NCBI GenBank assembly: GCA_937136395.1
Contig: CAKZOI010000047.1
Span: 62,001-126,000, forward strand
Length of the DNA: 64,000 bases
Reading direction: 5' to 3'
DNA from: an uncultured Opitutia bacterium
GTDB taxonomy: Bacteria > Verrucomicrobiota > Verrucomicrobiia > Opitutales > Coraliomargaritaceae
Shown here one piece after another: positions 1 through 64,000 of the stretch. The notes under the pieces were generated by a model. It had not been told where the DNA came from, did no database searches, and worked only from the letters and a program-made list of their open reading frames with translations. Positions within the stretch are counted from its first letter, which is position 1. Each line of letters begins with the position of its first letter. Position numbers and translations under genes: made by a program.

Positions 1-827
1 TAGCTGCTATCAGCATTGCGACTGCCACCTTTATACACATCCACCCAATCGCCATCAATGTTCTTAATCAGAACTTTACCATCCTGCGTGTGAGTGCCCG
101 TATATTTAGACCCATGTAGAATGTCTCCATTCGCCATAAGCGTTGAATGGAAGCGGAGCTGATTCACTGCTTGCAAATAAAGATCACCATTCGAATGCAC
201 TGGCCCTTGCATCTCCATTTTCGGCCCGGGGTGGAACTCTAAGTCCATGTTATAGAAAATCGCATGAGAAAACAACGGGGCATCTCTAACGGACAGAACT
301 TGAGCACAATATACGGTCTTCTTCCCGAGTGTTGGATGATTCACCACCGCTTTACCAAATACATCAACATCTCGACTGAATACAATCTTTCCACGCTGAG
401 GATCGGTCTGATTAGCAGGTGCTTCTGGATCGATATAATTCCATTCACCAAAAGGAACATTGCCGCCTACGAGCTCGAAATCTTCGTAGACAATATTTGT
501 ATCCGCATAGAAATCTTGGACCGTCGAAGGAATCAATAAGGGATTGTTCTGCAACTCCCGAAGCGTGAATGAAGTCTGACTAGTCCAACGTTTACGTAAT
601 TCAGCAAAGCCATATTCTACAATCGATTCAGCAGCGTTGCTTGCCTCTTGATGCAGGAAGTGGCTTTTATTGAGTCGCATCTCTGTCGCTCCATAGCGAA
701 GCAAAGATGCCGCAATGATCCCCAAAGCTGCCGTAAAAATAATGACAATGACAAATGCCGAGCCTTCTTTCTGATTACAACCGAAGCAAGTCAGGGACTC
801 ACGATTATATGTAAATGAGCTAGCCAC
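1..827 (-). CDS. PilX-like pilus-associated membrane protein (partial)
   Basis: The reading frame stays open from a GTG at 827 to the left edge, so the C-terminus is missing. About 275 codons are visible. After some 20 polar residues comes EGSAFVIVIIFTAALG, a single N-terminal hydrophobic helix preceded by Gly, as in PilX-type accessory pilins and GspK-like proteins. A later GPVHSNGDLYL segment is a type of motif I associate with PilX-like proteins. The GTG overlaps the stop of the upstream prepilin gene by 8 bases, so the two are probably translated together. The likely role is in the envelope, in a type IV pilus or pseudopilus. The exact family is uncertain. Confidence 0.6.
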   Translation of the reverse strand, partial: MASSFTYNRESLTCFGCNQKEGSAFVIVIIFTAALGIIAASLLRYGATEMRLNKSHFLHQEASNAAESIVEYGFAELRKRWTSQTSFTLRELQNNPLLIPSTVQDFYADTNIVYEDFELVGGNVPFGEWNYIDPEAPANQTDPQRGKIVFSRDVDVFGKAVVNHPTLGKKTVYCAQVLSVRDAPLFSHAIFYNMDLEFHPGPKMEMQGPVHSNGDLYLQAVNQLRFHSTLMANGDILHGSKYTGTHTQDGKVLIKNIDGDWVDVYKGGSRNADSS

Positions 828-1488
828 GGGGTGATATAGTATAGTTGTAGGTTTCGGTAACACGCTTAGCGTCGTTACCATGATAGATTTGTCCATTGAG
901 CATAATGCTCTTACCTAAGAAATTGTAAAACAAACGACCGTCAGCTAATCCCTTAGAAAGCTCAATGACGACATCTGGTTCTGGCAATGAATCGACCTTA
1001 GGTATCAGCTTTTCTATAGCGAGCTGACTCGCAGGACTAAAATGAACCTCAAAGCGCATAACAGGGCCAAGTGCATCGGGATCGGATGCCTCGGATGCAC
1101 GGTAATAGCCAACGATACGCTCCGTCTCATTTTTCGAGGAGTCGGAATTATAAGTGAACACAAGTAGATCGCCAGAGGTTCCATCTAGCTGACGGTCGTT
1201 CGGTGCATCCCGAGCGTCATTGGCGATCGATTCATAGATAAAAAAGTCGTTTGACTGTTTACCGACTCGCGTCAACTCCGAGGTCAATTGCCTGATGTCG
1301 CGGTTAATTCGATTTCGTTGCTCATTCACATAGCCCATTTTTAAAAATTGAATATAAAATGATAAGACTCCCGTAACGAGTAGCAGAGAGATCGACATCA
1401 CGACCATTATCTCAACAAGCGTGAGGCCATCTTTAGATGATTTTTGGTTCGAACTTAGTAGCGTCAGTTCTTTTTCAGGTGTGCGCAT
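820..1488 (-). CDS. Prepilin-type N-terminal cleavage/methylation protein (PilW-like)
   Basis: This 222-residue protein has a polar leader ending in DGLTLVEIMVVM. That matches the prepilin peptidase site (Gly before the hydrophobic stretch, Glu at mature position 5), followed by one transmembrane helix and a soluble, mainly beta domain. PilD-type peptidase would cleave and N-methylate it before insertion into a pilus or pseudopilus. It starts with ATG four bases after the stop of the preceding minus-strand prepilin gene and overlaps the next gene, so the three form one operon. Its length and position between a PilV-like and a PilX-like gene resemble the minor-pilin order in type IV pilus loci. 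No assembly ATPase is visible here. Confidence 0.72.
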   Translation of the reverse strand: MRTPEKELTLLSSNQKSSKDGLTLVEIMVVMSISLLLVTGVLSFYIQFLKMGYVNEQRNRINRDIRQLTSELTRVGKQSNDFFIYESIANDARDAPNDRQLDGTSGDLLVFTYNSDSSKNETERIVGYYRASEASDPDALGPVMRFEVHFSPASQLAIEKLIPKVDSLPEPDVVIELSKGLADGRLFYNFLGKSIMLNGQIYHGNDAKRVTETYNYTISPRG

Positions 1489-1492
1489 GAAT

Positions 1493-2038
1493 CTAATACT
1501 CCGTGATATCGGTTTTAACGAACTTGAGGGTTTCTTTGTTCATTTTTGAAAAGCCAGCCATCACCAACTCCCATTCAAATTCTAAGGTAATCTCGATCAC
1601 TTTAAGTTCATCGTTTTCCTTAGTTAAATCGCGACCTTTTGGCGTGATCCACATTTTCATAACTCTCTCTTTAAGTGTCCCATCTTTCTGCTTCTGAACA
1701 TCGATAACGATTTCCTTCAGCATACGCTCATTAAACACCAGATAATCATCGATTTCCGACGTGCCACTCGCACCAAAACTTAAGCTTTTGGTCGGTATCT
1801 CAAATAGCGCAGGATCCCTAAGTGCGTTATCAATAACGATGTAAGGGATACTTTTGATTTGTTCACTAAAGCCTTGAGCCACTGTGAAAGCAGTGTTCCG
1901 GTATACATTCGAGTAAGCAATTCGACCTGTCTGTAGGGTAGCCGAAGCGACCCCAACCGATACTAATGCAAACACTAATGTGCCGATCATTACTTCGATC
2001 AACGAGAATCCATGCTTAGCTTTGGAATTAGAAGACAT
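1493..2038 (-). CDS. Prepilin-type minor pilin (PilV/GspI-like)
   Basis: The protein carries a canonical HGFSLIEVMIG prepilin cleavage motif after a short basic leader, then a hydrophobic helix and a soluble C-terminal domain, about 181 residues in all. I chose the ATG at 2038, which gives the leader MSSNSKAKHG. An in-frame GTG at 2053 would add five residues and neither start has a convincing ribosome binding site. It is the first gene of the three-gene minus-strand pilin-like set and diverges from thiL. PilV-like or GspI-like is the best description; whether it serves a type IV pilus or a second secretion pseudopilus cannot be decided here. Confidence 0.7.
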   Translation of the reverse strand: MSSNSKAKHGFSLIEVMIGTLVFALVSVGVASATLQTGRIAYSNVYRNTAFTVAQGFSEQIKSIPYIVIDNALRDPALFEIPTKSLSFGASGTSEIDDYLVFNERMLKEIVIDVQKQKDGTLKERVMKMWITPKGRDLTKENDELKVIEITLEFEWELVMAGFSKMNKETLKFVKTDITEY

Positions 2039-2282
2039 ATGCTTATGATACACTTATCAAATCAAAAAACAATCAGGTCAATCATTCATTTTTGCTGTTA
2101 AATTAGCGTATGCACTATAAGGACTTTACCTGTTCAAATAAGCAATACCCCCCCCATCGTAAATGAAATGAATCCATTCAAGGTGAGCCTTGTCATAGCG
2201 GCATCCTGAATGCATACACAAATATGATTTACTCACTTTATAAATATTTGAATGTAGACTAAGCGTTTCTATTCAAACCAGA

Positions 2283-3257
2283 ATGATATTTACCACAAAC
2301 AAAGCACAAAGTGTCGCGGGACTAGGGGAAAGTGCGCTTATTGAAAATATTCAAGATTGGCTCAAGGCTGTGACCCCACAGCCACCGTATGGCATCGGCG
2401 ATGATTGCGCTGTGATCGAAGTCTCGAAGCCCACTCGACAGATAATCACTACAGACGCGGTAACTTTTGGGCAGCATTTCGACTCTAGCGTCAGCGCAAA
2501 AGATGCCGGAGCTAAATTGATTAAGCGCAATTTGAGTGATATCGCCGCGATGGGCGGCAAACCCGAGCACGCAGTGCTCGCCCTACTCTGCGGACCAGAT
2601 ACATCGCTGGAATGGTTAAAGGCCTTTTTTCAAGGCATTGCCGAAATCTCTAAGCCATACAAACTGCGCATTGTAGGTGGCGATGTCAGCGCACTCCCGA
2701 TCGGTCAATTTTCGGCCGTTCTGACGCTTGTCGGCACAGCTGATACAATGAAACTGCGCAGTGATGCACGCATTGGGGATCATATTTACGTAACTGGATC
2801 TTTAGGTGGCAGTATCCTCGAGCATCACTATGCATTTAGTCCACGACTCGATGAGGGTGCCTGGCTAGCAAGACATTCAGCTTGCACCGCCCTCATGGAT
2901 CTCACCGATGGTCTCGCCAAAGACCTCAGGGCGCTACTACCGCAGCATGGATCGGCATATATAGATCTAAGCGCAGTGCCCATTGCAGGTGACGCACATA
3001 AGCTCGCGCAAGATTCGAAGCGCGATCCACTAGAACACGCATTTTGCGATGGCGAGGATTACGAACTGCTCTTTACGATCCATGGATCAACACCTGCAGC
3101 AGATTTCGAACAGCAATGGCGGCAATCCTTCCCATCCCTGAAATTGAGCCGTATCGGCAAAATCGATCGAGTCTCGAATTCGGGTCATCTACTTATCGAT
3201 GCGGTAACAAATGAAGCCTTGCCATGGACCGAGGGTTTTGAGCATTTGAAAGGATAA
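2283..3257 (+). CDS. thiL: Thiamine-monophosphate kinase
   Basis: ThiL phosphorylates thiamine monophosphate to thiamine pyrophosphate, the last step of cofactor synthesis, in the cytoplasm. The 324-residue protein shows the family landmarks in order: an N-terminal GESALIENI segment, the Mg/ATP-binding [15 protein letters not shown], a GGDVS segment in the middle, [11 protein letters not shown], and GEDYELLF near the C-terminus. The length is typical of the AIR-synthase-like PurM fold. Its TAA stop shares one base with the ATG of tsaE (TAATG), indicating translational coupling. No thiamine riboswitch is evident in the roughly 240 bases upstream. Confidence 0.93.
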
Positions 3258-3691
3258 TGCCTTCATTATTAGAACAGTTACAAGCGGGCATCACCACTCA
3301 ATCCGCTGAAGCCACCGAACAGATCGCTCGCGAACTAGCGGCGCTAGTTCCAGAAGATACCGTGCTCGCTTTCCATGGAGATCTGGGAGCGGGGAAAACG
3401 ACATTCATACGTGGGCTGGCGCGCGCGTGGGATATTGAAGAGCCAGTAACGAGCCCTACTTTTAACCTTTACACACTTTACGAAGGCAACCGCCAGTTGA
3501 TTCATTTAGACGCCTACCGCTTAGAATCGGGCGCCGATTTAGATGCGCTGATGATCGACGATTTCATGCATTCGCCATGGTGCCTCGCCGTGGAATGGCC
3601 CGAGCGTATCGCGAATAGCCTTCCTGAAGATACCTGGCACCTCTATCTAGGCATCGACGAAAATCTGGCACATACCATTCGTCTAAAGTAA
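3257..3691 (+). CDS. tsaE: tRNA threonylcarbamoyladenosine synthesis ATPase TsaE
   Basis: TsaE is the ATPase partner of TsaB/TsaD in making the t6A37 modification of ANN-decoding tRNAs. The 144-residue protein has the P-loop GDLGAGKTT at residues 41-49, followed by the family motif [12 protein letters not shown] and then [10 protein letters not shown]. It ends with a VEWPER segment, also diagnostic of TsaE (YjeE). It is translated from a start overlapping the thiL stop and is convergent with the transglutaminase gene 10 bases downstream. Pairing with thiL is common in several phyla and probably reflects co-transcription rather than shared function. Confidence 0.92.
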
Positions 3692-3701
3692 GGAAGATTG
3701 C

Positions 3702-5885
3702 TCAACCCTTTAGCGCATTTCGCGCGCACTTAAAGACTGCTTTTGCAGTGGTGCGGTTTGCTGGTGGACCAAAGCGGATCGCTTGTAAGTCAGAACGTAT
3801 CGCCCCACCCAGCTCTTTACGTTTAAATTTTCGCAGATAGCGACTGGCTTCTAAGCGAAGTGGATCGAGTGCCTTAGGCCTTCTCAGTAATCTGTAGAAA
3901 ATACCAATCCAATAAAACCGAGCATGCCAAAGCCCCCACATAGCCACGAGCAATGAAACCACCAATGCCATGCCCAGTATACCTTTGCCGCTAAACGGCT
4001 GCTTCCACCAAACTGATAGGCGTGTGCCTAGATCGCTGGCTTTTTCACCTAGTTTTCCTGCGATATCATCAAAGATGTCTTTCATCGTAATCGCCATGTC
4101 TAGCTGATCTCCTTGATCAAAATTAACCACCCGACGATACCACTGAATACGCAAACTGTCAGTCCAAGCTCCCAGCCCTGCTTCAAAATTTTGTGAACTT
4201 GGCATGATCACATCAGGATTCGCTGAGCCACTACCAGGCGTCGGGTCCACTCGTAACCACTCCTCGTTAGCGGCATCATAGATCTCTACCCAAGCATGAG
4301 CATCGTCATTTCGGACCACGAAATACTCCTCGACCATATTCCAGGCGCCGCCCGTAAACCCGACAGCCATACGTGCTGGATAGCCGGCCTCACGCGCAAG
4401 TAGAATAAACGAGCCAGCAAAATATTCGCAATGTCCTGCCTTCGCGGTTCGCAGCCAATTGACGATGGCATCCTCCCCTTCTCCTCCAATATCTGGGTAA
4501 AGTGAGTAACGGTAACTTTTCCATAGATAGCTCGTTAAGAGATTACTATACGAAGAGACATCTAAGGAGGCTGCTTCACCTTTAATCTCCGCATTTAATT
4601 CATTGAGAAACGCGCGGTCTTCATCGCTCATATCCAACTCTAAAGTTGTGAGTGGGTAGGTATACTCTGCGGCTGAAAAAGGCTTGGTTAAACTCGAAAA
4701 AGCCTCGACCTCGTCTGCCATCGCAGGGAAACGATGTGTCCATCGTAGATCCTCAATCTGATAGGAAAACACTCTCTGTTGAACAGACAGCAGGCCCACA
4801 TGATGCGGACCTGGTATAATTGCCAAATTTTGAACCCCCTCAAAACGCATCGAGTGAAACAGTCCCGGAAGCGGCAAAAACTGGCTGGTCCCACCTTCCA
4901 AATAGAAGGTCCATTTTTCGGTAAATCGACGGCTAACCTCTTGGCCCCCATCGAGCAGATCACGGCCCATAAGCTCACGCGTTTTAGGATAGGCACGCAT
5001 GGGGCGTCCTTTTAGCGCATTGGACATGCGGAAATAGCCACGATCATACTTATCAAGTGTTAGAATACGCCAGTAAGGCCTACCTTCGATCGCATCTATT
5101 GAAGGTGCATCGATTCGCATAGCTACGGAGTTGTTCGACTGAATCTCTGACACTTCCCCCAGCTTCACATTTTCACTGAATCCTGCCTTAGCCTCTGACT
5201 TGATTTCTAAATAAGGGATCGCTTGGTGAATGTCCACACGAGGCGTGAGAACAAACAGGACGGTCGATACTGAAACAACAAACAAGAACATAGTCGCACC
5301 CAAAAAGAGCACGCGATAGTCCAGCGACCGAAGCACTCGCCCAATTAAGTGAGATAGAGAAAACGCTTTCCAATCTGCCTGATACTGTCGACTTTCGGGG
5401 CCGCGATCTAAAACGCAGATCAAAAACAGCACCCCCATTGCTACGGGCGTGAACAACAAAATTTGAAACGCAAACAGCAGCGATAAGGTCATCACACCAG
5501 AGATCACGAGGCAAAACAAACAAAGCAAAACGATCTGCAAATCCTCCCTGCGACGACGTGGCGCTAAGGCGCGATAGATCAACAACAAGATGACCATCCT
5601 TAAGAGCGGTGGCATAAACTCAGGCAGGTGCAGGATAAAATCGGCGCCGATAATGAAGAGTAAAAAAAATCCAACCGATCGCCAAAAAAAGGTGGGTATA
5701 CGTGATACCCAAATCGGCTTAAACAATGCGATAACTAGTGCCAGGCCGCCGAGCAGGATATGCAACTCCGCCTGCAAGTCTAATGATGACAATGCCCAGA
5801 ATGCTAACAGGCACAAGAGTGTGCCAGTTAGCCATTTCAACTCAAAGAGTTCCTCAGTCGTGAGTTTGACCAGCTTTTTTCTCAT
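3702..5885 (-). CDS. TgpA-like membrane transglutaminase (DUF3488/DUF4129)
   Basis: A large membrane protein with several transmembrane helices in the first 215 residues, an extracytoplasmic transglutaminase-like domain, one more helix near residue 640 and a short cytoplasmic tail. The catalytic triad is visible as GHCEYFAG (Cys 486), DDAHAWVE (His 530) and RVDPTPG (Asp 547), numbered from the ATG at 5885. A TTG at 5900 could add five residues. It is the last gene of the MoxR-DUF58-transglutaminase operon and overlaps the DUF58 gene. The known relative TgpA of Pseudomonas aeruginosa is essential there, but its substrate is not settled. The physiological substrate here is unknown. Confidence 0.85.
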   Translation of the reverse strand: MRKKLVKLTTEELFELKWLTGTLLCLLAFWALSSLDLQAELHILLGGLALVIALFKPIWVSRIPTFFWRSVGFFLLFIIGADFILHLPEFMPPLLRMVILLLIYRALAPRRRREDLQIVLLCLFCLVISGVMTLSLLFAFQILLFTPVAMGVLFLICVLDRGPESRQYQADWKAFSLSHLIGRVLRSLDYRVLFLGATMFLFVVSVSTVLFVLTPRVDIHQAIPYLEIKSEAKAGFSENVKLGEVSEIQSNNSVAMRIDAPSIDAIEGRPYWRILTLDKYDRGYFRMSNALKGRPMRAYPKTRELMGRDLLDGGQEVSRRFTEKWTFYLEGGTSQFLPLPGLFHSMRFEGVQNLAIIPGPHHVGLLSVQQRVFSYQIEDLRWTHRFPAMADEVEAFSSLTKPFSAAEYTYPLTTLELDMSDEDRAFLNELNAEIKGEAASLDVSSYSNLLTSYLWKSYRYSLYPDIGGEGEDAIVNWLRTAKAGHCEYFAGSFILLAREAGYPARMAVGFTGGAWNMVEEYFVVRNDDAHAWVEIYDAANEEWLRVDPTPGSGSANPDVIMPSSQNFEAGLGAWTDSLRIQWYRRVVNFDQGDQLDMAITMKDIFDDIAGKLGEKASDLGTRLSVWWKQPFSGKGILGMALVVSLLVAMWGLWHARFYWIGIFYRLLRRPKALDPLRLEASRYLRKFKRKELGGAIRSDLQAIRFGPPANRTTAKAVFKCARNALKG

Positions 5886-7005
5886 CGACAAAAATCGCAA
5901 CGTCCCGCTCCCCGGACGGTCTAAAGGTAATAAGATTCTTTAGCGAGTAATCGCTTACCGCTGATTGATTTTCGGTGGGCTTCAAAGTGGCCAAGATATT
6001 AAAAAAGTCATGCAAGTCGCGCATACTCTTAATGATTAATGGTGACTGATCATCGATCCGAATTGAGTCAAGGCGACCACAGTGAAATAACATTTCAGAC
6101 AGTGAGCAAGCTGCCGAACACAGCGTCTCAAAAGTGTCCCTATCCCATACATGCTTGTCCGTGTCTAAACTTAGGTGAAACCCTGCTTCTCCTTCTTGAG
6201 CGAGTTGCCGAATCATCAATTTTTGCAGACGCGCGGTTGCCTTCCAGTGCACCAAGCGAGGTGGATCTCCTGGCACATAAGGGCGCAGATTTAAAAAGTC
6301 GTTCCCTAGGCCAGCATTCCGTTTAGACTGCCCTGACAAAAAGCGCTGGCCGTTGTTCTGCGGATCAAATGTGAATTCTACAGGCTTGGGCCAGACGAGC
6401 ACAGACTCCTTGATCTCATGTCCAAGCACACGCTCTAGAAAGCCAAATGGAAACTGTGAGGTGACCCCCGACAGATAGACATCGCAGCGGCCTCGAAGCT
6501 TTGGCACAAAGGTCCACTCTAAGCGAGCCGTCGACTTTGGCTTTAAGGCGCGCTGCAGATAGAGACGTTCTTCGGTATCCACTGCGGTGCTACCGACACG
6601 AAAACAAATACCCATCGTCGGGAAAATCGTTTTATGATTGGTGACATCAACTTCAGCCATGCCCACTTCCTCGACTTGTAGATGCTGCGGTGCGCAAAGC
6701 GCCCATGTCAAGCGGCGGAAATTGATTAAAGATAAAATACCGCTCAACACTAGACTGCTCAGCAGTAAGGACAAAGTCATAAACAAAATATTACTCGATG
6801 TATTATACGCCGCCGATCCGATCCCCATTGCAATGATGATCAGCATCCAACCGATTGCAGTGAGCGTGGTCTTGCGAAAACGAGCTGGTATCAGCTGCCT
6901 AAAAAATAGAGGGATGAGCCGCTGCTCGCGCCCCTTTACACTTTTAAAAAAGTCTGGATTCGTCCAATCATGCCAGCCCTTTAGCTCTTCATTGAGATTC
7001 GGCAT
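5854..7005 (-). CDS. DUF58 domain protein
   Basis: This 383-residue protein has two hydrophobic helices around residues 45-95, then a DUF58 core. The diagnostic stretch NLRPYVPGDPPRLVHWKATA is followed by a von Willebrand-like segment. DUF58 proteins accompany MoxR AAA+ ATPases and are thought to act as their membrane-bound partners in envelope maturation or stress functions. That is family knowledge; the substrate is not known. The gene starts 10 bases after the MoxR stop and its 3' end overlaps the transglutaminase start, so all three are one transcription unit. Confidence 0.87.
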   Translation of the reverse strand: MPNLNEELKGWHDWTNPDFFKSVKGREQRLIPLFFRQLIPARFRKTTLTAIGWMLIIIAMGIGSAAYNTSSNILFMTLSLLLSSLVLSGILSLINFRRLTWALCAPQHLQVEEVGMAEVDVTNHKTIFPTMGICFRVGSTAVDTEERLYLQRALKPKSTARLEWTFVPKLRGRCDVYLSGVTSQFPFGFLERVLGHEIKESVLVWPKPVEFTFDPQNNGQRFLSGQSKRNAGLGNDFLNLRPYVPGDPPRLVHWKATARLQKLMIRQLAQEGEAGFHLSLDTDKHVWDRDTFETLCSAACSLSEMLFHCGRLDSIRIDDQSPLIIKSMRDLHDFFNILATLKPTENQSAVSDYSLKNLITFRPSGERDVAIFVDEKKAGQTHD

Positions 7006-7015
7006 TTTGACTGGC

Positions 7016-7984
7016 TTAACTCGGTTCAGGTGTCACTTCTACAATCTTTTGTAGTAAACCTTCGATTGAGCGACGCTCCTCAAATGGGTCTGACATCGGT
7101 TTTCGTAAGACTAAGCGGTGCCCAAATACAGGTAAGACAAGTGTGGCCACATCTTCTGGCAGAACAAAGGCGCGACCTTGCGCTAAGGCGCGTGCTTGTG
7201 CGGCCGCTTTTAAAGAGAGCGTGCCACGCGGACTCACTCCTGAGCGAAATTGTGTTTCTTCGCGTGTCGCCGTCACTAACTTCACGATATACTCATAAAT
7301 AGTGTCTTCAACATAGACCTCGCGCACATGTGCTTGTAGCTCGATGATCTCCTTTTTAGAGACGACGGGTGCTGCATCTAGCTGATCGTAGTGCAAATGC
7401 CCATCCTTCAAGATGCTCAACTCATTTTCAAAGTCTGGGTAGCCCATATCCATCCGAATCAAAAAACGATCCATTTGACTTTCTGGCAGAGGGAACGTGC
7501 CCTCGTAGTCGACTGGGTTCTGCGTCGCTATAACCATAAAGGGTGGTGGCACGGTATAGGTTTGCCCATCCACGGAAAGTTTTGCGCGCCCCATCACCTC
7601 CAGTAAACTCGACTGTGTTTTTGGAGTCGTCCGATTAATTTCATCCGCCAGGACCACATTCGCAAAAATCGGACCGCGCTTAAACGTAAATTCACGCTCA
7701 CGCTCATCATAAATCGAAACGCCGATAATGTCTGAGGGCAACATATCGCTAGTAAACTGTATGCGAGAGAAACTACAATCAATCGAACGCGCTAAACAGT
7801 ATGCCAAAGTGGTCTTGCCTAAGCCTGGCAAGTCTTCGATCAAAATATGCCCTCTCGCTAATAAGCAAATGATGACCTTATCAACCGCATCGGTTTTGCC
7901 ACGAATCGTCCGCTCAATATTCTTACGTAAACGCTCAACCGTCTCAAAAGCATGAGGCGCAGGAATCACCTTATTTGAATTCAT
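7016..7984 (-). CDS. MoxR-family AAA+ ATPase
   Basis: A 322-residue MoxR-type ATPase. Walker A is [11 protein letters not shown] (near residues 51-61) and Walker B is VVLADEIN (110-117). An ATQNP sensor segment and the [16 protein letters not shown] sensor-2 region follow. MoxR proteins are chaperone-like ATPases that mature or activate partner complexes, usually together with a DUF58 protein, as here. It is the first gene of the minus-strand trio and diverges from the secretion operon across a 221-base spacer that must hold both promoters. I could not identify either promoter with confidence. Confidence 0.9.
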
Positions 7985-8205
7985 AGCTAAACAGAGTAAT
8001 AATAAATCGAATGATTAGCAATAGGAAGCCACAACAAATCAAAGAAGTTTCCAACACGCTTACAAAATTTTAACGTAAACAAGGAAATATGAAGTCCTAA
8101 AAAGCGGTTAAAAACCCTCGACAGGCTATATTTGGCGAAACTTACTAGACATGTTGTCGATACATGAAAAATATTGGCACTAAAACTCTTTTTTAAGGTC
8201 ATTAT

Positions 8206-8676
8206 GTGACTACCAACTATCCTATGAATAACTGCCCTAGTTTACTTTCCTCAAAGCACTCGAATGCCCGCCGTAGCGGCTTCAGTTTAATCGAAATCTT
8301 ATTTGTAATCGGTTTGATTGCTCTCTTGCTCACTCTCGTTGTGGGCAACATCGGTGGCATCTTCGGTGGGCAACAAGAAAAAGTCGCTGACATTTTTGTT
8401 AAGCAGACCGTCAAACTGGGTGTGGTTCCCTACAAGCTCGACATGGGCAATTACCCAACAACCGAACAGGGGCTACAGGCACTGATTAAGGCCCCAGCTG
8501 GTAAAGAGGGAAAATGGAAAGGCCCTTACCTGGAAGAATTACCGATGGACCCTTGGGATAACCCGTATCAATACCGTTTCCCTGGCACCAAAAATATTAA
8601 TGGAGCGAAAGGTTACGACGTCTGGTCACTAGGTGCCGACGGAGTAGAAAGCGCCGATGACATCGGCAACTGGTAA
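8206..8676 (+). CDS. gspG: Type II secretion major pseudopilin GspG
   Basis: The protein has a prepilin leader ending at [14 protein letters not shown], then the GspG-specific region: [26 protein letters not shown] and [11 protein letters not shown] near the C-terminus, which form the calcium-binding loop of the major pseudopilin. At 156 residues including leader it is of usual size. The GTG start at 8206 is favoured by an AAGG seven bases upstream; an ATG at 8224 is the alternative. It is the first gene of a nine-gene secretion operon. GspG polymerises into the inner-membrane pseudopilus that pushes folded exoproteins through the secretin. Confidence 0.93.
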
Positions 8677-9172
8677 ACAGCGTCGTCGTCTCAGCGGCTT
8701 TACGATTATTGAAGTCGTATTGGTATTGGGCTTGATTGCACTGGCTGGAGCGATCGTTGTCACTAACTTCGCATCGATGGCTGACCGCGGTGGAAAACTC
8801 AGCACTGAAGAAACGCTGCAGGCTGCCATTCGTCAGGCACGGTTCGTCGCTGCAAGCGAACGCATGGTAGTCTCACTCAGTTATGATGAAGTAACCGGAG
8901 CACTATTGCTTTCCACAGGTGAGCGCTTTGAACTCGGCTCTGAATATAGCGAAGAAGGTCGAGGCGAAATACGCTTTTATCTCGTGCCCCCAGCTGAGGG
9001 TCTTCGCCCACATCCCGATCCAGAAAACACGCAATTAGAAACGCCAGAGGTTCGCTTTGCCGCTGACCGTAGCTCAAACCCTTTTGTGGTCGAAATTGAC
9101 AATGGGAGTGGCACTCCGCAGCGCATCGCATTTGACCCCTTTTCCAGTTTACGGCGAAAGGAGAAGGAATGA
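8657..9172 (+). CDS. gspH: Type II secretion minor pseudopilin GspH
   Basis: A 171-residue prepilin-like protein with the cleavage motif [14 protein letters not shown] directly after a short basic leader, and a GspH/FimT-type C-terminal beta domain. Its ATG lies 20 bases inside gspG, so translation is probably coupled. In the pseudopilus GspH bridges the GspG shaft and the tip complex. Assignment rests on the motif and on its position between gspG and gspI; the sequence beyond the helix is poorly conserved in this family. Confidence 0.82.
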
Positions 9173-9639
9173 GGCCTGAACCGAATCGCTCGCAGCGCGG
9201 ATTCACGTTAATTGAAGTCGTGATCGCGGTCGCTCTCTTTGCCATGGCAGCGGCCGTGCTCAGCTCGACATTCGTCAACGCACTCCTAGCAAGAGATCGT
9301 GTGCAAAGTAACGACATACGCGATGCGGACATACGCGCTGTGCGGATGCAACTCTTACTGGAAGCCAATCGCGAAGATGCTGAAGACGGCGACCGATACG
9401 AAACCCTCAACAATGGTGAAGCCAATTGGCGCGCAGAAATCGAGCCCACCGAGGTCGTCGACCTCTTTCAAGTCTTCTTCGAAATCGAATTTTCTGATCC
9501 TCATGGTGAGCAATCACCGACCTACTCGGAAGTCCTCTACTTGCTCCGCCCCACTTGGTCAGAACCGAATGAGCGTTCAGACCTTTTACAAGAAAAGAAG
9601 GAGGCCTTGCTAGACTCCAGAGACTTCAGCCGCTTTTGA
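9169..9639 (+). CDS. gspI: Type II secretion minor pseudopilin GspI-like
   Basis: A 156-residue protein with RGFTLIEVVIAVALF at the N-terminus (Gly at -1, Glu at +5) and a short soluble domain. It overlaps gspH by an ATGA junction. Size and order (after H, before J) fit GspI, the nucleator of the pseudopilus tip (I-J-K). Sequence alone would only support a generic prepilin, so the letter is assigned by synteny. Confidence 0.75.
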   Translation: MRPEPNRSQRGFTLIEVVIAVALFAMAAAVLSSTFVNALLARDRVQSNDIRDADIRAVRMQLLLEANREDAEDGDRYETLNNGEANWRAEIEPTEVVDLFQVFFEIEFSDPHGEQSPTYSEVLYLLRPTWSEPNERSDLLQEKKEALLDSRDFSRF

Positions 9640-10487
9640 TGATGCAACGATCAAACAATACAATTCGTTGCATCCGTGCGTCATTGAGGACGCCTCGATC
9701 AAGCGACTTTCGTCATGCAACACATTCGCCCCGTGGCTTCACACTACTCGAAGTCATACTAGCAATCGCGATCACTGGTTTCGTCTTAGCAGCTGCGACT
9801 TCGTTTGTGGTATCGATCAGTCGCATCTGGGTGGATCGTGAAGAACGCAACTTTTTCGAAGACCATGTGGATGGTGTCACTGAGTTTCTGACTGCGAGTT
9901 TTTTATCCGCCGGCACAGAAATCACACTAGGAGATTCCCAAGAGGAAACAGGCACCCTAAATGAGGGCACGATCACTCCGAATGTCGCTACCGATGGCAA
10001 TACTGGCGAGAACACTGCCACTCCAAGTAATGGTGGGCTGATCCGTAAGTCTGAGGAACCCGTTGGCTGGGGCAAACCACCAGGATTCGCAGAATATAAA
10101 GATCCTCTGCTCAACTTCAAGCTGACCACAACACCGCCACTGTTGGTCAATCTAGACGACGCGCCTACAATCGGGATCGATGCCTTTGTTTATTTTGAAC
10201 CCGATGAGGGGCTTAGCCTGCTGTGGTATTCACTGCTTCAGGAAGAAGCTGAAGATATGGACGACCTTGTGCGCACTGAAATCAGCCCACTCGTCACTGC
10301 GATTAAATATATCTATTGGGATGCTGACTTTGAAAAATGGGAGGAAGAAGACGAACCTAAAGAAGGAGACGGCAACGATGAATATTTGTTACCTCGTTTT
10401 ATAAAGCTCATTTTCGAATATGAAGGCGAAACTAAAGAGCGCACCATCACGATACCCGTGCCATCTACGAGTGCACTACTCTATTAA
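9639..10487 (+). CDS. gspJ: Type II secretion minor pseudopilin GspJ-like
   Basis: The protein has a long leader (about 33 residues, Arg-rich) before RGFTLLEVILAIAITG and a larger soluble domain rich in acidic residues, about 282 residues in all, consistent with GspJ. The gspI stop overlaps the ATG chosen here by one base (TGATG). A TTG at 9636 and an ATG at 9642 are alternatives. The stretch from residue 105 to 145 is Gly/Thr/Asn-rich, suggesting a flexible insertion relative to shorter GspJ proteins. It should sit at the pseudopilus tip with GspI and GspK. Confidence 0.75.
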   Translation: MMQRSNNTIRCIRASLRTPRSSDFRHATHSPRGFTLLEVILAIAITGFVLAAATSFVVSISRIWVDREERNFFEDHVDGVTEFLTASFLSAGTEITLGDSQEETGTLNEGTITPNVATDGNTGENTATPSNGGLIRKSEEPVGWGKPPGFAEYKDPLLNFKLTTTPPLLVNLDDAPTIGIDAFVYFEPDEGLSLLWYSLLQEEAEDMDDLVRTEISPLVTAIKYIYWDADFEKWEEEDEPKEGDGNDEYLLPRFIKLIFEYEGETKERTITIPVPSTSALLY

Positions 10488-10490
10488 CTA

Positions 10491-11654
10491 ATGAGTCTCC
10501 GAAACGGCAGTCAACGTCCCAAGGTCCACGCCAGCTCGCCGAGCAGGTCATATATTTCGGCGCGTATCCCTCGACGTTCGCGAGATGGTTCAGTTCTGGT
10601 CGCCGTTCTCGCCATCATTTTGCTGCTCTCATTCTTAATCACCCGTTTCATGCAAGAGGCGATCGAAGACCTCGAGTATCGTGCACTCTTCAATGAGCCA
10701 TCAGATGCTCGATCGTTTGCGTATAGCATGTTGGAGGTCGCCCTCGCAAATGTGCAAGAGGTGGCACTGATTGATGATGGCAAGTTACACGCACCCGAAC
10801 AAGGCTGGAAAGATCCCATCAGCTATGCAGGCATCAACATTCCAAACGGATGGGAGGTGCAAATCACGATTACAGACGAAGGTGGCAAGCTCCCACTCAA
10901 TACCATGAGCGAAGAAATGTTGAATCGTCTACTGGAAGATCAATTAGATATAGACTTTGGCACCACTCGCGAACTCAGTAGTTCACTACTCGACTGGATC
11001 GACGCTGACAGCACGCGCCGACTCAACGGAGCTGAGTCCGAGGACTACCTCGACCGGCGCCCCGGTTATAAAGCGGCCAACGGTCCACTTCAATCCATAG
11101 AGGAGTTACGTTACATCCAGGGCTGGGATGAAACATTTTTTGATGAAGAAGGCCACCCGAATGAGCTCTTTGACCAACTCTCGCAAGTCGTCTCCGTAGT
11201 GAACACTGGTGCGATTAATTTAAACGCCGCCCCCCAAGAGGTATTAGAAGTCTTAGCCCTCGAAGACGGTTTTCAAGATGACGTTCTATTTGATGGTCTC
11301 GATGAGCCCTACCTAAAATCCACACCAGAATCGGTAAATGCCCAAAATGGTGGCGTGGAAGTTGGTCTCTTAAGTATTACTGTGCGTCTTTATCGAGGCG
11401 ACTCACCCTTTACTTTAACTGCGTTGGTGGAGCCAGATTTTAATACTGAAGGCGACAGTAGCAACTCAGCTGGCGGTCAGGCACCGGGCACAGCTTCGGA
11501 TGATGCTCCTAAAACGGGCGCAACCAGTGAGCAGGATGCCATAAAATACCCTTTTAAACTCCTGCGAATCAGCGAATACGCACAAAATGATCAAACGAGC
11601 ACTCCCGCGCGCTATTCCGCTATGGACATTGGCGAAGAAGCCGATTCATTCTAA
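10491..11654 (+). CDS. gspK: Type II secretion tip pseudopilin GspK
   Basis: At 387 residues this is the largest pseudopilin, as expected for GspK. The hydrophobic N-terminal helix follows a basic leader (RDGSVLVAVLAIILLLSF) and lacks the usual Glu at +5, another GspK trait. The periplasmic part contains DEGGKLPLNTM, LLDWIDADSTRR, a GPLQSIEELRYI segment and NTGAINLNAAPQEVL, the helix-hairpin-helix-like region typical of this family. The C-terminus carries a Ser/Gly/Thr-rich linker and a short tail. The gene begins three bases after gspJ. Confidence 0.88.
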   Translation: MSLRNGSQRPKVHASSPSRSYISARIPRRSRDGSVLVAVLAIILLLSFLITRFMQEAIEDLEYRALFNEPSDARSFAYSMLEVALANVQEVALIDDGKLHAPEQGWKDPISYAGINIPNGWEVQITITDEGGKLPLNTMSEEMLNRLLEDQLDIDFGTTRELSSSLLDWIDADSTRRLNGAESEDYLDRRPGYKAANGPLQSIEELRYIQGWDETFFDEEGHPNELFDQLSQVVSVVNTGAINLNAAPQEVLEVLALEDGFQDDVLFDGLDEPYLKSTPESVNAQNGGVEVGLLSITVRLYRGDSPFTLTALVEPDFNTEGDSSNSAGGQAPGTASDDAPKTGATSEQDAIKYPFKLLRISEYAQNDQTSTPARYSAMDIGEEADSF

Positions 11655-11660
11655 ACGATT

Positions 11661-12986
11661 GTGACCGACCCTTCCACAGACCTATCAACTACACAGCCTG
11701 AGTTAATTGAGGCTGAACAAGTGCTGCGCATTCCCGGGCACTTGTTTTTCGTCGAAAGTGTGGAACTCCCGCCAGCCCTAGAGGCCGCAGAAATTGCTGA
11801 TTTTGCCGAGCTTACCGTCGAGTCCATCGCCCCCTTCCCGATAGAGCAGCTCAACTGGGGTTTTCTACATACTGAAGACGCCACTTTCATCCTTATATAC
11901 GCGGCACATCGTGACCGCCTAAAAAGCGCCACTACGGATAATCTCGAGCCTTACGCATGGGTGCTTCCAGATTTCGCTTGTCTACACGGAGCGCATTTCC
12001 CTGAGGCCACTGAAGTCACATTAATCTCCGAAGAATGCGTCACCCTGCTGCATTATGATGCTGGCTCTGAAGTGCCCCGCATGGCGGCGTCTTTGCCCTT
12101 CGAAGCTAGTAATGAATCGAAAGTCATCGCATCCATTCGAGCCGATGTAGAAGACAACGATGACTACCCGCGAAAACTCTCTTTGCGTTTGGTCGACTCC
12201 CCTGTCAGTGAGCAGGGCATACCTACATTCCATCACATTGAAGAAGGCACGAATAATGGCGAGAACTTTGGCAATTGGACGGAGCTGAGTCCTTCAGAAA
12301 AGTCTCTGTGGCAATCGGATATACGTAGCACTGCATTTAAAGAAGCGGAGCGAAGCGCACGTCGAACAGGTGGCCTCATAACCAAAATCACGATGTGGGC
12401 AGCATTATGCGGGCTCTTACTAGTCGGTTTAGAAATTTTGCTTTTAGCTGGCAACGCTTGGCTCACCACTCAGGCCAACCAAATTGCCAAACAACAGCCA
12501 ATTGTCGCCAAAATTGAAGATAAGCAGACGCTCATGAATAAGCTGGAGCAAGTTGCGCAAAATGAACTGCGCCCGATAGCGATTCTCGACGCGCTCAACA
12601 CGTCTCGACCAGACGGTATTTACTTTACCAGCACTGAAACCGAGGGGCAAAATCGCATCACGATCGACGGCATCGCCAGCACCGTAAACGATCTCAATCG
12701 CTACACAGACATCCTCAGTCAATCAGGAACTTTCCAATTGGTAGGCACTCCGAAATCACTCACTCGTGGGGGCAAGACAACATTTACCGCAACACTTGAT
12801 TATCGTCATCAGGTAGCAAGTCAGCCAAAAGTCGCTCCAGAGGAGGCAACGCCCCCCGATTCCCCAAACGACGAAGCATCTGACACGCTTGCAGAAGTCG
12901 ACACAGTCGCAGATACCCCGCGCCGCCAGACTGTAGACGCTCCAGAAGAATCAAAAACTACAGAGGAGGTCACCCCAGAAATATGA
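11661..12986 (+). CDS. gspL: Type II secretion platform protein GspL-like
   Basis: A 441-residue protein with a cytoplasmic N-terminal part of about 240 residues, one transmembrane helix near residues 245-270 and a periplasmic ferredoxin-like part, then a Pro/Glu/Thr-rich tail. This is the GspL (PilM-PilN-like) architecture; the N-terminal domain would recruit the assembly ATPase GspE. GTG at 11661 lies six bases after the gspK stop and is the only reasonable start. The 3' end overlaps gspM by ATGA. Sequence similarity in this family is weak, so the call depends on topology and position. Confidence 0.7.
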   Translation: MTDPSTDLSTTQPELIEAEQVLRIPGHLFFVESVELPPALEAAEIADFAELTVESIAPFPIEQLNWGFLHTEDATFILIYAAHRDRLKSATTDNLEPYAWVLPDFACLHGAHFPEATEVTLISEECVTLLHYDAGSEVPRMAASLPFEASNESKVIASIRADVEDNDDYPRKLSLRLVDSPVSEQGIPTFHHIEEGTNNGENFGNWTELSPSEKSLWQSDIRSTAFKEAERSARRTGGLITKITMWAALCGLLLVGLEILLLAGNAWLTTQANQIAKQQPIVAKIEDKQTLMNKLEQVAQNELRPIAILDALNTSRPDGIYFTSTETEGQNRITIDGIASTVNDLNRYTDILSQSGTFQLVGTPKSLTRGGKTTFTATLDYRHQVASQPKVAPEEATPPDSPNDEASDTLAEVDTVADTPRRQTVDAPEESKTTEEVTPEI

Positions 12987-13546
12987 GTGCTCTCATCGAC
13001 AAATCTAAACGTATTTACAAGCGGATGACTGTGCGTGAAAAGCTACTTTGTTTGCTGTTCACTCTGGTCTTTATTTTCATCTGGGCAAATAGCTGGTTCA
13101 AACGCACCTCGAGGTGGAACGACACACGCCAACTGTCCGCCGTTGAACTGGAAACGCAGGCGCAATGGCTCGAGCGTGGTGACTTTTACGCAGAAGGACT
13201 CGCACGCGCCTTAGAGCGAGTGGATCCAGCCAAGACGTATTCAGCCTCACAACTATCAGGCAAGATCGATGGCTTACTACGCCAAGCCGCACTGGCCACA
13301 CAAGCTGATATGGACCCCGTTCGCACACGAGAAGGCGAGATATTCAACGACCACAACCTTCGCGTTCGCCTGAGCCGTATTTCCATTGCTCAACTCATTA
13401 AAATTAACACGCTCCTCAAACAGGAGACGCCCTATATTAACATACAAAGCGTCCGCATTAATGCGAATCGCAGTAATCCAGAGCAGCTCGACGCTCGCTT
13501 GGAAATCAACTCTTTTGACTTAATAGACGAAACAATCCAAAACTAG
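12983..13546 (+). CDS. gspM: Type II secretion platform protein GspM-like
   Basis: A 187-residue bitopic protein: basic cytoplasmic N-terminus, EKLLCLLFTLVFIFIWANSW as the single membrane helix, a coiled-coil-prone stretch and a compact ferredoxin-like periplasmic domain. This matches GspM/PilO, which pairs with GspL to connect the pseudopilus motor to the secretin. It overlaps gspL by four bases. I see no GspM signature beyond topology, size and neighbours. Confidence 0.68.
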   Translation: MSALIDKSKRIYKRMTVREKLLCLLFTLVFIFIWANSWFKRTSRWNDTRQLSAVELETQAQWLERGDFYAEGLARALERVDPAKTYSASQLSGKIDGLLRQAALATQADMDPVRTREGEIFNDHNLRVRLSRISIAQLIKINTLLKQETPYINIQSVRINANRSNPEQLDARLEINSFDLIDETIQN

Positions 13547-13579
13547 TTTTGTCGCACCTATTTATCTGACCGCTTCGAT

Positions 13580-15736
13580 ATGCACCTTCTACGAAGAACC
13601 CTCCACCTCTCCCTTTGCGTCATCGCCCCACTCATAGCGACTGCGCAAGAAGACCCCAATGAATCTGATGCCCAAATCGAGGTTCCGGACCTAATCGCCC
13701 CCCCAGGAGCTGCCATCAGCCCTGTCGAACCAGAAGTGGAGACTCCTGACAAAATGCTCGGCACACTCGTTTTGAGCGACGACTCCGCATTGCAAGTGCT
13801 CGATCTACTGGAGCAAATGACCGGTAAGATCATTTTACGCCGACAGGATATTTCACCCGCAAAAATCAACTTCAATTCGAACGGCCCGATTTCTCAAAAA
13901 GAAGCCGTCCTCGCACTGGAGAGTTTACTCACGCTCAATGGCATTATGTTAACGGACATGGGCGGGCGCTTTATGAAGGCGGTGCCTGCGACCAACGTGA
14001 ATAGCCACGTCCCAGAGATGCTACTCGGCACCACCTTAGATTTACCTGCTAGCCAACAAATCTACGCAAAACTCTTCAAATTCGATTATCTAAATGCAGA
14101 GCAGATCAGTGGCACACTCGTGCAGCCATTGCTCTCACAGAATTCGAGCATAATTCCCTTCGTCAAATCCAATGCACTTTTGGTGACCGATGCTCTGGTC
14201 AATCTACAACGCATCGAACAGATCATTAGCGAGGCAGATCGCGCACAAATCGTTCGCGAAGAAATCATATTCAAAAAACTCGATTATGTGCAGGCTAGCG
14301 AAATGAAAGAACGCCTCGACAATCTCATTGAAGGCCCTCTCAAAAGCTACCTAGAAGGGAACACCAGTGTCACCGCTGATGAACGAACCAACCAACTCAT
14401 TCTGATCACGCACCCTGGCAATCTGGAACCCATCATGAATGTGATCGCGAGTGTTGATGTCGACGCCGCACCACTCACTGGCAGTGAAGTGTTTCAGCTA
14501 CGCCAAGCTAAAGCAGAAGAAGTCGTCCCGATCATTGAAAACATTATCTCCGGTCAAAAAGAAGGCCGCGAAGAAGACGCTAAAGTAACGCGCGACAACC
14601 AAAATCAAAACAACCGCAACAACCAAAACGCGAATCAGCCCAACCTTCCTGGTAATAACCAACCCGCACCAGTTGCATCGACGACTTCATCCGGTAGTGT
14701 CGAATCCAACAGTTCCTTACAGTTCTCCAACTTCGTCGGGCTCTCTGCCGATGAGCGCACCAACTCCATTGTCGCTTACGGCACCAACCAAGACCTAAAG
14801 ACGCTTAAAGAGTTAATCGAAAAAATTGATATTCCTCTGCCTCAGGTGCTAATCGAAGCGATTATCACTCAAGTGACTTTAAATGAAAAACAAACAAGTG
14901 GCCTCAGCAACTTCAGCTTCCTATACGATGGTGTGACTCGAACATTTAGTGAAATCGCAGCTGGCACCGCAGGCGGCATTTCATTCTCCGGAGGTTCGAT
15001 CTCACTCGATGACCCAAGTGCCTTCAGTTTAGGCACGGGCATTACGCCGACCAATACCGACAGTGATACACGCGTGCTCTCCGCGCCGCGAATCGTCGTT
15101 AGTCATAATGAGGAAGGTGTGATCAATGTCAGCCGCTCACAACCAATCATTACTGCATCAACGACTTCCGGAGTCAGCGATAGTCTCAATTCACGTAGTA
15201 GCGTCGAGTATCGAGACATCGGTATTAGGCTCACTGTCACTCCATTGATCGGTGCAGATGGCACGGTGCAAATGGTGATCGAACAAACTGTGGAAAATGT
15301 GATTGAAACCATTCAAATCGATAACAACGACCAGCCCGTCATTGGTGTTCGTGAAGCGACCTCCACAATCAGTGTCAAGGATGGCGAAATCATTGTCCTA
15401 GGAGGCCTTCAAGAAAACACAGGCACCGACAGTAACAATTATTTCCCAATCGTCGGCCGATTCCCAGGCGTGCGTAATATTTTCGGAGGCTCTACGGACG
15501 ACTACGAACGCACTGAAATCATTATTTTCATTCGACCAACCGTCCTACAAAGTCCGGATCAAGCAGGAGCTTTATCTGATGAGTATATTGAAAGTGCCGC
15601 CGAACAGGAGGCGATTAAGGAATATCTAGATGAAGGCACTACAGGCGACCTCTACTTAGAAGGCAGTAGCTTCGAAGAAAAAGAACCCGTTCAAATCAAT
15701 TCAACACAACCACGCTCCAATAGACGCACCCGTTAA
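13580..15736 (+). CDS. gspD: Type II secretion secretin GspD
   Basis: A 718-residue outer-membrane secretin. A signal peptide (about 22 residues ending ATAQ) is followed by repeated N-domains with paired TADERTN-type segments (SADERTNSIVAYG in the last), then the secretin core with SAPRIVVSHNEEG, VTPLIGADGTVQM and EIIVLGGLQENTG, ending in RTEIIIFIRPTVL. Between two N-domains lies a low-complexity Asn/Gln linker near residues 335-370. GspD forms the outer-membrane gate for folded exoproteins. No pilotin gene is seen nearby. The start follows gspM by 33 bases. Confidence 0.93.
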   Translation: MHLLRRTLHLSLCVIAPLIATAQEDPNESDAQIEVPDLIAPPGAAISPVEPEVETPDKMLGTLVLSDDSALQVLDLLEQMTGKIILRRQDISPAKINFNSNGPISQKEAVLALESLLTLNGIMLTDMGGRFMKAVPATNVNSHVPEMLLGTTLDLPASQQIYAKLFKFDYLNAEQISGTLVQPLLSQNSSIIPFVKSNALLVTDALVNLQRIEQIISEADRAQIVREEIIFKKLDYVQASEMKERLDNLIEGPLKSYLEGNTSVTADERTNQLILITHPGNLEPIMNVIASVDVDAAPLTGSEVFQLRQAKAEEVVPIIENIISGQKEGREEDAKVTRDNQNQNNRNNQNANQPNLPGNNQPAPVASTTSSGSVESNSSLQFSNFVGLSADERTNSIVAYGTNQDLKTLKELIEKIDIPLPQVLIEAIITQVTLNEKQTSGLSNFSFLYDGVTRTFSEIAAGTAGGISFSGGSISLDDPSAFSLGTGITPTNTDSDTRVLSAPRIVVSHNEEGVINVSRSQPIITASTTSGVSDSLNSRSSVEYRDIGIRLTVTPLIGADGTVQMVIEQTVENVIETIQIDNNDQPVIGVREATSTISVKDGEIIVLGGLQENTGTDSNNYFPIVGRFPGVRNIFGGSTDDYERTEIIIFIRPTVLQSPDQAGALSDEYIESAAEQEAIKEYLDEGTTGDLYLEGSSFEEKEPVQINSTQPRSNRRTR

Positions 15737-15742
15737 TTTTTA

Positions 15743-16306
15743 ATGCGCCAAACAGCTACAGATTGTAATTTTCGAACTCGACTCGTGATGTGCATGGCGC
15801 TCGTGAGCCTGGCCTTGGTATTGCCACTCACTGCCAGTTCCACGCTTGAGTCGAAAAGCCCTTTCCTCCCACCCGATCACAATAAGAAAACAGTGGTCGC
15901 CCCAAAACCCGTGCAACAAAACGGACCCATTTCACGTGAGATTGAGTTTCGAGGTGTTGTGGAGTTAAACGGAAACTATCAGTTCAGCTTGTTTAATAAA
16001 ACAGACCAAAAGGGTTACTGGATAAAGCAAGGTGATAGCAAAGAAGGCATCAGCGTAAGCAGTTTCGACCTCAGTAGTATGTCTGTTACCATATCACAAA
16101 ACGGTCGCAGTGAGCGATTAACTCTAATGGAGTCGACTGATAGTCCACTGCCAGTAGCCGTATCCGCACCGCCAACTAAACAGCCGACGGTAAAGAACAA
16201 CAAACAGCCACAGTTGCCACCAGGCCTTCAAAACGCGGCCAATACAAACAACAGGTCCACCAAGCGCACGATCCCCCGTCGCCGTGTCATCTTACCCAAA
16301 AAGTAA
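15743..16306 (+). CDS. GspC-like periplasmic protein of the secretion operon
   Basis: A 187-residue protein with an N-terminal hydrophobic segment (signal anchor or signal peptide near residues 13-32), a small beta domain (EIEFRGVVELNGNYQFSLF then YWIKQGD) and a basic, Pro/Asn-rich C-terminus. The beta domain resembles the homology region of GspC/PilP, which contacts the secretin N-domain, and the gene follows gspD by six bases. GspC normally precedes gspD, and this protein has no PDZ or coiled coil, so a divergent GspC or an unrelated accessory protein are both possible. Confidence 0.5.
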   Translation: MRQTATDCNFRTRLVMCMALVSLALVLPLTASSTLESKSPFLPPDHNKKTVVAPKPVQQNGPISREIEFRGVVELNGNYQFSLFNKTDQKGYWIKQGDSKEGISVSSFDLSSMSVTISQNGRSERLTLMESTDSPLPVAVSAPPTKQPTVKNNKQPQLPPGLQNAANTNNRSTKRTIPRRRVILPKK

Positions 16307-16517
16307 GCTCATTTGCCAAAGGGCATAGCAGGGTCAAAATATACAAATATCCAAGCAGAACGCACAAACCTCCTGCCTCAAAAACTCCGTGTCTTTGCGC
16401 CTCCGTGAGAACCTCATTTTGTGCCCTTATGTAATTTCTGCGGTTTATGAAAAACAGAGCCATAGCATAAGCGATAAAAAACCACGCCAGAGAAGCTCTT
16501 GCATACACATCATTGAT

Positions 16518-16537
16518 GGCGCGGAGGGACCCGCGCC
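16518..16537. repeat. Palindromic element with GGGAC loop
   Basis: A perfect inverted repeat with arms GGCGCGG and CCGCGCC around the loop AGGGAC. A second element of the same build (different arm sequence, loop GGGGAC) is found at 41253-41272. No T-run follows, so it is not a standard terminator. Confidence 0.65.
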
Positions 16538-16583
16538 GCTACCTCAAACCAAAGCGTTACCGCTTCGGCTACAAGCTTTCAGG

Positions 16584-16636
16584 AATCCGTGTTTATCTGG
16601 CGTCTATCCGTGGTTAATAATCACGTCAGAGAAGCC
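16584..16636 (+). repeat. Direct repeat, left copy (flanks higBA)
   Basis: About 50 bases closely matching 17419-17469. Both contain GTTTATCTG, then ATCCGTGG, then TAATAATCACGTCAGAGAAG, with only a few substitutions and a one-base length difference. The two copies lie on either side of the higBA pair. A related, more diverged copy in opposite orientation is at 41516-41545. Confidence 0.8.
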
Positions 16637-16763
16637 AGTCATACACTTGCCAAAAGTGCCTATGATCTCTTAGTGACTACATTGATCATATGTGCATTCT
16701 CTGGTCCACAAAATACAGAGCTATTGCATAATAGCGTGTATAAGCGGTTAAAAAATTAAGTAT

Positions 16764-17042
16764 ATGATTCAATCGTTTGCAGATGCTGATACAAAGCAAC
16801 TCTTCGAAGAGGAAAGGAATCGTCGTTTCTCATCAATTCAGCGTGTCGCACTGCGAAAGCTGATCCAAATCAATCGTGCCGGAAAACTGGAAGATCTGAT
16901 GGTTCCACCCGGTAATCGACTTGAGGCACTAAAAGGCAATTTGTTCGGTTACCATTCGATTCGAATTAACAATCAATGGCGAGTCGTCTTCCGCTGGACA
17001 GATCAAGGCCCTGAAGACGTGCAGATCATTGACTACCATTGA
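16764..17042 (+). CDS. higB: HigB-type (RelE superfamily) toxin
   Basis: A 92-residue protein with the HigB layout: [15 protein letters not shown], then [15 protein letters not shown], then [15 protein letters not shown] and a final VQIIDYH. HigB toxins are ribosome-dependent mRNA interferases held inactive by HigA. The toxin-first order with the antitoxin directly downstream is characteristic. The ATG at 16764 is preceded by AT-rich sequence. The pair lies between two direct repeats and near a tRNA gene, as expected for a mobile or recently gained cassette. Confidence 0.9.
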
Positions 17043-17073
17043 CAATGCCCTCGTAACGTTACACGTTATACCC

Positions 17074-17376
17074 ATGAACCCACCGATCACACCTGGCGAA
17101 ATACTTCTAGAGGAATACCTAGTGCCGATGAACATCTCTCAAAACGCAATGGCACGAGCCATCGGCGTGGCACCGCGGGCAATCAATGAGATAGTGCATG
17201 GGAAACGCTCGATCACTCCACAGATGTCGATCCGTTTTGGAGCTTTCTTTAGACAATCTGAAGACTTTTGGCATGGTATTCAGGTGGAGTGCGACTTCCG
17301 CGCATTACGTAAGGACAAGCTGAAACTTACCAAATATGTGCAAACCGCTGAATCATTGATCGCCTGTGAAGATTGA
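17074..17376 (+). CDS. higA: HigA-type antitoxin
   Basis: A 100-residue HTH_XRE protein: [20 protein letters not shown], then an HTH around [20 protein letters not shown] and [13 protein letters not shown], the standard HigA signature. HigA neutralises HigB and usually represses its own operon through this HTH. I chose the ATG at 17074 because it gives the family's standard N-terminus; a TTG at 17029 would overlap higB and add 15 unrelated residues. It is 31 bases downstream of the higB stop. Confidence 0.9.
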
Positions 17377-17418
17377 GTCTATGCTTCATTAAAACGCTCC
17401 GACTACAGACTTTCGCAC

Positions 17419-17469
17419 ATCCGCGTTTATCTGCGTCCATCCGTGGCTAATAATCACGTCAGAGAAGCC
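17419..17469 (+). repeat. Direct repeat, right copy (next to tRNA-Arg)
   Basis: The partner of 16584-16636. It ends 11 bases from the 3' CCA end of the tRNA-Arg gene on the opposite strand. Together the two copies bracket higBA. Confidence 0.8.
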
Positions 17470-17480
17470 AAGCCGTAGTC

Positions 17481-17555
<75 letters not shown>

Positions 17556-17705
17556 TGTCCAAACTTCGCTAGACTCATGACTTACTCTCTTTGGTCAACG
17601 CGAAAAGCCGCTAGCGCATGGCAATCTCATTGTTATGGAGTCCAGCCTACTATTTCCCAGTATACATCAGTGTCCTTGTTACTTGCGACAAGTGTCTCAT
17701 TTAAT

Positions 17706-17724
17706 GAAAATGAGATTCAGTATC
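17706..17724 (+). promoter_or_regulatory. Predicted Fur box 1 upstream of the porin operon
   Basis: The 19 bases GAAAATGAGATTCAGTATC agree with the classical Fur consensus GATAATGATAATCATTATC at 15 of 19 positions by direct comparison. They lie 59 bases before the porin ATG. This suggests iron-dependent repression of the downstream module. A Fur-family relative (Zur, PerR) cannot be excluded from sequence alone. Confidence 0.6.
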
Positions 17725-17749
17725 AAATAATGCTTGACGCGCCTTGACT

Positions 17750-17768
17750 GCTATTGAGACTCAATCTC
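17750..17768 (+). promoter_or_regulatory. Predicted Fur box 2 (weaker)
   Basis: A second Fur-like site, matching the same consensus at 13 of 19 positions, sits 14 bases before the porin ATG. It contains the perfect palindrome ATTGAGACTCAAT. Tandem sites are usual at strongly Fur-regulated promoters. The sequence between the boxes carries TTGA tetramers in 10-base phase (17734, 17744, 17754). Confidence 0.45.
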
Positions 17769-17782
17769 CTTGACTAATAGAA

Positions 17783-19138
17783 ATGATTATGATTCTGCCT
17801 AAAAAGCTACTCACGGTATTCGCACTCAGCGGAGCTACTTTACTATCAATGGTTTCGGCGGAAACCACGCCACAGTCTATGCCTTCGGCTGAGGAAATGT
17901 GGCGAATCATCCAAGCGCAGCAAAAACAGATTGATACGCTCTCTGCCCTCGTGAAATCCAACCAGCAGGAAGTCAGTGCAGCTAAAACTGAAGTCGCCAA
18001 TGCAAGAGCTGTCGCTGCAAATGCACAAACGCAGGCTAGCCAGACCAGCAAGCAATTACAAAGCACCCAGGCACAACTTGAGGCAACGACGCTGGCCGTA
18101 GAGGAAGGTTCCAGTGGCTTCGGTAGCTCGGGTTGGTGGGAACGCACCTCGATCGGTGGCTACGGTGAATTACATGCGAACTTTTATGACGATTCGGAAT
18201 ACAACCAAATCGACTTCCACCGCTTTGTATTATTCTTTAATCATGACTTTAATGATTGGATCTCACTCTACTCTGAACTTGAGATTGAGCACACATCGAT
18301 CAGTGACACTGGCGACGGCAGCAGCAGCGGTGAAGTCAAGCTAGAACAAGCCTTCGTGCGACTGAATTGGACAGAGAACTCCAGCACCGATGTAGGTCTA
18401 ATTTTGATGCCAGTAGGTATCTTGAATGATTACCACGAGCCCACCACTTTCTATGGAGTTGAACGTAACGACATCGAAGCAAATATCATTCCGACGACTT
18501 GGTTTGAAGGGGGTGTTCGCCACACGCATCGCTTCGGAAACGGCCTCTCTTTTGAAGGTGGCATTACCTCAGGGTTGAGCGTGAGTGATGATTACAATAT
18601 CCGCTCTGGTCGAAATGACGTGGCTAAGGCTCCTGCTGAGGAACCAGCATTTGTTTCCCGCGTTCGTTTCACGGGTATTGCAGGGCTAGAGCTTGGAGCC
18701 TCAGTATTTTACCAAGATGACCTTGCGCAAGAGGATCGCGACATCGACTTCTCTGGCTTACTCACAAGTGCACACCTCGTTTACAATTATGAGGGCTTCA
18801 CACTGAAGGCACTCTACGCACAATGGAACTTAAATGGCGATGTAGTGCCAAGTGATGCAGAAAGTCAGTATGGCTGGTATATCGAGCCATCGTATCGCTG
18901 GAATATAAGTGAGCGCTACGGTGATCTAGGCGTCTTTGCGCGCTACAGTCAGATGGAATATTACAAGAGCGGACTACTCGAAAACGGCATCATCGCACTC
19001 GGTGTGAACTGGTGGCCGACCAACAATGTCGTGTTCAAGGTGGATTTTGAAAACTATGATAGCGGCGCAAATAATGGTGCCTCTAAAGGCAACGAGAGTG
19101 ACCACTCCGTCAACTTCGGCGTGGGTTACCAATTTTAA
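17783..19138 (+). CDS. Outer-membrane porin with N-terminal coiled coil
   Basis: A 451-residue protein. A signal peptide ends near VSAETT, a coiled-coil stretch spans about residues 35-105 (KQIDTLSALVKSNQQEV and Ala/Gln-rich repeats), and a beta-barrel follows with many alternating aromatic strands (GGYGELHANF, FHRFVLFFNHDF). It ends in an aromatic C-terminal strand, VNFGVGYQF, the usual barrel assembly signal. The layout is that of OprO/OprP- or SLH-like porins with an N-terminal periplasmic anchor. Substrate is unknown. Tandem Fur-like sites upstream and the flavin genes downstream suggest a role in metal-related transport. ATG at 17783 or 17789. Confidence 0.8.
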   Translation: MIMILPKKLLTVFALSGATLLSMVSAETTPQSMPSAEEMWRIIQAQQKQIDTLSALVKSNQQEVSAAKTEVANARAVAANAQTQASQTSKQLQSTQAQLEATTLAVEEGSSGFGSSGWWERTSIGGYGELHANFYDDSEYNQIDFHRFVLFFNHDFNDWISLYSELEIEHTSISDTGDGSSSGEVKLEQAFVRLNWTENSSTDVGLILMPVGILNDYHEPTTFYGVERNDIEANIIPTTWFEGGVRHTHRFGNGLSFEGGITSGLSVSDDYNIRSGRNDVAKAPAEEPAFVSRVRFTGIAGLELGASVFYQDDLAQEDRDIDFSGLLTSAHLVYNYEGFTLKALYAQWNLNGDVVPSDAESQYGWYIEPSYRWNISERYGDLGVFARYSQMEYYKSGLLENGIIALGVNWWPTNNVVFKVDFENYDSGANNGASKGNESDHSVNFGVGYQF

Positions 19139-19212
19139 ATTTAGTCCACCGGTTGTAGGGCTTGGGCTTGCTAGATTTGCGTTTCTAGACAGCTTGAGTC
19201 CTACTCAATCGA

Positions 19213-19743
19213 ATGTTTAGCCAACCAATAGCTTCAGCTTTATTGCTCGCCTGTATTTTCATACAGGCGAGCTTTTCGCTGCACGCCAAAGAAGACATTT
19301 ACCTCGAACCTGATCGTTTCATCGAGCAAAGCTTCGATGAATTGCCCGAACAAAAAGTCCTCTGGCTCACCAAAGATGCTAAAGCTGAAATCAAGAAGGT
19401 TTTTGGGCGTGAGTATCCAGGGCTGCGTATCCGTTACTGGCAACTTGGCAAACGCACTGCATGGATCTTGGAAGAAATCGGTAAAGTGAAGCCAATCACG
19501 ACTGGTTTTGTCATCGAGGAAAACAGAATGCTACAAATGCAAGTGCTCATCTACAGAGAAAGCCACGGCTGGGAAGTTCGCTACCCTTTCTTTACCGATC
19601 AGTTTGTCGGCTTGGAGCGAAATGAGTCCAACAAGCTGAACAAGAAAATCGACGGCATCAGCGGCGCCACCCTATCGGTAAATGCCTTGACTCGTCTTTC
19701 AAAGCTAGCGCTCTTTCTCCATAAGGAGGTCACTCAACTATGA
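19213..19743 (+). CDS. Exported FMN-binding domain protein
   Basis: A 176-residue protein with a signal peptide (about 24 residues, ending LHAKE) and an FMN-binding domain. Near the C-terminus lies DGISGATLS (Thr 153 in SGATLS), the site where ApbE attaches FMN through a phosphoester bond in NqrC/RnfG-type proteins. The encoded ApbE two genes downstream supports covalent flavinylation. The stop overlaps the ATG of the PepSY gene (ATGA). The protein should act outside the cytoplasm as a one-electron carrier or reductase; the electron acceptor is not known. Confidence 0.85.
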   Translation: MFSQPIASALLLACIFIQASFSLHAKEDIYLEPDRFIEQSFDELPEQKVLWLTKDAKAEIKKVFGREYPGLRIRYWQLGKRTAWILEEIGKVKPITTGFVIEENRMLQMQVLIYRESHGWEVRYPFFTDQFVGLERNESNKLNKKIDGISGATLSVNALTRLSKLALFLHKEVTQL

Positions 19744-20510
19744 GCCTACAACTCCCTCGAAAACGCACTATCCTTGCTTGGCACAGATGGCTAGGTGTCG
19801 CCTCTGCGCTTTTCTTGGTGGTGCTCTCTATCACGGGGCTTTTGCTCAATCATACCGAGCGACTAGGGCTCAACCAAATTACGATCCACAACGGATTCAT
19901 CCTCGACCGCTATGGGATGGCCGGTGGCAATGAAATTTCCGCCTTTCGTATTCATGAGTCCAATACAATTGCACACCTTGACGGGCAGCTCTTTTACAAT
20001 CGCACAGCACTCAGCGCTGGGCATCCACCACTCGGTATTCTTGAAGGCGACCCAATCACTGTAATCGCGACCAAGGATGAACTACTCTACTTGAGCGCAG
20101 AAGGTGAATTGATCGAAAAAATTAATAGCACACAATTACCCTATTCAGCACTGCATGCGGTTGGTATAAGCATCGACAATCAACCTGTTCTCATCACCGA
20201 CGAAGGGCAATACACCCCCGATTCTGATTGGCTAGAATTTGACCGCTATCAAGCAGCTTACAGTGTCGAACCACTCCCTAAGGTAGAGATCGATGAAGCC
20301 ACCGAGCTCGCGATTCTTGAGCAGTTTCAAGGTGGCGGCGTCACGCTCTATCGCGTCCTGCTGGACTTACATTCTGGTCGCCTCTTTGGATGGGGTGGCC
20401 GCACCTTGATGGACCTAAGTGCAATCGCCATAATTCTCCTAGTCACCTCAGGGCTTATGGGCTGGTTGCGCAAGTCTCGCCGCCAACAAACTGAAAAACA
20501 AGCTCCCTAA
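19740..20510 (+). CDS. PepSY-associated transmembrane protein
   Basis: A 256-residue membrane protein with one helix near the N-terminus (LAWHRWLGVASALFLVVLSI, followed by GLLLNHTERLG), a large extracytoplasmic loop, and a second helix after DLHSGRLFGWGGRTLMDLSA. The conserved His residues in HRWLG, NHT and LHSG are positions that bind heme or metal in PepSY-TM ferric reductase-like proteins. It has two helices where PiuB/FoxB-type proteins have four. It lies between the FMN-binding gene and apbE and overlaps the former, so it is the likely membrane electron conduit to the flavoprotein. Confidence 0.8.
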   Translation: MSLQLPRKRTILAWHRWLGVASALFLVVLSITGLLLNHTERLGLNQITIHNGFILDRYGMAGGNEISAFRIHESNTIAHLDGQLFYNRTALSAGHPPLGILEGDPITVIATKDELLYLSAEGELIEKINSTQLPYSALHAVGISIDNQPVLITDEGQYTPDSDWLEFDRYQAAYSVEPLPKVEIDEATELAILEQFQGGGVTLYRVLLDLHSGRLFGWGGRTLMDLSAIAIILLVTSGLMGWLRKSRRQQTEKQAP

Positions 20511-20515
20511 GTAAC

Positions 20516-21466
20516 ATGCAGCGCCGACGTTTCATCAAAATTTTAGCCAGCAGCGCAGCCAGCTTACCGCTGAGTGCCGCACATCTAACAGATGCGCCGC
20601 TGCATCCAGTAAAGTGGCACGGATATACACTTGGCGCTAAAGGAAGCATTACACTCTTTCAAAATGACCGCTCACAAGCGAGTGCTAGTTTGCACAAATG
20701 CTTTGCTGAAATTCAACGTTTAGAAAAGATCTTCAGCCTTTACGATCATCACTCGGAACTCTCTCAGCTCAACCGCACAGGCGCTTTAGCCAATCCATCC
20801 AAAGAATGGACGCCACTTCTACAGGCAGTAAACCATGCACATGCTATGACATGTGGTCTCTTCGACCCAACGATTCAGCCACTATGGAAAGTATACGAAA
20901 CACATTTTTCGAATCAGCCTGACGATGAAATACCTGCTCACAGGGTCCAACAAGCCCTTGAAAAAACTGGTTGGGGCTTTGTAGATTTCAATGCGTCGCA
21001 GATCAAATTTACCAAGCCAGAGATGCAGCTCACCCTGAATGGTATTGCTCAAGGCTTTATTACCGATCGCGTGACAAAGCTGTTACGTAATGCAGGTTAC
21101 CTGCATGTTCTCGTTGAACTTGGCGAGACCTCTGCCATTGGCAAACACCCTCAAAATCGCCCTTGGAACGTAGGCATAAAAGATGCCAACAATACCGAGC
21201 AGATCCATGAAGTCGTCGAATTGACGGACCAAGCGCTCGCCACCAGTGGCAGTTACGGCAGCACGTTCACACCGGAGGGTGACTATCACCATTTGATCCA
21301 CCCAAAATCTGGACGTCCGCAAACACGATGGAAAAGCTTAAGCGTGATCGCGCCGACCGCTACGGAAGCAGATGCCCTTTCTACCGGTCTATCCTTCGCC
21401 TCTGAACAGGAAATTAACACGCTTCTCAGGAAACGATCTGACCTACAAATCTACCGCCAAGTCTAA
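20516..21466 (+). CDS. apbE: FAD:protein FMN transferase (ApbE)
   Basis: ApbE uses FAD and Mg2+ to attach FMN to Thr in SGAT motifs of exported proteins. The 316-residue protein begins with a twin-arginine-like signal (QRRRFIKILASSAASLPLSA) and contains the ApbE landmarks: EIQRLEKIFSLYDHHSELSQLN, the flavin-binding GIAQGFITDR, DQALATSGSYGS, then HHLIHPKSGRPQ and TEADALSTGLSF. It is the last gene of the module, five bases after the PepSY gene. Its substrate is almost certainly the FMN-binding protein at 19213-19743. Confidence 0.92.
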   Translation: MQRRRFIKILASSAASLPLSAAHLTDAPLHPVKWHGYTLGAKGSITLFQNDRSQASASLHKCFAEIQRLEKIFSLYDHHSELSQLNRTGALANPSKEWTPLLQAVNHAHAMTCGLFDPTIQPLWKVYETHFSNQPDDEIPAHRVQQALEKTGWGFVDFNASQIKFTKPEMQLTLNGIAQGFITDRVTKLLRNAGYLHVLVELGETSAIGKHPQNRPWNVGIKDANNTEQIHEVVELTDQALATSGSYGSTFTPEGDYHHLIHPKSGRPQTRWKSLSVIAPTATEADALSTGLSFASEQEINTLLRKRSDLQIYRQV

Positions 21467-21656
21467 GTCGACAGACCACGAATCAGAATTCAATAGATCG
21501 AAATAGCTGACATTCGACTGGTAATCCAGTTGCCTATGAATCCCCAAGACTTCTTCAAAAAAAGGTTCATAAATCACCTTCAGTAATTTGCATATTCACG
21601 AAACTCTCGTTCATCAAATGTCGATATATTCGTTCACACCAAGATAAATAACTACC

Positions 21657-22049
21657 ATGAAAAAAAGACTCCTTATTTCCTTCCTGATGATCACTGCTTC
21701 ACTTGCATATGCAGGTGCTGGATGCGGCGATTCATGCGACAAAGATTCAAAAGACGAAAAAGCTGGCGCGTTCGAAACATCGGTTATCGTAGCCGGTGAT
21801 AATTGCGGCAAGAACTGCGGCGGTGACAAGACCACTGCTACTGAAGAAGCGGGCCACACAGCAATCGACACACAATTGGCTGGAGAGAACTGCGGCAAAA
21901 ATTGCGGTGACAAGAAAGCTGAGACTGAAACATCAGACTTCCAGTCGTCACACACCGAGCTTGCAGGAAACTGCGGTGCAGGATGCGACAAGGATAAAGA
22001 AGCTGGTGAAGAATCTGATTTCTCTGCCAGTGACTACGCAGTTGCCTAA
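21657..22049 (+). CDS. Secreted Cys-rich repeat protein (CGxxC repeats)
   Basis: I do not recognise this family. The 130-residue protein has a clear signal peptide (MKKRLLISFL..., cleavage likely after AYA near residue 19). Four CGxxC motifs follow at residues 23-27, 50-54, 79-83 and 106-110, spaced 27-29 residues apart. Repeat units read roughly LAG(D/E)NCGKNCG followed by Lys/Asp/Glu-rich, probably disordered spacers. There are no other cysteines. The CxxxC spacing is neither a heme (CxxCH) nor a thioredoxin site; metal or cluster binding is possible. It lies 190 bases after apbE and is followed by a terminator. Confidence 0.7.
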   Translation: MKKRLLISFLMITASLAYAGAGCGDSCDKDSKDEKAGAFETSVIVAGDNCGKNCGGDKTTATEEAGHTAIDTQLAGENCGKNCGDKKAETETSDFQSSHTELAGNCGAGCDKDKEAGEESDFSASDYAVA

Positions 22050-22072
22050 CTAGTCGTCATACGCTACTTTTC

Positions 22073-22109
22073 AAAGTCCTGCTCACGTTATGTGACGGGG
22101 CTTTTTTTT
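22073..22109 (+). terminator. Rho-independent terminator
   Basis: A hairpin with arms AAAGTCCTG-C-TCAC and GTGA-CGGGGCTTT (one bulged C, a few G-T pairs) and loop GTTAT, running into eight T residues. It ends the Cys-rich gene. The next ATG is only six bases further, so the YkgJ-like gene may depend on read-through or a promoter within this stretch. Confidence 0.8.
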
Positions 22110-22114
22110 CATTA

Positions 22115-22429
22115 ATGTGTCTACCTGAATATGATTGTATGAATTGCGGCGCTTGTTGTCGCTGTTTTCCTATATTTGCAAGCCACACAGACGCCATTCG
22201 TGAACCACGCATCCAAAGGGAAACACGACAATTAGAGCTACATTTGCAAAGTCCCGACAAGGCCTATCAACTGTATCCGCTCCCCTTTCACAGTAGCTGT
22301 GCCTTTCTAAAGGAGGATCAACTTTGTCAAATCTACGAAACGCGACCAGAGGTCTGCAGACGTTTTACAGCAGGCAGTGAACAGTGCATTGAAGCGAGGG
22401 CTCGTATGGGAGTTGGCAAAGCTTCCTAA
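22115..22429 (+). CDS. YkgJ-family cysteine cluster protein
   Basis: A 104-residue protein with the YkgJ-type pattern [16 protein letters not shown] at the N-terminus and further cysteines in [21 protein letters not shown] and EQC. The family is described as putative zinc- or iron-chelating; no enzymatic role is established. Its 3' end overlaps the convergent DUF4202 gene. Position just behind a predicted iron-regulated module is suggestive but may be chance. Confidence 0.85.
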
Positions 22430-23007
22430 GCAAGCGCTTGCTGGACGAGACTGAGCGCTTTCTCAGACAGTGGAAGTTTCATCGCGGCTTGATGTCCAGT
22501 TTCACTCATTTTGCCCCAAGTTTTTCGCAGGATTCGAACAATTTTATCGTCCTCCCACTTGCCGATGTAACCTTCGAATTGAAGCTCTAGAAAGACCAAA
22601 CAAAGCGCATCCTCAATGATTTGCACCTCTGGATTCGATTTCAATCCTTGCTTCAGGTTGATCGTCGTCACGGCATCTATCGTAGCTGCTGAATAACCCA
22701 CTTGACGGAGCACCTCTGCGCTACGATCGGCATGAAACTGCTTAAGGTCGCTGCGCCATTTTAGATATCCCGCACGACCCTCAGGATAACTACTACGTGG
22801 CTTCTCCCAGCGACATAGATGCTGACAACGTGCCGCAAGGTGAACCGTTTCACTCGCAGCTGGATACATCGTTTCGACCCAACGCGACATCGCCAGCGCA
22901 TCGTGTAATTCTTTTGGCGCACCATTCACTTGATTCGGATCCTGCGCATTGAGTGCATCAAACCGCGCAAGCGCCTGCTGGAAATTAGGGTCATTTTGAA
23001 AACTCAT
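22426..23007 (-). CDS. DUF4202 domain protein
   Basis: A 193-residue protein matching the DUF4202 family along its length: [61 protein letters not shown], and a C-terminal [14 protein letters not shown]. His and Arg residues in the AARCQH segment are family-conserved and may form an active site. Function is unknown; some members were once mislabelled as glutamyl-tRNA synthetases. I chose the ATG at 23007 over a TTG at 23043. It converges on the YkgJ-like gene with a 4-base overlap and lies 48 bases downstream of the beta-CASP gene. Confidence 0.88.
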
Positions 23008-23055
23008 TACAGCCTTAATATTATCTTTCCTGGCGAGCCGCAAGCTAGGTTTATT

Positions 23056-24030
23056 TTAAAACATCAGTTCCATTTGATCATCCTTAGATAATGACCAAGC
23101 CGAATAAGCCTTCTGTCTAAGCGTGGCAGCAAACTCACGTTCCCAGCCATGCGTGGTATAAATCTCTTCTGCACCGACTGTGTCGACGAATTGTAATAAA
23201 TCTGGATAATCTGCATGATCCGAAAGCGGAATCACTTCGTCGACTCCATAGCGATACTTCGCCGAGTCATCGATGCCCCACCCACTCACCATTGCAATGG
23301 AGCAATTTTTGCGGGGTAGTTTTTTCAAAACTGCAGGTGGCATGACCACGATGCAATCTCGCATATTTAGAAAATCCAAAGGGCGCGTCGTGGGTAAATC
23401 GATTCCAAAATAGCGATACACTTGGTTCAGTTCCTGAATCGTTCGGTGCACCATGATCGGCTGCGAACGGGCTTCGACAAGTTTCAAAACTTCCTGCGCC
23501 TTGCCGAGCGAATAAGCTAATAGAACTGGCGTTTTACCAACCGACAGCGCTCGATCGCAGAACGCATGCACCTGCTCGCAGGTGCTCTCAAATGGTGGAA
23601 ATACATAATTTGGTTTACCAAAAGTAGTTTCCATGACCAAGGTGTTCGCTTGCGGAATCTGGATCGCCTCTGCCGAAAGACCGACTCGCGTCTTAAAATC
23701 GCCAGTATACAGAAAGGTTTCGCCACCCTCGGTTGTTAAATGCACCATTGCCGATCCGAGCACATGTCCTGCGGGATACAGCTGTATGCGGTAGCCCTTA
23801 CCTTGATAGACTTCGCCAAAAGGTAGCGCAACACCTCGATCTGCAAAGGCATTGCCATTTCGCACACGTATCAACGCAATTGTTTCAGGTGTCGCCAGAA
23901 AGCACTCGTGCCGAGCAACGTGATCGCCATGCGCATGCGAAATCACGGCAAAAGGTTTGCGTTTATGTGGGTCCATCCAAAGACCGAGTTCGGGAAGCCA
24001 GATTCCACCTCTATAGACTGGTTTAAGCAT
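23056..24030 (-). CDS. Metallo-beta-lactamase/beta-CASP nuclease-like hydrolase
   Basis: A 324-residue protein with the metal-binding HAHGDH motif, YPAGHVLGSAM, TGDFKTR, a METTFG segment and SDHADYPDLL near the C-terminus, the motif set of beta-CASP nucleases. Its compact size and the opening GGIWLPELGLWMDPHKR most resemble the ligase-associated exonuclease group, but no ATP-dependent ligase or partner helicase lies nearby, so RNA processing is also possible. Start at ATG 24030 (an upstream TTG at 24066 gives an untypical extension that runs toward the lpdA terminator). Confidence 0.82.
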   Translation of the reverse strand: MLKPVYRGGIWLPELGLWMDPHKRKPFAVISHAHGDHVARHECFLATPETIALIRVRNGNAFADRGVALPFGEVYQGKGYRIQLYPAGHVLGSAMVHLTTEGGETFLYTGDFKTRVGLSAEAIQIPQANTLVMETTFGKPNYVFPPFESTCEQVHAFCDRALSVGKTPVLLAYSLGKAQEVLKLVEARSQPIMVHRTIQELNQVYRYFGIDLPTTRPLDFLNMRDCIVVMPPAVLKKLPRKNCSIAMVSGWGIDDSAKYRYGVDEVIPLSDHADYPDLLQFVDTVGAEEIYTTHGWEREFAATLRQKAYSAWSLSKDDQMELMF

Positions 24031-24046
24031 CAGCTTATCTCTACAC

Positions 24047-24084
24047 AAAAAAAGACCGAATCCCAAGTGGGTTTCGGTCTTTTT
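24047..24084 (-). terminator. Rho-independent terminator of lpdA
   Basis: A stem of AAAAAGACCGAA pairing with TTTCGGTCTTTTT, with inner CCC/GGG pairs and a small loop. On the minus strand it follows the lpdA stop by about 18 bases and ends in a T-run. It can act on the plus strand too, but no plus-strand gene reads into it. Confidence 0.85.
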
Positions 24085-24101
24085 GAAAATTTCGAGTCAA
24101 T

Positions 24102-25499
24102 CTAGATGTGGATCGCTTCGCCAAATACAGCTGCTGCCGCTTCCATGGTCGCCTCAGCGAGTGTTGGGTGTGCGTGGATTGTATTGTGGATCTCTTCCGC
24201 CGTCGCTTCCAGCTTCTTACCGAGGCAGTATTCGGCGATCATTTCTGTCGCGTCACCACCAACGATGTGAGCTCCAAGGATCTCACCATACTCTTCACAG
24301 ACGAGCAGTTTCACAAAGCCTTCAGGATTTCCTGATGCGACTGCTTTACCGGATGCCATGAAGGGGAACTTACCGACCTTGTATTTAACGCCCTCTTCCT
24401 TAAGCGCCTTCTCGGTCTTGCCAATCGATGCCACTTGAGGAATGCAGTATGTGCAACCAGGGAAATCCGTAACTTGCTTTGCTTGACCATGCCCAAACAT
24501 GCCTTGCACGGCTTGAATGGCCTCGTAAGTGGCCACGTGTGCGAGCCACGGTGGTCCGATAATATCACCCGCAGCGTAGATGCCCTTTACAGACGATTCG
24601 TAATTCTTGTCGACAGTGATATAGCCACGGTCTTGCGCGAGCTTCACGCGTGGTGAAAGCAAGCCCTTAGTGTTGGCCACCACTCCAATCGCAACCAGAA
24701 TGCTGTCGGCTGTGACGGACTCGGTCTTATCCCCCTTAACGAGGTCCATTTTCACACTGGAATTGTTGACCTTGATGTTTTGCACCGCAGTCGATGTGCG
24801 ACAATCTATACCTTGCTTTTGAAATTCTTTCTCCACAACTGCTGCGACTTCCGCGTCTTCAACAGGCAGCACCTGGTCCAACATTTCGACTAAAGTCACC
24901 TTTGTGCCGAATGCATTCAAGAAATAGGCAAACTCAGCGCCAATCGCGCCAGCACCGACGATCACGATAGACTTCGGTTGCGTCTTCATTTCAAGCGCTT
25001 GGCGAGACGTCATCACACGCTCACCATCCACCTCGATATCTGGGAGTTGACGTGGCTTACAACCTGTAGCGATCAAAATTCGCTCTGTAGAAAGGATTTT
25101 GCCCTGATCCGGACCGTCTGAGACTTCCACCATTCCTGGCACAGACACCGTGCCGACACCTTTGATGTAATCGACTTTGTTCTTCTTGAAGAGGAACTCG
25201 ATCCCCTTCGCCATATTATCCGACACGCCACGAGAGCGTTGAATAATCTTGGTGAAATCATAGCTCGCCCCCTTCACGCTTAGGCCAAAGTCTTCACAAT
25301 GGTTGATCTTATTGAACAGTTCCGCACTCTTTAAAAGGGCTTTCGATGGGATACAGCCCCAGTTCAAGCAAGTTCCACCTGGACGCTCCTGTTCAACGCA
25401 CGCGACTTTTTTACCGAGCTGTCCAGCACGAATCGCTGCTGCATAACCAGCTGGTCCACCGCCGATGACGACGAGATCGTATTTTGAGTTATTAGCCAT
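24102..25499 (-). CDS. lpdA: Dihydrolipoyl dehydrogenase
   Basis: The E3 flavoprotein of 2-oxo acid dehydrogenase and glycine cleavage complexes, reoxidising dihydrolipoamide with NAD+. The 465-residue protein shows VVIGGGPAGYAAAIRAGQLG for FAD, the redox pair GGTCLNWGCIPSK (Cys 44 and Cys 49), a second dinucleotide fold VGAGAIGAEFA, AAGDIIG, and the C-terminal catalytic HAHPTLAEA. It stands alone, without E1/E2 genes, and has its own terminator. The long 5' gap is about 150-200 bases before the divergent DUF493 gene. Confidence 0.95.
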   Translation of the reverse strand: MANNSKYDLVVIGGGPAGYAAAIRAGQLGKKVACVEQERPGGTCLNWGCIPSKALLKSAELFNKINHCEDFGLSVKGASYDFTKIIQRSRGVSDNMAKGIEFLFKKNKVDYIKGVGTVSVPGMVEVSDGPDQGKILSTERILIATGCKPRQLPDIEVDGERVMTSRQALEMKTQPKSIVIVGAGAIGAEFAYFLNAFGTKVTLVEMLDQVLPVEDAEVAAVVEKEFQKQGIDCRTSTAVQNIKVNNSSVKMDLVKGDKTESVTADSILVAIGVVANTKGLLSPRVKLAQDRGYITVDKNYESSVKGIYAAGDIIGPPWLAHVATYEAIQAVQGMFGHGQAKQVTDFPGCTYCIPQVASIGKTEKALKEEGVKYKVGKFPFMASGKAVASGNPEGFVKLLVCEEYGEILGAHIVGGDATEMIAEYCLGKKLEATAEEIHNTIHAHPTLAEATMEAAAAVFGEAIHI

Positions 25500-25706
25500 A
25501 ATGTAAGTAAATTCAGCGAAATATTTACGCAGATTCTGATGTAATATTAGAAATAAATAGAGAGCATGCCTCTAGGATCGAATTGCGTATACAAACGCCT
25601 TACACGGTTATCGTCAATGCCAGTGAAGCCCTAACTAAGAAAACTGCCGATTTTGAGAACTAATTTTGGACAGATTCCACCGAGTCTGCTACAAATTCTG
25701 TTTTTT

Positions 25707-25973
25707 ATGAAAGAAGACGAATCCCTAGACTCATTTCGCTCATCGCTGGATGCCAATTACGAATGGCCCTGCCTATTTCCGTTTAAATTCATTGTGCCCA
25801 AAGACCAAACCGACGCGGTATTGGACTTATTTGCAGACGATCCAGTTAAATCTCGAGAGTCTTCAAGTGGACGCTTTACCGCCTACACGATGGAAATGAA
25901 TGTTCACTCATCCGATGAGGTCATTGCGATCTATCAGCGTGTTGCTCAAGTGCCAGGCGTGATCTCACTGTAA
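25707..25973 (+). CDS. DUF493 family protein (YbeD-like)
   Basis: An 88-residue protein from the ATG at 25707 (a TTG at 25653 gives an unlikely 18-residue extension). WPCLFPFKFIVPKDQ, SSSGRFTAYTMEMNVHSSDEVIAIYQRVAQVPGV is the pattern of the YbeD/DUF493 family, a small ferredoxin-fold domain with a proposed regulatory role. It is a monocistronic gene between lpdA and msrA. Nothing more specific can be said of its job. Confidence 0.8.
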   Translation: MKEDESLDSFRSSLDANYEWPCLFPFKFIVPKDQTDAVLDLFADDPVKSRESSSGRFTAYTMEMNVHSSDEVIAIYQRVAQVPGVISL

Positions 25974-26116
25974 TTATATCACTTCACGAGCCTGGAAATC
26001 GCTGCCCAACTACAAGCTTTTGCTGCCAACGGATTGCTTTTTGAGCGATATAAATACTGTATTTACCAATCAGCCTCGGCGCCTCTGCCCAATAGACCAC
26101 TCGCAAGTTTACAATC

Positions 26117-26644
26117 ATGACTACCGACAAAGATATCTCATACGAAATCGCGACTTTTGGCGCTGGCTGCTTTTGGTGCGTCGAAGCTGTGTTTGAGGGA
26201 CTCGACGGCGTCATCGATGTCAAGTCAGGCTACATGGGAGGACAGACGCCAAACCCGACCTACGAAGCTGTTTGCAGTGGGCAAACCGGACATGCTGAGG
26301 TCACTCAAATTAAATACGACCCCAGTAAGATTACTTTTGAAATTTTACTTAGCTGGCTATGGCGCTCTCACAATCCGACGACGCTAAATCAACAAGGAGC
26401 CGACCGTGGCACTCAATATCGGTCAGCGATCTTCTATCATGATGATCGTCAAAAAACGCTCGCTGAAGCATCTAAACAGGCAGCACAGGCCGAATTTGAC
26501 AGTGAGATTGTCACTGAAATCACTGCGGCATCTACTTTCCACGAGGCAGAGGACTACCATCAGGACTACTATCGTTTGAATAAAACTGCCCCCTTCTGCC
26601 AGATGGTCATACAGCCAAAATTGAAGAAGCTCGAACTTGAATAA
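26117..26644 (+). CDS. msrA: Peptide methionine-S-sulfoxide reductase MsrA
   Basis: MsrA repairs oxidised methionine (S-epimer) in proteins. The 175-residue protein has FGAGCFWCVEAVF with catalytic Cys 18, GYMGGQTPNPTYEAVCSGQTGHAE, and the downstream FYHDDRQK and FHEAEDYHQDYY segments. No resolving cysteines are present at the extreme C-terminus except in APFCQM, which may serve. No signal peptide, so it is cytoplasmic. The gene downstream starts 28 bases later and may be co-transcribed. Confidence 0.95.
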   Translation: MTTDKDISYEIATFGAGCFWCVEAVFEGLDGVIDVKSGYMGGQTPNPTYEAVCSGQTGHAEVTQIKYDPSKITFEILLSWLWRSHNPTTLNQQGADRGTQYRSAIFYHDDRQKTLAEASKQAAQAEFDSEIVTEITAASTFHEAEDYHQDYYRLNKTAPFCQMVIQPKLKKLELE

Positions 26645-26671
26645 AGCGTCAGGCGTTGCTTGTATTCGCCT

Positions 26672-27703
26672 ATGGCGGAACGAAAACGAACAGCTAAAAA
26701 AAAGACGGCCCGAAAAACGAACACGCCAAAGCGGTCGCCTCGTGATCACAAGGGCAACGAACGAAGCCTGCTCGGTAAGTGCTTACGCCTACTTTGTATC
26801 TGCTTTTTAATCGCATTGATTGCCTTGAGTGCAGTCTACTACTTCAGCTCATTTGAAACGCGCAACCAGCTACATGCAGCCGCGATCAATATGATCAATC
26901 CCATGCGTCATGCCAACTGGATGCCAAAGCCTGTCGCAGCGCTCTTCAATACGCTTTATGACCATATCCCATCCAGCGACGGCCTCATCGTCGATGGCGG
27001 CGAGCTAGGTCGAGGCGACAATCCAATACTTGCAGGTATACCGCAGACTAGAAAGTCGGTTCGTATACTGCAAAACACATCTTACGTAAATCTATTCGAT
27101 GAAAAAGAGCGCCAATCGCTCTGCATTATCTATCGCATCGGTCAGCCAACTGAGTCCGCGAACAATACTCGCAGCGATCAGGCACTCAAAGACCCACGAG
27201 TGCACAATCTGAATGCGAGTGATATGCACTCGAACGAATGGCTCCCCCAGCCGATCGCACTTCCCAGTGCCCTTTCTGAAGCATTTGGAAGTAAAGGACA
27301 CAACGAAGCGATGTTGTTATCCAACTGTGCACCACTCACTCAGGACTTCGTCGGGCGCGTATGGCAGCCACTCAATCACATGGTCGCCATCAATTATCCG
27401 CAACGATTTGGTGAGATTTGGATTTATTCTGGCCCAGTCTACGATACAAACCGATCCAAATTGGCGAGCGGCCTACAGATCCCTAATGCACTCTACCTCA
27501 TTGCTTTCGACATCACCGATTCAGGAGGCTTGAGGGCAATCGCCTTCCTTGTGCCAACGCAAGGATATGACGGCAGACCACTTAGCGATTACTTAACATC
27601 GATCAAAAAGATCGAGCAAGTAACTGGACTTCGCTTCTTACCCGAAATCGGCTACGATGCGAAAGATGTGCTAGAGTCTTGGGTGAGCCCCACTCTATGG
27701 TAA
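26672..27703 (+). CDS. Membrane-anchored DNA/RNA non-specific endonuclease-like protein, active site lost
   Basis: A 343-residue protein. A very basic N-terminus (Lys/Arg-rich, about 35 residues) precedes one membrane helix (LLCICFLIALIALSAVYYF), then an extracytoplasmic domain. Segments MLLSNCAPLTQDFVGRVWQPLN and EIWIYSGPVYD match conserved parts of the NUC1 family (typically LLSNMSPQ... and VTGPVF). The DRGH catalytic motif expected before them is absent; the corresponding region reads SDMHSNEWLPQP. It may be a non-catalytic descendant with a binding role. The start is the ATG at 26672; a TTG at 26660 is less likely. Confidence 0.55.
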   Translation: MAERKRTAKKKTARKTNTPKRSPRDHKGNERSLLGKCLRLLCICFLIALIALSAVYYFSSFETRNQLHAAAINMINPMRHANWMPKPVAALFNTLYDHIPSSDGLIVDGGELGRGDNPILAGIPQTRKSVRILQNTSYVNLFDEKERQSLCIIYRIGQPTESANNTRSDQALKDPRVHNLNASDMHSNEWLPQPIALPSALSEAFGSKGHNEAMLLSNCAPLTQDFVGRVWQPLNHMVAINYPQRFGEIWIYSGPVYDTNRSKLASGLQIPNALYLIAFDITDSGGLRAIAFLVPTQGYDGRPLSDYLTSIKKIEQVTGLRFLPEIGYDAKDVLESWVSPTLW

Positions 27704-27802
27704 TCGAGCTTTAAGTGCTGCCTTAATCCTAAATACGGGAGCCAGAATACTGAAGTCAGGAGTCAGTAGTTAATACTGAGGATCTTATCAACAACACAGA
27801 GA

Positions 27803-27823
27803 GCTTCGCCAAATTGGCGAAGC
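27803..27823. repeat. Perfect inverted repeat between proS and the nuclease-like gene
   Basis: Ten-base arms GCTTCGCCAA and TTGGCGAAGC around a single A. It lies in the 167-base convergent spacer, 48 bases beyond the proS stop. It has no T-run on either strand, so terminator function is only a possibility. Nearby sequence (CTGAAGTCAGGAGTCAG) is repeat-like. Confidence 0.5.
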
Positions 27824-27870
27824 GTATATTTCGGCAATCGGTTGATTGTGAATCCTGACTGCATTTTAGG

Positions 27871-29391
27871 TTAATACGACTTCGCAAAAATCACTCGCTT
27901 ACCTGGCTTACCCGTAAACACGCAAGGCACTTCTTCGTTCACAGTCGCATTTGGAATACAGCGAACGGTGACTTTGTATTTCTTGGCAATCTGGTCTTCG
28001 AGTTCTGAGTCACAGCAGAAGCCCATCGAAGCAAAACCTCCGTGTATTTCAGGGTTATTCTTATTTTTCGGTGTAAAGAATTCAACAAATTCAGCCTCAG
28101 ACGTGATCTCCTTAGTATGAGCCTTTCGAAACGCCTTTGCCTTGGCGAGCAAGCCTGCCTGCATTTCGTCGAGCAATGTAGCGATACCTGTCACAAATGC
28201 TTCACGTGCATAGCTCTGCTTGTCCTTTGGGGCTCGGTCACGACGGCCCACAAAGACCGAATCTTTTGCCATATCGCGAGGGCCGACTTCGACGCGAAGT
28301 GGTATACCCTTCTTGATCCATCCCCAAGCTTTCTCTCCGCCACGTATATCGCGATCATCGAATTCCACGCGAACACGGCCGTCCATGTAATACTGATCCT
28401 TAAGCTGCTGCTCTAATTCGCGGCAATATGCGATCACTTCATCACGCGTTTCTTCTTTAGGAGTGACCGGAATAATCACCACATGCGACGGTGCAACACG
28501 AGGTGGCAACACCAAGCCATCATCATCCGAGTGCGTCATGATCAAGCCACCAACTAAACGTGTAGAGACGCCCCACGAAGTCGTCCAAGCAAACTCTTCT
28601 TTGCCCTCAGAGCTGAGGTATTTGATGTTGCTTGATTTGGCAAAATTTTGGCCTAAAAAGTGCGAGGTGCCAGCCTGTAATGCTTTGCGGTCTTGCATCA
28701 TCGCTTCGATCGCGAAGGTCGCATCAGCGCCAGGGAAACGCTCTGCCTCAGTCTTTTCTCCCGTGATCACTGGCACGGCCATAATGTTTTCAGCAAAGTC
28801 GGCATATACATCGAGCATTTTGCGAGTCTCCTCGATGGCTTCTTCTTTTGTCGCGTGCACCGTGTGGCCTTCCTGCCAGAGAAACTCTGCAGTGCGTAGA
28901 AACAGCCGTGTGCGCATTTCCCAGCGCACGACGTTTGCCCACTGATTAATCAGCAAAGGCAGATCGCGATAGGATTGCACCCACTTAGAGAAGAGCTCTC
29001 CAATTATAGTCTCCGATGTCGGACGAACAATCAGTGGCTCCTCAAGCTGCCCCGCAGGTTGTAATTTACCGTCTTCATCCGCTTCTAGCCGAGAATGAGT
29101 CACCACTGCGCACTCTTTGGCAAATCCTTCAACGTGGTCGGCTTCCTTTTGCAAAAAGCTCATTGGTATGAACAGCGGGAAATACGCATTCTTATGCCCA
29201 GTCTCCTTAAAGCGTCGATCTAGGTCGCTCTGAATATTCTCCCAAATCGCATAGCCCCATGGTTTAATAACCATGCAGCCACGCACGGGTGAAGTTTCAG
29301 CAAGATCAGCCGCCTTGACGACCTGTTGATACCACTCAGGATAGTCTTCTTCGCGTGTGGGAGTAATTGCAGTTTGTGCCTGTTTAGCCAT
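27871..29391 (-). CDS. proS: Prolyl-tRNA synthetase (archaeal/eukaryotic-type)
   Basis: A class II aminoacyl-tRNA synthetase charging tRNA-Pro. The motif set is KPWGYAIWENIQSDLDRRF, RPTSETIIGELFSKWVQSYRDLP, RTAEFLWQEGHTVHA and GVSTRLVGGLIMTHSDDDG, with a C-terminal zinc-like or dimer domain ending in IFAKSY. This, and the absence of an INS editing domain, place it in the archaeal/eukaryotic-like type. About 506 residues from the ATG at 29391; a GTG at 29418 is an alternative. It follows a small membrane-protein gene on the same strand. Confidence 0.95.
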   Translation of the reverse strand: MAKQAQTAITPTREEDYPEWYQQVVKAADLAETSPVRGCMVIKPWGYAIWENIQSDLDRRFKETGHKNAYFPLFIPMSFLQKEADHVEGFAKECAVVTHSRLEADEDGKLQPAGQLEEPLIVRPTSETIIGELFSKWVQSYRDLPLLINQWANVVRWEMRTRLFLRTAEFLWQEGHTVHATKEEAIEETRKMLDVYADFAENIMAVPVITGEKTEAERFPGADATFAIEAMMQDRKALQAGTSHFLGQNFAKSSNIKYLSSEGKEEFAWTTSWGVSTRLVGGLIMTHSDDDGLVLPPRVAPSHVVIIPVTPKEETRDEVIAYCRELEQQLKDQYYMDGRVRVEFDDRDIRGGEKAWGWIKKGIPLRVEVGPRDMAKDSVFVGRRDRAPKDKQSYAREAFVTGIATLLDEMQAGLLAKAKAFRKAHTKEITSEAEFVEFFTPKNKNNPEIHGGFASMGFCCDSELEDQIAKKYKVTVRCIPNATVNEEVPCVFTGKPGKRVIFAKSY

Positions 29392-29442
29392 AAGTGGAGC
29401 AAGCAAATAACTACTCACCTCGCCTGCAATGCCAAACTTCTC

Positions 29443-29679
29443 TTAACGTTCCGGCGGACGATGCTCACCAAGCCAGCCACCTTTCACAAAATCAATCAAA
29501 GGGTCTAAGACTCCAGGTGCGAATTGATGCAAAACAAAACCTGCGATGACAATGATGACTATGGCCATGGCAATCTTACCCGCACTTTTGAGAAACTTTA
29601 AAAATAGCACCAGCACCACGATCGCAACGATCCAGACGATAATATTTCCTGATAAAAGAGACTCTCTTAATTCTTCCAT
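29443..29679 (-). CDS. Small two-helix membrane protein
   Basis: A 78-residue protein with two hydrophobic helices (IIVWIVAIVVLVLFLKFL and IAMAIVIIVIAGFVLHQF) and a short polar tail ending EHRPPER. I do not recognise a family. It lies between serS and proS on the same strand, 51 bases before the proS start and 97 bases after the serS stop. The uniform coding character and clean start suggest a real gene. Confidence 0.55.
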   Translation of the reverse strand: MEELRESLLSGNIIVWIVAIVVLVLFLKFLKSAGKIAMAIVIIVIAGFVLHQFAPGVLDPLIDFVKGGWLGEHRPPER

Positions 29680-29776
29680 TAACTAGATTCTTAACAAGGG
29701 GGTTACTAAAGCAAGCATTAGCTTTCAGTAGATACGAAAGCAGCACGTATTTGGATCGAAAATCGTAACGCTAGCG

Positions 29777-31048
29777 CTATTTAGCTTCACCAATATAGGC
29801 TTGCTGCATCCAATATTGTAAGCAGTCGGGCACCTTCACTCGTCCGTCTTCTTGCAAATTATTCTCTAAAATTGCAGCGAGCACACGCGGCACCGCAAGA
29901 CCGGAGCCGTTCAGTGTATGCGCAGTAACAGGCTTGCCGTCTTTACCGCGATATCGAATACCTGCGCGGCGTGCTTGGAAATCGGTAAAATTACTGCAAC
30001 TAGAAACTTCGAGCCACCGTTTTTGACCCGCCGCGAACACTTCAAGGTCATACTGTTTGGCATGTGGGAAACCGATGTCGCCAGTGCACATACGTAATAC
30101 GCGATACGGCAATTCTAGCTTTTGCAAAGTGCCTTCAACATCTTCTCTGATTTTCTCAAGCTCCTCCATGCTTGAATCAGCATCGGTCCATTTCACCAGC
30201 TCAACTTTGTCAAATTGGTGTAGGCGGTTAAGCCCACGCACATGCGCACCCCAACTTCCTGCCTCACGGCGGAAGCAGGGTGTATAAGCGCAACGATATA
30301 TCGGCATTTGCTCGGCTTCGAGAATCTCGTCGCGGTAAAAATTAGTCACTGGCACTTCGGCAGTCGGCACTAGGTAAAGTCCCTCGTTTTCATCGACATA
30401 CATTTGCCCTTCCTTATCGGGCAACTGCCCTGTCGCTGTGGCACTTTCGGCATTCACTACGATCGGAGGCAGCACCTCTTCGTAGCCGTTCTGACGTGCT
30501 TCCTCGAGGAAGAAATTAACCAAAGCTCGCACCAGACGAGCCATTTCACCTACGTAAAATGGAAATCCTGCGCCAGCGGTTTTAACACCACGTGCGAAAT
30601 CAATACGTGACTCAAACCATGGAATATCATAGTGCGGTAACGCATGAGGAAACTGTGCGTCCGCATCTCCCCAAGTGGAAGCGACGACATTCTCATCCTC
30701 TCCCTTGCCCACTGGCACCGAAGGATCGGGGAGATTCGGAATCGAAAGAAACGCTTCCTGAAATGCGGCATCTGCTTCCTTAGATGCCACTTCCAATTCT
30801 TTCGCTTTTGCAGCGATTGCTTTCATTTCCTGAACCTTGGCAATAAACTCTGGCGAGCCCTTTGGCAGCGCAGCCATTTCTTTGTTAGCCGCTTTCTGCT
30901 CAGCACGCGCCTGCTCCGCTTCAGTGATCTTAGACCGACGCGCGGCATCGAGCTCCAAGACAGAATCTATGTCTGACTGGAATTTTTTATTAGCAATGGC
31001 AGCACGGACAAAATCCGGCTGCTCGCGAAGAAGCTTAATATCGATCAT
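29777..31048 (-). CDS. serS: Seryl-tRNA synthetase
   Basis: A 423-residue class II synthetase for tRNA-Ser. The N-terminal MIDIKLLREQPDFVRAAI opens the long antiparallel coiled-coil arm that binds the tRNA variable loop. Motif 2 is YRCAYTPCFRREAGSWG and motif 3 is NGSGLAVPRVLAAILENN. The ATG at 31048 restores the family's standard N-terminus; upstream codons to 31081 are not conserved in character. It lies 55 bases after the SNF2 gene on the same strand. Confidence 0.95.
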   Translation of the reverse strand: MIDIKLLREQPDFVRAAIANKKFQSDIDSVLELDAARRSKITEAEQARAEQKAANKEMAALPKGSPEFIAKVQEMKAIAAKAKELEVASKEADAAFQEAFLSIPNLPDPSVPVGKGEDENVVASTWGDADAQFPHALPHYDIPWFESRIDFARGVKTAGAGFPFYVGEMARLVRALVNFFLEEARQNGYEEVLPPIVVNAESATATGQLPDKEGQMYVDENEGLYLVPTAEVPVTNFYRDEILEAEQMPIYRCAYTPCFRREAGSWGAHVRGLNRLHQFDKVELVKWTDADSSMEELEKIREDVEGTLQKLELPYRVLRMCTGDIGFPHAKQYDLEVFAAGQKRWLEVSSCSNFTDFQARRAGIRYRGKDGKPVTAHTLNGSGLAVPRVLAAILENNLQEDGRVKVPDCLQYWMQQAYIGEAK

Positions 31049-31103
31049 ATGAACCAGAATTGAGAAGACAGAAGCGGGCAATCAGTCAAGACATGAATCG
31101 GAT

Positions 31104-34100
31104 CTAGCCTTCTAAGAGGTATTCGAGATCCGTGCGACTCAGTTTGGCTGAAGCCGATTTGCCACCAGGCTCTTCGACGAGCTGACGGAATAATTCAGCC
31201 TTACGAGCTTTCAATTCAAGCATGCGGGCTTCAATTGTGTGTTGCATAATTAAACGCTGCACAAACACCGAGCGCGTCTGCCCGATACGGTGCGCACGGT
31301 CACTCGCCTGATTTTCGACCGCAGGGTTCCACCAAGGGTCGAGATGGAAGACGTAATTCGCGCGAGTTAAGTTCAATCCAACTCCTCCAGTCTTGAGACT
31401 GATAAAGAAAAAGCTAGGCCCTTCACCACTTTGAAACTTCTGAACTAGGTGCTTGCGCTGGGAAACCGGAGTGCTGCCGTCCATTCGAAGATACGGAATG
31501 CTCCGCTCTTCTGCGATTGCCTGCATCTGGTCTAGCCCGCCAATAAATTGACTAAATACCAAAGCTGAGTGCCCTTCCGCCTGTAGCTCTTCGAGCTTAT
31601 CCGCCATGTGACTGAATTTCGGCGCTGGCTCATCCATATGCTTACCTAATAAGGTCGGGCTCACACAGACCTGGCGCAGACGTAGAATGGCCGCCAATGC
31701 AACAATGCCTGCCTGTTGCTCCGGGCGGTCTTCATATGCCGCAGCCACTTCTTCACGCACTTCAGAAACAGTTCGCGTGTAGATCTCCTTTTGAACAGGC
31801 GACATTTCAAGGAAGAGTTCGTGCTCTTCCTTCTTGGGTAATTCCTTAAGGATTTTCTCCTTTGTGCGACGTAGCACAAAAGGTGTTGCACGACGAAGCG
31901 TGCGCTGAGGTTCCTTACGATAGCGTTCTTTAAAGTCTTTCAATTGCCCAAAGATACCTGGGACGGATGCTGTGAGAACTGAGTAATACTCAGACACATT
32001 ATTCTCAACGGGTGTGCCGGTAAGGCACAAAGTGAAGCGACGATTGAGGCGTGCAGCGGCTTTGGTGCGTGCAGTGGAAACATTCTTTAAGTTATGCGCC
32101 TCATCAAATACCAGAATGTCAAACTCATGTGTCGACATCGTTTTCGCTTCAATACGCACTCGATCATAGGTCGTGATCACAATCTGTGCTGTGCTTAAAG
32201 ATTGCTGCCATTTCGATGGTGAGAGGCAATCCACCACTTTTAAATGCGGTGCAAAGCGAGCAAATTCATCCAGCCAGTTAAACACTAGACTCGGTGGCAC
32301 GACGATCAAAACGGAAGCAAGCGTCTCCCCTTGTTGCTCGGCTTGTTCAAATCGATGCGTTAAAAATGCAATGGTTTGAACCGTTTTGCCGAGGCCCATG
32401 TCATCCGCCAAGCAGGCGCCGAAACGATGCTGATACATGAACTCAATCCATGCACACCCATCACGCTGATAGGGTCGCAAGTCCGCCTGTAGATCAGATG
32501 AGGGCACAAACTCGGGTAATTCATTAAATTTGCTTAAGCTTTGAAAGACCGCTTCGACCTCATCCGGTAGCTCAACTTGAACGCCTCGACGACGCAGTGC
32601 GATCCAATCAAGCATTTCCAGCCGTGAAATCTGCAAGCCACCTTCTGTAGTCAGACCACTCTCGCCTCGACTCGGTCGCCCACGTTGCAGGATCTCAGCA
32701 ATCATTTGCAGGCCATCAGCTTCGCCATCGCCAACTTCTGGCATGATTAAGCTACCATCATCAGCTTCCAGAAAAAGTTGCCCCCGAATCAATCGTTTCC
32801 ACTCAGATTGAGTGATTGTGCGGTCGCCACAAGTGATGGACGGGTGCAACTCAAACCAGTCGATGTCTTTACCCTCGCCGCCGTGGCGACCTTGTAAATT
32901 GATCGCCAATGGTGCCGAGCGAATTGCTTGATCATTAAAGCGCACACGCACCCCTAACGCGGCGCACACTGATACCAGACGTTGCAGCACACCGTCGTCA
33001 TTATCGTGGCGAGAGAGCAACAAGCGCCCTTCTGCAAGTCCCTTGAGGTCATCGCGAGAAACTGCATCATACATACTGAAAAGTAACATCGCTACTTTTC
33101 CGAGATGAAGTGGACATGCCAACCATCGAGCTTGCAGTTCATCGATCACCAGCCTGGGATCATCGACTCGCGTCGCTCCAATGTAGTTCACTGTTCTGTC
33201 AATAATGTGACGCACTACAGTGCCATACTCTTCACCTAAAAGCTCGGGGAAATCCGCTGCTAACTCATGCAAATCAACAGTGGTTGATTGTTGGTTGGCA
33301 GACAGCACACGGCGCAGCAAATCTGTTAGCGCGCGCACGCGTCGCTTGGCTGAAAGCAAGGCACCGTAAGCACTGCTTAACACAACTTCAAGCAATGACT
33401 CTTGATAGGCATTCAGGTCTAACTTAAGGGAGCCAAAACATGCAAATAGATCGAATTCGAGCGATTCACGCTCGCCTGCAGCATTTTCGACTGCGTGTAG
33501 ATCAAGCTCTATTTTTACGGAGTCTGCGTCGACGCCCTCTGGGACAATCGCTTCACCATCCACATGAAACGAATAGATGCCTTTACTGGCGATCATTGCG
33601 GAATAACTACGACGATGTGCCAAATCGTTAAAGCTTTCGCCATCAGTTGAGTAGACGAGGCGGCCGGCTTTTTCGGGTAAAGAACGTGGATCTTCCTTCA
33701 CCGAGCAAACGCTACCATTGGCGAGTATGACATAACGGCTATCGGGAATGAGACAATAGGGCTCCAAAGGCTTACCTTTTGTATCTTTAAAGCAAATACG
33801 ACGATTCACTTCATCATTCACATAATCGTATACAACTTGCATGCGACACGCTTGCTTACGCATCTCTAGGCGTTGAGAATCTCCACTCACACCAGCGATC
33901 ACAGGAATACCCGCTTTTTTCGCTTTAGTCAGAAAGTTAGGGAAGTTTTTGTCTACATCACCGAGAGAAAATTCACGCGCGACTGAAAATCCATAGCTGC
34001 TCGGCAAACTGACTCCAACCGAGCGCAAGAATTCTTGCGGCACATCACCACGGATTTGAAAATCCAAGTTTCCAAATTCACGCACTTCCATAAGCCATAG

Positions 34101-34553
34101 CTCCGTCTCTTCGACTTCGCCCTCTTCACCATATGCCCCGCCTTCGCCACCAACATCACGATAGCCAAGTTGCTTACGCAAGTCCTGCGCGTAGTCAGGT
34201 GGCATTTCAAAATTACCAACACTCTTGCCTTGAACAGCAAGTAGCACCGCAGAAGTAGCCGCTATCACATGCTTACAGCCACCATAAGTCGCCCATGCTG
34301 GACACTCACAACCATGCTCTAACTCGCCAGAACGTATTTGTAGCCATACATCATATGGCTCACGGCGGCTACCTTGAACCACTGCATTGATACGTCTTGC
34401 CTCGTTGTCCCATTCGCAACCTTCGACAGCAAAATTGCGGTAGTAAGCCAAACCGCGTTCAACGAACTGACGATTTCCGATATAATAAAGCTCGCCAATA
34501 TCAAGTCGCTCAAAACCTTCTAGGCCTTCCAATCTGTTTATAGTAGTCGCCAT
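31104..34553 (-). CDS. SWIM zinc-finger SNF2-family helicase/ATPase
   Basis: An SNF2-family protein of about 1149 residues. The N-terminal SWIM finger is HGCECPAWATYGGCKH (Cys 82, 84, 93, His 95). The middle part is poorly conserved. The C-terminal ATPase core has DDMGLGKTVQT (Walker A), FDEAHNLKN (DEAH box), LTGTPVENN, and the second RecA-like lobe with LVFSQFIGGLDQMQ and SDRAHRIGQTRSV. Such proteins remodel protein-DNA complexes; the cellular role of bacterial members is mostly unknown. Start is the ATG at 34553; the TTG at 34601 is less likely. Same strand as serS. Confidence 0.92.
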   Translation of the reverse strand: MATTINRLEGLEGFERLDIGELYYIGNRQFVERGLAYYRNFAVEGCEWDNEARRINAVVQGSRREPYDVWLQIRSGELEHGCECPAWATYGGCKHVIAATSAVLLAVQGKSVGNFEMPPDYAQDLRKQLGYRDVGGEGGAYGEEGEVEETELWLMEVREFGNLDFQIRGDVPQEFLRSVGVSLPSSYGFSVAREFSLGDVDKNFPNFLTKAKKAGIPVIAGVSGDSQRLEMRKQACRMQVVYDYVNDEVNRRICFKDTKGKPLEPYCLIPDSRYVILANGSVCSVKEDPRSLPEKAGRLVYSTDGESFNDLAHRRSYSAMIASKGIYSFHVDGEAIVPEGVDADSVKIELDLHAVENAAGERESLEFDLFACFGSLKLDLNAYQESLLEVVLSSAYGALLSAKRRVRALTDLLRRVLSANQQSTTVDLHELAADFPELLGEEYGTVVRHIIDRTVNYIGATRVDDPRLVIDELQARWLACPLHLGKVAMLLFSMYDAVSRDDLKGLAEGRLLLSRHDNDDGVLQRLVSVCAALGVRVRFNDQAIRSAPLAINLQGRHGGEGKDIDWFELHPSITCGDRTITQSEWKRLIRGQLFLEADDGSLIMPEVGDGEADGLQMIAEILQRGRPSRGESGLTTEGGLQISRLEMLDWIALRRRGVQVELPDEVEAVFQSLSKFNELPEFVPSSDLQADLRPYQRDGCAWIEFMYQHRFGACLADDMGLGKTVQTIAFLTHRFEQAEQQGETLASVLIVVPPSLVFNWLDEFARFAPHLKVVDCLSPSKWQQSLSTAQIVITTYDRVRIEAKTMSTHEFDILVFDEAHNLKNVSTARTKAAARLNRRFTLCLTGTPVENNVSEYYSVLTASVPGIFGQLKDFKERYRKEPQRTLRRATPFVLRRTKEKILKELPKKEEHELFLEMSPVQKEIYTRTVSEVREEVAAAYEDRPEQQAGIVALAAILRLRQVCVSPTLLGKHMDEPAPKFSHMADKLEELQAEGHSALVFSQFIGGLDQMQAIAEERSIPYLRMDGSTPVSQRKHLVQKFQSGEGPSFFFISLKTGGVGLNLTRANYVFHLDPWWNPAVENQASDRAHRIGQTRSVFVQRLIMQHTIEARMLELKARKAELFRQLVEEPGGKSASAKLSRTDLEYLLEG

Positions 34554-34687
34554 CGCAATCCTCGACACAAAACCTAAAACCTGCGAAGAGACGAGCTTCA
34601 AATGACTGTATTTTTAAAAATCTTAATCTTTTTTGTATTCAAATAAGACTGGTGCACACAAACACAGTCACCTTTAATCAATAACTA

Positions 34688-35800
34688 ATGAAAGTTATTC
34701 AGATATTACCCGAGCTCAATACAGGCGGCGTTGAGCGCGGCACGCTGGAGGTCGGCAAGTATTTAGTGGAGCACGGCCACGAATCCATCGTCATCTCCAA
34801 CGGCGGCCGCCTGGTCGAGCAATTGGAGGCCGAAGGCAGCCGCCACATCACCCTACCCATCCACAAAAAGCGCCTCAGCTCGCTCAAGCAGGTTAAAGCC
34901 CTCCGTCGGCTCTTCGAAGAGGAACGCCCCGACATTCTCCACCTCCGCTCCCGCCTGCCTGCGTGGCTGGCCTATCTGGCCTGGCGGAAGATGGACCCCA
35001 CCACGCGCCCAAAACTCGTCACGACGGTGCACGGCTTCTATTCGGTCAACGCCTATTCTGCGATCATGACTAAAGGCGAGCAGGTCATCTGCGTGTCGAA
35101 CAGTGTCAAAGACTACGTGCTCAAAAACTACCCCAAAGTCCCGGAGGAGCGCCTCACTGTCATCCACCGAGGCGTCGACCCACAGGAATTCCCCTACGGC
35201 TACCAGCCTCCCGCCGAATGGCTGGCCAAGTGGAAAAGCGATTACCCCGAACTAGAGGGCAAATACGTCATCACCCTCCCCGGCCGCATCACCCGCTGGA
35301 AAGGACAGCTCGATTTTATTGAAGTCATTGCAGGGCTAAAGCAACGCGGGCTACCCGTGCAAGGCCTCATCGTCGGCGAACCGCACCCTAAAAAGCTGGA
35401 ATTTCTCGAAGAGGTCAAAGCCGCCATTCAGACTGCTAGCCTGGAAAACGACATCACCCTCGTCGGCCATCGCAGCGACCTGCGCGAGGTCATGGCAGTC
35501 TCCGACGTCGTCGTCTCCTGCTCCACCGACCCGGAAGCTTTTGGACGGGTCACGCTGGAAGCTTTGGCCATAGGTAAACCTGTTGCTAGCTACGACCATG
35601 GCGGCGTGCATGAACAGCTCGAAGCAATGCTAACCGATGGCAAAGTTCCAACAGGCGACACCACTAGAATGTCTCACCTGTTAAAAGATTGGTTCTCGCA
35701 GCAACAAATTCCCACCAAAAACAACCTTTTTGCACTGAACCAAATGCTTCAAAAAACAGGTCGAGTCTACAACGCAGCGAAACAAACCTCACATGAATAA
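34688..35800 (+). CDS. Glycosyltransferase family 4 protein
   Basis: A 370-residue GT-B glycosyltransferase. The N-terminus [19 protein letters not shown] is a nucleotide-sugar fold typical of GT4 enzymes of LPS or capsule synthesis. The C-terminal half has [16 protein letters not shown] and a [18 protein letters not shown] donor-binding segment. It should transfer a sugar to a lipid-linked glycan at the inner membrane; donor and acceptor are unknown. The first 870 bases are visibly more GC-rich than the last 200 bases and the AT-rich genes downstream, suggesting a mosaic gene at the edge of a glycan region. Confidence 0.88.
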
Positions 35801-35867
35801 GACAAACACTGCTCCTCGAGCTAACGACCCCAAAAGAAAATCAGCGTGTAAAAAATATATAGTTTAA

Positions 35868-36527
35868 GTGAAAACAATAATATTAGGCAAAGAGACCGCA
35901 AAAATAGACATTCGAGATAATTTATCGGATTCTTCTGTAACGTTTAAAACTGAAAAAAACGGAGCTCTTCGTGGACATATCGATTGGCTATCAGCTCCAC
36001 TCTATTTATCCAAGCAGGGCAACCGAATCGACGTGTCTCATACCCTAACCGAACTCAGTGCTACGACTGCGCCCCCTCCGGATCGCCTCTCAAAATCGGC
36101 AATAAGAGATTATATTAAGAACGGGCCCAGGATTCAAAATCAGTCAATCTACAGCGATATCACTCTAGTCCCTCCAGGCTTTACGGTCGAAATCCCGTCA
36201 ACAGGAGACGTCAAAATCACTAGAGAGGCACAAAAGACTGAGCAAGGCCTCGAACCAAAAGAAATCGAAGAACTGCTTTGCACTGAAATACAAAAAAGCC
36301 TCCAACAACATGAAGGAAAACGAGTTTGCTTCGCCTTATCCGGTGGAGTCGATAGCACACTCCTCGTGGCGCTGGCCAAACACCAGCAACTAACAAGCGA
36401 AATCACCTGCTATACCGCAGACACAGGAAGCGGAAAAGACCTTTCGCATGCAAAAGCAGCGGCAGAGGCGCTAGGGATTAAATTAGTCATTGTCAAAATC
36501 GACTTTAGGTTATCGTCCGAACATTGA
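35868..36527 (+). pseudogene. Truncated asparagine-synthase-like protein
   Basis: The 219-residue frame (GTG start) holds the PP-loop FALSGGVDSTLLVAL (SGGVDST at 158-164) and the beginning of an asparagine synthase domain, then loses similarity at KIDFRLSSEH and stops. An N-terminal class-II glutamine amidotransferase Cys is missing; the first 100 residues resemble only the end of such a domain. Full-length relatives continue for roughly 350 residues after the PP-loop. The downstream DNA belongs to a different gene (an ATP-grasp fragment), so this looks like a deletion fusion between two glycan-locus genes. Confidence 0.65.
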
Positions 36528-36888
36528 CCTCCTAGGCAGGAATTAATTTTTCCGATTACACCCCTTTACAAACAGGCAAGGTGACTGGTCTTGCATGCCA
36601 AAAGGACGGACGTTATGGGTAAGGTGGGTCACATCACACCCACATAGCCAAATCGCATTTACAGGCCTTTCGATTCCCTATTGGAGAGAAATCCTGCAAC
36701 TCGTCCACAACGCACATAAGCATTGGTTAAAACACCTCCCTTCGGCTGGATGGGACGTCGCAATTCTTCCAACCGGACCCACTTTAATCGAGGCCAACCC
36801 GATTTGGTGTGCCTATGTTGCCCAACTCCCTAATCAAAAGGGTCTACTCAACACACCCTTCAAGAAACACATTCTTGAAGAATGGTAA
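36500..36888 (+). pseudogene. Remnant of a sugar-transfer-associated ATP-grasp gene
   Basis: The frame from 36595 to 36888 encodes SHPHSQIAFTGLSIPYW, then SAGWDVAILPTGPTLIEAN, characteristic of the ATP-grasp end (Gly-Trp-Asp, then the Glu-Ala/Gly-Asn metal site). The 5' continuation is in another frame (NFSDYTPLQTGKVTG, around 36540-36590, ending in a stop at about 36617), so at least one frameshift is present. The remnant has no start of its own and abuts the asparagine-synthase-like fragment. It is a decayed accessory gene, not a functional enzyme. Confidence 0.6.
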
Positions 36889-36951
36889 ATTTCTCGAGAG
36901 AAATTTCATTTTCCCAATAAACCGAATCAAGCAGATACTCAATACAACAGA

Positions 36952-37803
36952 CTAGGCCTGAGCAATTTCAACAAGTCGGTTAAACATCAGCTCGATTAGC
37001 CTCCTTGCATCTGAACAGAAGTGCACAATCTCATCGGGAAAAGCCTCTGGCGCATTTTTCAACGCCTCGTCCCGTGATCCAAAATGCAACTGAGGCACTC
37101 CCATATCATACATCAGCCCTTCCGTTTTCCATGTGTTTGAATCCCAGGTTGAGAATGGTATACCCATAACCGAGCAACAAATGGCTGCGTGAAAGCGACC
37201 GATAGCCATACGCTTATGCGAAGCCAGAAAGTTCAAATAGTCACCCACCACTTTGGTTTTAGGTGAAAATCCGGGACGATATCGGAAGCGCATTGGCCCC
37301 AAACGCTTGACGACTTTTTCTGCACAATCTGTAAAACCAAAATCCTTCGATGCGGGGACCGAAGGAACAAACGATCGTAAAAATGATGATGCGAATAAGA
37401 CATCAGGGACAACCTTGACGCTACCGCCCTGCTCTCGAATCACCGATGCACTCATCGACTCCCTAGCGCTAATCCACTTAAACTTCTTCAAATTTGGGTT
37501 CACAGGGTTATCCTGATAAACGCAGTTCACTAACGCACAGGGATAATCACCTGCCAGATCAATCAGATTTTGAAAGCGACCGTGATGGATAGATCCTTCG
37601 CCATTGATAACGACCAAGTCTGCCCGCTCTAGATAGTGACGCCAATTAGCAACCGTTTCCAGACGCGCTGGAAGCGTGTATAACAATTCCAAGCCAACCC
37701 GAGCAAATTGCTCACGGAACGCTTGCCCAACGAGCTGGCAACCAAAATGTGGCGTGCGAAGACTCACATCTCCGACATAAACAACTTTAGGTCTACTAGT
37801 CAT
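36952..37803 (-). CDS. Polysaccharide pyruvyl transferase family protein
   Basis: A 283-residue protein of the CsaB/GumL/WcaK superfamily that adds pyruvate ketals to polysaccharides. Visible signatures: GCQLVGQAFREQF, DLVVINGEGSIHHG, WISARESMSAS, KVVPDVLFA and KRMAIGRFHAAICCSVMGIPF. It is the last gene of a minus-strand set and its start overlaps the stop of the acyltransferase gene by 8 bases. Cytoplasmic. AT-rich composition fits the accessory island around it. Confidence 0.85.
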   Translation of the reverse strand: MTSRPKVVYVGDVSLRTPHFGCQLVGQAFREQFARVGLELLYTLPARLETVANWRHYLERADLVVINGEGSIHHGRFQNLIDLAGDYPCALVNCVYQDNPVNPNLKKFKWISARESMSASVIREQGGSVKVVPDVLFASSFLRSFVPSVPASKDFGFTDCAEKVVKRLGPMRFRYRPGFSPKTKVVGDYLNFLASHKRMAIGRFHAAICCSVMGIPFSTWDSNTWKTEGLMYDMGVPQLHFGSRDEALKNAPEAFPDEIVHFCSDARRLIELMFNRLVEIAQA

Positions 37804-38386
37804 GCAATAAGGTTTTAAGGTTAACCCCCTTATTCACAGATGTGAGGTCCAAGCTAAAGAATTCACGATTACGCAACATTTTAGCCTCATCCCAATACCA
37901 CCAAGCGATTTCATCAAGTTGTTGACAGATATGCTCATCGAAGCGGATCGATTTCACTTCTGCAGGAACTCCAACAGAGACACCATATTTACAGACATCC
38001 TTAGTAACAATCGCACCCGCACCTATTACTGCTCCATCACCAATTTTGACACCACTTAGTATGGTAGCCGAATCACCAATCCAGACATTATTTCCGACTT
38101 CAACATCCCCCTTGGCCACATCTAATTTATCAGCACGAATGCGACGCTGTAATGAGCACTGGATATTAGCATAAGACACAAGATGATTCGATGTGATGAT
38201 TTTAATATCTGCTCCAAAAGCACAATAACGGCCAATACTGCAGGCTCCTTTTCCTTTCACAGTGAATGCACCGTTAACGCGGGTCCCAAATCCAATCCCC
38301 ACTTCCGACTCCAAGCGGGTTCCATATGAAAGCTTCACTCCACGCCGCTTCCAGCGCGCACGCATCAAATAATCCTTTAAATACAC
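37796..38386 (-). CDS. Hexapeptide-repeat acyltransferase (CatB/LbH-like)
   Basis: A 196-residue left-handed beta-helix acyltransferase. Hexapeptide repeats run from IGFGTRVNGAFTVKGKGACSI through VEVGNNVWIGDSATILSGVKIGDGAVIGAG. The catalytic His lies in the middle (SNHLVSY). These enzymes O-acetylate sugars or lipid-linked glycans. The GTG at 38386 is supported by a strong AGGAGG a few bases upstream, one of the few clear ribosome-binding sites in the window, and overlaps the ELM1 gene by 10 bases. Confidence 0.86.
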   Translation of the reverse strand: MYLKDYLMRARWKRRGVKLSYGTRLESEVGIGFGTRVNGAFTVKGKGACSIGRYCAFGADIKIITSNHLVSYANIQCSLQRRIRADKLDVAKGDVEVGNNVWIGDSATILSGVKIGDGAVIGAGAIVTKDVCKYGVSVGVPAEVKSIRFDEHICQQLDEIAWWYWDEAKMLRNREFFSLDLTSVNKGVNLKTLLHD

Positions 38387-39417
38387 TCTTCCTCCTTTGC
38401 CATATTGAGAAGTTTCAAAATTTGCTTTCCAAAAAAATAGTGCCAGTCGTCATTCATCAATGTCCACTCTTTCGCGGTCATGGCAATTTCAAGACTTACC
38501 AAATGTTTATTGCGATGGATGTAACAGGCCTCCTCCAAGCGGCATAACATAGACTCTATTAAATCAGACAGTTGGCTCCGCTCGGGCCTAAAGGTAAACA
38601 CTGGCCTACCAGACGCAACTGCTTCATTTACCATGGAAGCACTGTCCTCAGTCACACAGACTAATTCAGATTGCCCAATCATAGCGACCAAACTTGGCGA
38701 CTTATCGGACGGTCCCTCGCAATGCCAAACTCCACAAGCAAGCAAGCCGCTCGCTTCAAATTCTGCCTTCAATGTTTTCTCACCCACTCGTCCTGTTCGG
38801 CGCGATGTCGTAACAATTAATCGAGCTCTGGCTTCACGAGCAGACCCTATGATTCCTTTTGCAAGTGCAAGCCAATCACTAATAGTCCATGCAATACCCG
38901 AGCCATCGCCACCAATCAATACCGTCCATGTCTTCCCGAAATCCTTAGGAAACACTCGGTGGGCTTCAAGAGCCGCTTGAGATCGATTTAACTCAGATGG
39001 CACAATGGTCATTTTTACCACATTATCTCCATTGCCTTCGTCAATACGTGGCAACAAGGAGAATGCAGAGCAATCAAACATTCTCAAAGACCCCAAGTAG
39101 ATATTCTTAGCTCCAGACAACTGGCCAAGCCGCGCATTAGGCCACTCGGTGGCACCTCCAGCAGAAACAACAAGGTCGAATGAATCCAATGAATGCGGTA
39201 AATCCAAACAATAGCGCAAAGGGTATTTACTCTTCAAAAAGGGAAGGTATCGCAAACATAACCGCATCGACTTTGTAACCCAATTGACTTCACATTCAGT
39301 CAAATCAATAGAACGATGCTGACCAATCGCCTTTAATAAACCCCGCACCTTAGTCAGATGACCCGGCTTTTGATCCTTGATCCAACAAACGCGTAAGACT
39401 TTACCTGAGCGTGTCAT
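38377..39417 (-). CDS. ELM1/DUF1022 family protein (putative glycan enzyme)
   Basis: A 346-residue protein of the ELM1 family: CWIKDQKPGHLTKVRGL near the N-terminus, SAGGATEW, VLIGGDGSGIAW, IVTTSRRTGRV and VCVTEDSASMVNEAVASGRPV. ELM1 proteins have a GT-B-like fold; in bacteria they often sit in LPS loci, so glycosyltransferase activity is likely but unproven. A second copy of the same domain occurs at 42155-44029 fused to a GT9 enzyme, 4 kb away. ATG start; overlaps the acyltransferase by 10 bases. Confidence 0.75.
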   Translation of the reverse strand: MTRSGKVLRVCWIKDQKPGHLTKVRGLLKAIGQHRSIDLTECEVNWVTKSMRLCLRYLPFLKSKYPLRYCLDLPHSLDSFDLVVSAGGATEWPNARLGQLSGAKNIYLGSLRMFDCSAFSLLPRIDEGNGDNVVKMTIVPSELNRSQAALEAHRVFPKDFGKTWTVLIGGDGSGIAWTISDWLALAKGIIGSAREARARLIVTTSRRTGRVGEKTLKAEFEASGLLACGVWHCEGPSDKSPSLVAMIGQSELVCVTEDSASMVNEAVASGRPVFTFRPERSQLSDLIESMLCRLEEACYIHRNKHLVSLEIAMTAKEWTLMNDDWHYFFGKQILKLLNMAKEEECI

Positions 39418-39425
39418 TTCTTTGG

Positions 39426-40115
39426 TTAAAACCTGTAGTTCTTCAACGCAATTTCACGATGAAAAAGTTCCGCAACTTTCTCCCGTGTTTCATCATCGTA
39501 GTAATCTCGATAATCTAAATTCTTCGATGTAATATTGGTTTTTTCTTGAGGCATATTTCCACCATACGGGATCGACAAACGATCACAAATGCCAGAGAAT
39601 TGCCCCAAGAAACCTGAGAAGTCGGCCACTTCGTCCATCATGCACTCGTCATCATCAAAGTAGAGCCGTGCGTCTATGGGAAGTCGGTGCGATTTCACCA
39701 TCACATAGGTTTTGAAGTCAGGCATACGTCGCTTCTGTCCGAACTTTTTCCAATTGTAGTACGAGACCACTTTGTCCCATGGATTCCTCTCAAAACAGAA
39801 CTTGTAATAACTATTCCAAACGTCCTCACCAATTTGCTGACGCACGCGCCATGCAGGCATATGCTCGTAGTACCAAGTCCCCAGTATAGGCGAATGACGC
39901 TTAACACATTTTCTGAATAAACGTGAATTCGCATAGCAACGACCAATCAAACTATCTTCATGAAAGTTACGAGGCAACTCTGTATCTGCGTTGGACTCCA
40001 TCGGAGTAACAACATCCTCCGGACCACATAACGGAGCAAGAGCTACCTCCATACTACTACCCGCAGTCTTATGGGTCTTTATAAAAATGAATTTATATCG
40101 ATGACTAATGATCAT
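39426..40115 (-). CDS. Sulfotransferase family 2-like protein
   Basis: A 229-residue Sulfotransfer_2-type protein. The 5'-phosphosulfate-binding loop is FIKTHKTAGSS (residues 11-21) and the 3'-phosphate-binding segment is CFERNPWDKVVSYY (107-120). It should transfer sulfate from PAPS to a carbohydrate, probably a surface glycan. It is the first gene of the minus-strand set 40115-36952. The putative promoter lies in the AT-rich 328-base gap upstream. Confidence 0.85.
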   Translation of the reverse strand: MIISHRYKFIFIKTHKTAGSSMEVALAPLCGPEDVVTPMESNADTELPRNFHEDSLIGRCYANSRLFRKCVKRHSPILGTWYYEHMPAWRVRQQIGEDVWNSYYKFCFERNPWDKVVSYYNWKKFGQKRRMPDFKTYVMVKSHRLPIDARLYFDDDECMMDEVADFSGFLGQFSGICDRLSIPYGGNMPQEKTNITSKNLDYRDYYDDETREKVAELFHREIALKNYRF

Positions 40116-40443
40116 TTTTTAATAAATTAATCACAGTCATCCCATAGAGCATGACGTGTGAAACAGGTTTAAGGTATTTATAATATGGAAGAAGGCGTTT
40201 GAGAATTGGCATCAGTTGAAGGTGATGAATTAAAATTACTGATCAATGACTGTGCAGTAGATTCCTTAGCTTTAAAAGTTAAAACCGCTTATGCATCCAT
40301 AAGCCATCGCAAGAACCACAAGCGAGGCCATGCTCCAGCGCTCGATTACAAATCGACGCATGACTATCACCAATACAATAGATCTAGGGGTTCGACATCA
40401 TAGGTTCTTTTGTCATGCACGGCTCTAAGATCAAGAACCTCCT
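40116..40443. other. Intergenic gap with a possible gene remnant
   Basis: No intact gene is convincing here. On the minus strand near 40293-40383 a frame encodes IYCIGDSHASIC, a GDSH-type motif seen in some glycan-modifying proteins, but it has an in-frame stop just upstream and ends after about 35 residues. A plus-strand frame (40206-40403) has no recognisable features. The gap probably also holds the promoter for the sulfotransferase set. Confidence 0.35.
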
Positions 40444-41496
40444 CTACAAGAGAACGCCGTCGACTTTCTTAAAACGGCTACTCAGCCAAAAGCCATCACA
40501 AACACTTTGAGCTAAGCTTAATTCTAGGGCCTGATTGCATTGCTCCGCGGAAATCGTTCGCTTAGAGTAGTCTAAGCCTTCGGGAAGTTCGATTTGGCGG
40601 ACTCTTATCTTCCAACGAGCAGGAGCCAATGTCTCAATCGAGACTGCTAGCAGCGGAGCCTGACTGCGACGTAGAAAAAGCCCCGGGATCGGGCTCGTTT
40701 TAGCCTCACAACCAAAATAAGGAACCACTACGCCTTCGCGCATCTTTTGATCGGCCAGAATGCCCAGCATTCCACCACTTCGGATGAAATCGACGGGCTT
40801 ATGAAAACCATCGCGGCGGCTGAATAGGCGAGTGCCACTGGCCTCACGTTGTCGCTTGAACCAGTCGTCGAGATAGGTGTTATTAAGCGGTCGATACATG
40901 GCTCCGAAAGGTGCCTCGATACCATGACGCGAAGCAAAGCCAGGCAACTGCGAGAGCGCCTCCCAGGGCCCCATATGAGAGAGCAGGATAATGGCACCCT
41001 TCCCTTCGTCCAGAGCTTCTTTCAGATGCTCAACACCTTCGATCTCGATGTGCTGGGCGGCTTGCTCGGGTGACATACGGTTGAAGGTGAAGCCGGCGAA
41101 TAAATTAGCACCGGCGCGTTGGAAGACTTCTTTCACTTGTGCTTCCAGAGGAAGCGCAAGTGATGACTGATGACGGATCAATGATGGCGGATGGGGGTCG
41201 AGGGTGCTTTCCGACTCGCTTGCAGGGGACTGGCAGTTCTTCTCATTTTCTCGGCGGCTGGGGACAGCCGCCCTCCCGTCCATCCAAGCGTTCACGATTT
41301 CGAGGTTTTTGCGCACGATACGGCGACGGCCCGACATCGTCCTCCAAGCCAGCCAGCCGACGGCGCGGCCGAGGCGGTAGGCGAAGCGAATGGGCAGGCG
41401 CTGGAGGGCGGTGACCAGTGCCCGCGCGACGAGATACTCGAGGTATTTCACAGGGCCTCTGAAGCGTTCGGATTCTGGTTTCTTATGGTGCGGCAT
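40444..41496 (-). CDS. LpxL/HtrB-type lysophospholipid acyltransferase with an internal insertion
   Basis: A 350-residue LpxL-like late acyltransferase of lipid A synthesis. Visible: ALQRLPIRFAYRLGRAVGWL, RRRIVRKNLEIVN, then AIILLSHMGPWEAL with the HxxxxE-type catalytic His (HMGPWE), and the downstream FGAMYRPLNN and DQKMREG blocks. Between KNLEIVN and VKEVFQRAGANL about 40 extra residues intervene, rich in Ser/Pro/Glu; they are encoded by repeat-type DNA (see the element at 41253). The ATG at 41496 was chosen; frames further upstream read a dispersed repeat. Confidence 0.82.
   Translation of the reverse strand: MPHHKKPESERFRGPVKYLEYLVARALVTALQRLPIRFAYRLGRAVGWLAWRTMSGRRRIVRKNLEIVNAWMDGRAAVPSRRENEKNCQSPASESESTLDPHPPSLIRHQSSLALPLEAQVKEVFQRAGANLFAGFTFNRMSPEQAAQHIEIEGVEHLKEALDEGKGAIILLSHMGPWEALSQLPGFASRHGIEAPFGAMYRPLNNTYLDDWFKRQREASGTRLFSRRDGFHKPVDFIRSGGMLGILADQKMREGVVVPYFGCEAKTSPIPGLFLRRSQAPLLAVSIETLAPARWKIRVRQIELPEGLDYSKRTISAEQCNQALELSLAQSVCDGFWLSSRFKKVDGVLL
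41253..41272. repeat. Palindromic element with GGGGAC loop inside the LpxL-like gene
   Basis: Arms GGCGGCT and AGCCGCC around the loop GGGGAC. It matches the build of 16518-16537: arms starting with GGCG, three variable base pairs, and loop (A/G)GGGAC. Here it lies in the coding frame of the acyltransferase. Confidence 0.65.
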
Positions 41497-41515
41497 AGGT
41501 GATACGGATAGTTTG

Positions 41516-41545
41516 AACCACTGATAGACACTGATCAACACTGAT
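41516..41545 (-). repeat. Diverged inverted copy of the dispersed repeat
   Basis: On the minus strand it reads ATCAGTGTTGATCAGTGTCT followed by ATCAGTGG, the same frame of GTGTT, GTCTATC and GTGGTT as the direct repeats flanking higBA. It shows the family is dispersed rather than a one-off duplication. Confidence 0.55.
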
Positions 41546-41818
41546 TTTGCAGGTCAAGTGCCCCGCTCAACCACAAAATGCCGAGATAGATAGAGGTGCC
41601 TCGCCTTCAGCTTATCTCTAAATCAGTGCTTTCTGTGAAATTTGTGGCTCACCCCTTCTCGACGCATACCATAATTATCAAAGTCGTCTAAATCGTATCC
41701 GACTTTCTTTAGGTGGTCGGGCCTTGGCCGAGCTGCTGCGCCCGCACCTGAAGGAACGGGCATACGATTGAACGATAGCACGCGTCTAGCGCCAAGAGTG
41801 ATCGCTTAGGTCTTTGAT

Positions 41819-41884
41819 CCGTAGTGGCGACTTCAGTCGCCATGTCCCAGTGCCCACCCGAGTGCTACATGGCAGCCACTACGG
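41819..41884. repeat. Nested inverted repeat
   Basis: Outer arms CCGTAGTGGC and GCCACTACGG, 10 bases each and perfect, enclose about 46 bases. Within the left side lies a smaller perfect hairpin, GGCGACT/AGTCGCC. The whole can form a branched structure. Confidence 0.6.
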
Positions 41885-42154
41885 GACTCCTAGTGAGATT
41901 AGCGGTCGCACTTGGGGCATGCCGTATGTGGCACTCCTAAGGCTGCAATATTACTTAACCTGAGTTCAAGCATTCAAAGGCATTGCCCTTCGGAAAAGAG
42001 GTATCATGCTGCAGCTATTGACCCAATTATTCTATTCGTATGTTCACGAGGAGCCTTTACGGCAAGCAGGCTCCAAACGATTCATGGATGCCCTTCTTTG
42101 AGACATTCGGCCTCAATCAGTTTGAGGGCAACGCACCCAAAAAGTAGACGCCTC

Positions 42155-44029
42155 TTACAGCTTTAACGCTTCAAGAAGGATATCCGCACAGCGATCTGCT
42201 TCTGCAAGTTCAATGCCTTGGCTCTCGACTCGATACGAGGCAGCACCTGATATAAATACTTGCACACGCTGATCAGACTTTAATTGGTCTATGCCTGCGC
42301 TGACACGGTTCTTTTTCGAGATTAGTGGCACGGGTAAGAGACCCACACCTGCGCCTGAAGTTAAGGCCTCGAAAACCATCGAAACGCTTTCCTCTGTAAC
42401 CCACACAGTCGCACATTCATCCAGTCGTGCATTCACCCATCCTTGCTGTGTTTCGGCAAATGGCACCACTTCTAAGTTAGGCTCGTTCAGTTCTTGTAAT
42501 GCCTGATCGGTCTCCTTGGGTGTTCGACGCGAGGTGGTTAATGTCCACTGCATGGTTGCGTCTGCTCGAACCATTTCTAACACCGACGCAATTGTTGCCG
42601 CTGTATCCCAACCGTAATGTGAAGATGGACCTCCTAGCAAAATGAGCGCCTTCTTTGACGATTGTCCCGTGGCCCTCTGAACTGTGTTTAAAACACCCGT
42701 CGTCGGAAATACATGCGGTAGCTGCTGAGGCGTATCATGCTCCGGAATGAAACAGTAATCGAATTTAGAAACCGATAAAGACGGCTGCATCAACAAGACT
42801 GTTTGACCACCGCATGCTCGCTTGGCCGCTAACATGGTCAGATGTGTGCCGTGCCCAGCCCCAATAATTAAATCAGGCGGCGGCATATTACGCCCAGGAC
42901 CGAAACGATTGATTAAGTTATAATAGAGTGCTTTAGCCCTTGAGATACGCTCAAGCTCGTAGCTCTGAACGACCACTTTATTACGAAGTGCATTTACCAA
43001 GCCTAGCGTCTGCGCCTCATGCCCCGACTTGCCATCTAGCATACGCCATACGACTAATGCCTTTTTACCTGTGCCAGCAGGAACACTCTCAATAACGGCC
43101 TTCACGGCGGGAACAACCGCAGCCACATCAATCGACGCCAACAGACCATCTGGAGAAGAGAGCACTCGCTGTCTCGCTTCATCGCGCGGATAAGGCCCGA
43201 AACGCTCTGGGTCGGTAGGGCCAAAGAGCGCCACAAGCGGCACCCCTAAAGCTGCCGCCAAATGCATCGGGCCACTGTCATTGGAAACCACACAACTCAT
43301 ACGCTCCAATAAACTGGGCAACTCATTGAGATGCGTCTTACCTGTCAGGTTCAAAAAACGATCCGAACTGAAACTCCCTCCATCTTCGATCGCTTGATGC
43401 CCACACCATACGATTCGATTGCTCGATGACTCTTCGAGCAACTGCTTTGTTAATTCAGGGAAACCATTCCAATTCTTCTCCACCCGTCGACTTTCAGGAA
43501 ACAATGCAATCAAATCTCCTTCTTGAGAAAAAGCGTCTGGGAATAAATGACCCGTCGGTGCGAATTTAAAACGAATACGATCCGCCGATTGAGCATCCAT
43601 TCCAAAGCACTCAAGATACGGGGCGAGAAACTCGACTGCATGTAGTCGCGCCCCACGCTGAGGTGTGCGAATGAAATGATTATAAGCCAGGAATGAGAAT
43701 TCACGGGCATCTCGACGGCCGACCCGTTTATGACCTTTTGCAACAAAGGTCATGCAAGCTGATCGACCTAAGCCCTGCATATCCAGCACGTAGTCAAAGG
43801 TATGCTGACGCACTTCCCGCATCATCTCCACGAAACCCGAAAAACCCGCATGTCGCCGAAATAAGAATACACGATCCACCGCTTCGGCCGCTTCGATTAA
43901 CGGGGCAAACTCCTCTCGAACAATCCAACTAATCGTCGCATCTGGACGCTCTAGCTTCAAACGCTCAACCACCAACAGCGCGTGGATGATATCCCCAACC
44001 GAGGAGGGTTTGATCACTAGAATTTGCAT
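42155..44029 (-). CDS. GT9 heptosyltransferase-like / ELM1 fusion protein
   Basis: A 624-residue two-domain protein. Residues 1-315 are a GT9 enzyme (MQILVIKPSSVGDIIHALL at the N-terminus; VVSNDSGPMHLAAALGVP and ALFGPTDPERFGPY later), the family of LPS heptosyltransferases. Residues from about 322 are an ELM1 domain (VVWRMLDGKSGHEAQTLGL, LLGGPSSHYGW, TLTTSRRTPKETD, VTEESVSMVFEALTSG). No stop or frameshift separates them. The ATG at 44029 gives the GT9 standard start. Both domains are GT-B-like, so the protein may carry out two successive sugar transfers. Confidence 0.85.
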   Translation of the reverse strand: MQILVIKPSSVGDIIHALLVVERLKLERPDATISWIVREEFAPLIEAAEAVDRVFLFRRHAGFSGFVEMMREVRQHTFDYVLDMQGLGRSACMTFVAKGHKRVGRRDAREFSFLAYNHFIRTPQRGARLHAVEFLAPYLECFGMDAQSADRIRFKFAPTGHLFPDAFSQEGDLIALFPESRRVEKNWNGFPELTKQLLEESSSNRIVWCGHQAIEDGGSFSSDRFLNLTGKTHLNELPSLLERMSCVVSNDSGPMHLAAALGVPLVALFGPTDPERFGPYPRDEARQRVLSSPDGLLASIDVAAVVPAVKAVIESVPAGTGKKALVVWRMLDGKSGHEAQTLGLVNALRNKVVVQSYELERISRAKALYYNLINRFGPGRNMPPPDLIIGAGHGTHLTMLAAKRACGGQTVLLMQPSLSVSKFDYCFIPEHDTPQQLPHVFPTTGVLNTVQRATGQSSKKALILLGGPSSHYGWDTAATIASVLEMVRADATMQWTLTTSRRTPKETDQALQELNEPNLEVVPFAETQQGWVNARLDECATVWVTEESVSMVFEALTSGAGVGLLPVPLISKKNRVSAGIDQLKSDQRVQVFISGAASYRVESQGIELAEADRCADILLEALKL

Positions 44030-44057
44030 ATTGAATACAAAATAAGCGCCTAATGCC

Positions 44058-44396
44058 TTACGATGCAATTTGCATTTTGCTCAATGCCTTGCGAATCGGC
44101 GCATCTGCATCCCAATTTGCCAACAAGCGCTCCACGTCCTTTTTGTGCCAGCGCTTGAAAGCCTCTAAGCTCAACCCGCAGCTAAAAGCATCGAGATCAA
44201 ACAAATGCAAGACCCCGTCTCTTCCCACAATCCAATTAGTCGCTTTGAAATCGCCATGCACAGCGTGCATTCTTCCTAAGCGGTCAAAAATCATGCGGAA
44301 CTGTTGGCACAAAGCCTCTATCGCTGCGTCATCGCCTGAAATATGTTGTACATATTCAGGTAAGAGGAAACAGTGTTTTCGCATACCTTCATTCAT
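44058..44396 (-). pseudogene. C-terminal fragment of a Kdo/WaaP-type lipopolysaccharide kinase
   Basis: The 112-codon frame contains GRMHAVHGDFKATNWIV (catalytic loop, HGDFKxxN) and HLFDLDAFSCG (metal-binding DLD), the C-lobe of a Kdo kinase-like protein. The N-lobe with its ATP-binding glycine loop and Lys is missing: upstream the frame meets stops (TAG 12 bases before the ATG), and only short matching traces remain. It lies 28 bases upstream of the GT9-ELM1 gene on the same strand, in LPS gene context. It is most likely a non-functional remnant; a shorter active protein is a remote alternative. Confidence 0.6.
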
Positions 44397-44584
44397 GAGC
44401 GCTGTCTAATACAAATACCTTTTAGATACATCCATTGCCAATATTTATTCGCAATCATAAAGATGACTCCCATCGCGACTATTTAGTATCTCCCCTAGTT
44501 TAGATGTGTATACATCAGCTCATTCTGGAGGTAAACCACGACCATATGGATTCCGATGGCTCATACCAGTCATCGCCGGTAAAC

Positions 44585-44617
44585 AAAAAAAGCCCCGCAG
44601 TTGCCTACGGGGCTTTT
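44585..44617 (-). terminator. Rho-independent terminator of rpsA
   Basis: Arms AGCCCCG and CGGGGCT with a ten-base loop, flanked by A/T runs. On the minus strand it follows the rpsA stop by about 26 bases and ends in seven T residues. Confidence 0.88.
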
Positions 44618-44642
44618 GGATAATTGCTTGAGTAAACGAGGT

Positions 44643-46298
<1,656 letters not shown>

Positions 46299-46312
46299 AT
46301 ACTGTGTGTGTG

Positions 46313-46330
46313 CTACGCGATAGCGCGTAG
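46313..46330 (-). promoter_or_regulatory. Hairpin in the rpsA leader
   Basis: Seven-base perfect arms CTACGCG and CGCGTAG around a four-base loop, ending 15 bases before the rpsA ATG, with a CA-repeat spacer. S1 is known in E. coli to autoregulate translation through a structured leader lacking a Shine-Dalgarno site; this could be a functional analogue. Confidence 0.45.
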
Positions 46331-46466
46331 CTGGTTGGATGTTATTGTTTAGTCCCCATGCCAGAATGACACGACCAGCGACATCAATCACTGGGAGGAA
46401 CGCGGGAAAGTAGGTCAAACACCCTCTCCTGCAAGCCTAAAATACTGATGTTAGGTGAGAGGGAGA

Positions 46467-46505
46467 GAACGTCGAACATCGAACGCCCAACGCTGAACAT
46501 CGAAT
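46467..46505 (+). repeat. Dispersed GAAC-type repeat, copy 1
   Basis: A run of GAAC(A/G)TCGAAC- and GAACATCGAAT-type units. Related copies are at 47013-47053 (same orientation) and 47583-47618 (inverted), all in spacers around trmL, dgkA and parE. Confidence 0.6.
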
Positions 46506-46544
46506 TGCTGATCCTAGTCCCAAACATCAGCCAGAGGAATTCGA

Positions 46545-47006
46545 TTAAGACTTCAATTCCAGCTGCCGGATGGCTTCGTAAGTCGCGATACCAGCAGAAG
46601 TTGCCAAGTTTAACGAACGCATGGCGGTATTTTTATGCGGAATCGTCAACCGTTGTCCTTCTAATTGTGCATGCAGCCAGTCCGGCACTCCGTGCCCTTC
46701 ACTCCCAAAAATAAGCCCATCTCCCTCAGCATATTCCACATCCCAATAGATATGATTCGCCTTAGTCGTAAATAGCCAAAGTCGCTCTGGGCGATGCTCA
46801 CTCTTTAAAAACGCATCCCAATCATCATGGTGGTGCACATCCAAGGAATGCCAGTAATCCATACCGCTGCGCCTTAGATGCTTGTCCGTGATCGTAAACC
46901 CTAGGGGGTGTATCAGATGCAAACGCGTCTCCGTGATCGCGCAAAGCCGACCAATGTTCCCAGTATTTTGCGGAATCTCGGGATTGAATAAAACAATATG
47001 CAGCAT
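46545..47006 (-). CDS. trmL: tRNA (cytidine/uridine-2'-O-)-methyltransferase TrmL
   Basis: TrmL methylates the ribose of nucleotide 34 in tRNA-Leu isoacceptors. The 153-residue SPOUT protein has MLHIVLFNPEIPQNTGNIGRL (motif 1), LIFGSEGHGVPDW (motif 2) and RLTIPHKNTAMRSLNLATSAGIA (motif 3, trefoil-knot SAM site). Size and lack of an N-terminal RNA-binding extension are typical of TrmL. It is separated from rpsA and dgkA by spacers carrying dispersed repeats. Confidence 0.93.
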   Translation of the reverse strand: MLHIVLFNPEIPQNTGNIGRLCAITETRLHLIHPLGFTITDKHLRRSGMDYWHSLDVHHHDDWDAFLKSEHRPERLWLFTTKANHIYWDVEYAEGDGLIFGSEGHGVPDWLHAQLEGQRLTIPHKNTAMRSLNLATSAGIATYEAIRQLELKS

Positions 47007-47012
47007 ACGGAG

Positions 47013-47053
47013 GAACGTTGAACACTGAACTTAGAACATCCAACACTGAATTC
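47013..47053 (+). repeat. Dispersed GAAC-type repeat, copy 2
   Basis: Contains GAACGTTGAACACTGAAC and a following CCAACACTGAATTC, the same family as 46467-46505. It lies between the trmL start and the dgkA stop. Confidence 0.55.
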
Positions 47054-47073
47054 AAAGATTCTCACCCATCCCT

Positions 47074-47478
47074 CTAGCCAAACCATCGCTCCCAATTGAC
47101 CACAATCACTGACAGCCAGCATATAAAACAATTAAGCAAACTCATAAGCACCGCGGCACTTCCGATATCTTTAGCGCGTTTTGCCAAAGGCCGATTTCGA
47201 AGTGATATGTCATCCACAACAGCCTCAATCGCTGAGTTAATCAACTCCATCATCAACACGAGAAAAATACTCAGCACTAGAATCAAGTGCTGAACCAAAG
47301 GCACATTCAAAAAAAATGAAGCTGGTATCAAGACACATGCTAAGATGGCCTCTTGGCGAAAGGCGGCCTCATGCTTCAACGTAGAGCCAATACCCTCAAG
47401 TGAATATAAAAACGCCTTAAAGACGCGCTTCCCTCCAGTGTTTTTGTGGACATTCGGATCGATTGGTTCACTCGTCAT
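47074..47478 (-). CDS. dgkA: Diacylglycerol kinase
   Basis: DgkA phosphorylates diacylglycerol (or undecaprenol in some bacteria) at the inner membrane. The 134-residue protein has an N-terminal polar stretch, GKRVFKAFLYSLEGI, KHEAAFRQEAIL, and the catalytic ELINSAIEAVVDDIS and AKDIGSAAVLMSL segments with three membrane helices. The size is usual. It is divergent from parE. Confidence 0.93.
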   Translation of the reverse strand: MTSEPIDPNVHKNTGGKRVFKAFLYSLEGIGSTLKHEAAFRQEAILACVLIPASFFLNVPLVQHLILVLSIFLVLMMELINSAIEAVVDDISLRNRPLAKRAKDIGSAAVLMSLLNCFICWLSVIVVNWERWFG

Positions 47479-47582
47479 AATCTTTCATAGCGATACTTGA
47501 CTTGGGTCAAAAGTCGACACTCGTTTTGTAACAAAGCGATCCCGGAGAGAACCGAGATCGCCCTAAACTCTACTTTTCTAAA

Positions 47583-47618
47583 ATTCAGTGTTGGACGTTC
47601 GTTGATCGGCGTTCAACT
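47583..47618 (-). repeat. Dispersed GAAC-type repeat, copy 3 (inverted)
   Basis: An ATTCAGTGTTGGACGTTCG start and GCGTTCAACT end, the reverse complement of the unit at 46467/47013. It lies in the divergent dgkA-parE spacer. Confidence 0.55.
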
Positions 47619-47672
47619 TAACCAAGTCTACCAAACAACTAAATTTCGAGGCCCCACTACCAATTTTTTAAT

Positions 47673-49526
47673 ATGTCCGCAGATTATACCGAAGATAGCA
47701 TCAAATCACTTGACTGGAAACAACACATCCGCCTCCGCCCCGGGATGTATATCGGTAAGCTTGGAGACGGCTCCTCATCAGACGACGGTATCTACATCTT
47801 ACTCAAAGAAGTTATCGACAATTCGATCGATGAATTCGTCATGGGGAATGGCAAAGTAATCGAAGTCAATATCGACGGCACTCATGTGGCTGTGCGTGAC
47901 TTTGGTCGAGGTATTCCGCTTGGGAAGCTCAAGGACTGTGCGTCTAAGATCAATACAGGAGCGAAATACGATTCCGAGGCCTTCAAAAAATCCGTAGGAC
48001 TTAACGGGGTTGGCATCAAAGCGGTCAACGCCCTCTCCTCAGAGTTCGAAATTCAAGCGTTTCGAGATGGCAAAACTCGCTGTGTCTCTTTCTCACAAGG
48101 TGAAGTCGTCAGCGAAGACAAACGAGATAAAGCAGCAAAAGACGTCGCCAATGGAACCGCGCTTCGCTTCGATGCAGACCCAGAAATATTCGGTAAAGTG
48201 CGTTTTCGCGATGATTACGTTGAAGACATGCTGTGGAACTACGCCTACCTCAATAGCGGTCTGACGATTGTCTATAACGGCAAAAAATTCAAATCGGACA
48301 AAGGGCTCCATGACCTGCTCGAAAATAAAATCGATGGCAATCCGATGTATCCGATCATCCATATTAAAGACACAGATATCGAAGTAGCCTTCACGCACAA
48401 CGAATCTTACGGTGAAGACTACTACTCTTTCGTAAATGGTCAGCACACGACCATGGGCGGCACGCACCTCGCAGCGTTTCGTGAGGCGCTTGCAAAAACC
48501 ATTAAAGATTTCTACAAGAAAGATTTCGACGCCGTCGACATACGCACCTCTATCTGCGCGGCAGTAAGCGTTAAAGTTGAAGAACCGGTATTTGAGTCGC
48601 AAACAAAAACCAAACTCGGCTCTCAAGAAATGGGACCAAAGGGGCCGACAGTGCGCACCTTTATGATTAATTTCATTAAGCAGGCGCTCGATAACTACTT
48701 ACATCGCAACCCTGAGACTGCCGAAATCCTTGGCAAAAAAATCCAAGAATCTGAACGAAATCGTAAGGAGCTAAAAGGCATACAAAAGCTAGCCCGTGAG
48801 CGCGCGAAAAAAGCCAAAGTGCACAACAAAAAACTGCGCGATTGCCGTATCCACCTAGACACTAAAAAGGACGGTCGCTTGGACTCGACCCTATTCATTA
48901 CCGAGGGCGATTCTGCATCTGGATCCATAACCAAAGCGCGTGATGTCAATACACAGGCGGTCTTCTCACTGAAAGGTAAACCGCTCAACTCATTTGGGCT
49001 TACCAAGAAAGTGGTCTACGAAAACGAGGAATTCAACCTCCTACAAGACGCGCTGAAAATCGAAAACGGCTTAGATGATTTACGCTATAACAATGTAGTG
49101 ATCGCGACAGATGCCGACGTCGACGGCATGCACATTCGCTTACTATTGATCACCTTCTTCCTGCAATTCTTCCCTGAGTTGATCAAACAAGGACATCTAC
49201 ACATCCTCCAAACGCCACTCTTCCGAGTGCGAAACAAGAAAGTCACCCGCTACTGCTACACAGAGGAAGAACGTGTTGCCGCTATTGAGGAATGTAGTCC
49301 AAAACCGGAGATCACACGCTTTAAAGGACTCGGTGAAATTTCTCCTGATGAATTCCAGCACTTCATCGGCAAAAACATTCGACTCGATCCAGTTATCATA
49401 CCAAAAGGAATGACAATCAAGGACATGCTCACCTTTTACATGGGTAAGAATACGCCCGACCGACAGGAATTTATTATCGAGAATCTAAAGATCGAAAAGG
49501 ACCAAGCCGAGTTGATCACCGCATAG
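47673..49526 (+). CDS. parE: Type IIA topoisomerase subunit B (ParE/GyrB-like)
   Basis: A 617-residue ATPase subunit of topoisomerase IV or gyrase. Signatures: [23 protein letters not shown] (N-box), [24 protein letters not shown], then the TOPRIM domain with [22 protein letters not shown] and [15 protein letters not shown], ending near [13 protein letters not shown]. The length and the DNA-binding C-terminal third fit ParE. No matching A subunit (parC/gyrA) follows; the next genes are on the opposite strand. The ATG at 47673 gives the family's usual short N-terminus. Confidence 0.9.
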
Positions 49527-49655
49527 AAAGCGCATCGCGGAGCGTCATGGGTTCACCGCAGTGAGACGCGGTTTCTTTAAGACTGTGTAATCTGCATCAT
49601 TCACGCGTGCAGCGTAGAAATAGATACGATGATAATCCTGAGTTTAGAGAATGCC

Positions 49656-50030
49656 TTAAAAGTGCAACAACTCTTCAAGGCTCGCAAAAGTCATCTTCTT
49701 TTGGAAAACCCCTTGCGAAGATTTACCGCTGATTAAAACAAAGTGCTTTTGGCTTTGTTGAGACTGACCATACATCACAATCTCTATAAAGATCGACTCT
49801 TTCTGTGAGCCATTATCACCCAGATAAATATTAGGGTAATCAGGGTTAAACGGGTATTCCTTTACGACTTTGGGTGCAGGGGGTGGTACTGGAGCGGCAC
49901 GCTCTGGTTGCTGTTGCTCCGGCGGTGGAGCTGAAATCCCGCGAACGAGACTGCGAAAGGCATCATCATCGGCGAAAAGTGAACACGGCAAAGCGAAACA
50001 AACTACAGCAAGTATACATTTCTCGTACAC
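49656..50030 (-). CDS. Secreted hypothetical protein, proline-rich
   Basis: A 124-residue protein I do not recognise. A signal peptide (CILAVVCFALPCSLFADDD) is followed by a Pro-rich linker (PPPEQQQPERAAPVPPPAP) and a compact domain with YPNIYLGDNG, IEIVMYGQSQQ and ending LEELLHF. The GTG at 50030 is the only plausible start. It lies between parE and the GreA/B gene on the minus strand. The domain may be a short bacterial adhesin or a periplasmic binding module; the sequence does not decide. Confidence 0.6.
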   Translation of the reverse strand: MYEKCILAVVCFALPCSLFADDDAFRSLVRGISAPPPEQQQPERAAPVPPPAPKVVKEYPFNPDYPNIYLGDNGSQKESIFIEIVMYGQSQQSQKHFVLISGKSSQGVFQKKMTFASLEELLHF

Positions 50031-50139
50031 ATTTTATGTAACAAGCATCGACACAGAGCTAGTCAAAAACTCAAGAAACCGAAGTCTTCGTTGATATCGC
50101 AACGTAGTAAGTTACGATCAGCAAAGGTTCGCACTAAAT

Positions 50140-50610
50140 TCACTCAATATGCAGCACTTCACCAGTATTACCATTTGGTAAGACAAAGGTCTCGCCGACT
50201 TTACGGCCGAGCACTCGAGACGCTAAAGGTGAATGCGAATTCAAAACAGTGACTTCGATATTATCTACATTGATCACTTGGCCACCTGCGACTCCTGCAA
50301 AAAAGAAAAACTCTTCACTGCCACCGATATCACATTTAAACAAAGCACCCAGTGATATTTTATCATTCGGCTTCAACAAATCTTCGCGTTCCGATTGAAG
50401 CTCTTCGATTGCTTCCGCCCATTGTTTTGCCTGCCCCGCTTGACCGGCGGCGAGGTAGGATGCCTCCAAGCCTTGGGTATCCCACTGTGACTCCGCCCGC
50501 GACTCATCGTTTGTCGCATACTCAGCCGCATCCTTTGACGCGTTCACTGCGTGAATCAATTCTTCACGTAAAGTGTCAATGAGGGCATTAAAAAAGAGTG
50601 TCTTGTTCAT
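50140..50610 (-). CDS. GreA/GreB-family transcription factor
   Basis: A 156-residue protein with an N-terminal acidic helical region (the expected coiled coil, around residues 1-75) and the GreA/GreB C-terminal domain ending INSHSPLASRVLGRKVGETF-type sequence (HSPLASRVLGRKVG). Gre factors stimulate RNA polymerase cleavage of backtracked RNA. The N-terminus is shorter and lacks the usual GreA motif, so this may be a regulatory Gre paralogue (Rnk or Gfh1-like) rather than true GreA. Confidence 0.75.
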   Translation of the reverse strand: MNKTLFFNALIDTLREELIHAVNASKDAAEYATNDESRAESQWDTQGLEASYLAAGQAGQAKQWAEAIEELQSEREDLLKPNDKISLGALFKCDIGGSEEFFFFAGVAGGQVINVDNIEVTVLNSHSPLASRVLGRKVGETFVLPNGNTGEVLHIE

Positions 50611-50722
50611 GAGGTAAACTTCAAGAATCTACATACAGGATGAAAACTCAAACGAAAATGTTCGGACAGTTCGCTTGAATTGAGTAGCAAAGTAGGCACT
50701 GTCTGGCATTTCGATCATAATC

Positions 50723-51697
50723 ATGGCTTCACTTACTTCACAACGCACCTCCGGATATAAACCATTTCTTTTTGCATTTTGCGTTTTTGCACTATGCTGG
50801 ATCACCGCACTCTTATATGCAGGAGGCTTTACAACCAGTATCAAGGCAGGCATGGCCTTTCTTGATTGGCCACTTTCAAATGGCTCTGTAAACCCTGACG
50901 GCTGGTTGACCGAATCGGATAAGTTGGCAGAGCACAGTCACCGCCTACTGGGTATGAAAATTGGTCTGCTTTCAATCGGACTCTTGATCTGGACCTGGCT
51001 CCGCGAAGAGCGCCCTCAAGTGCGCACGCTCGCCCGCGTGCTCCTTTTGATCGTCGTCCTCCAAGGTGTGTTAGGTGGCGCCCGTGTGCGGTTCGACCAA
51101 TTAAACATTCTCAGCGATCACAATCTTATAGCCCAATCCTTTGCAGTCGCACATGCCTGTGGTGCACAAATCGTACTCGCACTGCTTGTCGCGCTTACAA
51201 TAAGCAGTTCTCGCCTATGGATTGAGAAACAAGGCGGACTAATTGCAGCGGTCCCAAAATCGATTAAAAAATGGAGCCTTATTGCTTGCGTCAGTATTTT
51301 CTTACAAATTCTAGTGGGCGCTATCATGCGCCATGCAGATGCTGGTTTAGCGATTGCCAAATTCCCACTTGCTCAGGATGGTAGCCTACTTCCAGCGTAT
51401 TGGAACTTCGATGTGGGTGTGCACTTCGCACACCGTGTGGGAGCGGTCGGCGTGCTCATCGCCCTAAGCATCTTACTCGGTAAAGTTTGGGCGCACCAGA
51501 GCACCCGAAAAGCACTTAGAGGGATCGCCATCTTCATTAGCCTACTATTAGTTGTGCAAATATATCTTGGTGCGCTAACAATCTGGACTGTTAAAAACCC
51601 CTATGTGGCGACTGCCCATGCGTTGATAGGCGCTTTTCTACTTGCCAGCACGTGGGCGCTTACTTTGCTTGCGCACCGTCCAATTAAGATAGAATAA
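50723..51697 (+). CDS. ctaA: Heme A synthase (CtaA/Cox15)
   Basis: CtaA oxidises heme O to heme A for the terminal oxidase. The 324-residue protein has eight predicted helices and the four heme-ligand His in AEHSHRLLG, SDHNLIAQSFAVAHA, and HFAHRVGAV plus ATAHALIGAF. It starts the cytochrome oxidase locus, followed directly by ctaB. The ATG at 50723 is 14 bases into the transcript's probable leader; the gene is divergent from the GreA/B-like gene. Confidence 0.93.
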   Translation: MASLTSQRTSGYKPFLFAFCVFALCWITALLYAGGFTTSIKAGMAFLDWPLSNGSVNPDGWLTESDKLAEHSHRLLGMKIGLLSIGLLIWTWLREERPQVRTLARVLLLIVVLQGVLGGARVRFDQLNILSDHNLIAQSFAVAHACGAQIVLALLVALTISSSRLWIEKQGGLIAAVPKSIKKWSLIACVSIFLQILVGAIMRHADAGLAIAKFPLAQDGSLLPAYWNFDVGVHFAHRVGAVGVLIALSILLGKVWAHQSTRKALRGIAIFISLLLVVQIYLGALTIWTVKNPYVATAHALIGAFLLASTWALTLLAHRPIKIE

Positions 51698-51743
51698 ACG
51701 TCTATTAATTTTAGGGCACCTTCATCACGAGAGTTATCAAATT

Positions 51744-52667
51744 TTGAATCAACCATCTACAGACACCTCAAGCTACTCGGATTCTTCTGAATCTGCCTTG
51801 CCTTTGCGTGCGCGGTTAGAGGATTTCTATGAACTGACGAAGCCTCGATTGAGCTTCCTCTCCGTGATCACTGCAGTTGTGGGCTATTTAGCAGCCGACC
51901 CCTCACGTAACTTTAGTGTCCTAATAAGCCTACTTATTGGCACTTCGCTTGCCGCTGGTGGCGCTGCAGTTCTAAATCAATGGTTAGAACGTGAAGCAGA
52001 TGCCAAGATGGTGCGCACGCGTAGTCGCCCCATTCCCGCAGGTCGTATCAATCCAACCCACGCCTTCATCTATGGAATGGGCCTCAGTGTTGTCGGTTGT
52101 TATCTACTTTACACAGGTGCCAATTTACTAGCTGGAACGCTCACAGCAGCGACGATTGCCTCTTACGTCTTACTCTACACACCGCTTAAAAGGCTCACAA
52201 CTTGGAACACACTTGTCGGCTCGATACCGGGTGCATTGCCTCCATTGATTGGCTGGGCAGCCGCAGAAGGTCGCATCAGCACGCTGGGCTGGATTCTATT
52301 TGCCATTCTTTTCCTTTGGCAAATGCCGCATTTCTTTGCGATCGCTTGGACACATCGGAAAGACTACGCCGAAGGTGGCTTCGTCATGCTTTCCAATGCA
52401 GATGCCAATGGTCGAAAGGTTGCGGTGCAAGCATTCGTATTTTGCCTTGCGCTAGTGATTAGCACCCTGCTTCCAGCTATACTGGGCTATGCAAGTTGGG
52501 TATATGGTGCTATTGCAACAATCGCAGGCATCTACATCTTGAGACCTTCGATCGCATTTCTAAACGAATCAAACCGCGATGTCGCAGCCCGGAAACTTTT
52601 TTTCGCCTCAATTTTCTACCTTCCAGCACTCCTGTTTCCTTTAGTGCTAGATCTCTGGTTGATTTAG
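51744..52667 (+). CDS. ctaB: Protoheme IX farnesyltransferase (heme O synthase)
   Basis: CtaB (CyoE) farnesylates heme B to heme O, substrate of CtaA. The 307-residue membrane protein has the UbiA-family DXXXD site (the NQWLEREADAKMVRTRSRP segment) and the second site near WTHRKDYAEGGFVMLS, with several transmembrane helices. TTG at 51744 is the only start in a sensible position. It lies 46 bases after ctaA and 16 bases before the DUF420 gene. Confidence 0.93.
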   Translation: MNQPSTDTSSYSDSSESALPLRARLEDFYELTKPRLSFLSVITAVVGYLAADPSRNFSVLISLLIGTSLAAGGAAVLNQWLEREADAKMVRTRSRPIPAGRINPTHAFIYGMGLSVVGCYLLYTGANLLAGTLTAATIASYVLLYTPLKRLTTWNTLVGSIPGALPPLIGWAAAEGRISTLGWILFAILFLWQMPHFFAIAWTHRKDYAEGGFVMLSNADANGRKVAVQAFVFCLALVISTLLPAILGYASWVYGAIATIAGIYILRPSIAFLNESNRDVAARKLFFASIFYLPALLFPLVLDLWLI

Positions 52668-52683
52668 CCAGCGCGCCCTTGAA

Positions 52684-53112
52684 ATGTCTTCATTTACAGA
52701 GTTCCTTCCCACACTGAACGCTTGCCTGAACGGGGTCTCGACCCTCCTGCTCTCTGCGGGCTTTATCTGCATAAAGAGTGGTAAAGAAAAAGCGCATCGA
52801 GGGTGCATGATTTCCGCATTCTCGGTTTCCGTCATCTTTCTGGTCTTTTACGTCTTACACAAAATACTCGTCAAAGGTGTGCACACGAGTTTCACCGGCG
52901 ACGGTATTTGGCGTGACATCTACTACATCATGCTCGCTACCCACATTGTGCTCGCCATGGCAATTGTGCCCTTAGTGCTCCGCACACTCACCTTAGCGAT
53001 ACAAGGAAAACACGAAAAACACAAAGCTTGGGCTAAGTGGACGTTTCCAATTTGGTATTATGTTTCGATCACAGGTGTATTGGTCTATCTGTTTCTCTAT
53101 CAGTGGTTCTAG
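52684..53112 (+). CDS. DUF420 membrane protein
   Basis: A 142-residue four-helix protein of the DUF420 family: LNACLNGVSTLLLSAGF, then KAHRGCMISAFSVSVIFLVFYVLHK, LATHIVLAMAIVPLVL and KHKAWAKWTFPIWYYVSITGV. DUF420 genes occur regularly beside cytochrome c oxidase genes and are thought to help its assembly, perhaps copper insertion; a heme role has also been suggested. Direct evidence is lacking. It lies between ctaB and the azurin-like gene on the opposite strand. Confidence 0.85.
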   Translation: MSSFTEFLPTLNACLNGVSTLLLSAGFICIKSGKEKAHRGCMISAFSVSVIFLVFYVLHKILVKGVHTSFTGDGIWRDIYYIMLATHIVLAMAIVPLVLRTLTLAIQGKHEKHKAWAKWTFPIWYYVSITGVLVYLFLYQWF

Positions 53113-53118
53113 ACCCGA

Positions 53119-53646
53119 TCATTCGGCCGGAAGCACAGTCATCACGCCACGCATCCCAGCAAAGCAATGGGCCGGAAAGGAGCAAAGGTAGACATATTCA
53201 CCTGCCTCTGGGGCAACGAATTCGATCGTATTCGACTCACCAGGACCCAGTAGCTTCGTGTAGGCAATTACTGAACTGGCTTCACTTTCTGGAATAAAAT
53301 CATTGTCACGCGCTAGAGCAGCTTTGCCAGCATAGGCATTAGCATCGACGCCTTTTTCCAAAACGACAACATTGTGCCCCATCGCAGTCTTAGGCATGCG
53401 ACCCGTATTCTCAAAAATGATTTTTACCCGATCACCTGTTTTTACGGAAAATTCAGTGAGGCTGAATTGCATCCGATCATTTCCTTCAATACGCACTGCA
53501 GTCACGCCACCCAATGTCTGAATCGCAGCAAGAGACGATGTTTCTTTAGAAACTGAGAGTGGCTCCACCGATGTATCATCAGTTTGCGAACCACAAGCCG
53601 AGAGCAAAAAAACGGATAAAACAGAGAGGAAATAAACAGATTTCAT
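53119..53646 (-). CDS. Azurin/auracyanin-like blue copper lipoprotein
   Basis: A 175-residue cupredoxin lipoprotein. The signal peptide ends in a lipobox (LSAC, Cys 18). Cu ligands are His 91 (TAMGHNVVV), Cys 155, His 160 and Met 165 (LCSFPAHCFAGMRG). The His-to-Met spacing (four residues between) is that of auracyanins and is one longer than in classical azurin. It would be a membrane-anchored one-electron carrier, plausibly delivering electrons to the oxidase coded around it. It is the only minus-strand gene inside the oxidase locus. Confidence 0.92.
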   Translation of the reverse strand: MKSVYFLSVLSVFLLSACGSQTDDTSVEPLSVSKETSSLAAIQTLGGVTAVRIEGNDRMQFSLTEFSVKTGDRVKIIFENTGRMPKTAMGHNVVVLEKGVDANAYAGKAALARDNDFIPESEASSVIAYTKLLGPGESNTIEFVAPEAGEYVYLCSFPAHCFAGMRGVMTVLPAE

Positions 53647-53864
53647 AACTTTTAAATAGTCCCCTCTAAACGCTTTGCAATTCTACGAAGTTAAAAAAGA
53701 GTGCTAATCCTTGGAATTAAAACACCTAATACCCCACTTAAGTGCCACTGATTGACAGCATTATTACAAGATATACTTGTCACACAGGATTACGCTCCTT
53801 AATCCTTTTGCATCTCTAATAGAAGCCTCATTTTATTTTCCTACTAACCGAACTCACTGCACCC

Positions 53865-55187
53865 GTGAAGACACTCACCCACGGATTGAACCGTTTACCA
53901 TCTCTAGCAATCGCACTCTTCGCCATGGTCTTTCTTGGCGGATGCGACTTGAACACCAAAATGTCGACATTCGACACGAAAGGCCCCATTGCGGAGACGC
54001 AACTCGATCTCTTCATGCTGACTGTTTGGGTCACTACGTTTATCTTCATCGTTGTCGGAGGCGTCTTTGTGGTCGCGATTGTTAAATTTCGTGAGCGACC
54101 AAATGATGATCGCCCGATGCCATCTCAAGGGCATGGCAATCCCCTCGTGGAAATTGGTTTGATTGGCGCATCTGTCCTCTTGCTCGTCATCATCGCCGTG
54201 CCGACCCTACAAGCGATTTGGTATACACACGACACACCAACTGATGAACACAGCAAACTCGGCAATTGGTATCCTGGTGACGACCTCGCCGAAGGCAGCG
54301 AAGATGAAGTGCTCGTCATTCGCGTCATCGGTTATCAATGGTGGTGGGAATTTGAATACCCCCAACTGGGCATCAGTACAGCCAATGAAATGGTGATTCC
54401 AGCTGGTAAAGCCGTGCACCTTGAACTCCGTTCAGTCGATGTGATCCACTCTTTCTGGCTGCCGCGTATCGCAGGAAAGGTGGATTTAATTCCTGGTCGT
54501 GCCAACGCGATGTGGATTCAAGCAGGCGACAACATTGAGGCTTGGACTGAAAAGAATGGTGCTAAAGGTAGCGAACTTGAGCTACAAGCCGCTTACAATA
54601 AGTATCTTGAAGAAGAGATCCACGATTACTACTATGGGCAATGCGCTGAGTATTGCGGAGATTCTCACGCACGTATGCTCTTCCGCGCCACAGTTGTTGG
54701 CGACGACGATTTTGCAGCATGGGTCGATAGTGAACGCGTTGGCCACACTGCACCAGACGGCATGGCTTGGGATGAATGGTATAAAATATACGACAGCAAG
54801 CCTGAATCGCTTACAGGTGATTTGAATGAAGGAGCTAAAGTATTTATGGGGCGCGGCAAATGTATCGCCTGTCACTCCGTTGAAGGCAACCCACGCGCCC
54901 TCGGGGTCGCTGGACCGAACCTCACGAATGTGGGCGAGCGCCTCTCGATAGCAGCTGGCTGGCTCAATCACCACACTGAAGAGGACGTCCTCATCGAGGA
55001 AGAGCAATACGCCAACTTCGTAAAGTGGATCAAAGAGACTGATGTCGTCAAACCAGGCAATTTAATGTGGAAGGCTAATGGTAACGGAATCGGCGAACTC
55101 ACCGACCCTGACAATCCAGAGCAACTCAAACTATTAACGGACGAAGAAATCCACTACCTCGCCCGCTACCTTCAATCTCTTAAGTAA
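53865..55187 (+). CDS. coxB: Cytochrome c oxidase subunit II with fused cytochrome c
   Basis: A 440-residue subunit II. It begins with a lipobox-like segment (FLGGCDLN, Cys 27), two membrane helices (about residues 50-75 and 95-115), then the cupredoxin domain with the CuA ligands HSFWLP (His 195) and QCAEYCGDSHARM (Cys 260, Cys 264, His 268, Met 271). A C-terminal cytochrome c domain has CIACH (Cys 333, Cys 336, His 337). This is a caa3-type arrangement. The GTG at 53865 is the start. It follows a 218-base gap after the azurin gene. Confidence 0.95.
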   Translation: MKTLTHGLNRLPSLAIALFAMVFLGGCDLNTKMSTFDTKGPIAETQLDLFMLTVWVTTFIFIVVGGVFVVAIVKFRERPNDDRPMPSQGHGNPLVEIGLIGASVLLLVIIAVPTLQAIWYTHDTPTDEHSKLGNWYPGDDLAEGSEDEVLVIRVIGYQWWWEFEYPQLGISTANEMVIPAGKAVHLELRSVDVIHSFWLPRIAGKVDLIPGRANAMWIQAGDNIEAWTEKNGAKGSELELQAAYNKYLEEEIHDYYYGQCAEYCGDSHARMLFRATVVGDDDFAAWVDSERVGHTAPDGMAWDEWYKIYDSKPESLTGDLNEGAKVFMGRGKCIACHSVEGNPRALGVAGPNLTNVGERLSIAAGWLNHHTEEDVLIEEEQYANFVKWIKETDVVKPGNLMWKANGNGIGELTDPDNPEQLKLLTDEEIHYLARYLQSLK

Positions 55188-55196
55188 GTATTTACA

Positions 55197-57179
55197 ATGA
55201 GCACGGTTACCGAAACGCCCGCACCCTCAACACATACTGAGGATAAACACGTCCTAAAACCAGAGCGCAGCAATCTCGGCTTGATGCGCCCCGATCACAA
55301 CAAGAGTGTCTTGATTGATTGGCTGACGACGGTCGACCACAAGAAGATCGGTATCATGTATGGTGCCATCGCCCTCTTCTTCTTGCTTGTCGGCGGAGTC
55401 GAAGCACTCATCATTCGCACACAGTTGGCATTCCCAGAGAATGATCTGATTTCAGCTCAACGCTACAATCAGCTCTTCACCATGCATGGCACGACGATGA
55501 TTTTCCTCGCGATCATGCCACTCAATGCCGCGTTCTTTAACTTTCTAGTGCCGCTTCAAATCGGGGCACGTGACGTGGCGTTCCCTAGAATTAATAGTTT
55601 CAGCCTCTGGGCATTTGTCGCAGGTGCACTCGTGATCAACTTCGGTTGGGTGCTTCAAGCCGTCGAAGTCATGGGGCTTTTCTCCGCCTCTGGTCCTACC
55701 GCTGGTATGAATGACTTTGTTCCTTCGATGGGCTGGTTCGGTTATGCGCCCATAACTGGCATTGAGTTTACAGGCGCAGGCACAGACTTCTGGATCATGG
55801 GTCTGCAAATCCTAGGTGTCGCTTCACTTTCGGCAGCGATGAACTTCGTCGTGACGATTATCAACATGCGCGCACCGGGTATGAAGATGATGCGTTTGCC
55901 TGTATTCACATGGATGACACTCGTTGTCTCTCTATTGATCGTTTTTGCGTTCCCCGCGATCACCATTGCCCTCGCTCAACTGATGTTTGATCGCACCTTT
56001 GGAACTAGCTTCTTCGTCACAGCTGGTGGCGGTCAGCCTATCTTGTGGCAACACCTTTTCTGGATCTTTGGACACCCAGAAGTTTACATCCTAGTGCTCC
56101 CAGCGATGGGCATCGTCTCTGAAGTGCTTCCCACGTTTTCTAAGAAACCACTGTTTGGTTATGCCATTGTTGTGTTCTCAGGAGCGGTGATTGGTTTCCT
56201 TGGATTCGCGGTTTGGTCGCACCACATGTTCACGACTGGACTGGGTAAGGTAGCCACCGCAGCATTCTCCTTACTCACCATGGCGATTGCGGTCCCGACG
56301 GGTGTTAAGATTTTCAATTGGGTCGGCACCCTTTGGGGCGGGCGCGTGCGCTTTGCACCACCGATGATCTTCGCACTCGGTTTCGTATGGATGTTTATGA
56401 TGGGTGGTTTCTCAGGAATCATGCACGCATCGGCTCCCGCAGATGCGCAACAACAGGACTCCTACTTCGTCATCGCCCACTTCCACTATGTCGCTATCGG
56501 TGGTATCTTTCTCGCGGTCGTCTCTGGTATCTATTTTTGGCTACCTAAAATCGTCGGTAAAATGTGGAAGGGCAAACTTAGCATTTGGGTCGCGATTTTT
56601 TCAACTGTTGGCTTAAACATCACATTCTTCCCGATGCACTTCCTTGGTTTACTCGGCATGCCTCGTCGCACGCATACATACCTTGAGGGCTTTGGCTGGG
56701 AGACTTATAACTTAGTCTGCACGATTGGTTCTTACATTTTAGCGTTCGGTATCTTCCTGCTTGTCGTCGACATCATACGTTGTGTCCGCAGTGGTGAACC
56801 AGCCGGTAATGACCCTTGGGATGCACGCACACTTGAGTGGGAAACCACATCGCCCCCGCAAGTCTATAACTTTGGACGCACGCCAGTCATCGCCGCTCGC
56901 GATGCTCTATGGGAACACAAGCATGGTCCAGAGAATCGTCGCATCACCTATGAGGAAGACGACGGACACGGCATTCATATGCCCAGTCAGTCTTGGATGC
57001 CCATGATCGCATCCCTTGGTTTTGTGCCCCTCGGACTTGGACTATCTTTAATGCAAGCGGGCATTCCTTACATGGGTTACGTAGCAATCTTCGGCCTGTT
57101 CATGATCGCCCTTGGCGTCGCACTATGGGCAATTGAAGGCCCTGGAGGCTATCACCTACACCCTGAAGAGGAAAAGTAA
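55197..57179 (+). CDS. coxA: Cytochrome c oxidase subunit I
   Basis: The catalytic 660-residue subunit, binding heme a, heme a3 and CuB. Key segments: MHGTTMIFLAIMP (heme a His), WIFGHPEVYILVLPAMG with the His-Pro-Glu-Val-Tyr cross-link region, SHHMFTTGL (CuB His pair), and HFHYVAIGG (heme a3 and heme a His). The K-channel and D-channel residues are visible in helix context. Its length, with a C-terminal cytoplasmic extension, matches A-type aa3 enzymes. The ATG follows coxB by 9 bases. Confidence 0.96.
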   Translation: MSTVTETPAPSTHTEDKHVLKPERSNLGLMRPDHNKSVLIDWLTTVDHKKIGIMYGAIALFFLLVGGVEALIIRTQLAFPENDLISAQRYNQLFTMHGTTMIFLAIMPLNAAFFNFLVPLQIGARDVAFPRINSFSLWAFVAGALVINFGWVLQAVEVMGLFSASGPTAGMNDFVPSMGWFGYAPITGIEFTGAGTDFWIMGLQILGVASLSAAMNFVVTIINMRAPGMKMMRLPVFTWMTLVVSLLIVFAFPAITIALAQLMFDRTFGTSFFVTAGGGQPILWQHLFWIFGHPEVYILVLPAMGIVSEVLPTFSKKPLFGYAIVVFSGAVIGFLGFAVWSHHMFTTGLGKVATAAFSLLTMAIAVPTGVKIFNWVGTLWGGRVRFAPPMIFALGFVWMFMMGGFSGIMHASAPADAQQQDSYFVIAHFHYVAIGGIFLAVVSGIYFWLPKIVGKMWKGKLSIWVAIFSTVGLNITFFPMHFLGLLGMPRRTHTYLEGFGWETYNLVCTIGSYILAFGIFLLVVDIIRCVRSGEPAGNDPWDARTLEWETTSPPQVYNFGRTPVIAARDALWEHKHGPENRRITYEEDDGHGIHMPSQSWMPMIASLGFVPLGLGLSLMQAGIPYMGYVAIFGLFMIALGVALWAIEGPGGYHLHPEEEK

Positions 57180-57215
57180 CCCTCACTCTATTTTAAATTC
57201 CTATTCATTTTTGTA

Positions 57216-57827
57216 ATGAGCGATTCTGCAACACACCACGAAGACGGACACAAAAGTCTGATCATCGACAACAAAAAGCTACTGATGTGGCTGTTCTTGG
57301 GCTCGGACTGTATGTTCTTTGGAACACTGATCTCAACACACCTGATCTATAGGAAGCTGAATCCGGAAGAGTTTGATCCGACTTCAATGTTCAGTCTCGA
57401 GCTGACATCATTTTCGACTTTCATCCTATTGATGTCCTCCTTCCTGATGGCCCTAGCGGTATCGGCTATGCACAAAGGGCAAATCAAGAGCTTCCGTCGC
57501 AATACGGTCGGAGTTATTTTCTTCGGATTAATATTCCTCGCCTGCCAAGTATATGAGTTTACAGAGTTCGCGCACTTAGGGCTCACCCTTGAAAGTGGCA
57601 CTTTCGGCTCCACCTTCTACTTGATGACGGGAACGCACGGTGTGCACGTTGCAATTGGTGTTTTCTGGCTGATATGTATGCTATTTTACTCTTACACTGG
57701 TAAAATGGATGCACACGAAAGCGCCGTCGATGTCGAGGTAGCGGGCCTGTATTGGCACTTTGTCGATATCGTCTGGATCATCATTTTCACAGTCGTTTAC
57801 CTGATTGAGTTTATCGGAAAAGTCTAA
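57216..57827 (+). CDS. coxC: Cytochrome c oxidase subunit III
   Basis: A 203-residue subunit III with about five membrane helices. Conserved segments are LLMWLFLGSDCMFFGTL, FYLMTGTHGVHVAIGVFW and VEVAGLYWHFVDIVWIIIF near the C-terminus. It starts 36 bases after coxA. Subunit III stabilises the oxidase and its proton uptake; the short form (five helices) is typical of caa3 enzymes. Confidence 0.93.
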   Translation: MSDSATHHEDGHKSLIIDNKKLLMWLFLGSDCMFFGTLISTHLIYRKLNPEEFDPTSMFSLELTSFSTFILLMSSFLMALAVSAMHKGQIKSFRRNTVGVIFFGLIFLACQVYEFTEFAHLGLTLESGTFGSTFYLMTGTHGVHVAIGVFWLICMLFYSYTGKMDAHESAVDVEVAGLYWHFVDIVWIIIFTVVYLIEFIGKV

Positions 57828-57846
57828 GAGCTAAATTTTCTTTATT

Positions 57847-58203
57847 ATGTCTGAAGCAGATTACAACCCATTGCCAGTTTCTCCAGAAGCAGATCACAGT
57901 GCCGAAAACGAGCGCTATCACGTATTCGTAAACCTCGCACTCGCACTTGCCGCAATTACGGGTGTCGAGCTTGTCTTGGTTTATTTACCAATTAATACGG
58001 TCTTCATCTTCACGGTATTGGTCAGCTTGTCGTTGTTTAAATTCGCAGCCGTCATCGCATGGTTCATGCACTTGATTTACGATAAGTTACTACTGACCTT
58101 AGCTTTTGGAACGGGTCTCGCCATTGCAGCGGGCACCTATACTGCTCTACTGTTCATTATGAGTAATGAATACGTCGCTCCTCCCGAAATCCCAGGAATG
58201 TAA
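57847..58203 (+). CDS. Cytochrome c oxidase subunit IV family protein
   Basis: A 118-residue protein with three membrane helices and a short polar N-terminus ([35 protein letters not shown]-like segment as [17 protein letters not shown]). The placement, 19 bases after coxC, and the helix pattern fit the small fourth subunit of caa3 and aa3 oxidases. It is the last gene before a strong terminator. Confidence 0.85.
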
Positions 58204-58226
58204 TTGTTAATATTGCTAGCGTTTAG

Positions 58227-58261
58227 AGGACGACGGAGTAAATTCGTCGTCCTTTCTTTTT
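58227..58261 (+). terminator. Rho-independent terminator after the oxidase genes
   Basis: Nine-base perfect arms AGGACGACG and CGTCGTCCT with a nine-base loop and a T-rich run. It lies between the subunit IV gene and ctaG. Its T-run covers the TTG at 58260, which supports the ATG at 58269 as the ctaG start. Confidence 0.88.
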
Positions 58262-58268
58262 GATAGAC

Positions 58269-59078
58269 ATGCAATTCCATTGGCACACAGAACCCTTACT
58301 CTTAATCAGCTTACTGTTGGTAGGATGGCTGTATGCACTCGGCACTGGCCCTTTACGTAGTAAAATCGATCCAACAGAGCGCTTTCCGTTATCGAAGGCT
58401 TTTCTCTTCTACAGCGGACTCATCGTCACTTACTTGGCTGTCGGATCACCACTCGATCAAATCGGTGAACAATTCCTCTTCTCAGCTCATATGGTGCAGC
58501 ACATGTTGCTGATCTATTTTGCACCCACTCTTTTCATTTTTGGCACACCTAGCTGGCTGATTGACTATCTAATAAAACCGACTGGAGTTCGTAAAATCAT
58601 GTCAATTCTGACGCATCCAGCCTGTGGCGGCTTACTCTTTACGGTAGTCTATACCGCCTGGCACGTGCCGGGCCTCTATGAGCTCGCATTAAGAGATAAA
58701 CGCATTCACATCTTAGAGCACTGGACCATGTTTGGCCTAGCTCTGTTGATGCTTTGGCCATACATCACACTCTCTAAATACGTGCCACGTCGTTCATTTG
58801 GGATTCGAATGCTCGGAATGTTTCTACTGATGGTTGGACAGCTACCTGTCTTCGCCTTTCTAACACTTGCTGGAGATGCCATCTACCCCACCTATATTTG
58901 GGCACCGCGCATTATTGACCTCGACCCGCTAAACGATCAAATCCTAGGGGGCATCATCATGAAAGTCATCAATATGGGTTTTTCGCTTACAATTCTAGGA
59001 ACAGCCTTTTATGCTTGGTCAATAAGTGAAACAGCTGACCCTGAGTCTACGCTTAAAAAAGCGTCCTCTCATCAATAA
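58269..59078 (+). CDS. ctaG: Cytochrome c oxidase assembly factor CtaG
   Basis: A 269-residue polytopic membrane protein of the caa3_CtaG family: [44 protein letters not shown], then [27 protein letters not shown]-type sequence. The His residues in HMVQHM and ILEHW are typical metal-ligand candidates. CtaG of Bacillus supports caa3 oxidase assembly, probably in copper delivery. The ATG at 58269 lies eight bases after the terminator, so a separate promoter must exist within the short spacer or read-through occurs. Confidence 0.9.
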
Positions 59079-59105
59079 TTTCTATTTGAACAATCGCGCT
59101 CCATA

Positions 59106-60923
59106 ATGACTTGGGAAATCATATTTGTCTTTTCGCTACTCGTTTTAGCAATCATCAGTTTTGTATGGGAGCGTATCTCTGCTGACCTCACTGCACTGAC
59201 CGTATTTGGGATTTTACTCTTTGTAAGTATGCTCACGAAGAGTGACCAGCTACCAGATCTGGACGCAATGCTCAGCGTCTTCAGCAACTCAGCACCGCTC
59301 ACGATTGCGGCGATGTTTATTGTCAGTGGAGCTCTAGAACGAACTGGTGCAATCGACCTAATTACTTCTTATTTAAGAAAACTCGTAAAGCTTCCATACC
59401 GAGGTTTCCTCTTCATTATGGTGATCGGTGTAGCTGCCGTATCGGCATTCGTTAACAATACTCCAGTTGTCATTGTATTGATGCCTGTAATTCTCTCGTT
59501 ATCGCGAGAAATGGGTGTGGCCTCCTCGAAGCTATTGATACCACTCTCCTACGCATCTATCTTCGGTGGCACCTGCACATTGCTCGGCACGAGCACCAAC
59601 TTACTAGCCAGCGGAATTCTTCGCGATGCCGGACATGCGCCTATAGGCATGTTTGAACTCGCTGCAGTCGGTTTGCCGATTCTGGTAGTTGGTAGCATCT
59701 ACCTAGTTTTGTTTGGCAATAAACTACTGCCACACCGTGAAACGCTCACTTCGATTTTGAGCGATGAAGAACGCAAAGAGTTCATCACGGAAGCCTTCGT
59801 GAAAGCAGGTTCCGACCTACATGGACAGACGGCTAAAGAGAGCGGCATGCTTAAGGGCCGTGGCATACGTCTACTGGAAATCGTCCGTCACGGCGTTGCA
59901 GTTATTGGCGACCCCAAAAATACAAAACTTCAATACGGTGATCGACTGGTTTTGGCGTGTCGGCCTTCAGGTGTTGCCGAGGCAAATTCGATGAAAGGTA
60001 TCGATATCCAGCCTGAGCTCACGCAAGGTCTTGAGACAATTGCGACCGATGAAGGTGCGATTGTCGAAGGTGTCGTTGCCCCGCATGCTTCAATTACAGG
60101 GAAGACGCTCGGTGAAATCAATTTCCGTCAGCGTTTCCGGATGGTCGTTGTCGCCGTCCACCGAAAAGGCACCAATCAACGCGAGCGATTAGCGAGCCTT
60201 CGTATCCAGGAAGGCGATACACTATTGATGATGGGTTCTACAAAAGCAATTGATTCGTTGGCGAATAGCGAAGAAATCATTATCCTCGATCGCCCCCGTG
60301 TGCCCACGCGCAGTCTACGCGTAAAGATGCCCATCGCCATTGCGATTACGACAGGCATTGTGCTCATGGCATCGACCAACATCGTGCCAATTTTCGCAGC
60401 CGTCTCACTGGGGGTCGCGATCCTCTTACTCTCTGGATGTATGAAACCTAAGGATGCCTACGCATCTGTAGAGTGGAGCATATTAGTGATCATTTTTGGC
60501 ATGCTCGCATTGGGTCAGGCAATGGACTCAACTGGTGCAAGCCTGATGATCGCCGAAAGTATGACGGGGCTCATCAAGAGCCTCGCACCAGAGCACTTGC
60601 AGAGTGTCGTGATGCTCGCATTTATTTACATCATCACTTCAACCTTTACTGAATTTTTGTCGAATAATGCAGCCGTAGCGCTCATGGTGCCAATTGCATT
60701 AGGGATCGCAGCGACCCTAGGCGTCGACCCTCGACCATTTGTAGTCGGTAGTTGTATTGCAGCCTCTGCGAGTTTTGCCACGCCTATTGGTTACCAAACC
60801 AATACTTATGTTTATGGTGTGGGTGGTTACCGTTTTGCTGACTTCACAAAAGTCGGCCTACCGCTCAACATTATTTGCTTTATCGTCACGGTGATTGTCG
60901 TGCCCATGTTCTGGGAATTCTAA
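59106..60923 (+). CDS. SLC13-family permease with internal RCK/TrkA-C domains
   Basis: A 605-residue anion transporter of the divalent anion:sodium symporter kind. Twelve or so helices are split by a cytoplasmic part that contains two TrkA-C-like segments (about residues 210-390). The conserved SLC13-type SNT motifs are visible as [18 protein letters not shown] and [19 protein letters not shown], and the TSTNLLASG motif follows the first. Likely substrates are sulfate or dicarboxylates; the convergent Rrf2 gene downstream (often sulfur- or Fe-S-related) favours sulfate, weakly. Confidence 0.88.
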
Positions 60924-60926
60924 AGC

Positions 60927-61340
60927 TTAGATGTAATACATCTCACTAGAGTCATCCACGACGAATTGATCCAAAGTGTAAGAGCTAATTTTCTGTTCAA
61001 AATCGCTACCGATCTCATCCCAAATTTCAGCGACGCGCGCGCCTGATTGCCCATCCCCTTGAAAGTTACTTTCTAGCAACTCACTTTCGACAGCCTTCAC
61101 GATATCATTTAGACGAATACGCTCGGGCTCGATCGCCAAAGCATAGCCACCCTGCTTACCACGCTTACTCGCAATCAAACCCGCATTTCTAAGCTCGTTG
61201 AGGATCTGCACAAGATAGTTCGCAGGTATTTGCTCAGCTTCAGCCAAGGTATCAATGTGCGCCATCTTGTCTTGCCCAAAGCTTCGAGCGAGTTGAGCTA
61301 GGACACGACAGGCGTATTCGAGTTTATGGGAAAGTTTCAC
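60927..61340 (-). CDS. Rrf2-family transcriptional regulator
   Basis: A 137-residue winged-helix repressor: MKLSHKLEYACRVLAQLARS, then EQIPANYLVQILNELRNAGLIASKRGKQGGYALA, the Rrf2 HTH and wing. IscR-type cysteines for an Fe-S cluster are absent, so it is closer to CymR-like regulators. It starts with GTG (61340) and ends three bases from the SLC13 permease stop. A role in sulfur or cysteine control is possible, inferred only from the family and neighbour. Confidence 0.9.
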   Translation of the reverse strand: MKLSHKLEYACRVLAQLARSFGQDKMAHIDTLAEAEQIPANYLVQILNELRNAGLIASKRGKQGGYALAIEPERIRLNDIVKAVESELLESNFQGDGQSGARVAEIWDEIGSDFEQKISSYTLDQFVVDDSSEMYYI

Positions 61341-61468
61341 AGCTAAATGTTGGGCTCTTGACTCATAAATGTAAAATTGAATCGAAAGCCAAATAAGAAG
61401 TCCAGTTATTCAGGAAAAGTGGCTTTGTGTCGTTGAATTTTTATCGAGTCATTGGCTGAATCCTTCAA

Positions 61469-62176
61469 ATGCATCTCAACATACTCTACGCGGATCAGCA
61501 CTATGTCGCCATCAATAAACCCTCAGGGCTTTTGGTGCATCGATCTGCACTGGATAAGCATGCCACTCAATTCGCCCTACAGCTCTTACGCGATCAGATT
61601 GGCCAAGTTGTGTATCCATGCCACCGCTTGGATCGACCTACCAGCGGCGCACTGCTGTTCGCACTGAGCGCTGACGCAGCACGTCACGCTCAAATTGAAT
61701 TCTCCGAGCGCAGAGTCGTCAAAACCTATCATGCCATCGTCCGTGGATGGGTCGATCATCAAGGTGTCGTTGATTATAAGCTACGGTCCGAAGACATGCC
61801 ATCTAAATACTTTGAAGCCAAGACGAACTATCGCTGCATTGGACAAAGTGAAATAGATCTCCCCGTAGGTCGCTATAGTAAGGGACGCTTTTCATTAGTG
61901 GAGCTTCAGCCTCTTACCGGGCGAAAGCACCAACTGCGTCGCCACCTCGCCCACCTTCGGCACCCAATACTAGGTGATACACGCCATGGCGATGGCGCTC
62001 AAAACCGTTTCATACGTGAACACTTTGATTGTAATCGCCTACTACTACATGCATGCAAATTGAAAATCGCTCATCCAAGATCAAAAGAGATCATCACACT
62101 GCACGCGGATTATGATGAAACATTCAGCCGACTAAGCAAATCGCTCAAGCTTCCTCATCGAGAGAATGCCCCTTAA
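61469..62176 (+). CDS. truC: tRNA pseudouridine synthase (TruC-like)
   Basis: A 235-residue RluA-family synthase with [21 protein letters not shown] and the catalytic HRLDRPTSG (Asp 55), followed by [19 protein letters not shown] and GDTRHGDGA. Size and the lack of an S4 domain match TruC, which makes pseudouridine 65 in some tRNAs. The 3' end overlaps the convergent kinase gene by 32 bases. ATG at 61469. Confidence 0.9.
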
Positions 62177-64000
62177 TCTGCTCAAGGATACCAACTATCT
62201 TGCTTTCTAGGATATCTAGCTTTAGCGGCTTCGTCATATACGAACTCATACCAGAGCGTAAACAACGCTCTTCATCTCCTTGAAGTGCATTAGCCGTAAG
62301 TGCTACTATAGGCACCGCTTTGAATGACTCGCCAGCCTCCCCTGACCGTATACGGCTTGTTGCTTCGAGACCGTCCATGATCGGCATTTGCAGGTCCATA
62401 AAGATCAAATCAACCATGTTCTCCTGCAAATAATCAATGAGTTCTTTACCATTATCGACAAAATGAGAACGCCATCCTAGTCGCTTAAGCATAATCATCA
62501 ATACACGTTGATTCGCGGCATTATCTTCAGCCACGACGATACGTAGCGGATAGCGTTCACCGATCTTCAAATCTGAAACCTTCTTTGACGATTCACTTTG
62601 GTTAGGGGGCGGTGAAGCAATATCTGACAATGCCATACGCAGCTTTAATTGAACAAAGAAACTGGATCCCTCACCCAAAGTGCTCGTAGCCCACACACGC
62701 CCATCCATCGCTTCCGACAAGCGCTTCGTAATCGCAAGGCCTAAGCCAGTGCCACCAAACCGTCGAGCCATTGAGGAATCTCCCTGTGAAAATGGACGAA
62801 ACAAACGATCCAAATGCGCATCGTCCATTCCAATACCTGTATCACGAACCTCCAATTGGATATCACAAAGTCCTGACGGTTCGGCGTCCTTAGAATGCAC
62901 ATTAACGGTGATACTTCCCGAGTTCGTAAACTTAACTGCATTGCCGATCAAATTAGTCAAAATTTGGCGAATACGATTTTCATCTCCAATCACTGCAGAC
63001 GGCACGTTCGGGGTGATATCAACTTGTAGTTGAAGCCCTCGTTGCTTGCATTCGCGCCTAAAAGTTGCAGCTGTTTCTTCAACGACGACTGCCAATGAAA
63101 ACTCTCTCAATTCTAAATGAAGGTGCCCTGACTCAATTTTCGAAAAATCTAAGACATTGTTAATCAATGCCATCAAAACTTCACCACTTGTCTTTACAGA
63201 TTCAACATAGTCACGCTGCTCATCATCTAACTTCGTGCTATTCAGCATTTCCATAAAACCAATGACTCCATTCAATGACGTGCGTATTTCATGGCTCATC
63301 GTTGCTAAAAAATCACTTTTTGCAGCATTTGCAGCTTCAGCAACGCGCGCAGACTCTTTTGCTTGCCGGATAGCTTCACTTAGTCGCTCGTTGGCAAATT
63401 CGACTTCGGAGCGCGCCGCCTTCGCCTCTTCCATAACCCGCAGAGCCACCTGTCGCTCTTTTTTGAGTTCTTGAGCACGACGCACCAAATCTTCATTGGC
63501 ACTTACAAGTTCATACTCCGCTCGGTGCCTCCTATTTTCGACTTCAGTATGTTGTCGCGCTGAAGTGCGAAACGTTTCAGCAATCTGACTAAATTCCTTC
63601 AAATCAAATACTGGAGAAATCAGCTCTGAACCATTTGCGTCTCTACTAAAGTATTGATTCAACAAGTCCAAATTGAGCCGAAGTCCTTTAGCAATCGAAT
63701 TCGAAGCAAGCAATGGTGCCGCGATACCAATCGCAAGAATTAGAGCAGACAAACCGAGCTTTTTATACAGCTCTATGCCTAATTCTCGTTTAGATTCGAA
63801 TCGGATAATATCGATTTCATCTTGCGTGTAGCCATCCGCCTCAGCAAGTCGCTGAATCTCTGCATTGGCTTGGTCGACAGCATTTTCATACTTCGCGATA
63901 TTTTCAGCCGTCAGCCATCCTACAACGATGACCAGAACCAGGAAAATCGGTAGGCAAGCATGGAGCAAGAAAAGGCGACTTATTGACTTTGTGGTCGTTT
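62145..64000 (-). CDS. Hybrid sensor histidine kinase/response regulator (5' end cut)
   Basis: The frame is open to the right edge, so the true start lies outside the window. Visible parts: an N-terminal membrane helix ([14 protein letters not shown]), a short extracytoplasmic region, a second helix near [15 protein letters not shown], a coiled-coil linker, the HisKA domain with [13 protein letters not shown] (His about 226 from 63968), the ATPase with [12 protein letters not shown], and a REC domain with [13 protein letters not shown]. It is a two-component relay protein; its signal is unknown. Its 3' end overlaps truC. Confidence 0.92.

Follow-up and report, generated by a model that had tools for sequence, protein, structure and literature searches.

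A unit of four genes in this Opitutia genome, encoding an OprP-like porin, an exported FMN-binding (FMN_bind) protein, a PepSY_TM membrane protein and a Tat-type ApbE, is kept in the same order across several bacterial families, and the motif in its promoter is also found at feoAB. The operon is probably a Fur-repressed assimilatory periplasmic Fe(III) reductase that feeds FeoAB, with the porin admitting the ferric substrate, and the ferric-reductase reading, put forward by the first-pass annotation as the simplest one, stands as the best explanation. The features of the locus, all within the 64,000-nucleotide stretch of DNA that was analyzed (the window), are as follows.

17710..17725, + strand: operator 1, ATGAGATTCAGTATCA, Fur-box-like; conserved 5' of the porin in orthologs, with the same motif at feoAB and TonB-receptor promoters
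17734..17739, + strand: TTGACG, candidate -35 box between the two operators, from sequence inspection of ortholog promoters
17754..17769, + strand: operator 2, TTGAGACTCAATCTCC, Fur-box-like; 13 nt from the start codon (ATG) of the porin
17783..19138, + strand: porin, OprP/OprO-like, with a signal peptide and an N-terminal helix (residues 36-107); directly 5' of FMN_bind in orthologs
19213..19743, + strand: exported FMN_bind protein (Pfam); putative flavinylation site Thr153 in DGISGATLS
19245..19272, + strand: 12-bp perfect hairpin followed by TTTT, within the signal-peptide codons of FMN_bind; candidate leaky terminator/attenuator
19740..20510, + strand: two-helix PepSY_TM protein (Pfam) with conserved His residues and a predicted periplasmic half beta-propeller
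20516..21466, + strand: ApbE FMN transferase (Pfam) with the Tat-like N-terminus QRRRFIK
21657..22049: Cys-repeat gene, outside the unit

Gene content and conservation of the unit

An ORF check of the window confirmed the five ORFs at the coordinates given earlier. Pfam matches assign three of the products, each above the cut-off, to FMN_bind (PF04205; E value of 3e-5), PepSY_TM (PF03929, E value of 2e-17, and PF16357, E value of 1e-10) and ApbE (PF02424; E value of 9e-63), and the porin has a subthreshold match with Porin_O_P (E value of 0.017; 14.9 bits versus a cut-off of 20.9). The FMN_bind and PepSY_TM genes overlap by 4 nt, and gaps of 5 and 74 nt separate PepSY_TM from ApbE and the porin from FMN_bind, respectively. 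A search for the PepSY_TM protein in 273 genomes of the order identified 17 carriers in six families, which extends the synteny beyond one genome and so clears the first of the refuting conditions named by the first-pass annotation, and the order porin, FMN_bind, PepSY_TM and ApbE is the same around these carriers where the contig reaches far enough, some loci ending at contig edges. The exceptions are G084, in which the adjacent ApbE gene is absent, and G231, in which the porin is split over several frames. Because the order is kept across families, the adjacency of the four genes exceeds chance, and the porin, directly 5' of FMN_bind in the orthologs, is a true member, as first suggested. 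A single-protein search of a public contig collection identified only six close relatives, mostly from Opitutales/Puniceicoccaceae MAGs. Pairwise identities across loci correlate among FMN_bind, PepSY_TM and ApbE (r of 0.93 to 0.95) and at 0.75 to 0.81 with the porin; these values, which still include species relatedness, are consistent with genes travelling together.

Relatives of the FMN_bind protein are present in 28 of 387 genomes across the phylum, and every one examined with a profile E value below 1e-20 has the porin directly upstream. PepSY_TM and ApbE adjoin the porin/FMN_bind pair in some of these relatives only, and the most distant pairs have neither PepSY nor ApbE adjoining. On plasmids of Ideonella and Methylocystis, this porin/FMN_bind pair is accompanied by ApbE, as here, whereas the membrane protein is DUF4405/cytochrome b561-like, on the basis of weak Pfam matches, instead of PepSY_TM. 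This wide pairing of porin and FMN_bind with differing membrane proteins therefore identifies the pair as the core conserved most widely, with an exchangeable cytochrome. Weaker FMN_bind relatives sit in a comparable gene arrangement, together with a DUF6662 protein, ApbE and a DUF4405/b561-like membrane protein. The DUF6662 protein, possibly an outer-membrane barrel, lies beside FMN_bind in L074, L086, L087 and L089, with ApbE adjoining in L074, L087 and L089 and the DUF4405/b561-like protein in L087 and L089. In a further locus (G344, L082), a flavodoxin gene (5792-6292) follows shortly after the porin/FMN_bind pair.

Operator sequences and the iron regulon

Comparison of the upstream regions of orthologous porins revealed a palindrome, approximately AWTGAGACTCANTMTCA, in two copies flanking a TTGAC box, which inspection places between the operators in most orthologs. 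The operator motif was derived from the module promoters alone, blind to other genes. It matches the window twice, versus 0.18 expected by chance, and the whole genome ten times (one palindrome being counted on both strands), versus two for the reversed control. Outside the module, the intergenic matches in this genome lie 16 nt before feoA, in a region shared with a divergent ZnuA-family gene, and 52 nt before a TonB receptor; the remaining ones appear to fall inside genes, or at gene starts, with no link to iron. The operator precedes a TonB receptor and also occurs at feoAB in a congeneric genome. G090 carries it before feoA, before a TonB receptor (twice, at similar spacing) and 39 nt before a FUR-family gene, and G224 carries it across the start of a TonB receptor. 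In all, the operator is found at feoAB in this genome and two relatives and at TonB receptors in four genomes. Several matches in G090 lie inside genes, and single matches are therefore no proof. The 19-bp Escherichia coli Fur consensus has no match in the window with up to 3 mismatches, and outside the order the operator was not detected except in one borderline case. The promoter sequences, which have their operator in common with typical Fur targets, provide good evidence that the module belongs to the iron regulon, and the shared palindrome at the porin, feoAB and TonB-receptor promoters speaks for the Fur-type control predicted by the first-pass annotation. In G090, a Fur-like operator lies 5 nt ahead of the called start of a DUF3793 gene (L157 2812-3444), which is a candidate iron-regulon member.

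The flavoprotein, ApbE and the membrane protein

The adjacent FMN_bind and ApbE genes and the DGISGATLS sequence bear out the earlier assignment as a flavinylation module. The stretch G151-A152-T153-L154-S155 is invariant in 16 of 16 FMN_bind orthologs, and DGISGAT, which has the form D-x-x-(S/T)-G-A-T, ends at Thr153, so that the residue count agrees with the flavinylation site named in the first-pass annotation. A signal peptide is recognized by inspection in this protein, which is encoded directly beside ApbE, and no other FMN_bind protein was found in the genome; FMN is predicted to be attached covalently to Thr153 by ApbE. A search against solved structures with the FMN_bind sequence gave nothing meaningful. 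The Tat-like motif noted in ApbE is shared by the orthologs whose N-terminus is intact, and the genome encodes TatC. A second, shorter ApbE of the genome (L036 6359-7195, G000:C47) has no FMN_bind gene or other obvious flavinylation partner adjoining.

The AlphaFold2 (AF2) model of the PepSY_TM protein (pLDDT of 89) has two long helices, residues 8 to 37 and 214 to 253, in agreement with the two-helix topology first proposed, and approximately three four-stranded blades between them. A PepSY domain has no Pfam match in this protein, and the model predicts that half a beta-propeller takes the place of the PepSY domains. Nearly all of the fold matches of the ectodomain are propellers, with Z scores up to 7.6, and this likeness may reflect a common arrangement only. 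His15 and His211 are invariant, and His38 is present in at least 90% of the orthologs. The membrane core is related to that of the diheme ferrisiderophore reductase FoxB (7abw; E value of 2e-5), and both the helices and His15/His211 align with it. FoxB shares this core and the conserved histidines, whereas it has four helices, two PepSY domains and no flavinylated partner, in comparison with two helices and no detectable PepSY domain here. A second cytoplasmic-side histidine is absent from the chain, and a heme at that position would therefore need a dimer; the protein probably dimerizes and so completes heme sites involving His15, His38 and His211.

The porin and the internal hairpin

The porin was modeled with an overall pLDDT of 70, with much of the barrel at 80 to 91. 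Its best structural matches are OprP (2o4v) and OprO (4rjw), with a Z score of 25.2 and rmsd values of 3.0 to 3.2 over 305 to 309 residues, and other general porins follow closely behind with Z scores of 22 to 24, so that the barrel is OprP-like by a slight lead over other porins. Most of the long N-terminal helix is modeled at low confidence, two orthologs lack this helix, and a search against solved structures with the porin sequence returned nothing. OprP and OprO are phosphate and diphosphate channels with 15% identity, whereas the present porin stands under an iron-type operator and is paired with a flavoprotein. Its substrate may be a small, anionic ferric complex, a guess from the OprP fold that is the least certain step of the mechanism. 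In Parabacteroides, a relative of the porin adjoins genes for imelysin and a diheme oxidoreductase (profile E value of 1e-33 among the ORFs tested). A possible parallel is a locus of Bacteroides thetaiotaomicron that encodes a porin together with a thiol oxidoreductase and an M75 peptidase and is upregulated approximately 60- to 320-fold on iron depletion (PMC10434189). Another relative (L073 6884-8047) is located on a Candidatus Manganitrophus plasmid, where no FMN_bind gene was recognized beside it.

The hairpin at the porin/FMN_bind junction (region 19235-19285) has a folding energy of -25.7 kcal/mol and a z score of -7.3. With all junctions in 20 orthologous loci scored by one rule, a hairpin followed by a T run is present at 12 of the 20 porin/FMN_bind junctions, versus 0.85 expected from shuffles, and at none of the other junctions (0/20, 0/18 and 0/15; 0/53 in all). 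The hairpin sequences vary between genera while the feature stays, sometimes in the intergenic region and sometimes inside the second gene; some orthologs have a stem sequence in common, and the 12 hairpins therefore do not count as fully independent. Most simply, the hairpin is read as a leaky terminator that yields more porin than electron-transfer protein, and a role in mRNA stability would give the same porin excess. The conserved hairpin suggests how the porin and its flavoprotein partner come to be made in unequal amounts. Neither the hairpin nor the predicted half propeller of the PepSY_TM protein figures in the first-pass annotation.

Proposed function, known relatives and alternatives

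Under iron shortage, repression at the two operators would be lifted. Most transcripts would stop at the hairpin after the porin gene, giving an excess of porin, and read-through would supply the three remaining products, FMN_bind, the membrane cytochrome and ApbE. A ferric complex, small and probably anionic, may enter the periplasm through the OprP-like porin, electrons supplied by the quinol pool or by a cytoplasmic donor may pass through the PepSY_TM protein to the FMN bound to Thr153 by ApbE, and the flavoprotein would reduce Fe(III) to Fe(II), which FeoAB would import. Published systems of the same class lend support to the iron link. PepSY-type flavinylation systems are proposed to be iron reductases (PMC8238504), and the Caulobacter PepSY-DUF2271-DUF4198-ApbE genes are Fur regulated and upregulated approximately 12- to 44-fold on iron limitation (PMC3751524), with mutants that are sensitive to EDTA (PMC12004947). 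This Caulobacter system (CCNA_03155-03159) resembles the present module in its Fur-regulated PepSY, ApbE and flavinylated proteins (PMC12004947, PMC3751524), whereas it has DUF2271/DUF4198 and no porin where the module has FMN_bind and a porin.

A PepSY-like flavinylation system is defined operationally by a PF03929/PF16357 protein clustered with an FMN-binding or ApbE gene (PMC8238504). The present locus has PF03929 and PF16357 with PF04205 and PF02424 adjacent, and it is therefore a variant of the published class and not a new kind. The systems described by Meheust et al. (2021, PMC8238504) likewise combine PepSY_TM, ApbE and a flavinylated exported protein, are proposed to reduce iron and are under Fur control in some members. 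They mostly have DUF2271/DUF4198 and are described with three-helix PepSY proteins (PMC8238504), unlike the present module, in which FMN_bind and a porin are combined with a two-helix protein whose ectodomain is propeller-like. DUF2271, a substrate frequent in the class and outside its definition, is not among the Pfam matches here, the substrate being FMN_bind, and the three transmembrane helices of the class description, also outside the definition, are replaced by two in the AF2 model. The main text of PMC8238504 does not mention porins, and such clusters may stand in its supplementary tables; a literature search found no description of a porin in a cluster of this kind. We likewise found no description of the porin as a constant partner, of FMN_bind replacing DUF2271, of the two-helix propeller-like protein or of the internal hairpin.

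One point against iron reduction is that the operon has neither an iron transporter nor a ferric-siderophore receptor. The reduction of copper, another metal or an organic acceptor is an unlikely alternative that draws on the PepSY_TM subfamily CrpH, which has links to copper and to heme-copper oxidases (PMC13038864) and shows that PepSY_TM proteins serve copper too, and on the multicopper oxidases adjoining the Methylocystis porin-FMN_bind-ApbE cluster; in the genomes tested, however, the same operator stands at feoAB, at TonB receptors and at a FUR-family gene. This sharing with iron-import genes, together with the absence of any multiheme cytochrome or terminal reductase next to the module, speaks against a role in respiration or extracellular electron transfer, in which a soluble acceptor would enter, or electrons leave, through the porin and the chain would serve energy instead of nutrition. 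This reading is improbable, although flavinylated systems are often respiratory (PMC8238504) and the pair is joined in other lineages by a DUF4405-like cytochrome and in Ideonella also by a diheme peroxidase. The regulator itself is presumably Fur and not another of the four FUR-family proteins encoded in the genome. That number, and the ZnuA-family gene opposite feoA, would suit a different family member, such as a manganese or zinc sensor, with a response to something other than iron; feoAB, TonB receptors and a FUR-family gene are, however, typical Fur targets, and we consider such a regulator hardly probable.

Within the ferric-reductase reading, it is conceivable, if doubtful, that the porin and the flavoprotein form one device, in which FMN_bind binds to the porin, at its periplasmic mouth or its coiled stalk, and reduces ferric complexes during their passage, giving a TonB-independent reductive entry in which the terminator keeps the porin in excess. 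The pair would be the core of such a device because it is more widely kept than the cytochrome or ApbE. If the ferric-reductase reading holds, the known ways in which bacteria assimilate ferric iron would be extended by a TonB-independent one fed by a porin, and in Verrucomicrobiota OprP-like porins would be connected with periplasmic flavin chemistry. Porin and flavoprotein are paired deeply, with different membrane cytochromes in different lineages, and this yields a rule that can be tested on unassigned porins and FMN_bind proteins.

Flanking genes

The first-pass annotation placed the Cys-repeat gene immediately after ApbE as a fifth member of the module. It starts 190 nt after ApbE, adjoins the module only in the window's own genus and is present in genomes without the module, and it is rejected from the unit. 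Its product, which has no Pfam match, occurs in 15 of 43 genomes of the family, and in other genera the gene lies elsewhere, next to unrelated genes (methionine-synthase-like, thioredoxin-like and others in the loci read). Many carriers, in genus g3, have no match to the PepSY_TM gene. The YkgJ-like gene after the Cys-repeat gene is likewise excluded, its position being common to the window's own genus only. Together, the two genes (window positions 21657-22429) encode a small exported Cys-repeat (CxxxC) protein and a YkgJ-like CxxCxxCC protein. Just 5' of the module lie a HigB/HigA-type toxin-antitoxin pair (16764-17376) and, next to it, a tRNA-Arg gene (17481-17555).
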